Origin: Stentor roeselii
Lineage: Eukaryota > Ciliophora > Heterotrichea > Heterotrichida > Stentoridae
Assembly (NCBI GenBank): GCA_006503475.1
Contig: RSEH01000096.1
Span: 62,001 to 126,000, forward strand
DNA: 64,000 bases
Direction: 5' to 3'
The position numbers and the translations under genes were made by a program. Below are positions 1-64,000 of this stretch, piece by piece (position 1 is the first letter of the stretch; each line of letters opens with the position of its first letter). Under the pieces are notes generated by a model, which saw only the letters and a program-made list of their open reading frames with translations, was not told the DNA's origin and made no database searches.

Positions 1-1
1 T

Positions 2-1189
2 GAGGACTTCAATGAAGACTCTTCTGAACAGGAGGTCAGAGAAAGCATTCCGGAAATAAAAGATAAAAATTATTTGAAATATAAAAAACTTTCTAAAGAA
101 TTGGAGGAAAAAAAACAGAAATTGGAAAAAGATGCTCTTGATTTTTATAAGATGAGGGAAAATGAGGTCAAAAGTTTGGAACTTTGGAAAAATGATGAAA
201 TGAAGAAAATTAATGAAGAGAGGAAAAAAATTGAAAAACATGGGCTTCAGAAACCTGCTGATGTTTTTGAACTGGAAAATTTGAAACGGGAAATTAAACA
301 ACTTAGAACTACTCTTACCAAAAATGAAGATAAATATAATAAAACTATTGAAAGTCTTAAGGAAATTATTGAAACTCTTACTACTCGTAATCAGGAACTG
401 CAAAAAATATTACAGGAAAAAACTTTTGAGATGATAGAAACTGATGAAAAACCGAGTAAGAGTACTTCAGAAATTTCTGTTAAATTGAAACCTTCTAGAA
501 TACCTAGTCGACTTGTCAAGGAAGAGACTCCGAAGTTCAAAAAGCAAGAATCTTTAAAAAACCCTCCAACCTTTACATTCAAACTTCCAGAAAAAAAGTC
601 CGAAGACACTTCATCAATGCTATCAGCAGCCTCAAACGACTCGCCTCCAATCATAGAAATAAAACTAGAAGAGTTAAAATCCAACAAAATCCAAGAAATA
701 ATCGAAGAAAACAAAACTCAAAAGATATTCGACGACGGAAAGCGTGAAATTCTTTTCAGCAACGGAGTGCGAAAAGAGATTTTCCCCGACGGTTACATGA
801 TAGTCCACTTCAACAACAAGGACAGAAAAGAGACTTTTCCAGACGGTAAAATAATTTACCACTTTTTTGAGAACCAAACGACTCAGACCACGTTTCCTGA
901 TGGTCTTCAACTCTTTCAATTCGCCAATGGACAGACTGAGAAGCACTTTTCAGATGGAACAAAAGAAATCAAGTTCCCTGATGGAACTATTAAGTGTATA
1001 TTCACTGATGGCGAAGAAGAAAGCATTTTTCCTGATGGGACTGTGCAAAAGGTCGATAAACTTGGAGTCAGGGTCATTGAATTCGCGAATGGAATGAAGG
1101 ATACTGTTATGCCTGATGGAAGTAAAATAAGGGTTTATCCTGATGGCAAAATCAAGAAAACTTCGCAGGATGGGAAGGTAGTTGAGTAA
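2..1189 (+). CDS. CPAP/SAS-4-like centriolar protein, 5' partial
   Basis: The frame is already open at base 2, so the gene begins upstream of the window; 395 residues are visible. The N-terminal part is charged and coiled-coil-like, rich in K and E. From about residue 235 to the end runs a series of short strand-turn units with the core FPDG, FANG or FTDG, typical of the TCP10/G-box domain of CENPJ/CPAP/SAS-4. In that family the G-box binds STIL/Ana2 and helps build the centriole cartwheel and wall. A centriole or basal-body role is inferred from the family; it suits a heavily ciliated cell. The stop is TAA. A plain TCP10-domain paralogue is also possible because the tubulin-binding part would lie outside the window. 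Confidence 0.75.
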   Translation, partial: EDFNEDSSEQEVRESIPEIKDKNYLKYKKLSKELEEKKQKLEKDALDFYKMRENEVKSLELWKNDEMKKINEERKKIEKHGLQKPADVFELENLKREIKQLRTTLTKNEDKYNKTIESLKEIIETLTTRNQELQKILQEKTFEMIETDEKPSKSTSEISVKLKPSRIPSRLVKEETPKFKKQESLKNPPTFTFKLPEKKSEDTSSMLSAASNDSPPIIEIKLEELKSNKIQEIIEENKTQKIFDDGKREILFSNGVRKEIFPDGYMIVHFNNKDRKETFPDGKIIYHFFENQTTQTTFPDGLQLFQFANGQTEKHFSDGTKEIKFPDGTIKCIFTDGEEESIFPDGTVQKVDKLGVRVIEFANGMKDTVMPDGSKIRVYPDGKIKKTSQDGKVVE

Positions 1190-1456
1190 TTTAAGACGGT
1201 TATTTTTAGGTGGAAGAGTGGGAATTAAGGAGGGTATTTAGTGATAGAGTATTAATATATTTTAGAATATTAAGGTTTATTAAGATCTTTTAGATTTAAG
1301 GTTTTAAAGCTTCTCTACTGCAGAGATTTTAAAGATACTCAGAAGATAGGCTTGATTTTATTTATGTTTTAAGGATTCGCAATTTGTAGAAGCTACAAAA
1401 TAACTGACAAATATTTATTACTTCATCATTATTAACTATTTCAATCTAAAGAAATT

Positions 1457-1831
1457 CTAAGTAAGTTTCATCACATCTTTATTTTGAGCCAGCAGTTTTT
1501 GCGTAAATAAAAATTTCAAAAACTTAGTAATTTCTCTATTCTTTTGTTTTTTCATCATTTTCTTATGCTTAGCTTTTTTGTTATAGATATGATCTTTAAT
1601 CTTTTTGACCAGCTGAGCTCGACTTCCATCAACACATTCGAAATTTTCCATAAGATCTTCCCAGTTGATTTTGTTTTTTTTATCTAATATGATCAGCTCG
1701 AATATCTTTTTTGATAAGTTCTTACTGATATTCTTCGATATCGAGATTTTAGTTTTCTCTCTAGCCAGTAAAACCTCAACATCAATTTCAGGTTCCTCTT
1801 GAGTAAGATTCGTTAATGGTTCTCCAATCAT
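1457..1831 (-). CDS. Small basic hypothetical protein
   Basis: A 124-residue frame starting at ATG 1831. The protein is lysine-rich, with a run of K and N residues in its second half and no signal peptide or membrane segment. I do not recognise a domain. Support comes from its length in AT-rich DNA and from its position just downstream of, and convergent with, the CPAP-like gene. The upstream 570 bases hold no convincing extra exon. Confidence 0.45.
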   Translation of the reverse strand: MIGEPLTNLTQEEPEIDVEVLLAREKTKISISKNISKNLSKKIFELIILDKKNKINWEDLMENFECVDGSRAQLVKKIKDHIYNKKAKHKKMMKKQKNREITKFLKFLFTQKLLAQNKDVMKLT

Positions 1832-2403
1832 TCTTGATGAAATTATTACTCAAATGGCAATCGGAATGTTTGCAGGATTTTTTGCAAGTTGGCAAGGATT
1901 GAATATTCGGACTTTTTTAACTTGTGATAATAAATTTACCATTACTAGGTTGGGTCTCGCATTTGGGCTTTGGACTAATGTTGAAATTTTCGGAAATGAA
2001 AGGGCAAATCGATGCTGAACTGATTTATTGAAGTTCTGATACGGTTTATATTCAAAGTTTAAATGATAAAATTCCTGAAAAATCTCACTATGAAGGAAAA
2101 TTTCTCTGTAAAGCAAAATTCTAAAAATTTGATTTGAAAAATCAGGAAATTGAAAAAATTTTTTTAGTCATTTGTTAGATTTTCTTTGAAAATCATCAAA
2201 TCCTAAGTGATAAAGCTCTTCTCCAACCTGTTAAAAGATTAAACCTCGGATAAAAACAATTTCAATATTATAAGAATTCCTGAAATAAATGATCCCAATA
2301 AAATCATTAAAATCCCTAAAAATCCTTCAACATTTTCCACCTCTCATCAAACCAAAAAATCCTCATCTAAACTCCTGTAGTCTTAAACAAAGTCCATTAA
2401 TAA
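1832..2403. other. Intergenic region between divergent genes
   Basis: No supported gene. A short minus-strand frame at 1850-2116 and a short plus-strand frame from about 1858 overlap each other and look like chance. The last 150 bases before the plus-strand start at 2404 are rich in A and C and poor in G, with AAATCC-type motifs, a pattern seen upstream of several genes here. Confidence 0.5.
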
Positions 2404-4527
2404 ATGGGAGGCAAGTCGAAAAGCAAAAAGAGTCCAAGATACGTGAAAAAATCGACACTTAACACAAGTCAAGATTCTTACAAATCATCAGATCTGAACG
2501 ATTCGATCGATAAAACGATTCAAGCTCTCCCAGAAGAAAAGAAATCATCTGACCCTCCAGCAGTCTCAAAAGCCGAAGAAAAGAAAGCTGAAGACTCAAG
2601 TTCAAGCAAAAGTTCAGACGACGAAAACTCAAACCTTCTGAAAATTCACTCCTTGCCCAATCACTTCACAGAGGCTAAGATACTCGGAGTGTTCAATAAG
2701 CAATCTTTACACCCTAAGGCGAAAATCACTAATGAAGACGGGAAGATTGTCGCGACTCTTACGTTTTTAACTGTTTCTGACTTGGAAAAAGCGAAACATG
2801 TTGTTCTAGAACAGGACTTCGAAGGGAAAAGGGTCGTCAAACACGGGGATAAGTTTGAATTTGTGGAAGTCATCAAAGAAGAACCTGAAGACCAAAGCAG
2901 GAAAGAAGCTGAAGTGTCTTCGTCTTCTTCTTCGAGTGATGATGAACCTGTGGTTGTGAAGGATATGAAGAAGAAAGAGAATGAGTCTCAATCTTCTCTG
3001 TCTTCGGATAGTGAAGAGGAGGGTATTGGGAAGAGGAATGTTGAGGTTAAGGAAGGATTGCATAGTGGTAAAAATCAGGATGGTTCGAAGGACGGTCATC
3101 AGAATACTAAAGTTGAGACTGCCGGACATTTGGAAAAGGGAGTTGATAGTCATGATAAACATGAAGCGGTTCATGGCATTCATAATGAAGAACTCGCCAA
3201 AACACATGATGTTAAGGAAGGAAAACATGATGTTAAGGAAGGAAAACATGATGTTAAGGAAGAAAAACATGATGCTAAGGAAGGAAAGCATGATGTTAAG
3301 GAAGGAAAGCTTGATGTTAAGGAAGATAAACATGGGGATCATGAAAAGCATCAGGGTAAAGAAGAAAAACATCCGAGTAAAGAAGAAATCCATGGAGGTC
3401 ATGATAAAGTTGAAGGTAAAGAAGAAAAGCATGAAAGTAAGGAGAACAAAGATCAAAGTCATGAAAAACATGAAATTAAAGGAGAAAAGGTTGAAATAAA
3501 GGAAGATAAACATGAGAATAAGGATAAAAAGGATGAAGGTCATGAAAAACATGAAATGAAAGAAGAAAAGCATGAGAGTAAGGAAGAAAAGCATGAAATA
3601 AAAGATGAAAAGCATGGAGGTCATGAAAAACACGAAATAAAAGAAGAAAAGCATGAAGGTCATGAAAAACACGAAATAAAAGAAGAAAAGCATGAAATAA
3701 AAGATGAAAAGCATGGAGGTCATGAAAAACATGAAATAAAAGAAGAAAAGCATGAAAACAAAGAACAAAAGCATGAAAGCAAAGAAGATAAGCATGAAGT
3801 TCATGAAAAAAAGGAAGAAAAACATGAAGAAAAGGTCGAAGAAAAACATGAAAATAAGCACCCGATTCATGAAGAAAACCACGAAAAGAAACATGAAAAT
3901 AATCTCACTTCATCTGATGAACTTTCCAAACAGTATGAAATTATTGATAATAAGCCATCAACATCTCATCCTGTTGAAAAAACTCATCAAGATATTAAAC
4001 CTTCAGACTCTCCAGCAGTTCAAGCCACAGAGTTAATAAAATCCACATCAAGCGCAGAGTTGATCGATTCAAAGTCAAAAAAATCCTCATCAAGTTCATC
4101 TTCAGAATCTTCTGAACCCGTTTCAAAACCTTCAGAAAAAATCTTAATCGAAGAGTCAAAACCTTCAGAAAAAGTATTAATCGAAGAGTCAAAACAAGTT
4201 CACCCGACAGTTGAAGACTTAGACTCAGCGAGTGGCTACAAAGGATCAGTTTCTTACTCAGTCGAAGTTCACCCTGAGACCATTAACGATAAAGAACTCG
4301 ACGACTTGGCTCAGATTGACATTGAGTCAAAATCTGGTGTCAATGAAAATGAGTCAAGGTCTTCAAAGGAATTCACTGTTAGACCGCAGGATCAACAACA
4401 AGTTATCCAGATTTGCGTCAAAGATGATAAAAATGAATCCGGGACGAAGTGGATTTGGGTCGTTGTTGGATTTAGTTTGTTGGGAGGACTGGCTTATTCG
4501 TACTTTAGATATAAATCTAGGGCTTAG
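2404..4527 (+). CDS. Tail-anchored protein with long HKE charged repeat
   Basis: A 707-residue protein in three parts. Residues about 80-155 look like an RRM-like or other alpha/beta domain (LPNHFTEAKILGVF, then VATLTFLTVSDLEKA). Residues about 260-500 are a degenerate tandem array of short units such as HEKHEIKEEKHE, with a spacing of 7 to 14 residues; the DNA is correspondingly repetitive at 3200-3900. Acidic serine-rich tracts flank the array. The extreme C-terminus has one hydrophobic segment (WIWVVVGFSLLGGLAYSYF) followed by a short basic tail, as in tail-anchored proteins. There is no signal peptide, so the bulk should be cytosolic. Function unknown; a flexible tether on an intracellular membrane is my inference. 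Confidence 0.8.
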   Translation: MGGKSKSKKSPRYVKKSTLNTSQDSYKSSDLNDSIDKTIQALPEEKKSSDPPAVSKAEEKKAEDSSSSKSSDDENSNLLKIHSLPNHFTEAKILGVFNKQSLHPKAKITNEDGKIVATLTFLTVSDLEKAKHVVLEQDFEGKRVVKHGDKFEFVEVIKEEPEDQSRKEAEVSSSSSSSDDEPVVVKDMKKKENESQSSLSSDSEEEGIGKRNVEVKEGLHSGKNQDGSKDGHQNTKVETAGHLEKGVDSHDKHEAVHGIHNEELAKTHDVKEGKHDVKEGKHDVKEEKHDAKEGKHDVKEGKLDVKEDKHGDHEKHQGKEEKHPSKEEIHGGHDKVEGKEEKHESKENKDQSHEKHEIKGEKVEIKEDKHENKDKKDEGHEKHEMKEEKHESKEEKHEIKDEKHGGHEKHEIKEEKHEGHEKHEIKEEKHEIKDEKHGGHEKHEIKEEKHENKEQKHESKEDKHEVHEKKEEKHEEKVEEKHENKHPIHEENHEKKHENNLTSSDELSKQYEIIDNKPSTSHPVEKTHQDIKPSDSPAVQATELIKSTSSAELIDSKSKKSSSSSSSESSEPVSKPSEKILIEESKPSEKVLIEESKQVHPTVEDLDSASGYKGSVSYSVEVHPETINDKELDDLAQIDIESKSGVNENESRSSKEFTVRPQDQQQVIQICVKDDKNESGTKWIWVVVGFSLLGGLAYSYFRYKSRA
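3200..3900 (+). repeat. Degenerate in-frame tandem repeat encoding HxxKEEKHE units
   Basis: The DNA repeats motifs such as GAAGAAAAGCATGAA and CATGATGTTAAGGAAGGA many times, all in the frame of the surrounding gene. Copies at 3200-3320 are close to a 24-base unit; later copies vary between about 21 and 42 bases. Because units keep the frame, the array can change length without breaking the gene. Confidence 0.85.
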
Positions 4528-4568
4528 TTACTTCGAATTATTCATTCTTTATTCAGGCTTGGATTATA

Positions 4569-5045
4569 ATGGAAAGAACGGAATCCCCAGTTACTAAAGT
4601 ATGTGTCGAGAAGAACATTGAAAACAAAGTCCAAAGATCGCCTGGCATACCCAAGGGAAACTCTTCAGCAAGACAAGCAGACTCAGCAGGAAGATATGTT
4701 CGAGACTCACCCAACAATTTCAGAAGAAATCCTGAGTTTCGAAGGGAATCTCCGAGATACGCTGAACCTGTCAGAAAAGGCTCAAGAGATTCTCATGCGA
4801 AAAGAGGTATCGAGACGGGGGATGAGAGGAAGAAAAATATAGAAAATAAAGCGAAAAGACTGCTGAATGGCAACTTTTTGAACAATGGAGACCCTTTGAT
4901 TGGCACTATTGCTTCCAGACCTATTTTTAGAAAAAGAGATTACGATGGAAGAAATTTTAATAAGGAAGATGATGAAGGCATCATAAAGACTGGAGATGGA
5001 GGCAAAGAAGAAGGACTGGATCAGAGAGAAGAGAAGGAAAATTAG
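4569..5045 (+). CDS. Basic, probably disordered protein
   Basis: A 158-residue protein starting at ATG 4569, 41 bases after the preceding stop. It is rich in R, S, N, D and E with RRESPR- and RKGSRDS-type patches, like a disordered nucleic-acid-binding or scaffold protein, and has no recognised domain. A second frame (4570-4842) overlaps the first half and also reads as plausible protein, so the frame choice is not certain; I prefer this one because it has an ATG in a normal context and runs the full length to TAG. Confidence 0.5.
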   Translation: MERTESPVTKVCVEKNIENKVQRSPGIPKGNSSARQADSAGRYVRDSPNNFRRNPEFRRESPRYAEPVRKGSRDSHAKRGIETGDERKKNIENKAKRLLNGNFLNNGDPLIGTIASRPIFRKRDYDGRNFNKEDDEGIIKTGDGGKEEGLDQREEKEN

Positions 5046-5394
5046 ATAAGGTTAACTTTAACTTGAATATGGAAAATGAATTCATGTTGGTTAAACGTTG
5101 AAAATTGTTTAATTTTCTTTACTTCTAGTAAAATTTGGTAATTTTTTTAAACTTTTGCAATTAAAGGGCAACTTTAACTTAACCCACAAATTATCCCTTA
5201 AGTCTCATTTAAAATTCTTTATGATAAAAAAATCCCATCAAAAAATCTTCAAGAAAAAAAAATCCCAAATATCCCAAATATTTTAAAAACCTTCCAAAAA
5301 CCCTTAAAACCCTAAAAATTCACCACGAACCCTAAAACCCCTTCAATCCACTCCAATCTCCAACATTACTAAATCCAAGCATATCCTTAATAAA
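5046..5394. promoter_or_regulatory. Intergenic region; G-poor A/C-rich upstream tract of the UPF1-like gene
   Basis: No gene. From about 5225 to 5394 the coding strand is almost free of G and repeats AAATCCC, AACCCTAAAA and similar short motifs. This composition recurs upstream of other genes in the window and is likely to be part of the promoter or 5' leader; that role is inferred. Confidence 0.4.
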
Positions 5395-7842
5395 ATGCAA
5401 TCAACAGGAGACGAGATCAGCTCAATCGAAGTGTCAGTCGAGAAGTACGACGAGTCGCTGATCCCATCAGAGCACTGCTTTTACTGTTTAAACCCGAACC
5501 CTTCAAGTCTCCTTTACAGCGAAAGTTCATCGCGGTGGTTCTGCACAATGATCTGTCAAAAAGGATCTCACATATCTTGGCACCGAGAATTCGCAGGGTC
5601 TTCAAGATGGTCCTTACACCCAGCGAACCCTAAGAAAAGAGGACTGATCGAGTGTGAAGACTGCAATTCGACAGAAATTTCAATGATGACTCTGATAAAC
5701 CAGTCAATATTCTGCCGAAATTGCACAATCAAGCGCAAAAATATTCAACCTTCACTGGTTTTAGAAGAAATCTTAAGTAATGGCAAACTTTCTACAGGTA
5801 TACTTGATGAACCTTCGGAAGAAGAGAAAAAAAAATGCAGAAGTATTACAAAAAAACAAATAAGGCTTATTGAAAATAATTTGAAATCAGGGAAAGATCA
5901 GTTTGATGGCCTTGAGTCGAATAGTGATTTTGTCCCTTTGCCGAAAATAAAGAAAGAGTATCAAAGTGCAAGGGAATATGCTGAAATTTACTCAGGGTTG
6001 TTGAAAAAAGATATGGAGTATAATAAAGCACTTAGCTCGAAAGGGGTTTTAAATACTGTGGCTATTGGATTTTTGCAACGTGAAGGGACTTTTACGTATA
6101 ATACTCTTGAAACTGGGTTGAAGTTAAGGGTGGGGAGTTTGATTGAAGTTTTAGAAAGTGGGAAAGTGATTTGTGCTGCTATTGTTTTTGAGGTTAATGG
6201 ACAGTCGAATAAAGTTAAATTTAAAGTCCTGGAAAAAAAATTTGAGAAAAGTGGAATATATACCTGCCAGATTCAGATTAAATTTTTACCGGTTCCGTTT
6301 GAAAGGATGATGGAATCTCTGGAGTATTTTGCTAAGGATTTCATAGATGAAAAAATTCAAGACTTGATACTTGGTAAATCGATGATAGTTCAAGACAATC
6401 AAATAAACATTGAAAACCTCAACGATTTTGACTTTAACCCTCCAAACATCCCCCACCTCAACACATCTCAGTTGAATGCAGTAAAATCCGCGATTGGCAA
6501 AAACTTTTCAATAATTCAAGGTCCTCCAGGTACAGGAAAGACTCACTCATGTAGCGCAATAGTTTGGATGTACAACAATCTGATGAAATCGAAGTTGGCA
6601 CCTAATAAAAAGATTTTAGTGACTTCTAATTCAAATATTGCTGTTGATAACTTGGTCGAGAGAATACACAAAACTGGAGTCTCAGTTGTTAAAGTTGCTT
6701 CCAGGTTGAGAGAAAAGATAATTAATCCAAATAACTTGGTTGAATCACTTTCACTTCATAGGTTGCTTCGACAGAGAGTTGAAAGTGATAAAAGAAGCTT
6801 TATTGATTTGTTTGATATGAAGTACGAGTATGATGAAGTTTTAGAGGATAAGCAGTACAAAGCTTTGATGGAGATTGTCACACCAATTACAAAAGATATA
6901 CTTTCAAAGTTCGATGTGATTTGTTGCACTAATGTGGTGGCAGCTGATGATAGACTTTCTGATTTCGAGTATCCTTTTGTGCTTATTGATGAAGCTAACC
7001 AGTCCATTGAACCTGAATCTTTGATTCCTTTGCTTTTCGGATGTAAAAAACTGATACTTGTTGGAGATCAAATGCAACTGGGGCCTGTTTCTAAATGTAG
7101 CAAAACCGTATCTGCTGGTTTGACACGGTCTTTGATGACTAGAATGATTCATCTTGGACACAATCCGAGTATTTTGCAGCATCAGTACAGGATGCATCCA
7201 TCAATCAGCAGCTTTCCTCGAAATTTCTTTTACGAAGGGCAACTAATCGATGGAATCACCTCAACAGACAGACCAATAATTCCCAACTTCTGGTTGAACG
7301 ACATTCCCAACATTTTCCTGCATCACGAGTCAAACGAAGCCTCGACAGGAGGAGCATGTTCAGTAAGCAACGTAAATGAAGCATTTATAGCAGCAGAGGT
7401 TCTTCAAAAGATAATCGAAAAAGGAGTAAATTCAGATGAAATAATAGTTTTAACTCCTTACGAAGCACAAAAAAGAACAATTCTCGAGGTTTTTAACCGG
7501 AAACGCTCAAATGTAAAGGTTTACAATATCGATGAATTTCAAGGCAACGAGGCGAATTACATCATTTTCTCAACTGTCAGGTCAAACACTGACGGCGACA
7601 TCGGCTTTTTAAGTGACTTTAGAAGACTCAATGTCGCAATCACCAGGGCAAAGTACGGGATGGTCGTTTTAGGAAATTGTAAAACTTTAAGTAAAACGAA
7701 ACTTTGGAGTCATTTGATTAAAGATTATGCAGATAAACACATGATATTTGAAGGGATGTTCGGAAGTCTTCGAGTTCATAATATTGTTGTTCCTGACCCT
7801 CCTGAGTACAAATTTGATGAAGAGTTTCCTTATAGTTCTTAG
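5395..7842 (+). CDS. UPF1-like SF1 RNA helicase
   Basis: An 815-residue protein. The N-terminus (about 25-115) carries Cys/His pairs in the arrangement of the UPF1 CH domain, which binds UPF2 (CFYCL..., WFCTMICQKGSH, CEDC...CRNC). The superfamily 1 helicase core follows: Walker A GPPGTGKT near residue 380, motif II DEANQ, motif III VGDQMQLGPV, motif IV HQYRMHP, then DEFQGNEA and RRLNVAITRAKYG. These match UPF1, the ATP-dependent helicase of nonsense-mediated mRNA decay in the cytoplasm. It is shorter than usual UPF1 (about 1100 residues) and ends just after the core, without the SQ-rich tail that SMG1 phosphorylates. It could be the main UPF1 or a paralogue. Start ATG 5395 follows TTAATAAA. 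Confidence 0.9.
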   Translation: MQSTGDEISSIEVSVEKYDESLIPSEHCFYCLNPNPSSLLYSESSSRWFCTMICQKGSHISWHREFAGSSRWSLHPANPKKRGLIECEDCNSTEISMMTLINQSIFCRNCTIKRKNIQPSLVLEEILSNGKLSTGILDEPSEEEKKKCRSITKKQIRLIENNLKSGKDQFDGLESNSDFVPLPKIKKEYQSAREYAEIYSGLLKKDMEYNKALSSKGVLNTVAIGFLQREGTFTYNTLETGLKLRVGSLIEVLESGKVICAAIVFEVNGQSNKVKFKVLEKKFEKSGIYTCQIQIKFLPVPFERMMESLEYFAKDFIDEKIQDLILGKSMIVQDNQINIENLNDFDFNPPNIPHLNTSQLNAVKSAIGKNFSIIQGPPGTGKTHSCSAIVWMYNNLMKSKLAPNKKILVTSNSNIAVDNLVERIHKTGVSVVKVASRLREKIINPNNLVESLSLHRLLRQRVESDKRSFIDLFDMKYEYDEVLEDKQYKALMEIVTPITKDILSKFDVICCTNVVAADDRLSDFEYPFVLIDEANQSIEPESLIPLLFGCKKLILVGDQMQLGPVSKCSKTVSAGLTRSLMTRMIHLGHNPSILQHQYRMHPSISSFPRNFFYEGQLIDGITSTDRPIIPNFWLNDIPNIFLHHESNEASTGGACSVSNVNEAFIAAEVLQKIIEKGVNSDEIIVLTPYEAQKRTILEVFNRKRSNVKVYNIDEFQGNEANYIIFSTVRSNTDGDIGFLSDFRRLNVAITRAKYGMVVLGNCKTLSKTKLWSHLIKDYADKHMIFEGMFGSLRVHNIVVPDPPEYKFDEEFPYSS

Positions 7843-8035
7843 AATAGTTTTAAAAAATATGATATTTTTGGATTTGCTTGGAAACGGATAGGGTTATAAA
7901 TATGAGAAGGTGGATTTAGCCTTTCTTCTTGGTTTTTAAAATCAACCTTTTCATAAAATTTTTGACTTCTTTATAGGAAAGTTTTCAATTCATCTATTTG
8001 TAAAGCATTCTCAATCTAATTTACCATTAATAATT

Positions 8036-8455
8036 ATGGACTCAACACTGCAACCACCGTCTAAAGAATCTCTTGAATGTGAGCATTGTGGCCGCGTCTT
8101 TAAATACTTTTCTAAGCTTTCCAGGCACCTCTTGGTGCATACAAAGGCAAAACAGTTTAAGTGTAACTATTGCGATGTTGCATTTTCTCTTTCACATAAT
8201 TTAAGAGTTCATATGAGAATCCATTTAGGGATTAAACCTTTCAAATGTTCTTATCCTGGCTGTGAAAAATCATTTACACAGTCTTGTAATATGAAAGTTC
8301 ATATGAAAACTCACAAAATTCTTCCTTCACGAACTATATTCAAGAGTGTCGATTCAGAAAAGGTTATTATGAAAGTAGAAGTTGAAATAAATGATGAAGA
8401 AGTTCGAGACTTCGATTTAGAAACTGATAATAGTGACAATCCTTTCTGTTTTTAA
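8036..8455 (+). CDS. C2H2 zinc-finger protein, three fingers
   Basis: A 139-residue protein with three consecutive classical fingers: CEHCGRVFKYFSKLSRHLLVH, CNYCDVAFSLSHNLRVHMRIH and CSYPGCEKSFTQSCNMKVHMKTH (each split by standard linkers such as TKAKQFK and LGIKPFK). The third has the C-x4-C spacing. A short acidic tail rich in D and E follows. Three tandem fingers with near-TGEKP linkers suggest sequence-specific DNA binding, so a nuclear transcription factor is the likeliest role; the target is unknown. Confidence 0.88.
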   Translation: MDSTLQPPSKESLECEHCGRVFKYFSKLSRHLLVHTKAKQFKCNYCDVAFSLSHNLRVHMRIHLGIKPFKCSYPGCEKSFTQSCNMKVHMKTHKILPSRTIFKSVDSEKVIMKVEVEINDEEVRDFDLETDNSDNPFCF

Positions 8456-9030
8456 TTATTTTGCATAAAGAATAGGTTCGTTAAGAGTAGTTTTTATTGA
8501 ATTAAGACTATTCATAAGAATTTTTTAAGTTTGTTGGAGTTTTTGAATTGAATGAGAGTTTAACAAAGTTTGATAGTTTCAATCGATGATGTTAATTATG
8601 ATATATGATTTCTTGCACTAACGATTAATCATTGAAAATTTTTTTATATTAAGTCAAAATTGTAAGTATTAGAATTGGTTATTTGAAAACAACAATTTTA
8701 AACGACTCAGATCTTATAAATATTTAAAATGATTTTTAGATGTAATTTCTCATGAGAATTCTTGAATTATCATTTTTAATCGATGATTTTTCATATTTCT
8801 TACCTGAAACAACAAATCTACACAAAGAGTTGATACTTTGATTACCTACATTATATTGGAAACTAGCCGAGTAAAAATAATTTTATAGGAAACATTCGGG
8901 GTATATATAGTAAGTAATTAATCAGATACAATTCTCCTGAGATTCTCTCAATTACTCAATTTGTAAATAATCAAAAGATTCATTAAATAAAAAAACTCAA
9001 ATATTTCTAAATTATCTAATTTACTTCTAT
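8456..9030. other. Intergenic region between convergent genes
   Basis: AT-rich, about 575 bases, without a supported frame. I see no tRNA-like fold, repeat or relic of the neighbouring transporter family. Confidence 0.4.
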
Positions 9031-10299
9031 CTAAATAAGTTGTTCTTCCTTTTTAGGTTCCTTGTAGAATACAGAGCAGAAGAATAACACCAATGTCAAG
9101 AAAGCGATAATTATGAAGCATCCATACATTTTTATTTGAGGTTCCAGAAACTTAGAGAGAATATAAGGTGAAAAATTTGACGGGATAAAAGACATACAAA
9201 CACAAGAAATCATTTTTTTATCTCCTGGAAAAGCTTGTTCTGTGAGATTTAGGATGTTGTTATAAAAAGAACTGGTTAAAAAATGGTAGCTAATCATGAA
9301 AAAAGCATAGAGACTTTTATCAGAAACTGCGAACCACATTCCTCCCATGAGTAAAGTTTCTAGAAAGTAAACAAGACACATTACTTTTTTCCAGTACATT
9401 CTTTGGAATAGATACCCAAATAGAGACCTTCCAATTCCAGCTAGAAAAAATGCGATCATTCCAACATATGCAGAGTAGTAATCATCATTGATGAACTGGA
9501 TCGCAATCACTTTATAATAAAAATGAACATATCCTTGGCAAGTCACAGCCAAATACATCATAAAAAACAAGACCCAAAATCTTTTATTTTTTAAAATTTC
9601 TTTAAAACTCGAAGATTTTGAGTTTCCCGCTTCTTGAGTCATAACTTTTCCCTTTCGTGGTAAAAGTACAAGTCCAGCACACATACAAATAAAAAAAGTA
9701 GCACTGACCCATCGAATAGTATTAGGTACCCTTTCAGCGACTTCTCTAGGAAACATCTTTTCCCCTCCAGCAGTTGATTCAGCAGATCGATTATGAGGAT
9801 TGACGATTAAAGTAAACATAAGTCCGAAAGGAACCGATCCAAGACTATACCCAGAAAGTAAAATTCCACTAAGCAAGGGTTTTTTTTCAGGAATTCGATT
9901 CCAAATGACCCAAAGACTGGGCAAAAAAACACTCGCTGAAAGTGATCCAATTGAAAGGCCATAAACCCAAGAAAACATCTGAGGGTCTTCAATGAAACTA
10001 CTGAAAAACATCCCTGCACAGAAAAAGGCGGAACAGATCAATATTATGTTGAAAATACTTAAGTAAAGTGTCAGGTAGGATATTGCTAATGTGAAAACTG
10101 ACTCCGCGATGTACCCGATCGAAGGGACAAGGGCGAGGTCTGAACTTTGAATAGAATGGTCTTTCATGTAGAAATAGGATGCGATGTAAGGCAAAAATGT
10201 TCCCCAATTGTTTAGGTTTCCTGCTACCTAAGTAGGATTTACTGCATTTACTATGATGCCTCCTGTTAGTAAAAGAACTTTCCTGAACACACTGGCCAT
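9031..10299 (-). CDS. MFS transporter, copy 1 (two exons)
   Basis: Exon 1 is 10299-10243 (57 bases, 19 codons); a 15-nt intron occupies 10242-10228; exon 2 is 10227-9031. The spliced protein has 417 residues. Without splicing, a TAG stands in frame at the intron's 3' end. About 12 hydrophobic segments are visible, with YGLSIGSLS, SGILLSGYSLGSVPF and a second-half GIGRSLFGYLF loop, as in the major facilitator superfamily; the layout recalls the oxalate/formate-antiporter-like branch common in protists. Substrate unknown. The start was chosen because all three family members then share a 57-base first exon ending in VNA or VNS. Stop TAG. Confidence 0.85.
10228..10242 (-). other. 15-nt intron in MFS copy 1
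   Basis: GTAAATCCTACTTAG on the minus strand. It is phase 0 and contains the in-frame TAG that would otherwise stop translation. Removing it joins VNA to VAGNLNNWG, matching the two sister genes. Confidence 0.88.
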
Positions 10300-11420
10300 A
10301 GATTTATGGGAGGATACTAATATGGAAAATCTAGGGTCTATTGGAAGAATTATGTTTTGATGAATTGAATTTTGGAATTTTTGAAGGTTTATTCAAAGTG
10401 AATCGGTTGGGTTATGAAGAAATAGTTGGATGTTAAGAACAAGATTGAAGGATTTCAAGTATTCAACTACTTATCTTTTTTTCAAGGCGATACCTTAGCT
10501 GGTCAGGTATCTCGTTAATTTCTAGATCTATAGCCAAAAACAAAATAGTAATGAACTGGCAATTAATATAGTTCTACTTCTTGATTCGATGAAGATTTTT
10601 CAAAAGTAAATTCAACTTGTCTTAAGTATATAAGTTAATTTAGTCCATAAGTATGAAACTTGTTTAGTTTATGTATATATATATTTTTTTAAACTTTTTA
10701 GTGTTTTGGATCATTCTTTGATTGTCTTTGAACTGAAATCAACCTTAATAAAAACTAGTTCATTTGAAGAATGATTAAAAAATTAAAAATTTAAATCTGA
10801 ATGAATTTCTGTTTTTTGTAAGGAGGGATTAGGTATTTTTATCCTTTATCCAATCTTAATTAAAATCTTAAAGTTACTTAGAGAATTTCAAATTATATCG
10901 ATACTTAAGAAATGTTTTCTGAGTATAGTAATGGAAGAAAAAATGATAAATTTAAATCGTAATTATGTCTGAAAGTTTGTTTTTATCGCAAGTCTTGCTG
11001 AAGTACATATCATTAAAAATCTTGGCCCAGCTAATACGAATAATCGATATTTTAAAGATTTTGTTGATCAATAAATTCAGCATTTTCTTGAATTTACAAA
11101 GGCTTGGGTAATTAAAACAAGGTTAAATATGAAAATGTAAAATTTTATTGTTTTACTAATTTAATCCTATATATTTGAAATTATTGATTGAGAAGATATA
11201 CCAATAATCATATGAAATTCTAAAAGAATATAGATAGAGAATTTCATCTTGAATAAGTTCCATCAATTAGAATGAATATAGGCAAGTTCAAGGAATTTTA
11301 TGTAAGTATTAATGAACCTATCATAGAAATTATTTTAACATATATAAGCCTAGAATTCAGTATTTTATTGAACTATTATCAAATCAAATATTTCTATCAG
11401 AGATTTGATTAGAAAAGTTG
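10300..11420. other. Intergenic region between divergent MFS copies
   Basis: About 1.1 kb of AT-rich DNA with frequent stops in all frames. I find no supported gene, RNA or repeat here. It may hold further, unrecognisable remnants of the transporter family, but I cannot align any. Confidence 0.4.
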
Positions 11421-12040
11421 TTAATTATAAGAAGGTTCTCATATGAACTGGAGACAACTTAGTAAATCCGTGATCATTATAAAAATATTTAGAAACATAA
11501 AGACTTGGCAAGCATTCTTGCCGTATCTTGAATCTAAGTTCTATCATTTAAATATTTTCAAATAATAAGCGCCTATCAATAGTTTCACCAATTGAATACA
11601 TAGAATAGTCTTTTTTACTTTATTGATGTCTTACTTGTCAGTTAGTATAAGCCTTTTCAACATAATCCTGATATTTCTTCAAGTTATTGTTATGAATTAT
11701 GTTTTGTTTATTTATCACCAATTTCGAAATATTTAATGTGTTTTTGGTTTTTCAATTCACTTCTATGCCTTGTTATTTTTTCCAAATCTCTAGATAATGT
11801 GGAATGAAATTATAGATATTAAGTCTTTAGCAAGTATTTTTTTATCAGAAAATAGTTCTGGGTTGTTCCTGTTAGTCTAATGTTAACATTCAATCTCAGT
11901 TCATATAATATGAAAACTAAATGTCTTAAAGTAGAAATATGTTTCCGAGAGAGATACTCGAATGTTCCTATTACTATTATATGGGCAACTGCCAAGTTTT
12001 TGATATTCATAAGTTCTGGGCTATTACTCTGAATTGAAAG
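11421..12040 (+). pseudogene. Decayed MFS transporter copy (relic 1)
   Basis: Plus-strand DNA that follows the order of the intact copy at 12864-14132 but is full of stops and indels. Recognisable pieces include GCATTCTTGCCGTATC (cognate of GCATTTTTGCCATACATC), AGCCTTTTCAACATAATCC, CTCTAGATAATGTGGAATGA and TTAGTCTAATGTTAACATTC, in the right order and about the right spacing. It ends near the middle of the transporter. Boundaries are approximate. Confidence 0.72.
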
Positions 12041-12055
12041 AAAAAATTATTTATC

Positions 12056-12313
12056 TTGACGAGAAAATATCTGATAGGACCACTTAAGGATACATTCAGT
12101 TATACTTCTTTAGGTTTATCATTCATATTTCTTGCCAATCCATCTTATGTTAAAACAAAGAAATATTTAAATGAAAAATATTTCAATAGGGTAAAGATAT
12201 TTAATACTTCTATATATTTGTATTGCTTTCTCATAATGTATAAGATAATATTTCTTCTGTCTCATAAGAGAAAAAATGTTTCAGAATACGAAAATGTATC
12301 AAAAAAAGTTTAA
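12056..12313 (+). pseudogene. Fragment of decayed MFS copy (relic 2)
   Basis: An open stretch of 85 codons whose translation follows the middle of the transporter: SLGLSFIFLANPSYVKTKK parallels SLGSVPFSMVFTMIVNPHN and NTKAQ, and LLSHKRKNV parallels LLPHKGKV. It repeats a part already present in relic 1, so it is a second broken copy and not the continuation of the first. I do not treat it as a functional gene. Confidence 0.62.
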
Positions 12314-12863
12314 ATAATTGTATAGAGTGATCAATTTAGCTACAGTTTGAATAAACTAATTTAATTGATATAGATGGAACACACTTTTATATAAACGATT
12401 GCAAAATTATCAACAATTATTATTATTAATAATTTCATGAAACTTGATAATTTATTATCAACCATGATTTGAATGTGATTAAGGCTAGATGTCAAAGAAT
12501 TTATGCATTTTTTATGGTTTTTTATAGTTGCTTTATAGCTGATTATATAAAAATCTCTTAATTTAACTTATAAACTTTTACAGGAAATAAATATATATTA
12601 TTTCTTGTGTTTTTGTTTGTTTTGTCTTGTTCACTCATTCCTTAAAAAGTTTTAACAACCTATTGAACGCTCAATTGAGACTTTTCTCATAAAATTAATT
12701 CATTTTGTGCAATTTTCTTATGATATTCTAAAATACTCCAAAGAGATTTTATTAGAATAATAAAAACCTGTGATAAATAACGGAAACTAAATACTTGAAT
12801 GTTTCTTAGATCTAAAAAATTCTCAGGCATAACCAAAATATTTTGCAACAATCAGTAGATAAA
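12314..12863. other. Intergenic region upstream of MFS copy 2
   Basis: 550 bases, AT-rich, with no supported gene. No strong A/C-rich promoter tract is seen apart from the last 60 bases before the start codon. Confidence 0.35.
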
Positions 12864-14132
12864 ATGGCTACAACCTTCAAGAAAATCCTTTTATTCACAG
12901 GAGGAATTTTAGTAAATGCAGTAAGAAATACAAAGGTAGCTGGTAATCTCAACAACTGGGGAGCATTTTTGCCATACATCGCTTCCTATTTTCATTTACT
13001 AGACAATTCAGTAAAAAGTTCAGATTTATCGATAGTCCCTCCAATAGGATACATCGCTGAGTCTTTATTTACAGTACTGATCTCTTACTTGCTAGTCTTC
13101 ATGAGTATTTTCAACGTAATTTTAATCTTTTCAACGATTTTTTGCACATGCATGTTTTTTAGTTCTTTTCTGACGAATGCTGAACTTTTTTCATGGGTTT
13201 ATGGTCTTTCAATCGGGTCACTATCTTCATGTTCTTTTCTTCCGAGTCTCTGGATAATTTGGAATGAGATCCCAGAGCAAAAATCCCTTACAAGTGGAAT
13301 TTTACTTTCAGGTTACTCTTTCGGTGCTGTTCCTTTTAGTCTAATGTTTACATTTATAGTCAACCCTCATAATACAAAAGCAGAAACCACCTCAGATCAT
13401 GAGAAATTGTTTACAAAAGAAGTGGCTGAAAGAGTTCCGATGACTATTCGATGGGTGACTATTGGATTTTTGATTACAGTTTATTTAGGACTTTTTATGT
13501 TGCCTAGAAGGAGAAAAGTCACGACGGAAGAAAATCGAGAAACAGATTCGATGAGTTTTAAAGAGATTATCAGAAACAAAAGGTTTTGGTTTCTTTTTAT
13601 TCTCATGTATTTGTCAATGTGTTGTCAGGGATATGCACACTTTTATTATAAGGTTATTGCGATACAGTATATTAATGATGATTTTTATTCTGCTTATGTT
13701 GGGACTTCGGCTTTTGTACTTGCTGGAATTGGAAGGTCTGTTTTTGGATATTTGTTTAATAAAATATATTGGAAGAAAATTATGAGTCTTGTGCATATTA
13801 CGGAAACTCTCCTGATGGCTGGCATGTGGTTTACAGTCACTGATAAGAGACTTTATGCGTTTTTTATGGTGAGCTATCATGTGTTGTCTAGCTCTTTTTA
13901 TAATAATGTTTTGATTTTAACAGAAGAGGCTTTTCCAGGAGATAAAAGAATTATTTCATGTGTTTGTCTTTCTTTTATACCTGCATTTTTTACACCTTTT
14001 TTTATTTCGAAGGTGTTGGAACCGTTTATTGGAATGCTTGGAAGTTTCTTGATAATAGCTTTTTTCAGTTTAATTCTCTTTTTTTGTACGGTTTTTTATA
14101 AAGAACCTGAAACAAAAGCTTCATTACTTTAG
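12864..14132 (+). CDS. MFS transporter, copy 2 (probably two exons)
   Basis: Exon 1 is 12864-12920 (19 codons), then a 15-nt segment 12921-12935, then exon 2 12936-14132; the spliced protein has 417 residues, the same as copy 1, and exon 2 has the same length in both. The 15-nt segment has no stop, so the unspliced frame also reads through, adding five residues (VRNTK) absent from the spliced sisters. I take it as an intron because position, length and GT...AG ends match copy 1. About 12 membrane segments; major facilitator fold; substrate unknown. An ATG seven codons upstream (12843) is possible, but the alignment of first exons favours 12864. Confidence 0.85.
   Translation: MATTFKKILLFTGGILVNAVRNTKVAGNLNNWGAFLPYIASYFHLLDNSVKSSDLSIVPPIGYIAESLFTVLISYLLVFMSIFNVILIFSTIFCTCMFFSSFLTNAELFSWVYGLSIGSLSSCSFLPSLWIIWNEIPEQKSLTSGILLSGYSFGAVPFSLMFTFIVNPHNTKAETTSDHEKLFTKEVAERVPMTIRWVTIGFLITVYLGLFMLPRRRKVTTEENRETDSMSFKEIIRNKRFWFLFILMYLSMCCQGYAHFYYKVIAIQYINDDFYSAYVGTSAFVLAGIGRSVFGYLFNKIYWKKIMSLVHITETLLMAGMWFTVTDKRLYAFFMVSYHVLSSSFYNNVLILTEEAFPGDKRIISCVCLSFIPAFFTPFFISKVLEPFIGMLGSFLIIAFFSLILFFCTVFYKEPETKASLL
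12921..12935 (+). other. Probable 15-nt intron without stop, MFS copy 2
   Basis: GTAAGAAATACAAAG, phase 0, at the same codon boundary as the intron of copy 1. It is a multiple of three and stop-free, so retention would insert five residues and not break the protein. Confidence 0.7.
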
Positions 14133-14309
14133 TTAATAAAAAATATTAGGATTTTATGTTGGAACTATTATATTAATTTTAATTAATTACAAAGAAATGT
14201 TGTGAGTTAAACTCAGAATATAAACGAATTTTCAAATTGAATTATTTCTCAAACTGCATATGGACTGTATATTTCATATAAATTTTTGTGCTATACTATA
14301 AATAGTCTT

Positions 14310-15135
14310 CCAAGAAATTCTTTATATAGCATGTGGAATCATAGTAAACTCAGTATTTTTTATACAGTCTGTTACAATATATAAAAACTGTGAAGCTTTC
14401 TTGCTCTAGTTTTTTACTTTAATTTAATAATTAAATAATTGACGAATTCCGATCTTTCAATAATTTTATCGCTGGGGTACACAGCTGAGTGTATTGCACT
14501 TTCAATATAAAACCTATCAGCCTATATCAGAATTTTAAAAAATTTAGTATTTTTTTAACAATATTTGTGGTTATTTTTTAGTTTATTCATTTAAAACTTT
14601 GATTTATTGTGCTATATTAATGAACTTGAAATTTGGTTTCTTTTATAGTATTTGTATTTCCTATTCCATAGATGATTTGGAATGAAATAACTGATAAAAA
14701 GTAATTGAAAAATATCAAATTTCCTTGTTATAGTCTCGGATTAGTTCTTTAGTCTGATCTTTACATTACTTGTTAATCCAAATTATTCTAAAGCAAAAAA
14801 AAAATCACGAAAAAATGTTTCTGAAAGATTTTCAATTACTTTAAGTTGGATTAAAATTGTATTTTGGCTTTCATCCTTTTAGGATTATTTTTGTCTCCAA
14901 CAGGGAAAATTGTAGAAGAAGATCAAAAATTGAATCAAATAAATTTTAAATATATAATCAAGAACGAGCATTTTAGTTTGTTCATGATTATGTTTTTATT
15001 GTCTATTTGATTGAATTTGCTTTCTTTATTATAAAGTTGATGCAAAACAGTACATTTATGGTGATTTTTACTCTTATTTTGTAGGAACTACTGCCTTTCT
15101 GTTTTTAGGTGCTGAAAGTCTTATGTTTGAATTAA
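14310..15135 (+). pseudogene. Decayed MFS copy (relic 3) retaining its intron
   Basis: It follows the order of the intact copies: ATCATAGTAAACTCA, a 15-nt GT...AG segment at 14353-14367, then a cognate of the LNNWGAFLP region, GGTACACAGCTGAGTG, ATTTGGAATGAAAT, and a region matching the GKV loop and YYKVIAIQYI. Stops and frameshifts occur throughout, and it ends before the last third of the transporter. Boundaries are approximate. Confidence 0.72.
14353..14367 (+). other. Fossil 15-nt intron in MFS relic 3
   Basis: GTATTTTTTATACAG at the same place as the introns of the intact copies, keeping GT, AG and the adenine at position 10. Confidence 0.6.
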
Positions 15136-15189
15136 AACAATTTCAAGTCCTTTAAAAAACTTTAAATAATCGAAGCCATATTATAACAA

Positions 15190-16490
15190 ATGAGAGATTC
15201 CATAAAAAAGATAGTCTTTTTAACAGGAGGTTTTATAGTAAACTCAGTAAACTCAAATAGGTCGGGGGAAACCTAATAAACTGGGGCTCCTTACTACCAT
15301 ACATCGCCTCTTACTACTACCATCTTGACCCATCAACCCGTATTTCAGATTTTTCCCTAGTGCCCTTCATCGGTTTCCTTGCAGAGTCATTCATCGCTCT
15401 GATAATTTCTTATCTTTCAGTCCACCTGAGCATATTCAACATCCTTTTAATTTTTTCAACAATTTGCTGTTCAGGTATGTTTTTGAGTTCATTTCTCACA
15501 AATCCTCTTCTATTCTCATGGATCTATGGGCTATCTCTCGGCTTCTTGTCTGGAAGTATCTGTTTGCCCAGTGTTTGGCTTATCTGGAGCGAGATTCCTG
15601 AAAGCAAGGCTGCTACAAGTGGAATTTTATTAACAGGGTACAGTCTTGGGTCAGTTCCTTTCAGCATGGTCTTTACTATGATAGTCAATCCTCATAATAC
15701 TAAAGCTCAGAGTGTAAATGATCATGAAAGGATGTTTCCTGTTGAAGTCGCTGAAAGAGTTCCGATGACTATTAGATGGATCACTGCTTCTTATCTTGTT
15801 TGCATGTTTTTAGGACTTGGGTTGCTACCGCACAAGGGAAAAGTCACACAAGATGAAGGGGGTGAAAGGAAGGGATTAGGGTTAAGGGAAATTGTGAGGA
15901 TTAAAAGATGTTGGATGCTATTTTTGATGATGTTTTTAGCTCTTGCATGTCAAGCCTATGCACAGATTCTTTATAGAGTCGTTGCGATCAGGTTTATTAA
16001 TGATGATTACTACTCAGCTTATGTGGGGATGGCTTCTTATATCTGTTCTGGAATTGGAAGAGGAGTTTTTGGTTACTTGTTTGAAAAATTTTATTGGAAA
16101 AAAATAATGAGTCTAGTTTATTTTATACAAACTTTACTCATGGCGAGCTTGTGGTTTACTCTAAGTGATAAGTCCTTATATGCTTTTTTTATGGTCTCCA
16201 TTCATTTTTTAACGAGTTCATTTTACAACAATATATTAATCCTTACTGAAAATGCATTTCCAGGTGATAGAAAAGTAATTTCTTACATTTGTTTCTCTTT
16301 TATTCCTGCATATTTCACCCCATATTTCTTAGAAAAGTTTGCAGAACCTTACATTGGCCTCGTTGGATGTCTTATTTTCTTATCATTCGTGATGGCAATC
16401 ATGTTTTTCCTCGTCATTTTTTACCAGGACCCTAAAAAAACCGATTCCCTTCTCCAAGAAAAAAAAATCTCCTCCAAAGCCTTAAAATAA
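15190..16490 (+). CDS. MFS transporter, copy 3 (two exons, 14-nt intron)
   Basis: Exon 1 is 15190-15246 (19 codons), a 14-nt GT...AG segment lies at 15247-15260, and exon 2 is 15261-16490; the joined protein has 428 residues. The unspliced frame hits two stops soon after the segment. Removing exactly 14 bases restores the frame and gives VNSVGGNLINWG, matching VNAVAGNLNNWG of copy 1. The rest has about 12 membrane segments and the same conserved loops, with a C-terminal tail 11 residues longer. Alternatives are a frameshifted pseudogene or a one-base assembly error; the long, otherwise clean exon 2 argues for a working gene. Confidence 0.8.
15247..15260 (+). other. 14-nt intron in MFS copy 3
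   Basis: GTAAACTCAAATAG. It sits where copies 1 and 2 have 15-nt introns. Only removal of exactly 14 bases keeps the flanking protein in frame. Confidence 0.7.
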
Positions 16491-16537
16491 AGATTAAATT
16501 TATCACTTTCACTAAAAATGTCTCAATAACTAAAACT

Positions 16538-16951
16538 CTACTTGTGAATAAGCCTTCTGATTTGAAATATTCTATCATTGAACCTCTTTAACGGAGAAGA
16601 ACTCCGAAAATGTTTCTTAGGAGAATTTTTACTTTTATGTCTAACAGGCGGGACTTTGATAGGCGAGAAGTTTAATAGCGTGCGATCAACGTTTTCCTTC
16701 GAAGTATTTCTTTGATGTTTCAATATCCTTTGCAATATTTCATCAATACTGGGCAGTTCAACTTTTCTAATCAGTGAATAATCACTTGATTTATGCTTCT
16801 TATGAACAACCAGGGGACTATCTTCCTCATCATTAAAGCAACTTTGAGCCCTTCCAGCATCTTCAAGTCTTTTCGCAGAATTTTCAACACCTTCAGCGAA
16901 CCTGACTTTTTTCACTTCAACTTTTTCTAGTTCCTTGAACCTTGAGTTCAT
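16538..16951 (-). CDS. Hypothetical protein with PP1-docking-like motif
   Basis: 137 residues, basic and serine-rich, probably disordered. Near residues 14-17 it has KVRF within VKKVRFAEG, a good match to the RVxF motif by which regulators dock on protein phosphatase 1. No other domain is recognised. Its start codon lies only 9 bases from the start codon of the divergent gene at 16961. A PP1-regulatory role is inference from one short motif. Confidence 0.6.
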   Translation of the reverse strand: MNSRFKELEKVEVKKVRFAEGVENSAKRLEDAGRAQSCFNDEEDSPLVVHKKHKSSDYSLIRKVELPSIDEILQRILKHQRNTSKENVDRTLLNFSPIKVPPVRHKSKNSPKKHFRSSSPLKRFNDRIFQIRRLIHK

Positions 16952-16960
16952 TTATAAGTA

Positions 16961-19948
16961 ATGGAAGAGCAAGTGGAAGAAGAAAATCTTGAAAACTTCG
17001 AAGAGTCTGAAGAAAAACCTCCAGAAAAAAGGATTTTTCGAGGAGAAAACTATTCAGATGAAGAAAGAGAAAAAGAGTCAAAAAAAGCAGGACCTTCGAA
17101 GCCGATGGATGAACTTGACATGATGGAACTTATTCAAAGAAGGACTAAATCAAGAGAACCGACTACTGTGATTGTCCATCGAGGCGATTTGATTAAAGCG
17201 CAAACTCTTGGAATGAGTGTCTCGCCAAGTGCGATAAAACCTGGGGAAGTTAAACAACAGGTCAAAATGCATACTACTCGACTTATTAGGGTACTTAACC
17301 GTTATCGGGAAATCGATGAAAGGGAATATCAGAAGTTTAAACGTTGCATGGTTGATGATAAGAGAGTTGAAAAAATTTATAACAATTTTTACCTGTTGCA
17401 TAAAGGATACTCTTCTCAGGTTCTAATATTTGTACTTAACTCGTATGATGAAACAGGAATTTGTAGACTTTTTCAAGAGTTTTATCTGGAGTTCGACCAA
17501 AATAATGATAAAAAAATGCAAATTGATGAACTTGAAAAATGTATTGAATTTCTGGGTAAAGATAACTATATCGGTCGCAAGAAAATGGTAGAAACTTTGA
17601 AAGAATATGACATAAACTGTTCTAATAGTTTAAGTCTCTTTCAGGAAGGTAATGCAGGAAAGATCTTAAATGACGAGACTTTAAACAAGCTCTTCAAAAA
17701 AATGGCTTTTGATGGAATTTCTAAAAAACAAGGCCACAATGAAGAACATGTTGATTTCATGAAATTCGCTCCGATGCTCTCTATTTTTTTCTTCGAATAC
17801 TTCGCGACTAATTACTTGAAACGAAAAGAAATGTATCACATGTACCTGGGTTTCCCTTATATCTACAAACCAGGAGGCAAGGCCGAAGTCAACCCTGAAG
17901 GTGACCCAGAAGGTCTTTTCAGAGTTTTCATTTCTCAGCTGAAAGGAGAAAATGACGTGAAAAAGCAGATAATCACCTTTAAAGACGTTTCTAACGCTTT
18001 GATAATCTACAGGTCATCAGGCTTCAGCGACGCGATTTCAATGGAAGCAATTGAGAGGATCTTGAAGCAAGTAAAAGAATTGATGGACGTTGACCCAGTG
18101 TCCGATAAAGAGTCGCGAAAGTTCTCAATGGAAGAACTGCTGCCGATCCTAGTCTGCAAAATCGCGACAGAGATGACCTGGCATAAAAACCTTTTTCGCA
18201 AATCAATAGAAAAATATGACAAAATGGTTGAATGGCACGGCTGCGCTCTTGCTGTTAACTTGACTAAAGATATAATCCATGATCTCATCAATGACGCCTT
18301 CTGTTATCTTCCTTTTCCTACTTTTGAACAGTTTGTGAAAGGTCTGGACTTTGTCCTGAAAAAATTAATTCCGACTCTTGTGTCTCCAGCTTCTATATTC
18401 ATTGCAAAGAAACTGATGAGAACTCCTGATACCATCATCACAGAAGAAGGATTCAATGGGGAAGTCCGGGTAAGATTCAATGTCAAGTACATAACTTCCT
18501 CTGATAACCTTTTTGAAAGACTTTTCTATTTCAGCACAAAATTTCAAACAAAGTTGATGCTCGTAAGAATGCTTTATAAGAACTTCTACCCGAACTACAA
18601 AAAAGAAAAAGAAATAAACTCAGTTATTTGCAAGTACAACCAAATCATGACAACTTTTGACTTGTTTGAAAATGGAGACCCTGGAAAACTTGGAAACTTT
18701 GAAGACGCTTTTTTGAATCTCTTGAAAAGTGGAGACCCTGAAGAAATTGCAAAGGAAGAAAGTGAAAGAAGAGAAATGAAAAAGAAGAAATTCTTGGAAA
18801 CTCTTTTAAATCAGGATAATATTGCAACTGAAAAAAGAAAGAACAAGTTAAACACGGTTAAAAGGAAAAGCTCGAGAGGATTCACTGTTGATATTGTTGG
18901 ACATGGCACTAAAAGGAAAAAAAATGAAATGAAAATTAAATTAGACATGCTACTTGCTGAAGCTAATCGAATTGACACTAATATAAATAAAAGGGAAGCT
19001 GAGAAGTTGAAAGAAATTTCAAGAACTCGAGTTACAAGCGCATTTCCGAATTCTGAAGATATCACTCCTGAAATTATTATGAATTTAATTGATTACTCGA
19101 CGAATTCTTCAGAAGATATTGAAATGTTGAGGAAATTTATTTATTATGAAACGGAAAAAATTGGATTTCAAGATGTGCAAAAGTTTTTAATTGCTCAACA
19201 TATAAAAAAAATTGAGGATAGGGAGATTAGTAAGAAGAAGAAACTTGAAGGTAAGGAAAAAGAAGAAAAAGAAAAAAAGTTAGAAAAAATCAAAAAAAAT
19301 ACAAAAATTGAAAATAAGGAGTTGAAAGATCTCAAATATCATAAAAAAAATATTACTTTAGAATCAAATATTCAAGTAAAAGAAAAAAAAGAAGAAAAGG
19401 AATCTGATAAGTTGATGAAGATTAAAACTGTTTATACTCATCGAGACATTTTTGAAGAACAGCGCAATGCAATAGACCAGTTAGAGAGTGATGAAAACAC
19501 TTTAATCAGTGCAAATAGTCCAAGAGAAATGTCTCCCACTATATTAAAACATGCAAAAACTGAAAAAATAACTTCATTAAAAACTTTTATTACTCATAAA
19601 TCTTCTCAGTTAAACTCACATATTTCACCTCGAACTATAACTTTAGAAAGTTTATCTGATATGAAAAACGATGAAAATTTGGAACATATTGAAAGCATTG
19701 AAAGAATTGAAAGTCCAGAAATTTTAAGAAAATTTAATGAAGAAGAAGTTGAATCTCCTCTAGAAGAAACTAAAAATGAAGAAATTTTTGATGAAAATGT
19801 TTTTGTGGGCATTGAAAATTCTGATGAGTTTGAAGAAAAGTATTTCAAAGACTTTGCGAGCCGTAAAAGAAATGAGATAGCGAAAATTAAAGAAAAGAAT
19901 GATAAAAACGAAGATAAAGACAGAGGCTGTGAGTGTGTTATAACTTAA
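16961..19948 (+). CDS. Large EF-hand-containing protein with C-terminal CaaX box
   Basis: 995 residues. A canonical EF-hand loop begins with DQNNDKKMQIDE at about residues 178-189 (acidic or polar at 1, 3 and 5, Ile near the centre, Glu at 12); weaker helical pairs around 230-260 may be degenerate partners. The middle third is helical without a recognised domain. Residues about 740-830 are a lysine/glutamate-rich coiled coil. The last residues are CECVIT: a CaaX box (CVIT) with a second Cys two residues upstream, which predicts prenylation and membrane attachment. There is no signal peptide or membrane segment. A calcium-responsive membrane-associated scaffold is a reasonable inference. Confidence 0.82.
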   Translation: MEEQVEEENLENFEESEEKPPEKRIFRGENYSDEEREKESKKAGPSKPMDELDMMELIQRRTKSREPTTVIVHRGDLIKAQTLGMSVSPSAIKPGEVKQQVKMHTTRLIRVLNRYREIDEREYQKFKRCMVDDKRVEKIYNNFYLLHKGYSSQVLIFVLNSYDETGICRLFQEFYLEFDQNNDKKMQIDELEKCIEFLGKDNYIGRKKMVETLKEYDINCSNSLSLFQEGNAGKILNDETLNKLFKKMAFDGISKKQGHNEEHVDFMKFAPMLSIFFFEYFATNYLKRKEMYHMYLGFPYIYKPGGKAEVNPEGDPEGLFRVFISQLKGENDVKKQIITFKDVSNALIIYRSSGFSDAISMEAIERILKQVKELMDVDPVSDKESRKFSMEELLPILVCKIATEMTWHKNLFRKSIEKYDKMVEWHGCALAVNLTKDIIHDLINDAFCYLPFPTFEQFVKGLDFVLKKLIPTLVSPASIFIAKKLMRTPDTIITEEGFNGEVRVRFNVKYITSSDNLFERLFYFSTKFQTKLMLVRMLYKNFYPNYKKEKEINSVICKYNQIMTTFDLFENGDPGKLGNFEDAFLNLLKSGDPEEIAKEESERREMKKKKFLETLLNQDNIATEKRKNKLNTVKRKSSRGFTVDIVGHGTKRKKNEMKIKLDMLLAEANRIDTNINKREAEKLKEISRTRVTSAFPNSEDITPEIIMNLIDYSTNSSEDIEMLRKFIYYETEKIGFQDVQKFLIAQHIKKIEDREISKKKKLEGKEKEEKEKKLEKIKKNTKIENKELKDLKYHKKNITLESNIQVKEKKEEKESDKLMKIKTVYTHRDIFEEQRNAIDQLESDENTLISANSPREMSPTILKHAKTEKITSLKTFITHKSSQLNSHISPRTITLESLSDMKNDENLEHIESIERIESPEILRKFNEEEVESPLEETKNEEIFDENVFVGIENSDEFEEKYFKDFASRKRNEIAKIKEKNDKNEDKDRGCECVIT

Positions 19949-20011
19949 AACTAGTTCTAATATTCCCTCATCAAAATCCTGAATAACTAATTAACCAACA
20001 TGGGGGTGTAA

Positions 20012-21007
20012 ATGAACGCAATTTTCTCTATTTTCCATGACGCCCAAGACCGGTACCGTCGAAGTGGAGGTTACGAAGGAACCCACATCGACCGTATTTA
20101 CATAAACGACATAACCGACCTAATCAAGGAAAACCCTTCCAACATTTTCAAGCTCTTCTCAGAGTTGACTCACATGTACGTCAGGTTCACGAGCACCAAT
20201 CTGCATTACATGGAAATTCCTGCATTTGTTGAAAACTCTCAAGAAAATCCTACACTTTACATGATCCATCATCTTCGAAGTCTCCTCGCTTTGAACATCA
20301 TCGATTTTTATGATTTGTTTATGACTCGAGTCATTAATGTTGTCAACTCGTCTCTTAAAGATAAAAGAATGCAAAAGTCTGAACTTTTAACTTTGCTTCG
20401 CAATTTTAAACCTTCATCGAATCCTGAAGAAAAAATTGTTGATTTGAATGTTTCTTTGTGTGAATTTGCGGAATATGTTAATTTTTTGAAGAATTTCACG
20501 GATTCGAAGAAATTGGCAGATGAAGATCTTGAGTATTTGGTCTCGATTTCAGTTTATTTTGGTTATTTAGGCAGGTCTGACCCTTCTAAATGGGAAGATT
20601 GCTCATCTTTAGTGATTAAAGTGCTTAATTCTTATACTAATGATGCTGACCGAAGTGAAGGGTTTCTTCATTACAATGGCTTTTATATTTATGAGATCTT
20701 TAGAAACAACCAGTCTCTCCCCAAAAAGTACTTAAAAGATATAAACGTTTGGGTTCTGGCCGGTTACAAGTTCAAACTCGAAGAGCTAGGAAAAGACTAT
20801 GACGACATCTCAGACAGCATCGACCGAGAAGAATACTCCGAGCCCCTTCTCCAAAAATGTGAAGAAAACCTAAAAACCGCTTGGAAAGTCTACAAGTCCT
20901 TCATGATGTTAACATGGAACGTGAGTACCCTGAACATAAAATACGCTGAAAAAGTGATCCACGTGCACGAAGACGCGATTCAAAAAATCAAGACATTCAA
21001 AGACTAG
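20012..21007 (+). CDS. Unrecognised helical protein
   Basis: 331 residues, mostly alpha-helical in character, without signal peptide, membrane segment or a motif I know. It starts at ATG 20012, just after a short ATGGGGGTGTAA upstream frame, which might dampen initiation. It lies 63 bases after the CaaX protein and 41 before the kinase, all on one strand. Codon use looks like its neighbours. Function unknown. Confidence 0.75.
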   Translation: MNAIFSIFHDAQDRYRRSGGYEGTHIDRIYINDITDLIKENPSNIFKLFSELTHMYVRFTSTNLHYMEIPAFVENSQENPTLYMIHHLRSLLALNIIDFYDLFMTRVINVVNSSLKDKRMQKSELLTLLRNFKPSSNPEEKIVDLNVSLCEFAEYVNFLKNFTDSKKLADEDLEYLVSISVYFGYLGRSDPSKWEDCSSLVIKVLNSYTNDADRSEGFLHYNGFYIYEIFRNNQSLPKKYLKDINVWVLAGYKFKLEELGKDYDDISDSIDREEYSEPLLQKCEENLKTAWKVYKSFMMLTWNVSTLNIKYAEKVIHVHEDAIQKIKTFKD

Positions 21008-21048
21008 CCATTTATTCATTCAAAAATTTAAATAGTTTATAGTTACAA

Positions 21049-22161
21049 ATGAAACCAGCCATGATCCTTGAATCCAAGAAAAAAAACCAGCCCTTGCTGC
21101 CCTTGAACCGTTCAAAAACCAACATTTTACCGAAATCTGAGAAAGTCAAGTTCACGCTGACGAAAGAAGAAGAAAAGACTTATGGGGATCGATTTCCTGC
21201 AGGGTATAAAAAACTTAAAATCCTCGGAAGAGGAGGATGTGCTTTGGTCTGGCTTGCAGAAGACTTGACTACTGGTAAAAAAATCGCAATAAAGCAAATA
21301 AGCAAGTCAACTGGACCTAATGCAGTTGAAAGTAGCAAGAGAGAAATTCATTTTGGAAATATTTTAAATGAATTCTCTTCACCTGCAAGTGATAGCATCA
21401 TTCAGCTGTTGGACTCAAGGGTTGAAAAAAGCGACTTGTGGGCTTTTTATGAGGTCGGAGGGACTAGTCTCAGTAAGGCCTTGTTTCAGGTGAAGGGCGA
21501 GTTCGTGAAAGGAGAGCGAATGTACCGTATCGAGCACCCAGATCTTTACGAGTCATTCAAAGAAATGAGAAACTTGCAGGTCTTTTTAAGAGAACTCCTA
21601 ACCGCCTTAGACCATCTAAACAGTTTAAGCATCGTTCACAGTGACCTGAAGCCTGACAACATCCTAGTAAACGATGACAAAGGAATAAAAATCATAGACT
21701 TCGGCTCAGCTTATAACTTCTACTCGAATGGCAGCATCAACACAGCGACTCCAGAATACATGCCGCCTGAAGCACTCGAAATCGCTCATTGCCCCGGAGA
21801 CCATGTCGCTCATCTCGCTGGCTTTTCACAGCCCTGGTCTTTTGACATCTGGTCAGTCGGCATGATAGTACTCGAGATAATCACTGGAGTACCACTTTGG
21901 ATGAATCTTAAATGTCGCGTTTTGAAATTTGGAAAACTTGTCACTGGGAAAGGATTGCTTGCTGCTAATGCAAGAAACCCTGAAACGATTTATAAACTAA
22001 TGAATGATGTCACGAATAATGTCTCTGCTACTATTGGAAGACATGCTGCTTTTCATGTGCCGAGTAGTCTCGTGGATTTAATTACTGAGATGCTCGCTTG
22101 GGACCCAGCTTTGAGGATATCGCCAAGACAAGCACTTTTGCATGATTTTTTAATGGTTTAG
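21049..22161 (+). CDS. Protein kinase, Ser/Thr type
   Basis: 370 residues; kinase domain from about 55 to 368. Visible motifs: glycine loop LGRGGCALVW, the lysine in IAIKQIS, catalytic loop HSDLKPDN, DFGSAY, activation-segment end TPEYMPPE and the helix-F DIWSVG. All key catalytic residues (K, D, N, DFG Asp) are present. The catalytic loop has HSD and not HRD, so it is a non-RD kinase, often not controlled by activation-loop phosphorylation. An insertion follows PPEALE. I cannot place the subfamily. Confidence 0.9.
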   Translation: MKPAMILESKKKNQPLLPLNRSKTNILPKSEKVKFTLTKEEEKTYGDRFPAGYKKLKILGRGGCALVWLAEDLTTGKKIAIKQISKSTGPNAVESSKREIHFGNILNEFSSPASDSIIQLLDSRVEKSDLWAFYEVGGTSLSKALFQVKGEFVKGERMYRIEHPDLYESFKEMRNLQVFLRELLTALDHLNSLSIVHSDLKPDNILVNDDKGIKIIDFGSAYNFYSNGSINTATPEYMPPEALEIAHCPGDHVAHLAGFSQPWSFDIWSVGMIVLEIITGVPLWMNLKCRVLKFGKLVTGKGLLAANARNPETIYKLMNDVTNNVSATIGRHAAFHVPSSLVDLITEMLAWDPALRISPRQALLHDFLMV

Positions 22162-22331
22162 TTATCTTTGTAATTAAATCTGCTTTTTTTAAGGATTTAA
22201 GGAAAATTTTAAAGATTTGACAGAGATTTATCAGTTTAAAGATTTTATTAAAATTAGTTTTATTGAAGTCCTTTTCTTAAAAAATTCAATTTTATTTTTA
22301 ATCCTTTCTCCATTACTGTCATCAATAAATT

Positions 22332-23462
22332 ATGCAGCAACATCTTGGCACTCAAAATTTGATTGGAAATTCAGGAGAAGTCCCTCTTTCCGAGCTCTCG
22401 AAGTACAAACTAGTAGGTCTGTACTTTACTGCGCATTGGTGCCCTCCATGTCGAACCTTTACTCCAAAATTGATGAACATATATAAAACAGTAAACACTC
22501 CAGAAAAAATAATTGAAATCGTTTTCATTAGTTTTGACAGAGACTCTGAAACTATGTACAACTACCTTGAAGAAATGCCTTGGCTTGCAGTACCTTATGC
22601 GAATACTTCTCTTCGTGAAAACCTTGGATTTAATTTCGGGGTAACAGGTATTCCCGCACTTGTCATTCTCACCCCAGATGGAACTGTTGTCTCTGATGAT
22701 GGCCGTAGTGATGTTTATGCGAAAAATGTGGAAGTCGTTGAATACTGGCTTCAAAAAATCAAAGACCCAAACGTAGGAATCATATATCTAAGAAACGAAG
22801 AAGAAGAAATCGAAGAAGGTCTCTTTTCCCGAGACCCAGTTGAAGGTCTTCTCTGCGATACCGGTCATTTCCTAATCTGGCAAGGCGATGTAGAGAAATT
22901 CTACAAAGACTCAAACCCAGACGCAGTAATCAGATGTAGTTACTGCAAAATCGGAATGAAAAGATCCAGTTGGCATTGTCGCGAGTGTCGTTTCGACTTA
23001 TGCAAAGACTGCCGAGACTGGGTAGTAGACTCACAAAAATTCACCAGTCCAGCTTTAAAATGCTGGGAAAATCATTTTCTGTTAGGTTCTGACAAGTTAA
23101 AAGAATTTTACAAGAAAAAGTTCGGAATCGAAAAATACACTTGCAGGTCTTGCAACAGTCAACAAGAAGGAGAAAATCTTCATTGTCGAAGGTGTTATTT
23201 TGACATGTGCAACACCTGCAAAGGACTCGTTGAAAGTCATTCTCAAACAGCAGAAAACATTAAATGTAAAGCAGGCCATTCAATTACCTGGGCTCCGGAC
23301 GTTTGCAAGAGATACAAAGTGACTTACAAAATTCACAAATACACCTGCAACGTCTGCATGCGAAGTTACACTGGCGCAGGGTCTTTCAACTGTTTCGACT
23401 GCATGTTTGATATCTGTGTGCCTTGCATCAGCAAGGCTTCATCTGAAGTTAATCCTAACTAA
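22332..23462 (+). CDS. Nucleoredoxin-like thioredoxin domain fused to three Cys/His zinc units
   Basis: 376 residues. Residues about 10-150 form a thioredoxin fold of the nucleoredoxin/tryparedoxin type, with active site WCPPC and the cis-proline in TGIPALVI. Then come three tandem units of about 60 residues (about 176-238, 244-305 and 306-372), each beginning C..GH and carrying C..C, C..C and FD(M/L/I)C..C, like C1/DC1 zinc folds. The domain order suggests a cytosolic or nuclear thiol-disulphide reductase targeted by zinc modules. No signal peptide. Confidence 0.87.
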   Translation: MQQHLGTQNLIGNSGEVPLSELSKYKLVGLYFTAHWCPPCRTFTPKLMNIYKTVNTPEKIIEIVFISFDRDSETMYNYLEEMPWLAVPYANTSLRENLGFNFGVTGIPALVILTPDGTVVSDDGRSDVYAKNVEVVEYWLQKIKDPNVGIIYLRNEEEEIEEGLFSRDPVEGLLCDTGHFLIWQGDVEKFYKDSNPDAVIRCSYCKIGMKRSSWHCRECRFDLCKDCRDWVVDSQKFTSPALKCWENHFLLGSDKLKEFYKKKFGIEKYTCRSCNSQQEGENLHCRRCYFDMCNTCKGLVESHSQTAENIKCKAGHSITWAPDVCKRYKVTYKIHKYTCNVCMRSYTGAGSFNCFDCMFDICVPCISKASSEVNPN

Positions 23463-23483
23463 AATCATTCTAAATACTATTCC

Positions 23484-24140
23484 ATGGGAAGTGGTCTGCC
23501 GAAAGAACAAGCAAAAAGTGAAAGAACGAAACTTTGCCCTATAAAAGCGAATGTTTACATGAAGACCTGTGAACTTTCACTTCTCAAGTCTGTTCATGAA
23601 AAGGTCTCTTGGTTTGAAAGTGAAATTTTGATTCATCGTAGTGTTTTGAGTGTTTCTTATTCATCTGTGCATAGAGAAGTACAAATAAACGAGAACTTCT
23701 TGATACTTTTGCAAGATCAGGGCAAACTTGAGGTTTCTTTTCTTTTAGATGATACAAATGAAGTGTATTTCTTACGTTTATTGCATTTTAGACAGTTCAA
23801 GGATGTGGTTCAGGCATTGTTTGTATCGAAAAGACCCTCCTGGATACTTTCTCCTGTCTGTCAGAACTGCAGTCGGTCGTTTAATGTTACGATTCGTAAC
23901 CATCACTGTAGGAACTGTGGAAAGCATATCTGTGGACAATGCTCAGAGTTTACATCTTTAGAGATTTCTGGGTATCTTGGACAGCAGAGGGTCTGTAGTG
24001 GGTGTCTGGGGACTGTTTTGAGTTTGACGAAAAAGATTTTGAACTTGAGAGAGAAGAGACCCGATGCGGTATCAGGTGACTTGTACTACTTTAATGACAG
24101 GGACTCCATCCTTGGAAGTAGTCTCAAGTCATGTAATTGA
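23484..24140 (+). CDS. FYVE-type zinc-finger protein
   Basis: 218 residues. The FYVE-like finger spans about 128-180, with CQNCSRSF, RNHHCRNCGKHICGQC and CSGC; the RxHHCRxCG core is the PI3P-binding signature. The N-terminal 110 residues may be a PH-like domain (beta-rich, ending in a helix before the finger). The protein is likely recruited to PI3P-bearing endosomal membranes. The canonical WxxD at the start of FYVE is not evident, so binding may be weaker. It converges with the next gene, with 5 bases between the stop codons. Stop TGA. Confidence 0.85.
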   Translation: MGSGLPKEQAKSERTKLCPIKANVYMKTCELSLLKSVHEKVSWFESEILIHRSVLSVSYSSVHREVQINENFLILLQDQGKLEVSFLLDDTNEVYFLRLLHFRQFKDVVQALFVSKRPSWILSPVCQNCSRSFNVTIRNHHCRNCGKHICGQCSEFTSLEISGYLGQQRVCSGCLGTVLSLTKKILNLREKRPDAVSGDLYYFNDRDSILGSSLKSCN

Positions 24141-24145
24141 ATTAA

Positions 24146-25651
24146 TTAGTGAATATTTGATATTAGTTCATTACAAGAAACATCTCTGCTAAACAAAGTC
24201 TTTGGCTTACTTAATTTACTCAGACCATGGGCATAGGCGCTACTTTCTTTATCATCCAGACATTGAATCACAAGATCTTTATTGTAGGTCGAGATATAAA
24301 GAATGCGTCCAGTAGTCTCACAGGCAGATATTTCAGAAACTTTGATTTTTCCTCTCAACACCAGCGAAAAATCCTTCCACTCGAAAAAATAATCTTCTTG
24401 TTTCATAGCCGGACTTTTGAAGTCCATCACAACAGAAAAAACGAAGTTGTTATGATCAGGTTGAAGCATTTTCAGCAGTCTCGGTGTAATCAAAAAGCAC
24501 AAAAAATCCGGATCATTTTGTTTAGATTGAAATCTCAGTGATTTTAAACTCGGCACTTCGAAAAGTTTATCTTTTTTCAGCCTGGGCTCTAGCCCAGGCC
24601 TTCTCTCACTTAAACAGATTTTTTCCTTGATTCTTTCAGTTGTGCTTTTAGAGTAGCTGGTGTTAACAGTTTCATCTGTGACTTCATTTGGTTGCATAGA
24701 GTACCCAGTCGAGTCATCAGTTATAATTTCTAAAACCTTTTCCTTTGTCCATTTGGGAGTCGTGTTCCTGTAAACTTGAATATGGGCCTCAGAAGGTTCT
24801 TGAGATAAAATCGTGCTTTTTGAATACTCTAAACTTTCCCAAGAGCTAATCGAAATCAAGCTCTCAGAAGGATCCAAGACAAGTTGAGGTCTAGTCTTAA
24901 ACTGCACCTTTTCCCTTGTCGGTAAACTCGGCACTTCAAACCTGAACCCTTTAAAAACTTCGAAAATTGTGAAAAAAGCCCAATCATCCTGAGAGTTCTT
25001 AAAAAACTCTTCAGGGGTCAAAGGAATAAAAACTTTTTCCCTTAACTTCGTAAAAACAAGAGTTAAGTTTCTTAAAGCTTCATCTTGTTTAGGTTTTCTG
25101 CAAATTTCAGTAAGTCGAAAGCCGGAATAGCAGTTAAGGACACAAGCAAAGTAAACCCCACTGGCACATTCTTTGTTAAAGTTCGTTTTAATCACTTCGA
25201 TATCATAAAGTTTCAATATTGACCTAAACCACTCGACACATTTTTCCCAGTTTTTCTTGACTTCACGCATTTGGTACTTCGAAAAAATGCTGTTGATTAA
25301 CACCCAGCAGTCAGAACTTCCTTTTCTTAGAACTTCACTCGGAGCTGGCAGGTCTGAATCAGGAAATTCAGAAAATATGAAGTTGTTGATCAGCAGAAGG
25401 TTGTTAAAAGCCTGGGAATGGTTCGGAGTCGATTGGATACCTTTGATTGACAGTGTAGGGCAGAAGACTTGCAGGAGCTTGTAAGGGATTTGTCCTGTTT
25501 TTATCATTTCTTCAACTGAATTGCTGAGTTTAGGTAAAAATACGCTGATCCAGTCGTTTAGCAGCTTTTTACGATGAGCTGAAACTCCTGACAGGTACTT
25601 TTTGAGAGGCTTTGGGGAAACTGAACGATTTTTTAGTGCATAAGATTTCAT
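24146..25651 (-). CDS. Unrecognised 501-residue protein, possibly CH-like at the N-terminus
   Basis: The first 250 residues contain two helical blocks beginning LLNDWISVFLP and CVEWFRSILKLY, which recall calponin-homology folds, but the match is weak. The middle (about 260-380) is low-complexity. The last 110 residues look like a beta-rich PH-like fold. It sits between a FYVE protein and a PH protein, which makes a lipid or cytoskeleton link tempting, but that is inference. Confidence 0.7.
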   Translation of the reverse strand: MKSYALKNRSVSPKPLKKYLSGVSAHRKKLLNDWISVFLPKLSNSVEEMIKTGQIPYKLLQVFCPTLSIKGIQSTPNHSQAFNNLLLINNFIFSEFPDSDLPAPSEVLRKGSSDCWVLINSIFSKYQMREVKKNWEKCVEWFRSILKLYDIEVIKTNFNKECASGVYFACVLNCYSGFRLTEICRKPKQDEALRNLTLVFTKLREKVFIPLTPEEFFKNSQDDWAFFTIFEVFKGFRFEVPSLPTREKVQFKTRPQLVLDPSESLISISSWESLEYSKSTILSQEPSEAHIQVYRNTTPKWTKEKVLEIITDDSTGYSMQPNEVTDETVNTSYSKSTTERIKEKICLSERRPGLEPRLKKDKLFEVPSLKSLRFQSKQNDPDFLCFLITPRLLKMLQPDHNNFVFSVVMDFKSPAMKQEDYFFEWKDFSLVLRGKIKVSEISACETTGRILYISTYNKDLVIQCLDDKESSAYAHGLSKLSKPKTLFSRDVSCNELISNIH

Positions 25652-25663
25652 TAGAGACTATTA

Positions 25664-26590
25664 TTACAGAGAAAAGTCGATTAAACACTCGGGACCTAAG
25701 CTGAAGTCGCCTTCGAGGGAAAGAGCTTTGTCTTCTGAGAAGTGAACTGGAAAGTATGAAGACGTGTTGCTTGATGACGGTAGAAGACTTAAGGACTTGT
25801 AACAGGCTGCTACTAGCTCTGAACAAAAAAAGGAATCGTCGGATGAAGAAAATAACTTGCTTGGACTTAAGGAGTACTTTTTACCTTCTACTCTTGATAC
25901 GAAGTTATGAAGACTTTCTATGAAACTTGTGGATTTTGGACCTTGCAACTTTCGAGTTACTAGTCGTTTGTAGAGATTATGCCAGTTCATGCCGAGGAAT
26001 ATGTCCCAGAATAATACTTGAACTCCTGTGTCTCTTGTGCTTTCTAGTATTGCGATTAGACCTGTGCTGTATCGAAGGATTAGCGCCACGTGGTCGTATT
26101 TGCTGAAGGTTAATTTTCTTTGGAGCTTCGCTGTTGTTTCTTTACTTGTGAATAGAAGGAGGTCACCGTTTGAGGCTGAGGATACGAATTGACTGTTACT
26201 AATCCGAGGAAACCTTAAATTCTTCTCATTAATAACAGCCGGCACATCTCCTTTCGCTCCCTGAGATTCCGAAATATTAATAATAAGAGTCTCAAGCCAC
26301 ATTTTCAGCACTTCTCTCTGAGCCGACCTCAGACAAAATCCATCCTTAACTCCAAGCATACTAATATGAATCTCTTCCGGACTTCTATCATCCAAATAAT
26401 CAATTTCCACAGCAATCTGATCAAAATTGACAATAATAGCAGGTTTCATCATAGAGTGATTTAAAAACTCTTTCAAAACTCTATCTTCAAGCACAAAATA
26501 TCTGAAATCCCAAACTTTCCAGAAGCCATCAACTTTTTTTTCAAGCCATCCTCGAATCGAGTTTTTTTCATTCAAGTTAAAACTTTCCAT
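25664..26590 (-). CDS. PH domain fused to permuted papain-like (NlpC/P60-type) domain
   Basis: 308 residues. Residues about 10-112 form a PH domain (IRGWLEKK, WKVWDFRYFVLED, then a C-terminal helix with a conserved Trp). From about 140 the sequence reads GDLLLFTS, then KYDHVALILRY, then FFCSELVAACY: the His-first, Cys-last order of circularly permuted NlpC/P60 or YiiX-like papain-fold enzymes, whose relatives act on lipids or peptides. Catalytic His and Cys candidates are both present. A phosphoinositide-targeted hydrolase or acyltransferase is the inferred role. Tandem with the next gene upstream, 10 bases apart. Confidence 0.8.
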   Translation of the reverse strand: MESFNLNEKNSIRGWLEKKVDGFWKVWDFRYFVLEDRVLKEFLNHSMMKPAIIVNFDQIAVEIDYLDDRSPEEIHISMLGVKDGFCLRSAQREVLKMWLETLIINISESQGAKGDVPAVINEKNLRFPRISNSQFVSSASNGDLLLFTSKETTAKLQRKLTFSKYDHVALILRYSTGLIAILESTRDTGVQVLFWDIFLGMNWHNLYKRLVTRKLQGPKSTSFIESLHNFVSRVEGKKYSLSPSKLFSSSDDSFFCSELVAACYKSLSLLPSSSNTSSYFPVHFSEDKALSLEGDFSLGPECLIDFSL

Positions 26591-26600
26591 TTAAATACAA

Positions 26601-27068
26601 TTAAAATATCATACAAGAACTATCAGGTAAAATTTCCTTTTCATACTGTAAAAGTTGCTGTCGAAATGCAGGAATCGGGTCAGCTTGAGGGTGTTTTTTC
26701 TTTAATAAAGAAAAAGCTTGGGTAAATCGAAGTTTCTGACTTTTCATTAAATAAGACAAAACCATGCTCACTGATCGAGACTTCGCCTGTGCACAATGGA
26801 CTAAGACTTTACCCTTTTGCATCCCTTTTTGAATGAATTGATAGGCTTCTTCGAAGTATTCTTTTAAGGATTGAACTGGGCTGTCGTCTATTTTTAAATG
26901 TTTGTAGGTGAAGGTCTTAGGAAATCTGCAGGTTAATTCTTCACCACAGACTAAAATGTGAGTAATGTTTAGTTGGAGAAGGATATTGTAGTTTAAAGAT
27001 GCCAGATAGTCTCCGATGTAGAGTTTAGGAGAAATACTTCTAATGCTGTCTACTGTGAGGTAAGACAT
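26601..27068 (-). CDS. Dual-specificity protein phosphatase, copy A
   Basis: 155 residues, a bare DSP catalytic domain. It shows the SPKLYIGDYLAS start, a general-acid Asp in KIDDSP, and the P-loop HCAQAKSRS, matching HCx5R. Active-site Cys and Arg are present. The usual Gly in the P-loop is Ala-Lys here. Small atypical DUSPs dephosphorylate Ser/Thr/Tyr in the cytosol or nucleus; the substrate is unknown. A close relative lies at 27976-28425. Confidence 0.9.
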   Translation of the reverse strand: MSYLTVDSIRSISPKLYIGDYLASLNYNILLQLNITHILVCGEELTCRFPKTFTYKHLKIDDSPVQSLKEYFEEAYQFIQKGMQKGKVLVHCAQAKSRSVSMVLSYLMKSQKLRFTQAFSLLKKKHPQADPIPAFRQQLLQYEKEILPDSSCMIF

Positions 27069-27339
27069 TTTTATATACCATTAAAAAAATTTGAATTTTT
27101 TGCTCCCGAAAATTGAGCAGGTACAAAAAAGTAGTAAAAAGAGAAGATTTCAAAGGAATAGAATGGTTTCAAAGAATAATTAAGAGAAATATTAACTTTT
27201 TTGGAGTAAAGTGAATCAAATGGGCTTTCAACTCAGGATATTTTAAAAGATAAATAAGAGAATTTAGTCTGAATTTTCAATAATTTTAGAATTAAGGCAA
27301 AATTTAGAAATATGGATAAATTTACACCCGATTAAAACT

Positions 27340-27958
27340 ATGGAGCCTATGGAAAATTCAAGTTATCTCGTATTTACTATGTCAGGACCCTCAGTATTGG
27401 GAAGAGAGGTACAAGTCTGAAGATTCCTACGAATGGCTTTTGAACTTCCAGCAGTTAAGTCCAGTTCTTTCCAACTACATCCACCCAAATGATAAAATCT
27501 TGGTACTCGGTTCTGGAAACTCAGGTTTTAGCAGCGATTTGTACTTATCCCTATGTAAAACAATAACAAACATCGACATCTCACAAGTAGTTATCTCAAA
27601 AATGCAAGAAAAACATCACGAAAAAGTAGAAATGGCCTGGCTTCAAATGGACATGTTGAACCTTTCATTCGAAAACCATTCTTTCGATGTTTTGATTGAT
27701 AAAGCGACTATGGACGTTCTTCAATGCGACAATGAAGACTGTTGGGATCCAAGTGAAGAAGTCCTGCAAAGAGTTTCTTTATTTTACAGTAACTGCTGGA
27801 AAGTTTTAAAAAATCAAGGAAAACTCATTCAAATCTCATTCGACCAGCCTCATTTCAGAAGAAAATACATCAATTTCGACATCTGGGACTTGCAAGTAAG
27901 AACAGTTGAGGGAAATACTCTTCCTTATTTCGTTTATATATTGAGTAAAAAGACTTAA
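27340..27958 (+). CDS. EEF1AKMT4-like methyltransferase (two exons, 16-nt intron)
   Basis: Exon 1 is 27340-27369, a 16-nt intron lies at 27370-27385, exon 2 is 27386-27958; 200 residues after splicing. Only splicing joins the ATG to the conserved start LDPQYWEERY and SEDSYEWLL. The class I SAM-dependent fold shows motif I ILVLGSGNSG, acidic NIDIS, and DKATMDVL. The order matches the METTL13/EEF1AKMT4 group, which methylates lysines of elongation factor 1A; the C-terminal PHFRRKY and the short length favour the EEF1AKMT4 side. It converges with phosphatase copy B, 17 bases apart. Confidence 0.87.
27370..27385 (+). other. 16-nt intron in the methyltransferase gene
   Basis: GTATTTACTATGTCAG, phase 0. 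Its removal changes the frame and links ATG exon 1 to the conserved YWEERY block. Confidence 0.85.
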
Positions 27959-27975
27959 CTAGTAACTTTTAAAAA

Positions 27976-28425
27976 TTATAAACTTCTCTCAAAAGCCTCT
28001 AATTGTGACACAAAACCTGGATTCGGGCTTGACTCTGGATGTTTTTTTCTTACTTTTTCAAAGGCTTTTGAAAAACTCAGTCTTTTTTCACGCATCAGAA
28101 AACTTATCGTGATTGAAACTGACCTTGAACGCCCTTGAGCGCAGTGGACCAGGACTCCTCCTGAGTTGATTCCTTCTGATATGAATGAATGACATTCGTT
28201 GAAATATTGAGAAATCGACTGGCTTGGGATATCATCGATTTCAATTTTGAGGTATTTGAATCTTTGAGGAAATCTGCAGGTTAACTCGTAACCACAGACG
28301 AGAATATGAGTGATTCCTTGTGATGCTAACAGTTTTGAGTTGATTGAAGCGAAGTAGTCTCCAAGATATAAGTTTTTACTGATTTTATCAAGAGAATACC
28401 CTTTTTGATGCTCCATACTTTTCAC
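27976..28425 (-). CDS. Dual-specificity protein phosphatase, copy B
   Basis: 149 residues, clearly a paralogue of the gene at 26601-27068: both share LYIGDY/LYLGDY, THILVCG, ELTCRFP and KKHP. The P-loop here is HCAQGRSRS, closer to the classical DSP signature. The general-acid Asp lies in IEIDDIP. It is a stand-alone catalytic domain of unknown substrate. Confidence 0.9.
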   Translation of the reverse strand: MKSMEHQKGYSLDKISKNLYLGDYFASINSKLLASQGITHILVCGYELTCRFPQRFKYLKIEIDDIPSQSISQYFNECHSFISEGINSGGVLVHCAQGRSRSVSITISFLMREKRLSFSKAFEKVRKKHPESSPNPGFVSQLEAFERSL

Positions 28426-28707
28426 AATAGAAAGTTATAATCAATGATTTGGCTTTATATCTAATTAATAGTCTTAAAACTGCATATTGATAAAAAGATT
28501 GAGTATAAATAAAGTCTTCCCATTAGTGAAAAAATAAACAATTATTTATTTTCAAATCTTCAACACTCGATTCAATTTTAAGCCTCTTCTAATCATCTGA
28601 AAAAAGGAAAAATTAATGACTTTCAATAAATAATTTCTTTACACTTTCAACCATTCACTAATCTCAATAAGCGTCTTATACCAAATACCAAACTAATAAA
28701 AACTCTA

Positions 28708-29892
28708 ATGGAAAACCCTGACCTATTTTTTCCAGAACTCTCTCCAATTGAAAACAACATCCTTGAGCGAAACTACAGCGTTGACGATGGTGAAGCTATC
28801 TTGATCATCTCTTTGGATATTGGTGATGGTCGCAAAGATGAGATTCGAGTTTATGAACATGACAACTCGGATCAACTTGCTCTTGACTTCTGCTATAAGC
28901 ATAAACTAGGTGCAAGAGCAAAAATACTTTTAGCTGATGAAATTGAAAAGTATTTTAAAATTGCACTGAGCAGAGCAGTGGCTTTGGTTATCTCGCAAGA
29001 AGGATGCAAATCGCAAACGGCCAAAACAACTGGAAGTCGAGGAGGCCGGAACCAAACTTTTACCCAGAGATCCATGCAAGTAAAGCAAAACATGATAAAA
29101 CTAACCCAACCAAAATCTCCTGAAAAACCCTCAATTTCAATGTACGAGCCTTTAAGCAAGCGACTATCACCCACAAAGTTATCATCAAACCAATCCTCAG
29201 TCCACAACTCGCCAGCTCCTCGTAAAAGACCAAACAAGCGTTTCCAGTCAATGTACGAGCGAAATGACGACTCATTCAATAATTTCATAGTATCCAAGTC
29301 AGTCTGGGCAGTTGATTCAAGTATTTCAAGTGTTTCAACAAGTTTTTACACTAAGCCAGACATAAAGCCAGTGGATAAGTCTGAAAGAATCATGAAAAAA
29401 GTGAAATATTCGCGTTATAAAGAAATTTTCAACTCACTTAACCCAAACCCAAAGGGAGTCATTTCGCCTGAGACTATTCAGCGTAATTCACTTTCACCTA
29501 ACCTGCTTAAAATCATTCATCCACTGATTGAAGAACTGGAATCACTTAATGAAACTCTTGACTTTCATGAGTTTTATGATGCGATGGAAATTCTTATGAA
29601 AGTTCTCACACCTGGAGAGAAAAGCACTCTTCTCTTGCCTAATAAAACGACTCAGAATCTTGAAGTTCCTAAACCTTTTGTTAAAAATGTTTCGATGTCT
29701 ACTCGGAATATGAGCACTTCCAGTTTGTATGAACGAGGATTGCAGAAAAAACAAGAATTTTCCAGGAAAATTGAAAAAGAAAAGGAAATTATTCATGAAG
29801 CTGAAATGAAAGAATGTAAATTCATTCCGAAAATCACTAGTGTACATCGAAGGTCACTTAGTAGTAAGAGTGTAAAAGGATTTCAAAAGTAA
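28708..29892 (+). CDS. Unrecognised protein with an N-terminal alpha/beta domain and long disordered tail
   Basis: 394 residues. Residues about 25-90 look folded (ILIISLDIGDGRKDEI, then RVYEHDN and a helix LALDFCYKHKL), a pattern that recalls ubiquitin-like N-terminal modules of ciliary and ciliate proteins, but I cannot name it. Residues 100-225 are S/P/K-rich and disordered. A second helical block (about 232-310) resembles a paired EF-hand-like region without calcium ligands. The C-terminus is charged and helical. No signal peptide. Confidence 0.75.
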   Translation: MENPDLFFPELSPIENNILERNYSVDDGEAILIISLDIGDGRKDEIRVYEHDNSDQLALDFCYKHKLGARAKILLADEIEKYFKIALSRAVALVISQEGCKSQTAKTTGSRGGRNQTFTQRSMQVKQNMIKLTQPKSPEKPSISMYEPLSKRLSPTKLSSNQSSVHNSPAPRKRPNKRFQSMYERNDDSFNNFIVSKSVWAVDSSISSVSTSFYTKPDIKPVDKSERIMKKVKYSRYKEIFNSLNPNPKGVISPETIQRNSLSPNLLKIIHPLIEELESLNETLDFHEFYDAMEILMKVLTPGEKSTLLLPNKTTQNLEVPKPFVKNVSMSTRNMSTSSLYERGLQKKQEFSRKIEKEKEIIHEAEMKECKFIPKITSVHRRSLSSKSVKGFQK

Positions 29893-30690
29893 ATTTAAGA
29901 TTAATTAGTTAGGGTTTTTGGGATTTTGAATTTCTTTAATTGATTTTGAATTAGAATTTCTGTTATTGAGAGGGATACTTCTTTGATAGAATTAGAATAT
30001 GTTGCTTTTCATTTATTTTGAATTAGGATTTCTGTTATTGAGAGGGATACTTCTTTTATAGTAAGTAATTTGAAGATATTTTTTAGAAGTAAAATATTAT
30101 AAGAAATAAAGTAGTGTAACAGATGAAAAATTTGTAATGAATAAATACTAAATTTCATAGTTAATCTCTTTATTTTAACACAATAGCTGCATTTATTCTT
30201 GAACGCTTCAAAGTTTTTTAAGATGAATGTGATCCAGAGCTCTCCATAATTTAACAAAGTTATTTTCCAACATCCAAGATACTTGGTAAATTTTGATAAA
30301 AAATTGGGTGAATAATTGAACATTCGAACTTTAGCATCTCAAAAGTTCTGGATACTCAATGATATAGTATGAATTATAGTAAAAACTAAATTAGGATATA
30401 GGAATTATTTAGATACAATTGCAAAACTTAAGAAATTCTGGAAATAATTTGAAGATTTGTAAGTGGATTATATCAGTAAAGGCAAATATTATTATAAAAA
30501 CAAGGAAAATATTATTTAACCCCAACCTTGGTTTATTTCAAAAAATTTCTTTGTTCAAGAAAAGTCCAACTTTAAACATATTAAAATTTTATCAACTGAT
30601 ATCTAAACTTAGCCTTCCATATCTTAACAAAATATTCTATATGAAAACATAATTCTCCTTTCATAATAACTAAAGTATGAAATGCATTAA
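29893..30690. other. Intergenic region
   Basis: About 800 bases without a supported gene. Short frames at 30009-30323 and 30419-30652 are low-complexity I/L/K/N and look like chance in AT-rich DNA. It contains the direct repeat listed separately. Confidence 0.45.
29944..30061. repeat. Direct repeat, two copies of about 46 bp
   Basis: Copies at 29944-29989 and 30016-30061 share TTTTGAATTAG, ATTTCTGTTATTGAGAGG and GATACTTCTTT with only a few differences, separated by 26 bases. Such close direct duplication just after a stop codon could mark a local duplication or a 3'-end element. Confidence 0.85.
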
Positions 30691-31263
30691 CTAATTTAAT
30701 CTAAAATGCGGGTCTCCACAATAACTTTCTTCTTGTAATGTGAGGGTTATGTTATCATCAGAAAATCCTCTATCATAAGCAAGTTGGTAATAAGGTGAAG
30801 GATCGAAGTCAGGTGAATTTGCATAGAGTTCAATATAATCTTTTTTGGTCTCGCCGTCATCTGATGTGCAATAGTAATTAACAAAGTAAGTTTCTTGATC
30901 GGTATCAATCATCACTCCTTCAACATCCCCTTCCTCATGAATTTCGGTAAATCTACCCCAGTTGCCTTCATGAATGTGGTGGTCAACGCTGAAGTAGTCA
31001 ATAAAATAAACCCTGCCGGGGATTCCACTATACTTCGCAGCATCTAAGTAGTGATTGCTTTGTGATTTGAATTCAATCCTTACGCATTCTCCATAGCCAT
31101 TAGGTCCATAATCTGATCTATAGATTTGGTAAAAGGGTTGATTCAAAAAGTCAATATTCAAGCCAGGGAGCTTTTGTTCTGAAGGACAGTTTCCAGGACG
31201 ACCTAGATTGACCCATTCCCAAGCAAGAGAGAGAGAAATAAAACTCAGGAGAAGCGATTTCAT
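30691..31263 (-). CDS. Secreted lipocalin-like protein, copy 1
   Basis: 190 residues. The signal peptide is MKSLLLSFISLSLAW. The mature part has four Cys and the segment IDTDQETYFVNYYC, which corresponds to lipocalin conserved region 2 (TDY), followed by RGFSDDNITLTL near the end. Lipocalins are beta-barrels that carry small hydrophobic ligands outside the cell. Region 1 (GxW) is only weakly kept. It is the most divergent of three tandem copies. Role inferred from fold resemblance only. Confidence 0.72.
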   Translation of the reverse strand: MKSLLLSFISLSLAWEWVNLGRPGNCPSEQKLPGLNIDFLNQPFYQIYRSDYGPNGYGECVRIEFKSQSNHYLDAAKYSGIPGRVYFIDYFSVDHHIHEGNWGRFTEIHEEGDVEGVMIDTDQETYFVNYYCTSDDGETKKDYIELYANSPDFDPSPYYQLAYDRGFSDDNITLTLQEESYCGDPHFRLN

Positions 31264-31292
31264 ATTTATGGACGAAATTTTTTGGGAAATGG
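31264..31292 (-). promoter_or_regulatory. Shared leader of lipocalin-like copy 1
   Basis: Read on the minus strand, the bases just before the ATG are TTTCGTCCATAAAT, identical to copy 2 and nearly so in copy 3. Since intergenic DNA here is otherwise unalike, this points to a conserved promoter or initiation element. Confidence 0.55.
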
Positions 31293-31560
31293 AAACTTTG
31301 GCTTGATTTATGTATGAGTGAATCGAAAATTTATGAAGAAGTGATAGCTAAATTCTGTAGTTTCTAGATATTAAGTGATTAGGATTTTTATTATTAGTCT
31401 TAAAGTAAGATTTTACTCTGAGAAAAAAGGGTAAGGATTGCATTTTAGAAATTTTAAAACAATTTTTGGTGGTTTATATAAAGGAAAGAATGAATTGATT
31501 CTCTACTCATATTGAAAAAAAAACTTTGTGTTAAATTATGCTGAAAGAAAAATTTAAAAA

Positions 31561-31598
31561 TATTAGGAACTTTGTTCCTACTATCCGTTTTGAATAGA
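31561..31598 (-). promoter_or_regulatory. Upstream element of lipocalin-like copy 1
   Basis: Plus-strand core ATTAGGAACTTTG, then CTATCCGTTTTGAAT. Similar cores lie upstream of copies 2 and 3 in the same order. About 300 bases from the start codon. Confidence 0.5.
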
Positions 31599-31941
31599 TT
31601 ACAATAGAGTATGGAGTTTTTGAACTATTTTTGCTTAAACACCCATCTCGATCCCACCTATTAATGAATATATTACAGTAAGTAGCCCTTTGATTAATTT
31701 AAACTTTCGACTAAACTGAATATCAATATCCACAAAGAAAATAATCCTTCAAAACATTATGATTACTCTGAAACTCAAGAAACCTTATTATTTTGATGGA
31801 TTATTCATCTAGGTGAGAATTTTTGATATAACCCAGTTAGATAAGTATTCTTAACCCTTAACTATACTGAATTTAAAAATTTATCAGTATTTAGGTTAAT
31901 TTCAAATAATCGTATATTAAAAGCTTAAGAGTATGCATTAT

Positions 31942-32526
31942 CTAGTAATTAGTCCTAATGGTAGCCTCACCACAGTACTCAACATTTTGATTAAGTCTTG
32001 TTAATTCTTCATCCTTGTAGCCCCTGTCATAAGCATATTGGTAATATTTTGAATCATCAAAATCTCGGTAAATAGAATAAGTCTCAAAATATTTCCAAGT
32101 TTTTGTATTATTGTCACTAGGAACACAATATATAATCACATAATAAGTTTCATAATCAGTATCAAGCACTTCAAAAGGTAAAGAAAACCCAAATGTGATA
32201 TCAGCCATGCCTCCTTTTCCCCAAAAGCCTGGCTTTGTATCCCAAGTCATAATGAAATCATTCACATAGTAAAATCCGTCTTGAAGCTTTGTATAAAAGG
32301 TATAATTTTGAACATTTCCTACTGGCTCATCCCAAATGAAATAGTTGCATTGACCATAATCAAATATATCATCACTGGACCTTGTGATAATGTAAAATAT
32401 TTTGTTTGGAATACCTGTTGAAAACTTATCCATCCCTCCAGTTTTTTCACAGACTCCGTCATCCAAATTCGCTTCCCAATCCCAGGCAAGAGTGAGGCAG
32501 ATAAAGCTCAGAAGCAGCGATTTCAT
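31942..32526 (-). CDS. Secreted lipocalin-like protein, copy 2
   Basis: 194 residues from ATG 32526; an in-frame ATG 16 codons upstream is less likely because the signal peptide (MKSLLLSFICLTLAWDW) and conserved leader place the start here. The mature part has LDTDYETYYVIIYC, an exact lipocalin region-2 TDY motif, then IYRDFD with an Arg as in region 3, then YDRGYKDEELTRL and a Cys near the end. Extracellular ligand-binding is inferred. Confidence 0.77.
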   Translation of the reverse strand: MKSLLLSFICLTLAWDWEANLDDGVCEKTGGMDKFSTGIPNKIFYIITRSSDDIFDYGQCNYFIWDEPVGNVQNYTFYTKLQDGFYYVNDFIMTWDTKPGFWGKGGMADITFGFSLPFEVLDTDYETYYVIIYCVPSDNNTKTWKYFETYSIYRDFDDSKYYQYAYDRGYKDEELTRLNQNVEYCGEATIRTNY

Positions 32527-32556
32527 ATTTATGGACGAAATTTTATGGAAATATGA
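32527..32556 (-). promoter_or_regulatory. Shared leader of lipocalin-like copy 2
   Basis: Minus-strand TTTCGTCCATAAAT directly before the ATG, identical to copy 1. Confidence 0.55.
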
Positions 32557-32760
32557 GAACTTATTAGATTTCATTTGAATGAATCAAAAGATAATAATTA
32601 GAGAAGAGTTTTATGAGATTGTAATAGAAAATAATTGAATATTTGAAAAATAATTTGTTTTTTATAGAAAATTATCAGATGATAAGGAAGGAGTATTAAA
32701 TAAAGAATAGTTTCAGAGTATTGTAGAGATAGGTGTGGTTTTTTTAAATGTAAAGAAGAA

Positions 32761-32799
32761 ATAGTAGGAACTCTTGTATACGCTATTCGTTTTTAATGG
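32761..32799 (-). promoter_or_regulatory. Upstream element of lipocalin-like copy 2
   Basis: Plus-strand ATAGTAGGAACTCTTGTATA followed by CGCTATTCGTTTTTAATGG. It lies 235 bases from the start codon, nearly the same distance as the element of copy 3. Confidence 0.55.
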
Positions 32800-33217
32800 A
32801 AAATATGTTTGAGTTTAAAGTTATTTTCGATATAAAATGGTAGAGTTCTTTGAATTACGTTTACGAAGTATAAAATTGTTGTGTAATTCAGGTTAGTTGA
32901 AGAAGTGATATTCAAGTAAGAAATTTTGATTAAAATCATTAAATATTTAGAAAAATATAGCTTCTAGTAAGAAATTTAGAAAATTTAAGTTTAGGGTAAA
33001 TGCTTAACTCTTAACGTATCCTCATAACTTATAAAGTATTTTTTGTATCGAAAAAAAAAATTTAAACATCCAAGTGAAGAAAAATTTCAATAATAAGCTA
33101 AAATATTCGATAGAATGTAAAGGATTAAAGTTTAAAATTATGATAAAAGGTAAATGGAAACTACCATCTTCAATCTCAAATCTCTCTGATCAATATCTTA
33201 ATTAAGCTATGCATAAA

Positions 33218-33796
33218 CTAATTAGTTCTGATTGTATATTCCCCACAATATTCAACGTCTAAAAGCGTGTTTTCAAGTTGTTCATCAGTAAATCCCCTAT
33301 CATACGCATAATGGAAATAAATGGAACTATCAAAATCACGAGTGGTTGCATAAACCGCAAAATAGTCTCTTTTATAATTTTCATCAGCCTGAGTGCAACT
33401 ATAATAAACATAATAAGTTTCAAAGTCAGTCTCAAGTACTTCAAAAGGTAAATGACTTCCATGAGTATATTCAGTGATATTTCCCTTTCCCCAGTGACCC
33501 TGCTGAGTATACCATTCAATAGTAAATTCATTTTCGTAATACTTCCCATCCTGGAACATGACATAAAAAGTATAATTTTGGAATTCATTATCTGTCTCAT
33601 GAAACTCTGCCCATGAACATGCACCGTAATTCATATCACCGTAACTTGATCTTGTGATCTGGTAAAATTTTGTATCGATTACAGCAGTTGAATAAGCATT
33701 TAGTCCAGATGTACTGTTGCATACTCCTTCGCGAAGTGTATAAATCCAGTCCCAAGAATAAGAGAGAGACAGAATACTCAAAAGCAGCAAATTCAT
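33218..33796 (-). CDS. Secreted lipocalin-like protein, copy 3
   Basis: 192 residues with signal peptide MNLLLLSILSLSYSWDW. It shares with copy 2 the segments YYENEFT/YYVNDFI, GHWGKGN/GFWGKGG, SLPFEVL and TDFETYYV, then YDRGFTDEQLENTL and a terminal TIRTN. The lipocalin region-2 motif is TDF here. Copies 2 and 3 are closer to each other than to copy 1. Confidence 0.77.
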   Translation of the reverse strand: MNLLLLSILSLSYSWDWIYTLREGVCNSTSGLNAYSTAVIDTKFYQITRSSYGDMNYGACSWAEFHETDNEFQNYTFYVMFQDGKYYENEFTIEWYTQQGHWGKGNITEYTHGSHLPFEVLETDFETYYVYYSCTQADENYKRDYFAVYATTRDFDSSIYFHYAYDRGFTDEQLENTLLDVEYCGEYTIRTN

Positions 33797-33826
33797 ATTT
33801 ATGGTCGAAGATTTTTAGGGAAATGG
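33797..33826 (-). promoter_or_regulatory. Shared leader of lipocalin-like copy 3
   Basis: Minus-strand CTTCGACCATAAAT before the ATG; two differences from copies 1 and 2. Confidence 0.5.
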
Positions 33827-34029
33827 ATTCTTTACAAATATTTGATCATAGAGTGGATTGGTTTAGAAACGGATGAATTAAAGGATTGGGAAATTGTTTT
33901 AAGTTTTTAAAAAAGGTGTATTTGATTTTGGGATTCAAGATAGGGATACAAATGAAAATTGATTTCAAGTTTGGTTTGGAATTAATCTTAAAAGTTTCTG
34001 AATGATTTTAGTTAGGGTATGGAAAAGTA

Positions 34030-34069
34030 ATAGTAGGAACTTTTATAGGTGATATTCGTTTTAAAATGG
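34030..34069 (-). promoter_or_regulatory. Upstream element of lipocalin-like copy 3
   Basis: Plus-strand ATAGTAGGAACTTTTATAGG then TGATATTCGTTTTAAAATGG, closely matching the element of copy 2 and at almost the same distance (234 bases) from its start codon. Confidence 0.55.
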
Positions 34070-34501
34070 TGAGGACCCTATATTTTTTTGTTAGAAACTG
34101 ATTATTAAAGGTTTATAAAGAATGAAACTGGTTATTATATGATATCTTAAAGAAAATTGAATTACTTAAAAATAATTCTTACTGTTTTCTTTAAAATTAT
34201 TTAAACAACCTTGGTTTTCAGTTCAGAAACTGCGAGTATCAATCTGCTTACAACCTAAAAATCTTTTTGAAGTTTGGATCGCATTTAATACGAAACAGTA
34301 TTATTTAGTTCTTTATATATTTACTCAAGGAGATTTCAATGAAAAGTTTCGAAATGAAAAAGTTATTGGCTCATGTAAAATCTTTAACTCATGAAAAACA
34401 TGCTTGCTCATGAAAAATGTTTTATTATACGTTAATTCTAATCAAAAAGTACCTTGTTCTGCTAATCGACGTCTTCAGTTGACAAGTAATAACTAATAAA
34501 T

Positions 34502-36742
34502 ATGAGTGAGGCGGTGTACGCTCTAGAATCTCGAGACGGCATTCGTTGTACCTGGCAATACTGGCCAAATAGCAAAGTTTCAGCAACAAGGAACGTCATC
34601 CCAGTTTCGCTTGTATACAATCCTCGAAAAGAAGGCGAAAATCTTGCATTAGTTGAATACGACCCAGTACTTTGCAGCAAGTGCAAACTCGTGTTGAATC
34701 CTCACTGCAACGTTGACTTTACCTCTAAGGCATGGGTATGTCCAGTTTGCCTTAATCGAAACCAATTTCCAAGTCATTACCGGTCTCATATATCAGAGTC
34801 GACACTACCCACAGAGTTGTCACCGTCTTCAACTACAATGGAGTACATCTTACCTCCAAACACTCAATATCCTCCAGTATTCGTCTTCGTTGTAGACACA
34901 AGTTCAACTCCCGAAGAACTAACCTATCTAAAGTCCTCCTTACAACAAAGTCTAAACTTACTCCCAAGTGAAAGTCTCGTAGGTTTTATTTCCTTCGGCA
35001 AGAACAGTTACGTCTATAACCTAAGCTGGACCGAAAACATCAGATGCGTTGCGTTCCGAGGAGACAAGAACTACGAACTTCAAACCATAAAAGACCAATT
35101 AGGCCTTATCGGAAACGACCCTCGAGGTATCCAAGCCGGAGCGCGTAAATATTTAATGCCAGCAGGAGAATGCGAGTTCAACCTAAACAGCATAATCGAA
35201 GAACTAACCAAAGACTCCTGGCCTGTCTCACAAGGCAAGCGTCCTTTAAGATGCATTGGGACTGCGCTGAATCTCGCAGTTTCTCTTCTTGAAGTAGCTT
35301 TTCCAAGACACGGCGCAAGAATCATGCTCTTCGCAGGGGGTGCCGCGAGTTTCGGCCCAGGAATGATCGTCTCTGAAGACCTTTTAGACTGCATTCGAAC
35401 TCAGGACATGATAAAAAAAGATAACGCGACTTTCACTAAAGCAGCGACGAGTTATTACTCAAGTCTTGCAGTGAGAGCGAGTAACAACGGCCATTCTATT
35501 GATATCTTTTGTTGCGCTATTGACCAGATCGGCTTACTTGAAATGAGAAGTCTTAGTGAAAAGACGGGCGGGTACTTGGTACTTACTGATACCTTCAAAA
35601 GTGACGTTTTTAACTTTTCTTTGAGAAGGATCTTTTCTAGAGACGACACCGGCGCCTTGCAGATGGGCTTCAATGCGACGATTATGTTACTCACTTCAAA
35701 TGACATAAAAATCAACGGCGCAATCGGCCCTGGAGTGTCATTGAAGAAGAAGTCAACTTTTGTTAGTGACACTGAAATTGGAATGGGCGGAACCAACATC
35801 TGGCACGTTGGGAACATCGACAGTCAGACTTCTATTGCGTTTTACCTCGACGTCACTGCAAATGAAAATGAAGCAAGAAGACAATTTGCGTATTGTCAGT
35901 TCCAGACCCGTTATCAACATTCTTCAGGCAGGATGCGTCTCCGAGTGACCACTGTGAAGTACCCTTACGCTGAACAGGGAAATATCGCCAAGGTCATCTC
36001 TGGCTTTGACCAAGAAACTGCTGCTGTCATCATGGCCAGGTGGGCAGTGAGCAAGTCTGAAAATGAAGAAACCATCGACGTCATCAGGTGGCTTGATCGC
36101 ACTCTTATTAGACTTGTCAAAAAATTCGGAGAGTACCAGTCAGACCTGCCTCATACTTTTCGCTTGTGTCGGGAACTCTCGCTTTACCCTCAGTTCATGT
36201 TTCATATGAGACGGTCTCAGTTTTTACAGACTTTTAATGTGAGTCCTGATGAAAGTGCTTATTATCGTACTTTACTTGTTAGGGAAAATGTCACGAATTC
36301 ACTTTTGATGATACAACCTGCACTTTTACAGTACTCTTTTGAAAGTCCTCAACCAACTCCAGTGCTTTTGGATATTGTTTCTTTGAAAAATAATGTGATC
36401 TTGCTTTTAGATACGTTTTTTAATGTGCTTATCTGGCATGGAGATATGATTTCGAAATGGGTGAAGCTGGGGTATCAGGAAAAGGAAGAATATGAACATT
36501 TCAGGACTTTGCTGCAATTGCCGAGAGATGATGCTCAGATTATTTTAACTCAGAGGTTCCCGGTTCCGAAGTTGCAAGAAACTGAATTTGGAAAAGGACC
36601 TGAAAGACTTTTGAAAGCTAAAGTCAACCCTTCTAATGTTAATGCTGGAAACTCTACAGTGGAAAGTGGAAATTATTTCACTGAAGATGTGTCTTTGAAG
36701 GTGTTCATGGATAGTTTGATCCAATATGCTGTTAAATCTTAG
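34502..36742 (+). CDS. SEC23: SEC23, COPII coat GTPase-activating subunit
   Basis: 746 residues, the usual length. Near the N-terminus is [15 protein letters not shown], then a zinc finger with CSKC (about 59-62) and CPVC (about 80-83), the trunk domain starting VFVFVVDTS, the beta-sandwich, helical and gelsolin-like domains ([13 protein letters not shown] at the end). SEC23 stimulates SAR1 GTP hydrolysis as part of the inner COPII coat at ER exit sites. The SAR1-contacting arginine region seems intact. Start ATG 34502 follows TAATAAAT. Confidence 0.95.
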
Positions 36743-36812
36743 GTCATTAGAATAATAATCAGGATTTTCTGAGGGATTTTGAAGATTTTTATAAAGGAAG
36801 GGTTTAGATTAA

Positions 36813-38135
36813 TTAGATTGATTTCGCTAAGTTTTCCATTTGGTTGTTTACTTCTTCTTGTTTCTTGTCACTGTTATGCTGGAGTTTTAAGACCACGTCC
36901 ACTGCCAGAGCTTTCAATGGAAAAGACCGGTCTTTATCTTGTGCGTAGGTTCTCAATAAAAAATAAGCTTGGGCATATTCACTACTCGTAACTTTCAACT
37001 GATAGTCAATCAAAGTCAAAAAAGCCGCTTCAAGTCTATTAATCTCCTGAATAGTATGATTAGAAAAAGCAAGAGCAAAAGAGTTATTTTCAAAAGACTC
37101 ATCATCCCAGACCTTAGAAGCTTCAACAAAAACAATAAAAATAATTTTCTTCCAGTTGTAATGATTGAGTCTAATTCCAGACTTCCCAACAAGTCTCTCC
37201 AAATAAATCAAGCTAACAATAGGTACCTCATATTCAAGTTGTCCCCTCACAACAAGATTTTTGACATAATTATAAACTCCGACCTCATCAGGCAGCGCGA
37301 TTTCTTCATTGAACATCTCAGCCATTCGATGTCTTAATCCCAACAAGCGAGAACCAAGAACAGGCTGATTTTGAATATGGTTCATCACAGCGCGCGACAG
37401 ACACCTGCAGACCTCTTCCAAGTCCAAATTGACTAAAGTCGACCTCATCTGCATGGAGTCAAGAGACTTTCCCAGATGACTGTCGTGGAGCTTCGGGTTT
37501 GAACACTCTTCAAATGCCAAGGGCGTCTCGAAAAAACTGTCTCGGCTCATTTCGACTGGCAGTTTTTTTAATAGTTGAATCGGCTGATTTTTTCTTCGGT
37601 AAAGCTCGAGTTCGAGTTCTTCGATTTTTTGGCGGGCGAGTTCTAGTTCTTTTTCTAATTTCTTTTTGGTTTCGACTTTTTCTTGCTTTTCTAAGGAAAT
37701 TGAAGCAGGCCCGGTACTGTTTTTTCGGAGACTTGTCGATGTTGCGGAGGTTATGTTGGAGGCTGTTCGGCAGTTGATCCGGTCTGCATCTAGTGCTGAG
37801 TAGGACTGGAGGTAGTCCAGCATTTTACGAAATTTGTCTATTTCATGAATGTCTGCCGAAAGCGAACGCATTAGCTGAGAAAACTCTGATGGTGACAAGT
37901 CCAGCAGGTGCTGCGCATTAAACGACTTCAAATCAATAAGTCTCTACGTAAGGATTACTTTTGTGAATTTTGAAAGACCGAATTCTGATATCGTCTTCAT
38001 CAGTTCGTTTCCCTGAGGAGCTGATATTGGCCGAGGTGATATCGGATGCTTTAGACTTTTACGGATTGTCCCTTTCGCGTTTTGAAGCTTCTTGTTGTGG
38101 ATTTTTTGAGAGTTTTCTGCTTCCCATTTTTTCAT
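36813..38135 (-). CDS. Cyclin-Y-like protein (two exons)
   Basis: Exon 1 is 38135-37959, a 15-nt intron lies at 37958-37944, exon 2 is 37943-36813; 435 residues after splicing. The unspliced frame stops at TAG inside the intron. A coiled-coil (about 145-175) precedes a cyclin box (about 265-395) with VYNYVKNLVVRGQLE, PIVSLIYLERLV, NWKKIIFIVFVEASKVWDD and INRLEAAFL, characteristic of the cyclin Y/PHO80-type group. Cyclin Y partners with CDK14/16-type kinases at the membrane; no myristoylation signal is seen here. The substrate kinase is unknown. Confidence 0.88.
37944..37958 (-). other. 15-nt intron in the cyclin-Y-like gene
   Basis: GTAATCCTTACGTAG on the minus strand, phase 0, carrying the in-frame TAG that would otherwise separate the two exons. 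Confidence 0.88.
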
Positions 38136-38274
38136 TTGATTATATCTGAATTTCTTAAATGTAATCTCTAATAAATTGAATGCTCATCACTAAACCCCTA
38201 AAATTTTCCACAAAAAAAATAAACAATAAACCAATGACCCTAATAAAAAATCCTAAATTTTTAAAAATAAACAA

Positions 38275-40452
38275 ATGAAAGTCTTCTTCTGCGACAACTC
38301 ATTCAATCTGAGCAGTCTAGTGACAACAACAGAATTCTACATAAAGTCAATATCAAGTACAGAGAAGATAACCTACATCCTTGAGTCATCAGGAGAAGTC
38401 TCAGCATTCAGCAAGACATTCAAGTTATATTCGCTAAGCCTTCCATTCAAAGTATCAACCTTAAGCTGTGGCCGTGAACACGTCGGAGTCTTAACAGAAG
38501 ACCTGTCAGTTTACACTTGGGGAAGCGGCGAGAGTGGAGCCTTAGGTTTGAGTTCAGCGGAAAGCAGTTCAATTCCATGCAAAATTGCTCTTTCCAGCGA
38601 CTTCTGCATTAATGGACTGGTTTGCGGAGGTTGGCATACTTTGATATTAGCCAGGTACTCGGCAGGAAAGAACTTCTTGCTGGTCACTGGACGCAACTCT
38701 GAAGGACAGCTTGGAACTGGCAAGCTCAACCGAGAACTGTTTCCTGTCAAAGTTGAGATCTCTGAAGAGATCGTTGAAATTCGCGCTGGGAATAACTTTT
38801 CAATGGTCTTGAGCGAGTCTAGAAGTGTTTATATGACTGGAGATAATCGATTTGGTCAACTGGGAATTGGACATAAACGAAATGTGTTTTCGTTTGAAAG
38901 GGTTCCTATTGATAATGTCCAGGACATCGCCTGTGGTAATCATTCTGCAGCCGTTGCCAACGGAAAGGTTTATGTCTGGGGAACCTGCAGCTTCGGAGAG
39001 TTTTTAAGACCGACTCTAATGTCCGGAATCTCAAACCCTGAGCAAGTCTTCATCGGTGACTCAGTCGGAGCCGCTATAGATATCGAACACAACCTATGGA
39101 CTTGGGGAGGTAAAAACATTGAAGGAAAAGCAAGAAAAACAGAAATAAAAGCAGACACTCTTAGTCTCAACAGCGGTTCTCATGTCTTTGCCGTGAGTGT
39201 CGGTAAAGACTTCGTAAGAAAAAAAGAAAGAAGCAATACGAATTCCTTCCAATTCAACAAAAATGAACTTTTAAGTCCAGCAGCCCAGAAAAAAAGAATC
39301 TTTTTCGCTGAAGTCACAAGCGAAACTCCGAAATACAACCCGGGTTATAAAGGGTTTCGAGATGGCAGTTCTGAGAAAAAAGAGGAAAATCGTGAAGTTC
39401 AAGGAAAAATCAATTTTTTCAAAGAAGAAAATGAGAAACTCTTGAATAGTTCTCAGGGACTCACTAGTCGACTTAATGAAAAACTCCAGGAAAATCATGA
39501 ATTGCATGAAAATATCTCAGCTTTAAAAGAACTTCTACAGCAAAAAGATGAAAACATGAAAAAACTAGTTCAAAAAGTGGAATTGATGAAAGAAGAAAAA
39601 CAAGCTCTTGAAGAGAACTCAGCATCTCTAAAAGACCAGATAAGAAAGCTTTCAATCGACCGTGAAAGACTTTTAAAGTCATTCCAAAGTGATTCCGAGG
39701 TAAAAACTTACTACGAAAAATGTCTAAACGAATTAGAAGAACTTCGCCATCAAGAAAAAGCGAGATTTTCAAATGAACTTGAGAAACTTCAACAAGAAAA
39801 CGAGTCGATTCAAGGACTTCTAGCAAGTCTTCGAGAAGAAAACAACCATCTTCGAGGTTCTCAAGAATTATCAGCTCGTCGCCTCGAGTGTTGCGAGGAT
39901 GAACTGACCCACGCCTCGACCCTCAGATCTCAACTAGAAGAAAAAATAATAACTCTTCAATCACGGTTAAACGACCTGACCTCAGCAAACAACAACCTTT
40001 ACATCAACCTAGAAAAAGAACTTTCTCACAAGTCCGACTTAGTCTCTCTTTCTCAGTTAAGCCGTCATCTTGAAGAAAACACTGGAAGTCAAGACCAACA
40101 AGAATTTCAAGAAAATGAAAACCTTGCAAATCTTTCAAAAAAATCGATCACAATCACTCGTGCACCTCATTTAAATGAAGACAATCCTGAAATTCTAACG
40201 AATCGAAAAGGTCTTTCTCAACAACATCAAGAGCGACTCATGCGAGTCGCTGCTGAAAAGTTGCAAATTGAAGATCTTGACAATGAACTTCATAGTCTTT
40301 CTTCAAGTTCTCCAGTGCACGCGATTTACTCTCCGATCAGGGTGCATAAGAAGAGCTTTGAAGACGTGCGCAACCAAATCATCAACTTGAAGAAAAAAAG
40401 GTCTTTTCTGCATAAGGACTCGAAGTTCGCCTCGAGTAGCTTTCGAAAGTAA
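38275..40452 (+). CDS. RCC1-repeat protein with long coiled coil
   Basis: 725 residues. Residues about 55-310 form an RCC1-type beta-propeller, with blades marked by YTWGSGESGALGL, VTGRNSEGQLGTG, MTGDNRFGQLGIG and VYVWGTCSFGEF. Residues about 370-610 are a long coiled coil of E, K, L and Q heptads. The rest is S-rich. The mix is not the Ran exchange factor itself; such fusions often occur in cytoskeletal or ciliary scaffolds, an inference here. It ends 9 bases before the ARP6 start. Confidence 0.88.
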   Translation: MKVFFCDNSFNLSSLVTTTEFYIKSISSTEKITYILESSGEVSAFSKTFKLYSLSLPFKVSTLSCGREHVGVLTEDLSVYTWGSGESGALGLSSAESSSIPCKIALSSDFCINGLVCGGWHTLILARYSAGKNFLLVTGRNSEGQLGTGKLNRELFPVKVEISEEIVEIRAGNNFSMVLSESRSVYMTGDNRFGQLGIGHKRNVFSFERVPIDNVQDIACGNHSAAVANGKVYVWGTCSFGEFLRPTLMSGISNPEQVFIGDSVGAAIDIEHNLWTWGGKNIEGKARKTEIKADTLSLNSGSHVFAVSVGKDFVRKKERSNTNSFQFNKNELLSPAAQKKRIFFAEVTSETPKYNPGYKGFRDGSSEKKEENREVQGKINFFKEENEKLLNSSQGLTSRLNEKLQENHELHENISALKELLQQKDENMKKLVQKVELMKEEKQALEENSASLKDQIRKLSIDRERLLKSFQSDSEVKTYYEKCLNELEELRHQEKARFSNELEKLQQENESIQGLLASLREENNHLRGSQELSARRLECCEDELTHASTLRSQLEEKIITLQSRLNDLTSANNNLYINLEKELSHKSDLVSLSQLSRHLEENTGSQDQQEFQENENLANLSKKSITITRAPHLNEDNPEILTNRKGLSQQHQERLMRVAAEKLQIEDLDNELHSLSSSSPVHAIYSPIRVHKKSFEDVRNQIINLKKKRSFLHKDSKFASSSFRK

Positions 40453-40461
40453 TTAAATCTA

Positions 40462-41553
40462 ATGAAGTTCTTTATTGACAATGGAGCTTATTGCTTGAAG
40501 ATTGGACAAGAAGGGCAGGAGCCTGCATCTGTTTTTAATTGTATTTCGAGTTGTAAGAAGGATCTGGTGGTTGCTCCTAAGAGTTTGCAGAATACTACGG
40601 AAGTTTTAAGACCTTTTGAAAGAGGAGTTTTAGTTGACCCTGAGCTGCAGTTGAAGATATGGAAAGGATGCTTGCCGATCGGAATTAGTCAGCTCGTTGT
40701 TACTTCGCCTTTGTATTGTCCGCCTACTGCTAGACATGCTCTTGATGAACTTGCTTTTGAGGACTTGCAAATACCTTCTCTTGCTAGAGTTAGCACTGGG
40801 GTAAACGAGCAATGTTTACTCCTAGTAGACCTCGGTTTTTCATGCATAACAGTGACTCCAATAGTATCAGGTCTTCCCGTAAACTACGCAGTAGTGCGTT
40901 GCAACGTGGGAGGGAAGCTGATAACAAATTACATGAAAGAGCAAATTTCCTACCGATTCTTCGACATGACTGAAGAAACCTGGTTAGTAAGTCACATCCG
41001 CGAGCAAGCCTGCCACGTTTCTCTTGACTTCCTCAAAGAGCTGCGAGACATTCAGTAACAACTACGAAGACACAAACGTTGCAAAGACAAAATTTACGCC
41101 TTGCCCGACAATTACGACATGGGCTTCCTCGTCTCTTCATCTGAAAATCAAGACTTTTCCACTCGGCAATTGATGAATCTTTCAAATCTCGTCATCACTG
41201 TTCCTGAATTACTCTTCAAACCAAGTGACGCCGGAATTGACTGTGGAGGTGTTCATGAAGGAATCATTGAAAGTATTTCTAAACTTCCTGCTGAAACTGC
41301 CAGAGATTTGTTGAAAAATGTTTGGATTTGTGGAGGACTTGCAAAAACTCCTGGATTGCTGGAAAGACTTAGAATTGAATTGAGGATGATGGTTGATTAT
41401 GATGTCAGGGTGTTTAAAGTCAATGAGTAATGTTTAGGAAGTGAAATTTATGATTGCTGGGAAAATTTGAAGAATGTTCAGGGATTTGTGAGTAAGAAGG
41501 AGTATGAAGAGATGGGCAGCTGGTATTTAGATACTTTATTCCACTATGCTTAA
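40462..41553 (+). CDS. ARP6: Actin-related protein 6 (three exons)
   Basis: Exons 40462-41054, 41070-41426 and 41442-41553; 353 residues after removing two 15-nt introns. It opens FFIDNGAYCLKIG, has RPFERGVLVDPE, the DEL..E...IPSLARV block, LVDLGFSCITVTPI, then RCNVGGKLITNYMKEQISYR and MTEETWLV, and later the spliced KIYALPDNYDMGF and KKEYEEMG near the C-terminus. These match ARP6, a subunit of the SWR1/SRCAP complex that places histone H2A.Z in nucleosomes. Nuclear. Both splices are needed to reach the conserved C-terminal parts. Confidence 0.9.
41055..41069 (+). other. 15-nt intron 1 in ARP6
   Basis: GTAACAACTACGAAG, phase 2, containing an in-frame TAA. Removal joins LRDIQ to HKRCKDKIYALPD, restoring the ARP6 alignment. 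Confidence 0.87.
41427..41441 (+). other. 15-nt intron 2 in ARP6
   Basis: GTAATGTTTAGGAAG, phase 2, containing an in-frame TAA. Removal adds the last 36 residues (DEIYDCWENLKN and on), which match the ARP6 C-terminus. Confidence 0.87.
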
Positions 41554-41561
41554 TTAACTTA

Positions 41562-42365
41562 TCAGATTAGCAGTAGTGAAACGAGCGAAAGAAAACAATT
41601 AAGAATCGCCGATGAATGATAAAGAGTTGGATGTATTTCATTAAGTTTTCGTGAATTGTTATTCTCAAACAGGTATTTTATAACTTCGACTTGCCAATCA
41701 GCAGCTTCTTTCACGTCTTTTATAATAAACCACAGAATATTTTCTTGGCAACGCAAGTCTGGATGAGTTGCTGTTCCAACATAATGCCAGTATGAGTCTG
41801 TGTTTTCAACAATTTCGCGCAAGTTCACGTTTGAAGTATTGGATGTCAAGTAATTTGACTTCGCTTGTTTTAATTCACGTTTCCATTCACTGATACCTGT
41901 CGAGTTCAAAAAATAACTTTCTTTTCCTTTCTGGATTATCACTGACACTATCGCCATGTTCGGCTTGTCTAGTTCCCAGTATTTGTCTTCAATGTTGCAG
42001 ATTATCTGCATTTCTATTGGAAAAAAAGTACCGCCTATCTTGTGCTCTGAGGGAGTGTGAAACTCGATGAACTTGACATTGAAATTTCTTCTTCCATTAA
42101 TATCCCCGACTTCAATATATCCAAGATTGCTTTGTATCCGTATCATATTCCCGGTATTCTGTATCGTTTGCGCTCCTGTATATCCCCAAAACACCATCTT
42201 CATCTGCTTTGAAGAGCTGATCTTTTTCGCACTGGAAGGATCTATAATAGCAGGTGATCGATCCGACACATAACACCCTTCATATCCCCAGTTGTCTTGT
42301 TTGTTGTAAGACCATTCGATGCTCATAGTGTAGAGAAAGCAACTAATAAATACAAAAGTTTTCAT
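41562..42365 (-). CDS. Alpha-carbonic-anhydrase-related protein, zinc site altered
   Basis: 267 residues. It has a signal peptide (KTFVFISCFLYTMSIEW), WSYNKQDNWGYEGC as in the alpha-CA N-terminus, then KFIEFHTPSEHKIGG and FFPIEMQIICN, and near the end YVGTATHPDLRCQENILWFII. These align with alpha carbonic anhydrases, but of the three zinc His, the first reads Glu and the third Gln; only the second (FHTPSEH) is kept. The enzyme is therefore probably inactive. The C-terminal hydrophobic end (SSAILNCFLSLVSLLLI) suggests a GPI anchor. Likely a surface protein of binding or structural role. Confidence 0.82.
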   Translation of the reverse strand: MKTFVFISCFLYTMSIEWSYNKQDNWGYEGCYVSDRSPAIIDPSSAKKISSSKQMKMVFWGYTGAQTIQNTGNMIRIQSNLGYIEVGDINGRRNFNVKFIEFHTPSEHKIGGTFFPIEMQIICNIEDKYWELDKPNMAIVSVIIQKGKESYFLNSTGISEWKRELKQAKSNYLTSNTSNVNLREIVENTDSYWHYVGTATHPDLRCQENILWFIIKDVKEAADWQVEVIKYLFENNNSRKLNEIHPTLYHSSAILNCFLSLVSLLLI

Positions 42366-42412
42366 TATAAGTTACTTCGATAAGTTAATAATATTCTATT
42401 CATCATAAATCA

Positions 42413-42715
42413 ATGGGAAGACAATGCTTTGAATGCTATTCTAAAGACATTAATTTTTACTGCTGCTGCCAACAAGTATTTCTCTGTATCAACTGCTTGC
42501 TTCCTCATCAAAATCACCTAATCCTAGAAGAAGACTTGAATTTCAATAGAATAGACGACATCAGCATCCTTCTCAGCTATCTTAAAGAGTTTTCTTTACT
42601 TGAATTAGAAGCCAAACAACTGATTCACTCATCAAATCCTGAAAATGACTTAAAAAAAATCGATCAAAATATCAACTCACTTGAAAAACACATAAAAAAC
42701 GTGAAGGATAGTTAA
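42413..42715 (+). CDS. Small B-box-like zinc protein
   Basis: 100 residues. The first 40 hold CFECYSK, YCCCQQVFLCINC and LLPHQNH, a Cys/His array like a B-box or similar cross-brace finger. The remainder is helical and could form a coiled coil. Divergent from the CA-related gene with 47 bases between start codons. A small scaffold or ubiquitin-pathway partner is possible; function unknown. Confidence 0.65.
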   Translation: MGRQCFECYSKDINFYCCCQQVFLCINCLLPHQNHLILEEDLNFNRIDDISILLSYLKEFSLLELEAKQLIHSSNPENDLKKIDQNINSLEKHIKNVKDS

Positions 42716-42753
42716 AAAAATTACTATTTTCTTTAAGTATTTTTATTAGTTTA

Positions 42754-43176
42754 ATGGATTTCTTTGAAGGAGTTTTCGATCCGCAATTCCAAGTCAGTTC
42801 AGTTCATAGAAAAAAATTCATCCTTCCTTCAACAAAGCTTCGAAAATTCAAAGAGTGTCTTTCAAAAAACATTCATTTTTCCCCTCGTGTGCGAAAATAC
42901 TTAAAAGCAGTTCATTTGATTGACCAGGAGAAAAACACAAAAAAACTCGAACAAACTTACAAACTTCATGAAAAAGAACACCCTGGGTGTTCAATTTTAC
43001 CGAATATTAGAAATGAAATCACCAGAAGAATCAAAGGGTTTAGTAACGAGCAGAGTTTCAGTATGTCTAAACCTTTAAAAATAAGATCAATCACCTCGAA
43101 AACCCCTGATCCCAGAGTCACACTGATGAATACTCTGAATGTATCGAGAGTTCAAGTCGGTATCTCAAAACTGTAA
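42754..43176 (+). CDS. Small basic hypothetical protein
   Basis: 140 residues, basic, without a recognised domain, signal peptide or membrane segment. It starts at ATG 42754, 38 bases after the stop of the preceding gene; no small intron joining the two is found. The C-terminal third is S/T-rich. Confidence 0.65.
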   Translation: MDFFEGVFDPQFQVSSVHRKKFILPSTKLRKFKECLSKNIHFSPRVRKYLKAVHLIDQEKNTKKLEQTYKLHEKEHPGCSILPNIRNEITRRIKGFSNEQSFSMSKPLKIRSITSKTPDPRVTLMNTLNVSRVQVGISKL

Positions 43177-43494
43177 AAATTTGAGTAATTTAAATAAACT
43201 TCGCTGAATTAGACTTAAAATCAGGGATGATATCTTAAATTATCTTGAATAATTAAAATTTATAGCTTTTATAATCGGTTATATTTTAAGTAAAGCCGCG
43301 GTAAGAGTTAGCATCAGTCTGAAATATTTTTTATAATAATTCCATTTAGATAATAACTTGTTTTAATACGCAACTTAAATTTCAACTAAATTATAGTTTA
43401 ACTAAACAAAATTAAACCGATCCCTAATATCTCATAAAAATAATAACTCCCATTAAAAATCTCATCGCCCTTAAATGAAATCTAACAAATATAC
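43177..43494. other. Intergenic region between convergent genes
   Basis: 318 bases with no supported gene. A short GC-rich word (GCCGCGGTAA) near 43296 stands out but has no further context. Confidence 0.4.
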
Positions 43495-44160
43495 TTAAAG
43501 ATTTATACTCCTGACCCAAAACCCATTCACATAAAATATATTCTGCAAGTCATACGGATACAACCGTCTCAAATCCACCCCTTTATAAAACTCAGGGAAA
43601 TCCTTGTTAAACCTGAGATCCCCACATTTCTTACAAGAGCAGATATCAAGACACACAGGACAATTATCAAGATTTTTATAAAATTGTTCATTGCAAGAGT
43701 TGCAAAGATAATTTTTGCACTTCTCACAATAAGATAGCTTTGCAAGTTGTGTTTTTTTCTCACATTGATGACAATTGTGCAGTTCATTCGCAGCTAAATC
43801 AGTCACTTTCTTACTTTTTTGAGTAGCTTTTTTCCTGCAAGACTTACAAGAGCAAGTTTTCAAACAAACAAAACATTCCCAAAAGGAAGGAATTTGTGAA
43901 GAGTCGTATTTATATCGGTACTTCAGACATTTCATGCAGAATAACTCGTTGCATTCAGTGTTACTGCATTCAACTTTCTTGTCTAAGGAGTTTGACTGGC
44001 AGCGGTGGCAGGAGTTGTGTGTTTTTAGCTTTAGTGACGTTAGACAACATTGATGTGATGCCTTGTTTTGAGACGCGCAGATCACATGAAAAGATCTTTT
44101 GCATGTTGAACATCTTTCGATTCTTCGCCCGGCTGTCCTGCAAATTGAACATTTGACCAT
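43495..44160 (-). CDS. CDCA7-type (4CXXC) zinc-finger protein
   Basis: 221 residues with about 35 Cys. The N-terminus has a PHD-like array (CSICRTAG, CSTCKRSFHVIC). Residues about 50-110 have CHRCQS, CMKCLKYRY, WECFVCLKTCSCKSCRKK, the layout of the zf-4CXXC_R1 domain of CDCA7, and residues about 128-182 repeat it in shorter form (CHQCEKK, CEKCKNYLC, CPVCLDICSCKKC). In animals and plants CDCA7 works with the HELLS/DDM1 remodeller on chromatin; in this organism the role is inferred. Confidence 0.8.
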   Translation of the reverse strand: MVKCSICRTAGRRIERCSTCKRSFHVICASQNKASHQCCLTSLKLKTHNSCHRCQSNSLDKKVECSNTECNELFCMKCLKYRYKYDSSQIPSFWECFVCLKTCSCKSCRKKATQKSKKVTDLAANELHNCHQCEKKTQLAKLSYCEKCKNYLCNSCNEQFYKNLDNCPVCLDICSCKKCGDLRFNKDFPEFYKGVDLRRLYPYDLQNIFYVNGFWVRSINL

Positions 44161-46528
44161 TTAATTTATTTCGCCAGTTTTTGATTTAGATACTCAGCAT
44201 TTTTCTTGTTGGGTTTTAGATGAGGAAATGGTTTATTAATATGGGATTTTGGATTGAAAGTGATGAGATTTTAGCAATTTTTTTAGGGGAAAAGAAATGA
44301 AGGGGGAGATTTAGGATTTAGGATTTTTTTTTATTTTTATTTGAAGAGGGTTTTTTGGAAGGATTTGAAATTGTGATGGGTTTTATTATTTGGATTAGTT
44401 TTGGGTAGGATTGGATATCTGGATCATGTTTATATTAAATTGATTATTATTAGATAAGGAACACTTTTATATTTCTAATCATCTTTGTTTACGGCAGGTT
44501 TTTGTTTTCTTTGGTTTAGATATATTTTAGGTGAGATGATTGAAAGATTCTTGTTTAAAGTTTTTTAAATGTTTTTTCTGTGCTAAGGGTGCTTTTTTAT
44601 CTTTTTATTAACTTAAGCTTAAGACATTTTTGGATTATTTATGCAAAACTTTAAGATAAATCTAAATTATTATGTTTAAATGGATTATTTATGCAAAATT
44701 TAAGATAAGTCTAAATTGTTATGTTTAAATGTCTTATTAATGATGAAAATGATGCTCAACTATTAACGACTGAACAAAACTTGACTAGCAAGTATTTAAG
44801 ATGATAGGATTATCAAATTCAATCATTAAGTCATTATTTCGCATAATAAGTATATCTTAAGTTCATAACTTAGTAAGATTAATAATCTCTGTTAATCTCA
44901 TCCTTTATAAGATTTATAAACTTCATCAGAGTTAAAATAAAGCAGCCGATCAAGTTCATCAAATTCAAAATTTGAATTCTCTAAAATTTGCCAAATTATA
45001 TATATATCCTTTAAGATTAAGGCATCTATTTCTCTTAAGTCTCTATAAAGAATTCTATCAAATACTTGTCCAGTTACTCTTTATCTGATTTACAGTTATT
45101 GTGACATAACAGTATGATTACGACCAAACATAAATCATTTTAAGTCAAACTCTCTTATCTGATTATAACTAATAACTAGGTCCCTTTATTTTTATACTTC
45201 TGAGCCAAACAAAATTATTCTATAACTTTATAATTTAGACAAAGACCTTATTAGCATCATATTTACACCACTCATAAAGAAGTGTTAGTCGAAGGTTTTC
45301 TAAATTTGTTCTAAAAATAATATAAAAAAAACAAATAGTTATGAACAATTTGAATGAATATCATAAATCAAATTAGGAATAGCTAGTTCACTTAGTAAAG
45401 GAATCAATTTTTATTCATTAAATAGTAAAAAAATTACTTAAATATCTAAAAGGATCAATTTTAATTAAATTTTGATCTTTACTGCTATCAGATGAAAATA
45501 TAAAAAAGTTTAATTACTATTGTCATATACTTCATCAATATCTTTATTTTTAAAAAAACAGTAAATACGTTGGAGTTACTTTTGAGTCTGTTAAAGTCAA
45601 TAGGGTATGGCACGAAATTTTAAAATGTTTTATTGACTTTCAAGTTTAGAGACTTTGAAGTCTTAATATAAATAAACATAATAGCAAAACCCTATAGGGT
45701 ATTGGATTATTAAAGTTCATATCAGTCAAATTAATCAAATTACTATACAAAATGATGTTCAAATATTAAACAATATAAGCCAGCTAATAATTCACAAAAA
45801 GTAATATTATTAGAGAGATATCTAAAAATTTGTATCTTTTAAGCTCCAATTTAATTCAAATTATAGCAAACAAAACAAATTGTATCAAATATATTATACT
45901 GTCTGAAAGAAAAAAGATAAATGAAAAATAAATGCTTTCTAAATTTTTTGAATCTTTCATCAAAATAAAGTATTATCTTTTCAATAAAACAGATTCTATC
46001 GACTTGATTTTTTTATGGTATATAAAATTAAACTTTTCAACTTGAAGTTTATCTAATATCCTTATCATTCTGCTAAATATTGAAATTAATTGTGCTTCCA
46101 AGTGATTCTATTCCCATATCTTCAAAAGTTTGTTTTTTCTAATATTTTAAAAGTTTTTCTCTACCTGAGCCTAAAGTACCTTTTTCCAACAATGCATTTC
46201 TTAATCAAATCAGTAAATCACTTTTGAATAAAGAGTCTAAATTTTAAAAATCTTACTTTATAGGCCTTTTGATTCCATTTTTCCATAATAATTTATTAAA
46301 TATTCCTCACTTCAATAAAACTCTTCTCAAGATCACCTTGAGTTAAAAAGTCTTATCAAATTCATCAATAAACGAATTTTTCCAATTAGTCCTCTTTTCC
46401 ATTTAAAGTGTTTTTAAATCATGAAAAAATAATGAAAATTTTATGATGCTCAATCTTTAAATACCTGGAAAGCTTTGTATGAATTAAAATTCACACGATC
46501 ACTCAAGTCATATTATCCATAAATATAA
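44161..46528. other. Gene-free AT-rich region, 2.4 kb
   Basis: The longest stretch here without a supported gene. 44161-44430 is the upstream tract of the minus-strand CDCA7-type gene, G/T-rich on the plus strand. A 50-bp tandem duplication lies at 44631-44729. The rest has no long frames, no tRNA or snRNA I can recognise and no paralogy with the window's genes. The final 60 bases lead into the next gene. Confidence 0.5.
44631..44729. repeat. Tandem duplication, two copies of about 50 bp
   Basis: Units 44631-44680 and 44681-44729 both begin TGGATTATTTATGCAAAA and end TTATGTTTAAA; they differ by one indel and a few substitutions and abut directly. Confidence 0.9.
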
Positions 46529-47092
46529 ATGCTTGATTCACCTAAAGACGAAGCACCTCTGTCATACTGGCAGGCTCGCCATGTAAAAGCTTTGGAAGAC
46601 ACTTTGAGATACGGTTATAGTGATTTTTGGGGCTCTTTCCCATTCATTGGCTCAACTTATGACAGGTATAAGCGAGCAATGACTTACGAAGCTCTTGCAT
46701 ACTTTATCAAAAGTGGAGATATCGTTCTGGATGGCAAGATGGAAAATGCAGCTATGATCCGAGATAGTGAAATGAAAACTGGTGTTTTAAGCGGTCTGGC
46801 TGCAGGACTAGCCTTCAGCATGTTACCAGCCTTAAAAGGTTTCAACCTCTACACGCGTTTATTTTACTTCTTAGTGCCCTTCACCCTAAGCACATACCGT
46901 GGTTTCCGACGAGGTTACGACCAAATAAACTACGTCGGTGAGACCTACGTCGAGCTTCTACTAAAGCAAAAAGTCTTCTTAAACTTCCTGGGCGAGACCC
47001 AAGACTACCTAGCTGAACTAAAAGAATTAGCAATGAAAGACCCAGAAGTAGTTCGAAAGATGAAGTTGTATGGAGTGAAGCCTTATTATTAG
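46529..47092 (+). CDS. Small membrane-associated protein
   Basis: 187 residues. After a soluble N-terminal 85 residues come two hydrophobic segments, about 89-109 (GVLSGLAAGLAFSMLPALKG) and 112-127 (YTRLFYFLVPFTLSTY), then a charged C-terminal helix and the end GVKPYY. No cleavable signal is evident. The layout resembles small inner-membrane proteins of mitochondria, but I recognise no family. It lies 25 bases before BUB3. Confidence 0.72.
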   Translation: MLDSPKDEAPLSYWQARHVKALEDTLRYGYSDFWGSFPFIGSTYDRYKRAMTYEALAYFIKSGDIVLDGKMENAAMIRDSEMKTGVLSGLAAGLAFSMLPALKGFNLYTRLFYFLVPFTLSTYRGFRRGYDQINYVGETYVELLLKQKVFLNFLGETQDYLAELKELAMKDPEVVRKMKLYGVKPYY

Positions 47093-47117
47093 CCTAGCTA
47101 GTTAACCATCCGGATAA

Positions 47118-48080
47118 ATGGACTTCATCAAACAAGACAGAGAAATTTTAGAAGCACCTTCAGACGGAATCACCCGAGTAGCCTTCACTTCAACAGGCGA
47201 CTTCTTCCTCGCCACAAGCTGGGATTCAACAGTTTCTCTTTATAACACAAATTCAGCCACCCTGTCAAATCGAGTCACTTTAAACGCGGCATTGTTGGAC
47301 TGTGCAGTGACAGGCGACGACACTTGTGTCGTCGGAGGACTTGACCGGCATGTGTCTTTAATAAACGTTGTGAAGGGTGAGGTGAAAAGTTTAGGTGACC
47401 ATGACGACGCGGTTCGATGTTTGAGGTTTTACTCAAGAGCCAACTTGGTTGTCTCTGGGTCTTGGGACCGCACTGTCAGGACTTGGGACTTGAGGAGCGC
47501 CTCGCATTGGACTGGAACTGTTTCAGTCGGGGGAAAGGTTTACGCGATGGGGTTGAGTGAAAGTTTGAATTGTTTGGTGCTGTCGACTGACAGGACTGAT
47601 TTGGTCTTGTATGACTTGAGGAACATGTCAGAAGCTATTGAAAGGAAAGAGTCGCCTTTGAAGTACCAGACTCGTTGTATTGAAGTCAACCCTGACGGCC
47701 TTAGTTATGCTGTCGGGTCTATTGAAGGAAGAGTCGGAATTCAGTATTTCAACCCGGCCCCTGAGGTCCAGGCAAAAACTTATGCATTTAAATGTCATCG
47801 AAAAGAAGATATGGGAAATGTTGTCGTTTATCCTGTTAACTGTATTTCGTATAATACTGTCAATGGATTCTTTGTCACTGGAGGTAGTGACAGCTTTGTG
47901 AACCTTTGGGATGGGGAAAATAAGAAAAGGATCTGGAAACTTAAACAGTACCCAAGTGCTATCTCGTCTATTGCCTTTAGTCAAAGTGGAAAACAACTGG
48001 CTATTGCATGTTCGTATATGTATGAAGAAGGGGATATTCCTAATCAGCCTCCTGTTAAGTTGTTTATTAAGGATATGTGA
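47118..48080 (+). CDS. BUB3: BUB3, WD40 spindle-checkpoint protein
   Basis: 320 residues with WD40 repeats over the whole length: LATSWDSTVSLY, VSGSWDRTVRTWDLR and FVTGGSDSFVNLWD among them. The end YAFKCHRKED, YPVNCISYN, AFSQSGKQLAIACSYMYEEGD is the signature of BUB3 and distinguishes it from general WD40 proteins. BUB3 brings BUB1 and BUBR1 to unattached kinetochores. RAE1 is the nearest alternative but has a different C-terminal block. Stop TGA. Confidence 0.92.
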   Translation: MDFIKQDREILEAPSDGITRVAFTSTGDFFLATSWDSTVSLYNTNSATLSNRVTLNAALLDCAVTGDDTCVVGGLDRHVSLINVVKGEVKSLGDHDDAVRCLRFYSRANLVVSGSWDRTVRTWDLRSASHWTGTVSVGGKVYAMGLSESLNCLVLSTDRTDLVLYDLRNMSEAIERKESPLKYQTRCIEVNPDGLSYAVGSIEGRVGIQYFNPAPEVQAKTYAFKCHRKEDMGNVVVYPVNCISYNTVNGFFVTGGSDSFVNLWDGENKKRIWKLKQYPSAISSIAFSQSGKQLAIACSYMYEEGDIPNQPPVKLFIKDM

Positions 48081-48099
48081 GTTGAGGTATTATTTTAGT

Positions 48100-48444
48100 A
48101 TGGATTTCAAGGATAGGGTCATTTGGACTCGACAGGTCATGTCACCCAAACTCAACTCGTATCCTGCTTCAGAGAAAAATTGGCAGAATTGCTTGAGGGT
48201 CAAGAAGAAAAAAGTGGAATACTCGGATTATTATTTGAATAAGGCTAATTCGGGCACTGTTGCTTTAGCGAATAGAATTATTGCAAAACGTGCTAGTTTG
48301 GATGGAAGAGATCTCACTGGAATAACAAGGGATTTCATGGGTCAGGATTTTATTATGAAAAAAATTGAATCTTTGGCAACTGCTTCTTCTATTAGGAAAG
48401 ATCGGGGAAATAGAACATGCAGTGTGAAAGTTAGACGGAAGTAA
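48100..48444 (+). CDS. Small basic protein
   Basis: 114 residues starting at ATG 48100, 19 bases after the BUB3 stop. Basic, with VKKKKVEYSDYYLNK and a basic end (VRRK). The same frame runs further upstream inside BUB3, but that part is a shadow. No domain recognised; the short gap suggests a separate small gene and not a BUB3 exon, as no intron joins them. Confidence 0.6.
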   Translation: MDFKDRVIWTRQVMSPKLNSYPASEKNWQNCLRVKKKKVEYSDYYLNKANSGTVALANRIIAKRASLDGRDLTGITRDFMGQDFIMKKIESLATASSIRKDRGNRTCSVKVRRK

Positions 48445-48910
48445 AAGCTTTTGTTTTGTGTTTAATATTTTGGAATTAGGTTGGTTTAGGACTTTGAAAG
48501 GTATAGGCTTAAGTTAGAGATATTATGTTTAATATCAGGAATTGAATTTTCTTAGTATCGATTTTTAGAGAGAGTTAGAAGACCGAAATAATTTAGATGT
48601 AGTGCTATGATCTGGAATTTCCCAATTGGCCAATCTCAAAACAATCCCTAACAATCACCAAGATATAAAATACCCTAAAAATCTTACTCTCATTGCTCAA
48701 CACAATAACTATTCGATTGATAACAGCCTGAAATCAATAAAAATCCTAATATTTAAAACCCCATAAAATCCCAAAAAAATCCCATAAAACTAAAATTTCC
48801 CACAAATCACTCAATCTCCAAAAAAACCCCATAATCCCAATATTTCACAAACCACTCCCTGCAATATCCTATTCATCTGAAATCTCACCTATCTCCAACA
48901 TGGTTAATAA
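48445..48910. promoter_or_regulatory. Intergenic region; A/C-rich upstream tract of the aminopeptidase gene
   Basis: No gene. 48445-48600 is G/T-rich (the 3' side of the upstream gene). From about 48620 to 48910 the coding strand is G-poor with repeated ATCCCATAAAA, AATCCCAAAA and CTCCAA words, the same composition as upstream of the UPF1-like gene. Probable promoter/5' leader; inferred. Confidence 0.4.
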
Positions 48911-51532
48911 ATGGCTGATCACGGTGAACTCTACAGACTGACCCAGCAAGAAGCTCAACTGCGGGGTTCAATCGTATCAAACGTGAAGTACGACTTACGA
49001 CAGACCCTAAGTAAATCCGAGTCATACGCAGGGCACCTGCTTGTTTCTTTCACCTCTTCAGACGACTGCTCTTCTCTCTGGCTGGACTTCAAAGGTTCAA
49101 AAGTGGACTCACTGACAGTGAACTCAACAGTAATCGAAGTAGTCCACAAGAACAACCAGATAAGACTAGGCCAAGTGCGCAAAGGTGAAAACCTCGTCGA
49201 AATCGTTTTTCACAACAAATACTCAAGAGACGGTCTCGGACTTCACTATTTCAAAGACCCAGAAGACCAAGAGGTTTATCTTTACACCCAATTCGAACCT
49301 TTTTCAGCAAATCGCATGTTTCCCTGCTTTGACCAACCTGACCTCAAGGCTTTATTCGACTTTGTCGTAAAGGCTCCAGCTTCTTGGAAAGTGATTTCAA
49401 ATGAAAATGCAGTTAAAGTAGCAAAAGAATATGAAAGACCGATGCCTGTTGTTGAAGGGTATTCAAGTGATGAAGAAGAACTTGTTCATGTCTTTCCTGG
49501 GAAGTTTAGACTTAGCACTTATCTTTATGCGCTTTGTGCTGGGGCTTATGTCGAACACCGACATGATCAGAATGAGGTTGGACTGCCTTTGGGACTTTAT
49601 TGTCGCAAATCGATGGATAAGTATTTGGTTCCTGAAAGGTATTTTCATTGGACTGTTGAAGGGCAGAAGTTTTATAAAGAGTTTTTTGATTTTCCTTATC
49701 CTTTTAGTAAGTATGACCAGGTTTTTGTTCCTGAGTTCAATATGGGAGCTATGGAAAATGTTGGATGTGTCACTTATAGGGATCAGTATATTTTTAAAGA
49801 CCCTCCATCTGATGTGCAGCTTCATCGGGTTTGTAATACCTTTCTTCATGAAATGGCTCACATGTGGTTCGGTAACCTAGTAACAATGAAGTGGTGGGAC
49901 GATCTCTGGCTAAACGAGAGTTTCGCGACATTCATGTCATCCCTAGCAATAGACACTCAATTATCCAGTCAATTCCCAGCAGCATGGCGAGAGTTCCTAG
50001 GTTCCAAAGGCTGGGGTTACGCGACGGACCAGCTAAGCACGACCCATCCAATAAGCACCCCAGTGGGTTCAACAACAGAGACAGAAACGAACTTCGACGG
50101 CATTTCTTACTCAAAAGGCTCGGCAGTGCTAAAACAACTTTACTTCTTAGTCGGAGGCAATGTCTTCCAAAGGGCCATGGGGAGGTACATGAAAAGGTTC
50201 CAGTTCAACAATGCGGAATTCGGAGACCTCATCAAATTCATCGGCGCTGCTGCTTTTGAAGACGGAAACAGTCTTGATATTCAAGCATGGGCGGCTAGCT
50301 GGATTCTCACTGCTGGACTTAATGAACTTAGACCTTGTGTCAGTTATAATGATGGAAAAATCGAACAACTTGTCATTGAACAGACTCCGGCTTTGTCAGC
50401 ACATGCGACTTTAAGGAACCATACGATTATTGTAGAAGCTTTTGATCATGAACTTAGAAGTGTTAAAAAAGTCAAGGTTTTAGTCAAGGCTCAGTCACAG
50501 ACAACTGTTGAAGAACTTGCAGGTGTTCAGGCTTCTGTCGTTATTCTTAATGTGGAGGACTGGGGATATTGCAAGATTAGAATTGATGAAGCGTCGTTGA
50601 CTCACTTGAAGAAAAACTTGATTAAAATCGAGGATCCTTTAACACGTCAATTGGTGTATCGAGCACTGTGGGACATGGTACGTGATATAAAACTCTCAGC
50701 AGTTGAATTCGTTGAATTCGTGATTCAACAGTTCCCACATGAGACAGATTCAGGAATCGCGAACTATTCCCTTGAAATCACGAATGCAGCACTTTACAAC
50801 TACATCCCTTCATGCATCTACAAAGAGACACTTGCCCATCAAGTCTTTTCAATGATCTTATCACGGATTCAAGGCCCTTTAAGCAAAGAGTCTTCAATGA
50901 TTTACCAAAAAGCTTTGAAACTTTTCATCTATCATCCTGACGACATTAAACTTGCCCTTAACTGGGTAGAGCAGAAGTCAACAAACATTGAAAACTTTAC
51001 ATTAGGCCAACTAGACCGTTGGTCAATTATCAAGAAATTTTCAGGGATTTCATCAGAAGCTGCAAAATACGTCGCTGCTGAAGTTGAACACGATTTATCT
51101 GACACTGGAAGACTTTCTAAACTTTACTGTGAGTCAGCTTATCCTGACAAGGCGAACAAGGAACGTGTTTGGACTGAAATCATGGAAAATGGGGAAAAAC
51201 TCAGCAGATATGAACGAGAAAGCATCATGTCTGGGTTCAATGTCGAAAGGCAGAGGGAAGTACTTGAAGAATTCGGGCAGAAGTTCTTTGATATTGTGTT
51301 AAACGTCGTCGCTGAAAGAGATAAAGAGTTTTATATTGATTTCACCAGTCATTTAATCCCCACCTTCATGGAGGACGTCTGGGTCATTGAGAAAATGGAA
51401 GAAATCATACCAAAGTTCCCTGAAGATAAATTCGAAGTCGTCAGGGAAATGAAGGAAGCAGCGGAGTATTTGAGGAAGTTCAAAAATGGAAAAGAACTCT
51501 CTAGAAGTTATATCAATGCTAATGGGTATTAA
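48911..51532 (+). CDS. M1 family aminopeptidase, puromycin-sensitive type
   Basis: 873 residues, the normal length. The exopeptidase motif GAMEN lies in NMGAMENVG, and the zinc site is HEMAHMWFGNLVTMKWWDDLWLNESFA (written here in pieces: HEMAH, then NE): the two His of HExxH and the later Glu bind zinc. An N-terminal beta-saddle and a C-terminal helical half (ERAP1_C) are present. It has no signal peptide, so it is cytosolic, like puromycin-sensitive aminopeptidase, removing N-terminal residues from peptides after proteasome cleavage. All catalytic residues are visible. Confidence 0.94.
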   Translation: MADHGELYRLTQQEAQLRGSIVSNVKYDLRQTLSKSESYAGHLLVSFTSSDDCSSLWLDFKGSKVDSLTVNSTVIEVVHKNNQIRLGQVRKGENLVEIVFHNKYSRDGLGLHYFKDPEDQEVYLYTQFEPFSANRMFPCFDQPDLKALFDFVVKAPASWKVISNENAVKVAKEYERPMPVVEGYSSDEEELVHVFPGKFRLSTYLYALCAGAYVEHRHDQNEVGLPLGLYCRKSMDKYLVPERYFHWTVEGQKFYKEFFDFPYPFSKYDQVFVPEFNMGAMENVGCVTYRDQYIFKDPPSDVQLHRVCNTFLHEMAHMWFGNLVTMKWWDDLWLNESFATFMSSLAIDTQLSSQFPAAWREFLGSKGWGYATDQLSTTHPISTPVGSTTETETNFDGISYSKGSAVLKQLYFLVGGNVFQRAMGRYMKRFQFNNAEFGDLIKFIGAAAFEDGNSLDIQAWAASWILTAGLNELRPCVSYNDGKIEQLVIEQTPALSAHATLRNHTIIVEAFDHELRSVKKVKVLVKAQSQTTVEELAGVQASVVILNVEDWGYCKIRIDEASLTHLKKNLIKIEDPLTRQLVYRALWDMVRDIKLSAVEFVEFVIQQFPHETDSGIANYSLEITNAALYNYIPSCIYKETLAHQVFSMILSRIQGPLSKESSMIYQKALKLFIYHPDDIKLALNWVEQKSTNIENFTLGQLDRWSIIKKFSGISSEAAKYVAAEVEHDLSDTGRLSKLYCESAYPDKANKERVWTEIMENGEKLSRYERESIMSGFNVERQREVLEEFGQKFFDIVLNVVAERDKEFYIDFTSHLIPTFMEDVWVIEKMEEIIPKFPEDKFEVVREMKEAAEYLRKFKNGKELSRSYINANGY

Positions 51533-51574
51533 TCATTAAGTTAGGATAGTTCGCAAAATCATATTTAGATATAA

Positions 51575-54500
51575 ATGTTCTGGCTTTTATTCAAGTTTAC
51601 CTTTGCGGTTGCTACTTGTTGTTTTCAATGCACCGGATTTGGGAATGATGGAAAAGATTGTCTTCTGTGTAACTCGGGATATGTCGTTCAGGGAAATTAT
51701 TGTGCATTGCAGTGTGCTTCTGGGTTTTCAGAAAGTTCTGGTATATGTGAACTTACAGGAAATGATGAGTTGGTTAATACTTTCTTTGCCTCGGACTGGA
51801 CATATACAGAAAGCACAATTGGTGAATTTCAAGCTCCAGTAAGTGATTTCTACGAGGACTCCAGTTTCATTCCAACATCAGATCGCGGGTTCTACACAAG
51901 TGCATCTTCATCCCTTTCCTCAACCAATACCTATTCCCTATCAGGGACCTTTTCCTTGAAACTTCAGTTTCTAGTCTTATCAGACGGTACAATCCTATCA
52001 TTCCAATCATTTTTCGAAATTACCTTCGATTCAGGTTCATTAAAAATCAATCTAAAACTTTATTCACAATCATCAGACACTTCAGAAACCCACTTAATAA
52101 CAATTCAATCAACTTACGACGAGTGGATCACCCTCTACCTGGAAGTAAAACAACCTTCAGGCGAATCCACCGAATTAACCTGGTCCTCAGGTTCAATAAG
52201 CGACAGTCTTTCTATTTCCAATTCAGAGCCATTAAAAACCTCTCCAGAAGTCCTTTATTTAGGAGACCCTTCTCACTCTTCATCTTTTCAAGGATTTATC
52301 TGGAGGGTTAAATTAAGCAATTTTTTTGACTCTTCAGTTTTGCCTGATGTTAATTCAAATACTTGTGGATTTCTGCAGTACTTTGATGGAGACGTCTGTG
52401 GTAATTGTAAAGACTCCTGTGGAGTCAGGGTCAACTGTTGGAATGGCGAAACCTGCAGTGCCTGTCCTTTTGAACAGTGCTATCCTTGCTCGGGGTTTGA
52501 GTTGGAGGACTGTTTGGGGTGCTCTAATGGAGAAACTTCTCCTTATTGTTGTGATGTTTTTTGTGTTAGTTGCTCGACTTTGGATAGTTGTAGTGTCTGT
52601 CAAGAGGGGAAGGTCTTGATTGATGGATTTTGCTTGATTGGGGTTCCTTATGGACTTACTGACTACAGTGTTGGTAATTGTGTTGAAGTCTTCTCGATTG
52701 TGTTTGATTTGATGGACTTCGGACAGTATGAGGGATTTGTAACTGGAGAGTCGGAAGAGACGTTTTTTTACTTTCGTGATGCTGAGTCGGATGATCCTGT
52801 ACCTGTGAGAGGTCGAGGAATTTACTTTGATGGTGTAGGGTACTTGAAGTTTGATGAGTCTGTCATTATTGCTCATGTCTTTACATTGATTATGCTTCTT
52901 AGACCCGACTCAGTCTCTCAAACAACAATTTTTTCAATTCCAGACTATCTAACAATCAGCACTTCAGATCCAATAGTGAAGCTTTTTCTTACATGTTTCA
53001 ATGGGTCCTCATCAACACAAGAATTAAATTGGGGTGGTCTATATATTCCGAATTCATGGCATTACTTGACTGTGAGCACATCAGTCTCCTACAAAGAAAC
53101 CTGGGTGTCTGTTTATATTGATTCAGTCCTTTATTCAAAGTCTGCAGTTGGAGTCCTTCGAATGAACCCTGCTTCTCTTTTTGTAGGTTCTGGACCTGGT
53201 GAAAACTTTCAAGGATTTTTGTACTCTTTTCAACTGTTTCAAGGATCCGCGGCAGATCAGAGGCCTCAAAGTATTTCGTTTTGCACTGGAGGTGATGATA
53301 GTGCAGGATCTTGTGTTGTTAATTGTGAAATTGGACGTTTTTTGAATGGCGGAGGTAACTGTGAAGAATGTAGTCAAGACTGCTCTTTGATTTGTTTTAA
53401 GAATGAATGCCAGCCTTGCAACCAAACAAGCTGCGGTAATTGTTCAGGTTTTGGGTCAGGGAAATGCAGCAGCTGTAATTCCGGAACCTATTTAAACGAA
53501 GGAATTTGTTCCAACTGTCCAGCCCATTGTTCAAAATGTGAAAGCGATTCAAAATGCACAATATGCGATTCAGGTTTTGACTTAAAAAACCATCTCTGTA
53601 TCTGTTCAAACGGCGGTAATATAGACCAATCAACAGGTATCTGCACAGTGACCTGCAGAACTTCATGTTTTTCGCCATGCGAATCATGCGACATATGCCA
53701 ATTCGTCGGTTGCAGTTCATGTCCAGCAGGTTTATTCATTCTTTCCTCAACATGCACTGAATGTCCATTAGGCTACATAATAAAAGGAAAAGACTGCATA
53801 TTACAATACGAGCTTGTTTTTGACATGAAATTCGACACATTATCAGGTATCGTCTACGACAGCAAGAGCAACATTCCAGGAATCACAGGAAATTCTTCAA
53901 AGTTTTACCCAGACTTCGAACCAAACGACCCTATCCCCAGTCGAAACCGCGGTTTTTACTTTGACGGGGAAAATGACATGATTCGTCTCCCTGAGCATGA
54001 AAAGTCTTCAGAAACTCTGACATTTTCGCCGGAGTTCACAATTGAAATCTGGTTTTTTCCTCAAAGTTTAGAAGGTTCTTTATTCTGCAAACAGTCACTC
54101 TCAACCCTCTCAGTGATTCTCGAGGTGTATATCTCTTCAGGGTCTTTGTTTTTCCAGGCGATGATGTCGAATAACAGTCTTTCTCTCTCTGAAATCGCAG
54201 AACTATCAAAAAACGAGTGGAACTATTTCAGCTTGACCTTTAAACTTTCCTCTCCAGGTAACTTTGAAGTTTGGTTTAACCTGAACTCTTGGATATCAAG
54301 TCTTCCTACGACAGACCACGTTGTCGACCAGTTCTCGTCAACATCTGCGACAATAGCCTCTAAGTTGAGTACTTCTGAATCATACAACAGTTTTTTTCAT
54401 GGCTTCATCTACCAGGTCAAGGTTTTCAACAAGGCTCAGACTTACCCTGTCAAATATAATGAAAAATGTGGAAAAACTTGCTCAGTCTGTGCGGCTTCAG

Positions 54501-56683
54501 GACTCTGCCTTGTGCCCTGCAAGTTTCAGGAGTACCTGGACGGGTCTTGCAAAAGTTGTGGAAGTTGCACTTTTGGGTGCTCGAGTAATATGGACAACTG
54601 CAGCTTCTGTCTTGACTCGCTTTGCTTGAAGTGTGCAGAACTTGATAGATGTGAAACTTGTATTGAAAATGCTGAGTTAAATCGAACTTGCAAATGTAAA
54701 ACAGGATTTTTTTCTAAGGATTTTCAATGTTTTGAATGTGGAAAAACTTTTTTTAACTGTTTGGAATGTGATGTGGATTATTGTACTCGGTGTGATAAAG
54801 GATTTTCGTTGATTCAGGAAAAATGCTTCAGATGTCCTGAGAGGTGCTTGGAGTGCAATGAAAGTTCATGTCTTCAATGTGAAAATTTCAGTTATTTAAA
54901 GGAAGGTTCGTGTTTTTGCTTTCAGGGATATGAAGGGATTTACTGTGATTATGTCGGGTTTTATTTAACCATTTTCAATAAAAGTGACTTAGAGTTTTCC
55001 TTGGTTTTTTCAGAAGACTTGGAAAATAACTTAACAAGTTCTCAACTTGAACTGAAAATCAAGAAAAAAAAAATCGACTTCAAATTAGAAAAGTGGACTA
55101 GCAATGAATACACCTTACAAGTCCTTCCTGATTTTTCTATCACTGAAGGCTCGATCTTAGAAATAAAAATATTAACAGAAGTTATTTCAGTGAATGGAAC
55201 CATTTTAAACTCAACAACATACGAAGTCTCTTTATCTAGCTACCGAAAATCAGGGTCTGACGAAGGTTACAAGGAAATAAAACTCATTTACGAGTACATC
55301 TGCTACGCTTTGGTCCCTTTTATTATTCTTTCAGTCGCTCACCTGAAGAATATCCCCGCACTTTGGAACTTCCTGAACTACCTTCAACTTACCAGCTACA
55401 TCTACCTCCTCAACCTTCCCTTCTCTAAATACACCAAAGGACTCTTGTTAGGTCTACGAAAATATTCAGCTTTTCCAAGCATTTTCTTTGAAATCCCTGG
55501 AAATTCTCATTCATTTTCAAGACTTTCTGATTTCGGCTTCGAAAGTAACTCTTTCCTGAAAAATGTTGGAAGTTTTTTAACGATTTTCTTGATTTTTCTG
55601 TTGTTTTTTAGTTTTTTGAAAGTTTTGAACGTCTTTTTAATGAAACAAAAAATGTATGACTATTCAAGCAAGGTTCTGCGAGTTTTAACGTCTTTTAAAT
55701 ACAATTTTTTTATCAGGTTCATCATTCAGACCTATCTTGAATTTCTTTGTGCGGGGCTTGTTGGCCTTTTTACTTCAGGATTTCAGGAAGGCTCTCAAAT
55801 TCTTAATTTCTTGGTTTCTTTTGTGATGATGGTGAGAAATAATCAGGCTGCTTATATTTTAATCCTTCCAGGGCTGTTTTTGTTGACGCTTTACAAGAGA
55901 AAACAGATTTTTGATGGCGATTTGTTGTTTTTAGAGAAGTTTGGATCTTTTTTCACTGAATTTCGCAGAGAAGCTGGAGAGATCAAGTTGTTGTTTTATG
56001 TGATTTTCATGATTCGTCGACTTGCTTTTTTGGTTTTGGTTCTGTTTTTTGATGAGGAGCCTTTGGCCCAGTTGATAATTTTCGTTTGTTTCAATATTGG
56101 AGTAATTTTTATTCAGTTTTTTTTAGTACTTGTTTTGAAAAAACCTTTTCAAGTTACAGCTTTAAACAACTTTGGAATAATATCTGAGACTATCTTGGTA
56201 CTTGTGCCTGTTGTTTTAATCAGTTATTGCTTTGAAATTTCATCTTCTGTCAAACACGCTATTGATATCTTTGTTTTCACTCTTTTAAACATTTTGATAC
56301 TGGGAGTTATTATCCCGAGTTTATACGGCACTTTCAAAAAGTTTACAGATAAAAAGCAAGCCGCAGTCATTAAAATTCATGCTGCTTTCGATGACAGGTC
56401 AAGCGTCATTATTCATGAAGAGCGGAAGTCAAATGCAAGTATTTCTGACTTTCCTATGCTCAATTCTCCTGATATGTCATTTACAAGTCATAAAGAAATC
56501 GACTTGACACCGAACATGGACTTTTCTTTTATGAATAAACAAAGAGATATTCCGAGGAATAGTTTAGTTTCTCCTGATATGTCATTCACTAGTCATCAAG
56601 AAATGGAAAGGATGGGTGATGTGGAGTTTTCTTTTATGAATAAACCGAAAAGTGTTTCGAGAAATAGTTTTATTCAAGATTAA
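51575..56683 (+). CDS. Giant multi-pass surface protein with LamG-like and Cys-rich modules
   Basis: 1702 residues, single exon. A signal peptide opens it (FWLLFKFTFAVATCC). Three laminin-G/concanavalin-like domains follow at about 60-262, 365-575 and 755-965; each starts with a phrase such as DRGFY or NRGFYFDG. They alternate with Cys-rich furin/EGF-like blocks at about 15-58, 263-355, 575-750 and 970-1130. A beta-rich juxtamembrane part precedes a membrane region of about seven to nine segments (about 1225-1620). The cytosolic tail carries a 35-residue tandem repeat. The layout recalls protist surface receptors with GFR-like Cys repeats; ligand and signal are unknown. Confidence 0.85.
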   Translation: MFWLLFKFTFAVATCCFQCTGFGNDGKDCLLCNSGYVVQGNYCALQCASGFSESSGICELTGNDELVNTFFASDWTYTESTIGEFQAPVSDFYEDSSFIPTSDRGFYTSASSSLSSTNTYSLSGTFSLKLQFLVLSDGTILSFQSFFEITFDSGSLKINLKLYSQSSDTSETHLITIQSTYDEWITLYLEVKQPSGESTELTWSSGSISDSLSISNSEPLKTSPEVLYLGDPSHSSSFQGFIWRVKLSNFFDSSVLPDVNSNTCGFLQYFDGDVCGNCKDSCGVRVNCWNGETCSACPFEQCYPCSGFELEDCLGCSNGETSPYCCDVFCVSCSTLDSCSVCQEGKVLIDGFCLIGVPYGLTDYSVGNCVEVFSIVFDLMDFGQYEGFVTGESEETFFYFRDAESDDPVPVRGRGIYFDGVGYLKFDESVIIAHVFTLIMLLRPDSVSQTTIFSIPDYLTISTSDPIVKLFLTCFNGSSSTQELNWGGLYIPNSWHYLTVSTSVSYKETWVSVYIDSVLYSKSAVGVLRMNPASLFVGSGPGENFQGFLYSFQLFQGSAADQRPQSISFCTGGDDSAGSCVVNCEIGRFLNGGGNCEECSQDCSLICFKNECQPCNQTSCGNCSGFGSGKCSSCNSGTYLNEGICSNCPAHCSKCESDSKCTICDSGFDLKNHLCICSNGGNIDQSTGICTVTCRTSCFSPCESCDICQFVGCSSCPAGLFILSSTCTECPLGYIIKGKDCILQYELVFDMKFDTLSGIVYDSKSNIPGITGNSSKFYPDFEPNDPIPSRNRGFYFDGENDMIRLPEHEKSSETLTFSPEFTIEIWFFPQSLEGSLFCKQSLSTLSVILEVYISSGSLFFQAMMSNNSLSLSEIAELSKNEWNYFSLTFKLSSPGNFEVWFNLNSWISSLPTTDHVVDQFSSTSATIASKLSTSESYNSFFHGFIYQVKVFNKAQTYPVKYNEKCGKTCSVCAASGLCLVPCKFQEYLDGSCKSCGSCTFGCSSNMDNCSFCLDSLCLKCAELDRCETCIENAELNRTCKCKTGFFSKDFQCFECGKTFFNCLECDVDYCTRCDKGFSLIQEKCFRCPERCLECNESSCLQCENFSYLKEGSCFCFQGYEGIYCDYVGFYLTIFNKSDLEFSLVFSEDLENNLTSSQLELKIKKKKIDFKLEKWTSNEYTLQVLPDFSITEGSILEIKILTEVISVNGTILNSTTYEVSLSSYRKSGSDEGYKEIKLIYEYICYALVPFIILSVAHLKNIPALWNFLNYLQLTSYIYLLNLPFSKYTKGLLLGLRKYSAFPSIFFEIPGNSHSFSRLSDFGFESNSFLKNVGSFLTIFLIFLLFFSFLKVLNVFLMKQKMYDYSSKVLRVLTSFKYNFFIRFIIQTYLEFLCAGLVGLFTSGFQEGSQILNFLVSFVMMVRNNQAAYILILPGLFLLTLYKRKQIFDGDLLFLEKFGSFFTEFRREAGEIKLLFYVIFMIRRLAFLVLVLFFDEEPLAQLIIFVCFNIGVIFIQFFLVLVLKKPFQVTALNNFGIISETILVLVPVVLISYCFEISSSVKHAIDIFVFTLLNILILGVIIPSLYGTFKKFTDKKQAAVIKIHAAFDDRSSVIIHEERKSNASISDFPMLNSPDMSFTSHKEIDLTPNMDFSFMNKQRDIPRNSLVSPDMSFTSHQEMERMGDVEFSFMNKPKSVSRNSFIQD
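56465..56680 (+). repeat. Two-copy 105-base tandem repeat encoding the receptor tail
   Basis: Each unit codes for SPDMSFTSH, a variable linker, FSFMNK and a basic end with RNS. The units start at about 56465 and 56570, exactly 105 bases (35 codons) apart. Conserved residues with diverged linkers suggest selection on a short linear motif. Confidence 0.85.
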
Positions 56684-56695
56684 CTAGTTTAATAA

Positions 56696-57550
56696 CTACT
56701 TTCCTGGATTTGAAGTGAAACTGTTTTTTAGGTCTTTCAACATGTTCATTGTATCTTGTTTTAGTTTCTGCACAGATGGGTTTGAGTTGATTTTGACGTA
56801 ATTTAGTTTCACTTCATTTGCGAAGCTTTCAGTGGCATGGTTGATCTGTCCAATAGTATTCTGAACTTCAGGTTTGGAATAAACCTTATTAACAACAGAA
56901 TTAATTCCAGTTTCAACCTTCCCAGCGATTTCAAGTGTTTTATTTTCAACTTTTTTAACAGCCGGTTTTTCCGAGATTTTATTCAATTTTTCACTGACTT
57001 TATCAACAGCTTTATTTCCAGCATCAACAGTTTTACTATAAGCTTTTTTCGCCCAAGACCAGACTCCAGAGGTACTCTTTTCATCTCTGACTTCCACTTT
57101 GACTTCTTCAGGCTGAGGCAGTTGTCCGAGGTCAGGATATGCGACGATTAGAATGCCTTCTTCAATAGAAGGACAAGAGTGTTCATATTCCCTATCTTGC
57201 GACACGACATTCAACATATCACGATAAAAGAAAGAAGCTTGAGTCAAATACTTAAAGTTCGCAGGAGTATTCGAAATATTATAATGATTAAAAAACTCTT
57301 TCAACGACGAGTTCCCACCAGCGATCATTAATTTCAAATCATTTTCCTGCCAGTCTGAGTCAATCGGCTTGACCCTGGAGACCTCAGAGCCCAAAGCTGA
57401 ATGAGAAGACACGCAAGACTCACAGATGAAGCAGCCGTTGTTCACTGATGTGAACCGAGGGTTTTCACTGGAACACTCGAAACATCGGTTGTTTTCGGGA
57501 TCCGCTTTCAAGTTGTTGAAGAGGTCTGAAGAGTTTGTTCTTGTTACCAT
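56696..57550 (-). CDS. ArfGAP-fold protein lacking the catalytic arginine
   Basis: 284 residues. Residues about 20-120 have the ArfGAP zinc finger CFECSS (Cys pair), then CFICESCVSSHSALG, KLMIAGGNSSLKEFF and a following helix with FFYRD. In active ArfGAPs the finger ends with C..C.G.HR.LG and its Arg completes the ARF active site; here the residue after His is Ser. GAP activity is therefore doubtful, though ARF binding may remain. The C-terminal 120 residues are helical, amphipathic repeats (KTVDAGNKAVDKVSEK type), similar to ArfGAP1 curvature-sensing or perilipin-like segments. Confidence 0.83.
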   Translation of the reverse strand: MVTRTNSSDLFNNLKADPENNRCFECSSENPRFTSVNNGCFICESCVSSHSALGSEVSRVKPIDSDWQENDLKLMIAGGNSSLKEFFNHYNISNTPANFKYLTQASFFYRDMLNVVSQDREYEHSCPSIEEGILIVAYPDLGQLPQPEEVKVEVRDEKSTSGVWSWAKKAYSKTVDAGNKAVDKVSEKLNKISEKPAVKKVENKTLEIAGKVETGINSVVNKVYSKPEVQNTIGQINHATESFANEVKLNYVKINSNPSVQKLKQDTMNMLKDLKNSFTSNPGK

Positions 57551-57563
57551 TTATAAGACTTAA

Positions 57564-59699
57564 TTATTTCGAATTTAAAACATGGACTACTTCTACAGTG
57601 ATGCAAGAAGTGTTTAAAAGTTTTATCCACATCTTTTGTTGGTCGCTTAGACGGTCGTTTTGAGATTTTACCTCGACTAGCTTTACTTTGTTTTCTTTTA
57701 ATAGAAGAAGGTCAGGCATTCCTGAAGAGTGGTGACGATAGTCTTTAGATAAGGATTTTAATACTGGAAAAAGACTTGGGCCTAGAGTTTTCACTACTTT
57801 TAGAAGAAAATCTAAACCCCATAGTTCTAGAATGTTCCAATTCACGAAGAGGCTTCCTTGATTTCTGTACTTTTCGAAGTTTTTTAGAAATATTTCACTG
57901 AGCTCTGAGGTTTTTTGATGGTTTTTAAGTTTTTTGAAGATTTCTTTTCTTTTTTTGTAGAAGTCTTCTGATCTGTAGTCGAGAGGAGCTTTTTGGACTG
58001 ATGTTTGGAAGACAAAAGGAAGGTCGTGATAAAGGTATTCCCACATCAATACCCCGAAAATACTAGTTAAAATCGTGTTTTCGCTGTGAAAACCTGTCCA
58101 CCCTGCAGACTTGTAATGTTCAAGAACGAATTCTTCAACTGTAACCGGGTTGCAATTATGCAAATACCTGAGTTTTCCATCAATCGTAACCGCCTGGCCC
58201 TCTATTTTCACTTCTTGGAACAAAGGGTGGGAATAATTAAAAAGTTGTTGTTTTTTTGATCGAGTCCTTCCGAATTCCAAAGTTTCTCGTCTTGATTCAA
58301 GTTTCAGTCGCTTTCCAGTCTTCAGATATGGGTCTGTCAATCCGAGCTTCACAACAGCCAAGGCTTGTTTTCCTTGTTTTAAATGAGAAGAAGTAATAAT
58401 CGCAAGTCTTTCCCACCAATGTCCTCGTTTTATGTAATAATAAGGATGACTGAGCAGAGATGTTAAAATTTTAATACAGGTTTCCCAGTCTTTCGACTTT
58501 TGAATTTGTTGAAGTGCCAAATGTAAGACCCTTGCCCACCTTTCTTGACTTGAATATTCGATTTTCCAGTCAATTTCATGGAAATTTTGGTAGGAATTTA
58601 AAAAGTCTTCAAAAGAAAGACTGAAATTTCGCAGGTAGATCTCAGAAAGTGTCTGACTGATCAATAGCAAGTTCTCAAAATTCGCTTTATAAAGAGAAAG
58701 GTTCTCGATCAGCAGCTGAAAACAAAAAACTGAGTCCATCGCTATCGAGTCTTCGTAACTATTAAAAATTTTATAACTTTCTATTGAAACTTGAAAGTCC
58801 ACCAGGGTTAAATGATTAGAAAAGTCATTCGCGTAGTCTGAAATCGCACTTTCACTTGAAAAAAAACAATAAATTCTATTAATTCTTGAAAATAACGCCA
58901 TCGGCGAATCAGCAAGTTTCAGAAATCCAGGAAAATCAAAAGGAATCAATTCAGGAATTTTATCAACCTGATTATTTTTCTCGAAAAGACTTTTCAAAAA
59001 AACAAGGATTTCAGCATTCAAACCAATCAATCGACTTTTCCTTGAATTTGATTCAGGCTGTTTTAAAACGTTGAACAAATGTAGAAGATCTTTCTTAAAA
59101 CAGCTGAATTTTGTATATTCTTTAAAAACTCTTAAGACTGGCTTCTCGATTTCCAGGTCTACTGCATCGTCTCCTGTTGTTTTAATCAGCAAGGCCCTGA
59201 GATGAGTTTCAAGATATTGAAGCTGCTCAAGTTTCAAACTGAATAAAAAGTCGTAGATCGAGTCTAAGTCTTGGAAAATTTCGCAAGCTTGAGAACCTCG
59301 AAGAAAAGAAGAAGAAAGTAAAATATTTGCGGATTTTAAAAGATTTGGAACTTCTGGATAGTTTATTGAGTTTATGTCAAGCCACTTGTGTTTTCGCATG
59401 AATAGACGAATGAATAAGGACTGGCATTCATCATCTAGGTTTGTGAATGAGTTGAGTAGGAGAAGTTCGGATTCGCAGAAAACGGAGGTTCCATATATTT
59501 TTACCTCTTTTATCATTTTTCGGAAGAAGCTTAAATAGTCTGGGCTACGAAGCTCTTCTGGTTTGAGGTCATCGGCAGATTCTTTGATTTCTTTATTGTT
59601 GACAGCATCTTTCGGGCTATAATACCAAGTAATAAGTTTCGAAGTATCCCTAATCCTCTTCCTAACCCCAATACCTCCCTCCCAATTCCTTTTAGCCAT
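57564..59699 (-). CDS. FAN1: FAN1-like structure-specific nuclease
   Basis: 711 residues. The N-terminal half has the FAN1 DNA-binding region, including the LIRLFMRKHKW block. The middle is helical TPR-like. The C-terminus carries the VRR-NUC nuclease: GFHSENTILTSIFG (catalytic Glu), GMPDLLLLKE and KLVEVKSQNDRLSDQQ (D, then E-x-K). FAN1 cuts 5' flaps and unhooks DNA interstrand crosslinks. It is about 300 residues shorter than the animal protein and lacks the N-terminal UBZ ubiquitin-binding finger, as do several protist homologues. The catalytic set is complete. Confidence 0.9.
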   Translation of the reverse strand: MAKRNWEGGIGVRKRIRDTSKLITWYYSPKDAVNNKEIKESADDLKPEELRSPDYLSFFRKMIKEVKIYGTSVFCESELLLLNSFTNLDDECQSLFIRLFMRKHKWLDINSINYPEVPNLLKSANILLSSSFLRGSQACEIFQDLDSIYDFLFSLKLEQLQYLETHLRALLIKTTGDDAVDLEIEKPVLRVFKEYTKFSCFKKDLLHLFNVLKQPESNSRKSRLIGLNAEILVFLKSLFEKNNQVDKIPELIPFDFPGFLKLADSPMALFSRINRIYCFFSSESAISDYANDFSNHLTLVDFQVSIESYKIFNSYEDSIAMDSVFCFQLLIENLSLYKANFENLLLISQTLSEIYLRNFSLSFEDFLNSYQNFHEIDWKIEYSSQERWARVLHLALQQIQKSKDWETCIKILTSLLSHPYYYIKRGHWWERLAIITSSHLKQGKQALAVVKLGLTDPYLKTGKRLKLESRRETLEFGRTRSKKQQLFNYSHPLFQEVKIEGQAVTIDGKLRYLHNCNPVTVEEFVLEHYKSAGWTGFHSENTILTSIFGVLMWEYLYHDLPFVFQTSVQKAPLDYRSEDFYKKRKEIFKKLKNHQKTSELSEIFLKNFEKYRNQGSLFVNWNILELWGLDFLLKVVKTLGPSLFPVLKSLSKDYRHHSSGMPDLLLLKENKVKLVEVKSQNDRLSDQQKMWIKLLNTSCITVEVVHVLNSK

Positions 59700-59741
59700 T
59701 ATACACTCAACTATTCTAAACTATTAAGATAATACAAATCT

Positions 59742-60383
59742 TCATTTACTGCAATCACAGCCCATCATTTTCCAGCTCCTAGTCAAGAAAAAGACATGAT
59801 TGTCCTTTTCAACTGTAAATTCTTTCAAATCCCTATCAAACTTTTTGATCCTAAAGAAGTTTCCAGGTTCATTCACCTGATGCATGAAGATATCAAGTAT
59901 AACAGAGTCTTCAAGCGCAAGTATTGAGTGAACGTTTCTGTATTTCAAAGTATTAAACATCACATCTCCAGGTTTCCCAGGAGCTTTTTTCGAGAGGCTC
60001 ATTTTCGAAGGGTCTGAAGTTTTATCTAAAAGTAAATATTTGACATTTCCATAAAGAACAGCGGTCGCCACCAGTTCATTCGGATGATCATGAAGAGGGA
60101 AGTAAGTCCCTGATGACATAAAAAAACACTTGATGCCCAGAGAAGACGAGCCGTATAAGTCAATTTCGGTTATCGTCCCCGCCTGGAAGCATAAGGGAAG
60201 AACTTCGTCTATCATTCCGATTCCTGCAAGGTCAGTTTGTTTAAGACTTTTCTTTATCATTGATGTGATCACCTTGTCTGAAACTGAAGCTTCCACCTCA
60301 GCTTTTAGCTCTGAAAGGATTTGAGGGTCTGATGATATCGAGTTGCATAATCGGGTTAGCTTTACGAGAGGTGACTCTAGCAT
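59742..60383 (-). CDS. PCO/ADO-type thiol dioxygenase
   Basis: 213 residues, a single cupin. Iron ligands are visible as LHDHP (two His) and NVHSI (third His), with the family block AVLYGNVKYLLLD and GDVMFNTLKYRNVHS. The family includes plant cysteine oxidases and animal 2-aminoethanethiol dioxygenase, iron enzymes that use O2 to oxidise N-terminal cysteines and so act as oxygen sensors for the N-degron pathway; they also oxidise cysteamine. Which substrate applies here cannot be told. Cytosolic. Confidence 0.9.
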   Translation of the reverse strand: MLESPLVKLTRLCNSISSDPQILSELKAEVEASVSDKVITSMIKKSLKQTDLAGIGMIDEVLPLCFQAGTITEIDLYGSSSLGIKCFFMSSGTYFPLHDHPNELVATAVLYGNVKYLLLDKTSDPSKMSLSKKAPGKPGDVMFNTLKYRNVHSILALEDSVILDIFMHQVNEPGNFFRIKKFDRDLKEFTVEKDNHVFFLTRSWKMMGCDCSK

Positions 60384-60929
60384 GAGAATTATAAATGAAT
60401 GTTAAGAGGTTTAGAACCACCATAAATATAAAGTGGCTTAGATTTGTACTTAAATGTATTTTATTGAAGTTTTGTTTAAGGGTTGAAAGAGAATTTCAGG
60501 GATTTCTCTGGATTAAGGGAAGATTTTAATTGTGGTCTAGGTTTGTGTAGGTGTATATATGGAAATGAAGGGAATTCGGGAGGAAGAGTGAAAGAGTTTT
60601 ATCACTTGGGGAGAACCTGAAAAATCTCAGGATGTTGAAATTGACATTTAAGGTTTCTTGTTGATTTAAATACGATTTTATTTAAAGACTTTGGAAAAAT
60701 TTGGCCTTTTTAAGAAGAATGAAAGAACGACAACAACTTTTTATTCACTTAAACCAATTCAACCTTTCAAAAACTGAGTAAATTTATAACAAACTTAATG
60801 AAAATATTCGTTTATCCATCTTATATTATTATCTAGATAATCATAAAACAATTAAAAATCCTTCTCAGATTTTTTTTTGAACTCAAACAATCCCTTCACA
60901 ACAACCTCTTCATTTTCTACACTAATAAA
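60384..60929. other. Divergent intergenic region between the thiol dioxygenase and SERINC genes
   Basis: 546 bases without a gene. The half next to the minus-strand gene is G/T-rich on the plus strand; the half next to the plus-strand gene is A/C-rich, giving mirror-image composition on the two coding strands. Confidence 0.45.
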
Positions 60930-62245
60930 ATGGGAGGAGCTCTTTGTTGTGCAGGCACTGCCTGCTGCCAATGCATGTGTGGAGTCTGCATGCGCTGTTG
61001 CGGGACTTCACATCAACAGCACACTCGAATCGGTTACCTAAGCCTGACAATGGTTGCAATATTCTTCGGTCTAATCTTTCTTTATTTCGGTTCAGACATG
61101 ATGTCTCCCTGGGAAAATTTCGGTTTCGGTAATTCTTACAAAGACTGTCACGGCGACAAAAAAAGTGTTTGTTTAGGAGTTTTCACTATCTACAGAGAAA
61201 GCTTCACATTAGTCATTTTTTACTTCTGTATGCTGCTCGGGTCACTTCCAGGCGGAAGTTTTTCCACAATATTCAACCGTAAGTTTAAACAGAAAGTTGC
61301 TGGACTCTAAGAATCCTTCTGATAATCGTTTTATTCATTCTGACCTTTTTCATCCCAAACAGTTTTTTTGTAAATTCCAAAAAGGAAGTCTTTCGAGAGA
61401 TCTGCAGATATGTCTCATTATTTTACCTGCTCGTTCAAATAATCGTCATCATCGATTTCGGCTATTCATGGAGTGAGGCCTGGACTGAAAGTTACGAGCA
61501 ATCCGGGAATTCAAATCAAAAACTTTGCGGATTGTTTTTTTTTTCAGGGTTATTCTGGGCGGTTTCCTTAGTAACGATAGTGATGTGTTATCTTTGGTTC
61601 ACTGGTCCTGGTTGTGACACTGAAATCGCTTTGATTACTTTGACTCTTGTGTTTGGAATTGGATTTACTGTCTTGTCGATGACCAGCTTTGTAGAGCATG
61701 GGTGTAAGAATTAGGCAGCTTTGCTTACTAGCTCTGTGGTCAACGGGTATATCACTTATTTGTGTTGGGATGGAATGACTAATAACACCCGGGAACAGTG
61801 CAATGACTGGAACAATGCGAAGGATACTGGAGTTAGTATCACTGTCGGTGTTGTTATTTTGTTAGCGACTTTGGCTTATATTTGCTTTCGGAAAAGGGAG
61901 AAGATTCAGGATCAGACTCCTTTGAGAAATGCTGCTGAACCTATTTTAGCTGATGAGGATGATGAACAGGTACCTTATCAGGTGGAACCTGATGAAAGAT
62001 ATGGAAGGAAAATGATTGGATTTCATGCTTTTATGCTTTTGGCTAGCTTTTACTTTAGCATGTTGCTTACTAATTGGGGAAGTGCGAATATTAAGAATAA
62101 TGATAGCAAAACTTATGAGAAGTAAGAAGTTTTTAGTAATGAAGCAAGCTTGTGGATCAAGTTTAGTGCTTTGTGGACTACTGTCGCTCTTTATGTCTGG
62201 ACTTTGATCGCTCCGAGGCTTTGCTCTGGAAGAGATTTCTCTTGA
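60930..62245 (+). CDS. SERINC family membrane protein (four exons)
   Basis: Exons 60930-61278, 61293-61703, 61719-62121 and 62137-62245; 1272 coding bases, 423 residues. The first intron is 14 nt, the others 15 nt. About ten or eleven membrane segments. Family marks: Cys-rich N-terminus (CCAGTACCQC), FFIPN, the IIVIIDFGYSWSEAW block, then VVNGYITYLCWDGMTN, GFHAFMLLASFYFSMLLTNWG and the end ALYVWTLIAPRLC. SERINC/TDE1 proteins are phospholipid-scrambling membrane proteins of the plasma membrane and endomembranes. All four exons are needed for the family's full length. Stop TGA. Confidence 0.93.
61279..61292 (+). other. 14-nt intron 1 in SERINC
   Basis: GTAAGTTTAAACAG, phase 1. Removing 14 bases brings the IVLFILTFFIPN segment into frame; the next possible AG (18 bases) leaves the wrong frame. 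Confidence 0.8.
61704..61718 (+). other. 15-nt intron 2 in SERINC
   Basis: GTAAGAATTAGGCAG, phase 1, containing an in-frame TAG. Removal joins VEHG to SLLTSSVVNGYITYL as in the family. Confidence 0.9.
62122..62136 (+). other. 15-nt intron 3 in SERINC
   Basis: GTAAGAAGTTTTTAG, phase 2, containing an in-frame TAA. Removal adds the last conserved membrane segment (WTTVALYVWTLIAP). It is the one 15-nt intron in the window with T and not A at position 10. Confidence 0.9.
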
Positions 62246-62322
62246 ATTAGGTAGAATTAATTAAAAAATCGAAATTTTTAAATATTTTATTTCTAATATT
62301 ATGTTTTACTATATTCTTCTAT

Positions 62323-63075
62323 TTAATGTCTTATTTTTCTTCGGCAAGCTGCAGCTAAACAAATGCAAGAAAAAACGAGAAGAATAGAAAAATAAATCAT
62401 TATTCCAAACACAAGTTTACATATTTTGTTTTTCTGGTTTCCTGAGCATTTCCAAGTGCCAAAGAACAGGAAGCCGATCATTATCAGAGCGTAAGGAAGG
62501 ATTATTATTGATAAGGCCAGCATTATACGATTTTTTTTCGAGAAGATGCAGAAGAAAAGAATTGGGAGAAGGACTGAGTTCATCACTATCCAAGTTATGA
62601 GCCATTCTCGCATATCTTGGCTTCCTTGCTTGCTGTTGATCAGGTATATTCCGTAGAGGTTCTAGTTGAAAAGTACTGTTGTTTCAAAAATCGCTATATG
62701 CAGGACCATTATGATGAACCATGCTTTTAAGTTGTTTCGATTCAGCACGAGAAGAGAGTGCTGAAGGCAGAGCTGGAAAAGTAACTTCATCAGAAAGATG
62801 AAGATTAGGAACATCCAGATTATGCTTAGAATCAGAACTGTTGATTTTGTTTTATTGTTGTCTGAATGGCCATTACTTTGACTACAACTAGAGCTCTCTG
62901 TATATAAAGCGATTCCAGCAACAACAACTAAATTAAAAATAATAAAAAACCCAATCCACAGTCCCCTAAGCACTTTCTCTAGTAAAGTTAAAACTTGAAC
63001 CCTGAATCTAAAAGTAGCAGAATTCAAAACAGTAAAAATCAAAACAACCAAAAAAGATAAACAAAAATTAATCAT
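62323..63075 (-). CDS. Seven-segment membrane protein (two exons)
   Basis: Exon 1 is 63075-62677, a 15-nt intron lies at 62676-62662, exon 2 is 62661-62323; 245 residues. In raw sequence the frame stops at TAG inside the intron. Seven hydrophobic segments are visible, four in exon 1 (starting near residues 2, 38, 78 and 118) and three in exon 2 (about 150, 178 and 213), with short loops; the loop after segment 2 has two Cys and an N-glycosylation site (NKT). No family recognised. It converges with SERINC, 77 bases apart. Confidence 0.78.
62662..62676 (-). other. 15-nt intron in the seven-segment membrane protein gene
   Basis: GTACTTTTCAACTAG on the minus strand, phase 0, with the in-frame TAG. 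Removal fuses IFETT to NLYGIYLINSK and on into the second membrane half. Confidence 0.82.
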
Positions 63076-63165
63076 CCAAATTCTTCATACCCCTTACCCG
63101 AGCCTTTCACAGTCCTGATCAGTTCCCTTTCGTTTCTCAGGGAAATAAACCACAACAGGAATAAC

Positions 63166-63732
63166 CTAAATAAAAACTACAAAAGCAGCAAATATAAAAA
63201 AACTGAAAACACTAGAAATAACTAAAGACCTCTTCGAATACCTAAGCAAGCACTTAAAAGACTGAACCTCTTGATTAGCAACTGCTCTGTTCACCCCATT
63301 AGAAGACTGGTTCTGCACAACAGTTCTATCAAGATTGTCTTCAGAAGGAAATATCAAGTTATTCATCTGACTTCTAAAACAACCCACCCGGTTGTTCACT
63401 TCTTCAGCGTCCCCTGTGTGAAGACTGGCCATTGAGTAAATATTGTTGCAGCAGGACTTGGAGTACTTTTTAATCTCTTGAAATAATTCAGGGTTTACTG
63501 GAATTTGTGATGGGTTCTCACTTATCTGACCACGGCACAGAGGACAGGTTTGATGTTCCAGGTAAGATTGTGATAAACAACTGCCACAAAAAGAATGACT
63601 ACAAACGAGGGTTTTAGGGTAGTTCATTAAACATAAACAGATACTGCAGATGTATTGGTCTATCATCAGTGGATTCACTTTAGGGATGCTTTCTTGTTGT
63701 GGATTTGGGAAGTGCTGAGGATTGGTTTGCAT
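63166..63732 (-). CDS. RING-finger protein with C-terminal membrane anchor
   Basis: 188 residues. A C3HC4 RING lies at about 30-70: CSICLCLMNYPKTLVCSHSF, then CGSC and CPLC. The middle is polar. The last 20 residues are hydrophobic (SSVFSFFIFAAFVVFI) and reach the C-terminus, a tail anchor. It is probably an E3 ubiquitin ligase on an intracellular membrane with the RING facing the cytosol, by analogy with other RING plus tail-anchor proteins. Confidence 0.88.
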   Translation of the reverse strand: MQTNPQHFPNPQQESIPKVNPLMIDQYICSICLCLMNYPKTLVCSHSFCGSCLSQSYLEHQTCPLCRGQISENPSQIPVNPELFQEIKKYSKSCCNNIYSMASLHTGDAEEVNNRVGCFRSQMNNLIFPSEDNLDRTVVQNQSSNGVNRAVANQEVQSFKCLLRYSKRSLVISSVFSFFIFAAFVVFI

Positions 63733-63862
63733 TTTAGTTTAATTAATTTGGAACCTTATTTTAATAAATTGATTAAAGATTGAAAATATTTCTTTAATAA
63801 AATTTAATCCTTTTGGCCTTATCAATCTTCATAATTTCTTTAACCTCTCCACTGAAAGATAA

Positions 63863-64000
63863 ATGGAAAAAAACTGCGTATTTCCTTCATGCCACTCAAA
63901 GACAGCCTTTCTCTGCAAGTGCAAATCTCCAGCAGTCTTCATCTGCGACAGTCACTTTTCCGCACACATAAAGCAAAAAGGTCTAAACCACCAATACGAG
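63863..64000 (+). CDS. Cys/His-rich zinc protein, 3' partial
   Basis: 46 codons from ATG 63863 to the window end, still open. The visible part has CVFPSCHSK, LCKCKSP, FICDSHF and HIKQKGLNH: Cys pairs followed by His residues, like a B-box or CHY-type zinc element. Divergent from the RING gene by 130 bases. Function unknown because the rest is outside the window. Confidence 0.7.
   Translation, partial: MEKNCVFPSCHSKTAFLCKCKSPAVFICDSHFSAHIKQKGLNHQYE

Follow-up and report, generated by a model that had tools for sequence, protein, structure and literature searches.

A 14-nucleotide segment in an MFS-like gene of Stentor roeselii that is probably a spliceosomal intron shorter than those reported for heterotrich ciliates

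The window analysed here is a stretch of 64,000 nucleotides from Stentor roeselii that corresponds to bases 62001–126000 of contig C1 in a genome assembly of 44.4 Mb and 522 contigs. The long frames of the window are read by the standard code and most introns in it have a length of 15 nt, like those of heterotrich ciliates; inspection by eye of the opening 180 bases of two contigs revealed no telomere repeat. Three intact MFS-like genes were found, namely copy 1 (10299–9031, minus strand), copy 2 (12864–14132) and copy 3 (15190–16490, plus strand), together with two decayed MFS copies lying between the intact genes (11380–12320 and 14290–15175). Copy 3 matched MFS_1 with E = 6.3e-8 and a score of 32.3 bits, relative to a Pfam cut-off of 33.4. 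The window also contains a Serinc gene (60930–62245; Serinc PF03348, E = 1.9e-77).

Copy 3 consists of an open first exon of 19 codons, from ATG to TCA (15190–15246), that can be aligned to exon 1 of copies 1 and 2, a phase 0 segment of 14 nt, GTAAACTCAAATAG (15247–15260, plus strand), and a second exon (15261–16490) of 409 codons followed by a TAA stop, with no frame change. Without splicing, the frame beginning at the ATG at 15190 ends in TAA at 15274, and the downstream frame does not open until 15261, directly 3' of the TAG at 15258–15260, with its first ATG at 15477, 72 codons past the intron. Removal of the 14 nt, a segment that an earlier note on this DNA had proposed to be an intron, joins the 19 codons to the 409 in a single frame of 428 codons plus stop, extending to 16490. 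The resulting junction reads ...IVNS / VGGNLINWG, compared to ...IVNA|VAGNLNNWG in copy 1 and ...LVNA|VAGNLNNWG in copy 2 once 15 bases are taken out of each sister. These sister introns lie at the same codon boundary, as had been claimed: GTAAATCCTACTTAG in copy 1 (10228–10242, minus strand; 15 nt, with an in-frame TAG) and GTAAGAAATACAAAG in copy 2 (12921–12935, plus strand; 15 nt, stop-free), the latter identified by homology only. Retention of the copy 2 intron would add just five residues, and frame tests are blind to it.

The earlier note also held that the frame of copy 3 is kept only if exactly 14 bases leave. Taking out 14 bases does restore the frame; the exclusivity was wrong, as three GT-AG segments of 8–79 nt do so (14, 23 and 47 nt), all of which end at 15260. 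Among these choices only the 14-nt segment retains the exon-1 codons that can be aligned to copies 1 and 2, and an intron of 47 nt (or 23 nt) was rejected because it loses exon-1 codons that align between copies. The 14-nt segment starts with GT and ends with AG, a conserved reading frame is regained when it is excised, its position is common to introns of homologous genes and, like the AT-rich introns of heterotrichs, it is mostly A or T (10 of 14 bases); its length falls outside the 15 or 16 nt of that class. Excision at the DNA level was set aside given the GT-AG ends and the established intron site. As a bare string, GTAAACTCAAATAG is not unusual, with 3 occurrences genome-wide and 2 of the reversed control. 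When the 5' region of copy 3 (176 nt) was searched against the 44.4-Mb assembly, the one match was the query itself, so the base count of copy 3 has no second copy against which it could be checked. A tandem pair of GTAAACTCA at 15238–15255 spans the exon-intron boundary, such that the end of the exon equals the start of the intron for nine bases. Comparison of copy 3 with copies 1 and 2 over 417–418 codons (the copy 2 sequence extending one codon beyond its stop) gave a dN of 0.304 and a dS of about 2.3, which is near saturation; exon 1 alone gave a pN/pS of 0.5, its 19 codons being too short to judge. Judged from these substitution rates, copy 3 is under purifying selection and has been in frame for long, which does not give a date for the shortening of its intron.

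The copy 1 protein had 24 matches in the genome, 22 of which were read by eye at the intron site. Outside this reading were C106, truncated where its contig stops, and the decayed copy at 11380–12320 of the window (C1:73461), which was aligned separately; for family members whose identity fell below about 30%, local resemblance was used to place the site. Twelve genes and one decayed copy had 15 nt at the site, two genes (copy 3 and C63:43002) had 14 nt and one (C63:41721) had 16 nt, and the intron was absent from six distant members (L013, L014, L015, L017, L018 and L022), which indicates gain or loss inside the family. The 14-nt intron of C63:43002, GTATATTTAAATAG, interrupts a gene with 36–37% protein identity to copy 1. 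Its neighbour C63:41721 (L010:3725 region) has the 16-nt intron GTATTCTTTATTTCAG, with A at position 10; one homologous position carries introns of 14, 15 and 16 nt in this family. The decayed copy at 14290–15175 has a 15-nt segment at the site, GTATTTTTTATACAG (14353–14367), preceded by the GTAAACTCA exon end as in copy 3.

For the ten nearest genes, the tblastn alignments (a single one for each gene) add up to 12,117 nt, none of them containing a frame change, and three of the ten differed in length at the intron site. By our own arithmetic, the probability that two one-base deletions placed at random would both hit introns is about 1.5e-4 (intron sites of approximately 150 nt in total vs 12,117 nt aligned). 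An in-frame stop was present within the 15-nt intron itself in three of these ten genes, and one of the ten, C397b (L009, ending near 7790, minus strand), carries a TAG in frame within the coding sequence, off the intron site; this gene may be decaying or may contain another intron.

Introns were also sought with a hidden Markov gene finder that gives equal weight to intron lengths of 8–24 nt and has an explicit indel move, and that was used in place of an earlier scan whose 90-nt flanks were too weak. The finder was trained on the same 288,912 bases that it scanned (the window, L009–L028 and L033–L041). L009–L023 had been picked as carriers of MFS relatives, and the C63:43002 case therefore does not come from blind sampling. 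With no length preference and with indels permitted, the finder picked 15247–15260 in copy 3. It made 64 GT-AG calls in total: one each at 8, 9 and 19 nt, two each at 12, 20, 21 and 22 nt, three each at 13, 14 and 23 nt, four each at 10 and 24 nt, six at 16 nt and 30 at 15 nt, with none at other lengths. Since each of seven decoy end pairs gave just 1–3 calls at 15 nt, the GT-AG peak at that length is real. At 14 nt, the three GT-AG calls were equalled by the decoys (3, 0, 2, 1, 1, 6 and 2) and are thus no proof by count; the case for 14-nt introns is carried by homology and domains, not by finder totals. A GTA start was found in all three of the 14-nt GT-AG calls and in none of the three 13-nt calls. 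Both flanks scored as coding in just one of the three 14-nt calls, the upstream flank of 15247 scoring -9.5 with an exon 1 of 57 nt. A strict both-flank test passed none of the 331 GTA..AG 14-mers of the scanned sequence; it missed the known 14-nt cases and serves only as a background rate. The finder is also incomplete: it gave the copy 1 intron 15 nt in one run and 24 nt in another and missed it in a third, a 15-nt intron at 61704–61718 in one run became 24 nt in two others, and 15-nt introns that lack a stop, like the one in copy 2, are invisible to it.

Within the window, a further 14-nt intron was assigned to the Serinc gene (GTAAGTTTAAACAG, 61279–61292, plus strand, phase 1) from the finder calls and from paralogues. 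In the closest Serinc paralogues, L044 and L045, the place of GTAAGTTTAAACAG is taken by GTGAGTTTTAATTAG and GTATTTAAAAGGCAG, both 15 nt, and no intron was seen by eye at this site in the distant relatives L046 and L047 (26–27% identity).

Genome-wide patterns were designed after the three 14-nt introns (copy 3, C63:43002 and Serinc) were known. The looser pattern, GTAAGNNNAAAYAG (14 nt), occurred 61 times compared to 86 for its reversed control, and its 17-nt analogue 48 times compared to 137. The higher counts of the reversed controls imply that forward patterns of this kind are scarce generally, the 14-nt one less so, and the count of 61 at 14 nt relative to 48 at 17 nt, being below the reversed control of 86, is a weak signal. 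The pattern GTAAG-N-TAAAYAG was found 10 times at 13 nt, 25 times at 14 nt, 216 times at 15 nt, 3 times at 16 nt and 13 times at 17 nt, with reversed controls of 29 (13 nt), 21 (15 nt) and 25 (16 nt); the probability of at least 25 matches at 14 nt was 4e-4 or 2e-3, depending on the baseline. The share of matches with T before AAA did not differ significantly between the 14-nt and 17-nt lists (P = 0.16). At 16-nt spacing, GTAAGNNNNTAAAYAG had just 3 matches in the genome relative to 10 at 13 nt and 13 at 17 nt, a possible depletion.

We examined 40 of the 60 other GTAAGNNNAAAYAG contexts, in list order, using the finder with a looser gene-start prior. A 14-nt intron was called at the candidate in five of the 40 (L050, L053, L054, L061 and L065), relative to 0, 1, 0 and 0 14-nt calls for four decoy end pairs in the same contexts. 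All five called contexts have T at position 8 (5 of 16 with T vs 0 of 24; Fisher P = 0.007). Under the strict both-flank test, three of the 40 contexts passed, compared to 6 of 3,102 GTA..AG segments of 10–13 and 17–21 nt (P about 7e-5). Pfam matches ran across the 14-nt junction for MFS_1 in L050 (E = 3.5e-6, under the Pfam cut-off), for Mem_trans in L053 (7.7e-6, just under the cut-off) and for VPS9 in L065 (9e-19, with a 15-nt intron removed there too), and a Pfam search of L054 and L061 gave no match. L085, a decayed relative of the L053 transporter, has the 14-mer GTAAGGGTAAATAG at the same place, which suggests a 14-nt intron older than the L053/L085 duplication. Further possible 14-nt introns were noted by eye in L066 and L080 (GTAAGGGTAAATAG and GTAAGCATAAATAG), where the finder made no call. 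As a rough estimate, the excess of matched patterns was about 13 at 14 nt compared to 204 at 15 nt, so that 14-nt introns would amount to near 6% of 15-nt introns of this type; their overall share would, again roughly, be nearer 1% if a 14-nt intron needs AAA. The finder census of the scanned 288,912 bases gave 3 introns of 14 nt and 30 of 15 nt, which is likewise rough as an estimate of frequency. The proposal in the earlier note that the size floor is not fixed at 15 gains support from C63:43002, from the Serinc intron and from the five contexts elsewhere in the genome, as far as DNA sequence can speak to it.

A set of 47 distinct 15-nt introns, made up of unfiltered finder calls and 18 introns read by hand, was used to compare branch-point geometry. 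A was present at position 10 in 44 of the 47, in line with the branch adenosine reported at position 10 of 15-nt introns in S. coeruleus (PMC9505925), and T at position 9 in 30. AAA at positions 10–12 occurred in five of the 47, and AAA at positions 9–11 in all three 14-nt introns found without sequence choice (copy 3, C63:43002 and Serinc), for which the chance by the 15-nt frequency would be about 0.0012 in a comparison made after the fact. The copy 3 intron has A at 9, 10 and 11 (15255–15257, plus strand) and C at position 8, and its 14 nt cannot hold both a position-10 branch and a 5-nt tail. In the mechanism that we propose, U1/U6 would recognise the GTA(A) with which the intron begins and the branch adenosine would be one of these three candidates. 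Branching at A9 would keep the usual 5-nt tail to AG and shorten the lariat loop from 10 to 9 nt, and branching at A10 would keep the 10-nt loop and reduce the tail to 4 nt. T at position 8 would favour the former (tail 5, loop 9) and A at position 10 would allow the latter (loop 10, tail 4). The A run thus offers both registers, which may explain the AAA of the 14-nt introns seen here.

Overall, we consider it probable that the copy 3 segment is a GT-AG spliceosomal intron at an old family position that has lost one of its 15 bases and still leaves the mRNA. Its position, ends, frame and homology are read directly from the DNA, and its removal from RNA and the mechanism are what we infer from them. 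The 14-nt introns of this genome look like a rare class rather than a single accident, because others occur in the same genome. The argument of the earlier note that the one-base loss itself speaks for splicing was insufficient alone, since in a single gene a recent null mutation or a mistake in the assembly would give the same picture; the splicing reading that it was meant to serve was supported. Copy 3 could be a fresh null allele, in which an ancestral 15-nt intron minus one base is unspliceable or mis-spliced and the gene is dying. The decayed copies adjoining copy 3 (11380–12320 and 14290–15175) demonstrate that genes of this array do die, and a recent event would be invisible in dN/dS. 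We nevertheless regard this as unlikely, as copy 3 has no other frame or stop damage in 1,287 coding nt, C63:43002 and Serinc would each need a like event in the intron rather than in the exons, and 14-nt introns recur in further genes. An error of assembly or sequencing, the true genome having 15 bases at the site, is less probable again. Copy 3 is single in the assembly, and exon 2 has, two bases in, a stretch of five G where an error would shift the frame too; against this, the longest homopolymer within the segment is three, GTCGGGGGAAAC agrees in length with the sister exons, random one-base errors would be expected mostly in exons, where ten paralogues had no frame change in 12.1 kb aligned, and the 14-nt arrangement is common to several loci.

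Splicing of a 23-nt intron (15238–15260) from the upstream copy of GTAAACTCA, acting as 5' splice site, would likewise restore the frame, and the nine bases of GTAAACTCA both close exon 1 and open the intron. It appears very improbable, because the three codons VNS, which align to VNA of copies 1 and 2, would be lost, and because both sisters have an exonic GTAAAT at that point and begin their intron at the next GT; introns of 23 nt are moreover not an established size here, the three length-blind calls being at the level that decoys reach for such lengths. There is also scarcely any likelihood that the segment is translated with a ribosomal frameshift, as is used by ciliates such as Euplotes according to PMC10235951, or that translation begins downstream. 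The in-frame stop in the 15-nt version of copy 1 and several paralogues needs removal, not shifting past, and AAATAG in copy 3 is not in frame as AAA-TAG; a start at the first downstream ATG, 72 codons in, would lose the aligned N-terminal part.

Returning to the reading as a shortened intron, heterotrich introns in the literature measure 15 or 16 nt, as stated in PMC9505925, PMC9942806 and PMC11441545. In S. coeruleus, PMC9505925 gives 15 nt for 92.8% and 16 nt for 7.2% of introns, with zero 14-nt introns among the 8,806 of its annotation, and introns of Blepharisma are described as predominantly 15 and 16 bp (PMC9942806). In Loxodes, which belongs to the sister group of heterotrichs, introns under 16 bp were negligible in the RNA-based work reported in PMC11441545. 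PMC12316389 and PMC12862383 cite 15 nt as the lower end of known intron sizes. The copy 3 intron resembles those of Stentor coeruleus and Blepharisma in its GT(A)...AG ends, its AT-richness, an A located 6 bases from the 3' end and the codon position of its 15-nt sister introns, and differs from these 15/16-nt introns in its length of 14 nt. Introns of mikrocytids (16–17 nt; PMC10245619) and Bigelowiella natans (18 nt; PMC12316389), as described in these sources, are likewise spliceosomal with a narrow size range near the floor, although these lineages are unrelated and their introns are 2–4 nt longer than 14 nt; those of Loxodes magnus, in the heterotrich sister group, are also very short and differ by a mode of 17 bp (PMC11441545). 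No report of a 14-nt spliceosomal intron, including one in a heterotrich, was found in our searches of the open-licence literature. By its ends, frame and position the copy 3 segment would be a spliceosomal intron, and by its length it lies outside the described class; judged on the genomic evidence, it looks like an intron one base under the shortest spliceosomal introns that we found reported.

The lower size limit for splicing may therefore be below 15 bases. Tentatively, we consider it quite possible that 14-nt introns form a standing minor class under the published floor of 15, in which AAA at positions 9–11 permits a branch in two registers; if this two-register reading is true, the lower limit would be set by branch-point geometry, not by total length. 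A 14-nt class, if true, would lower the 15-nt record. It would also supply naturally occurring introns that occupy homologous sites and differ in length by one base, and these could be used to ask whether the minimum is set by the distance from the 5' splice site to the branch or by that from the branch to AG. Such a class would further mean that real genes may be disrupted where gene models admit only 15- and 16-nt introns.
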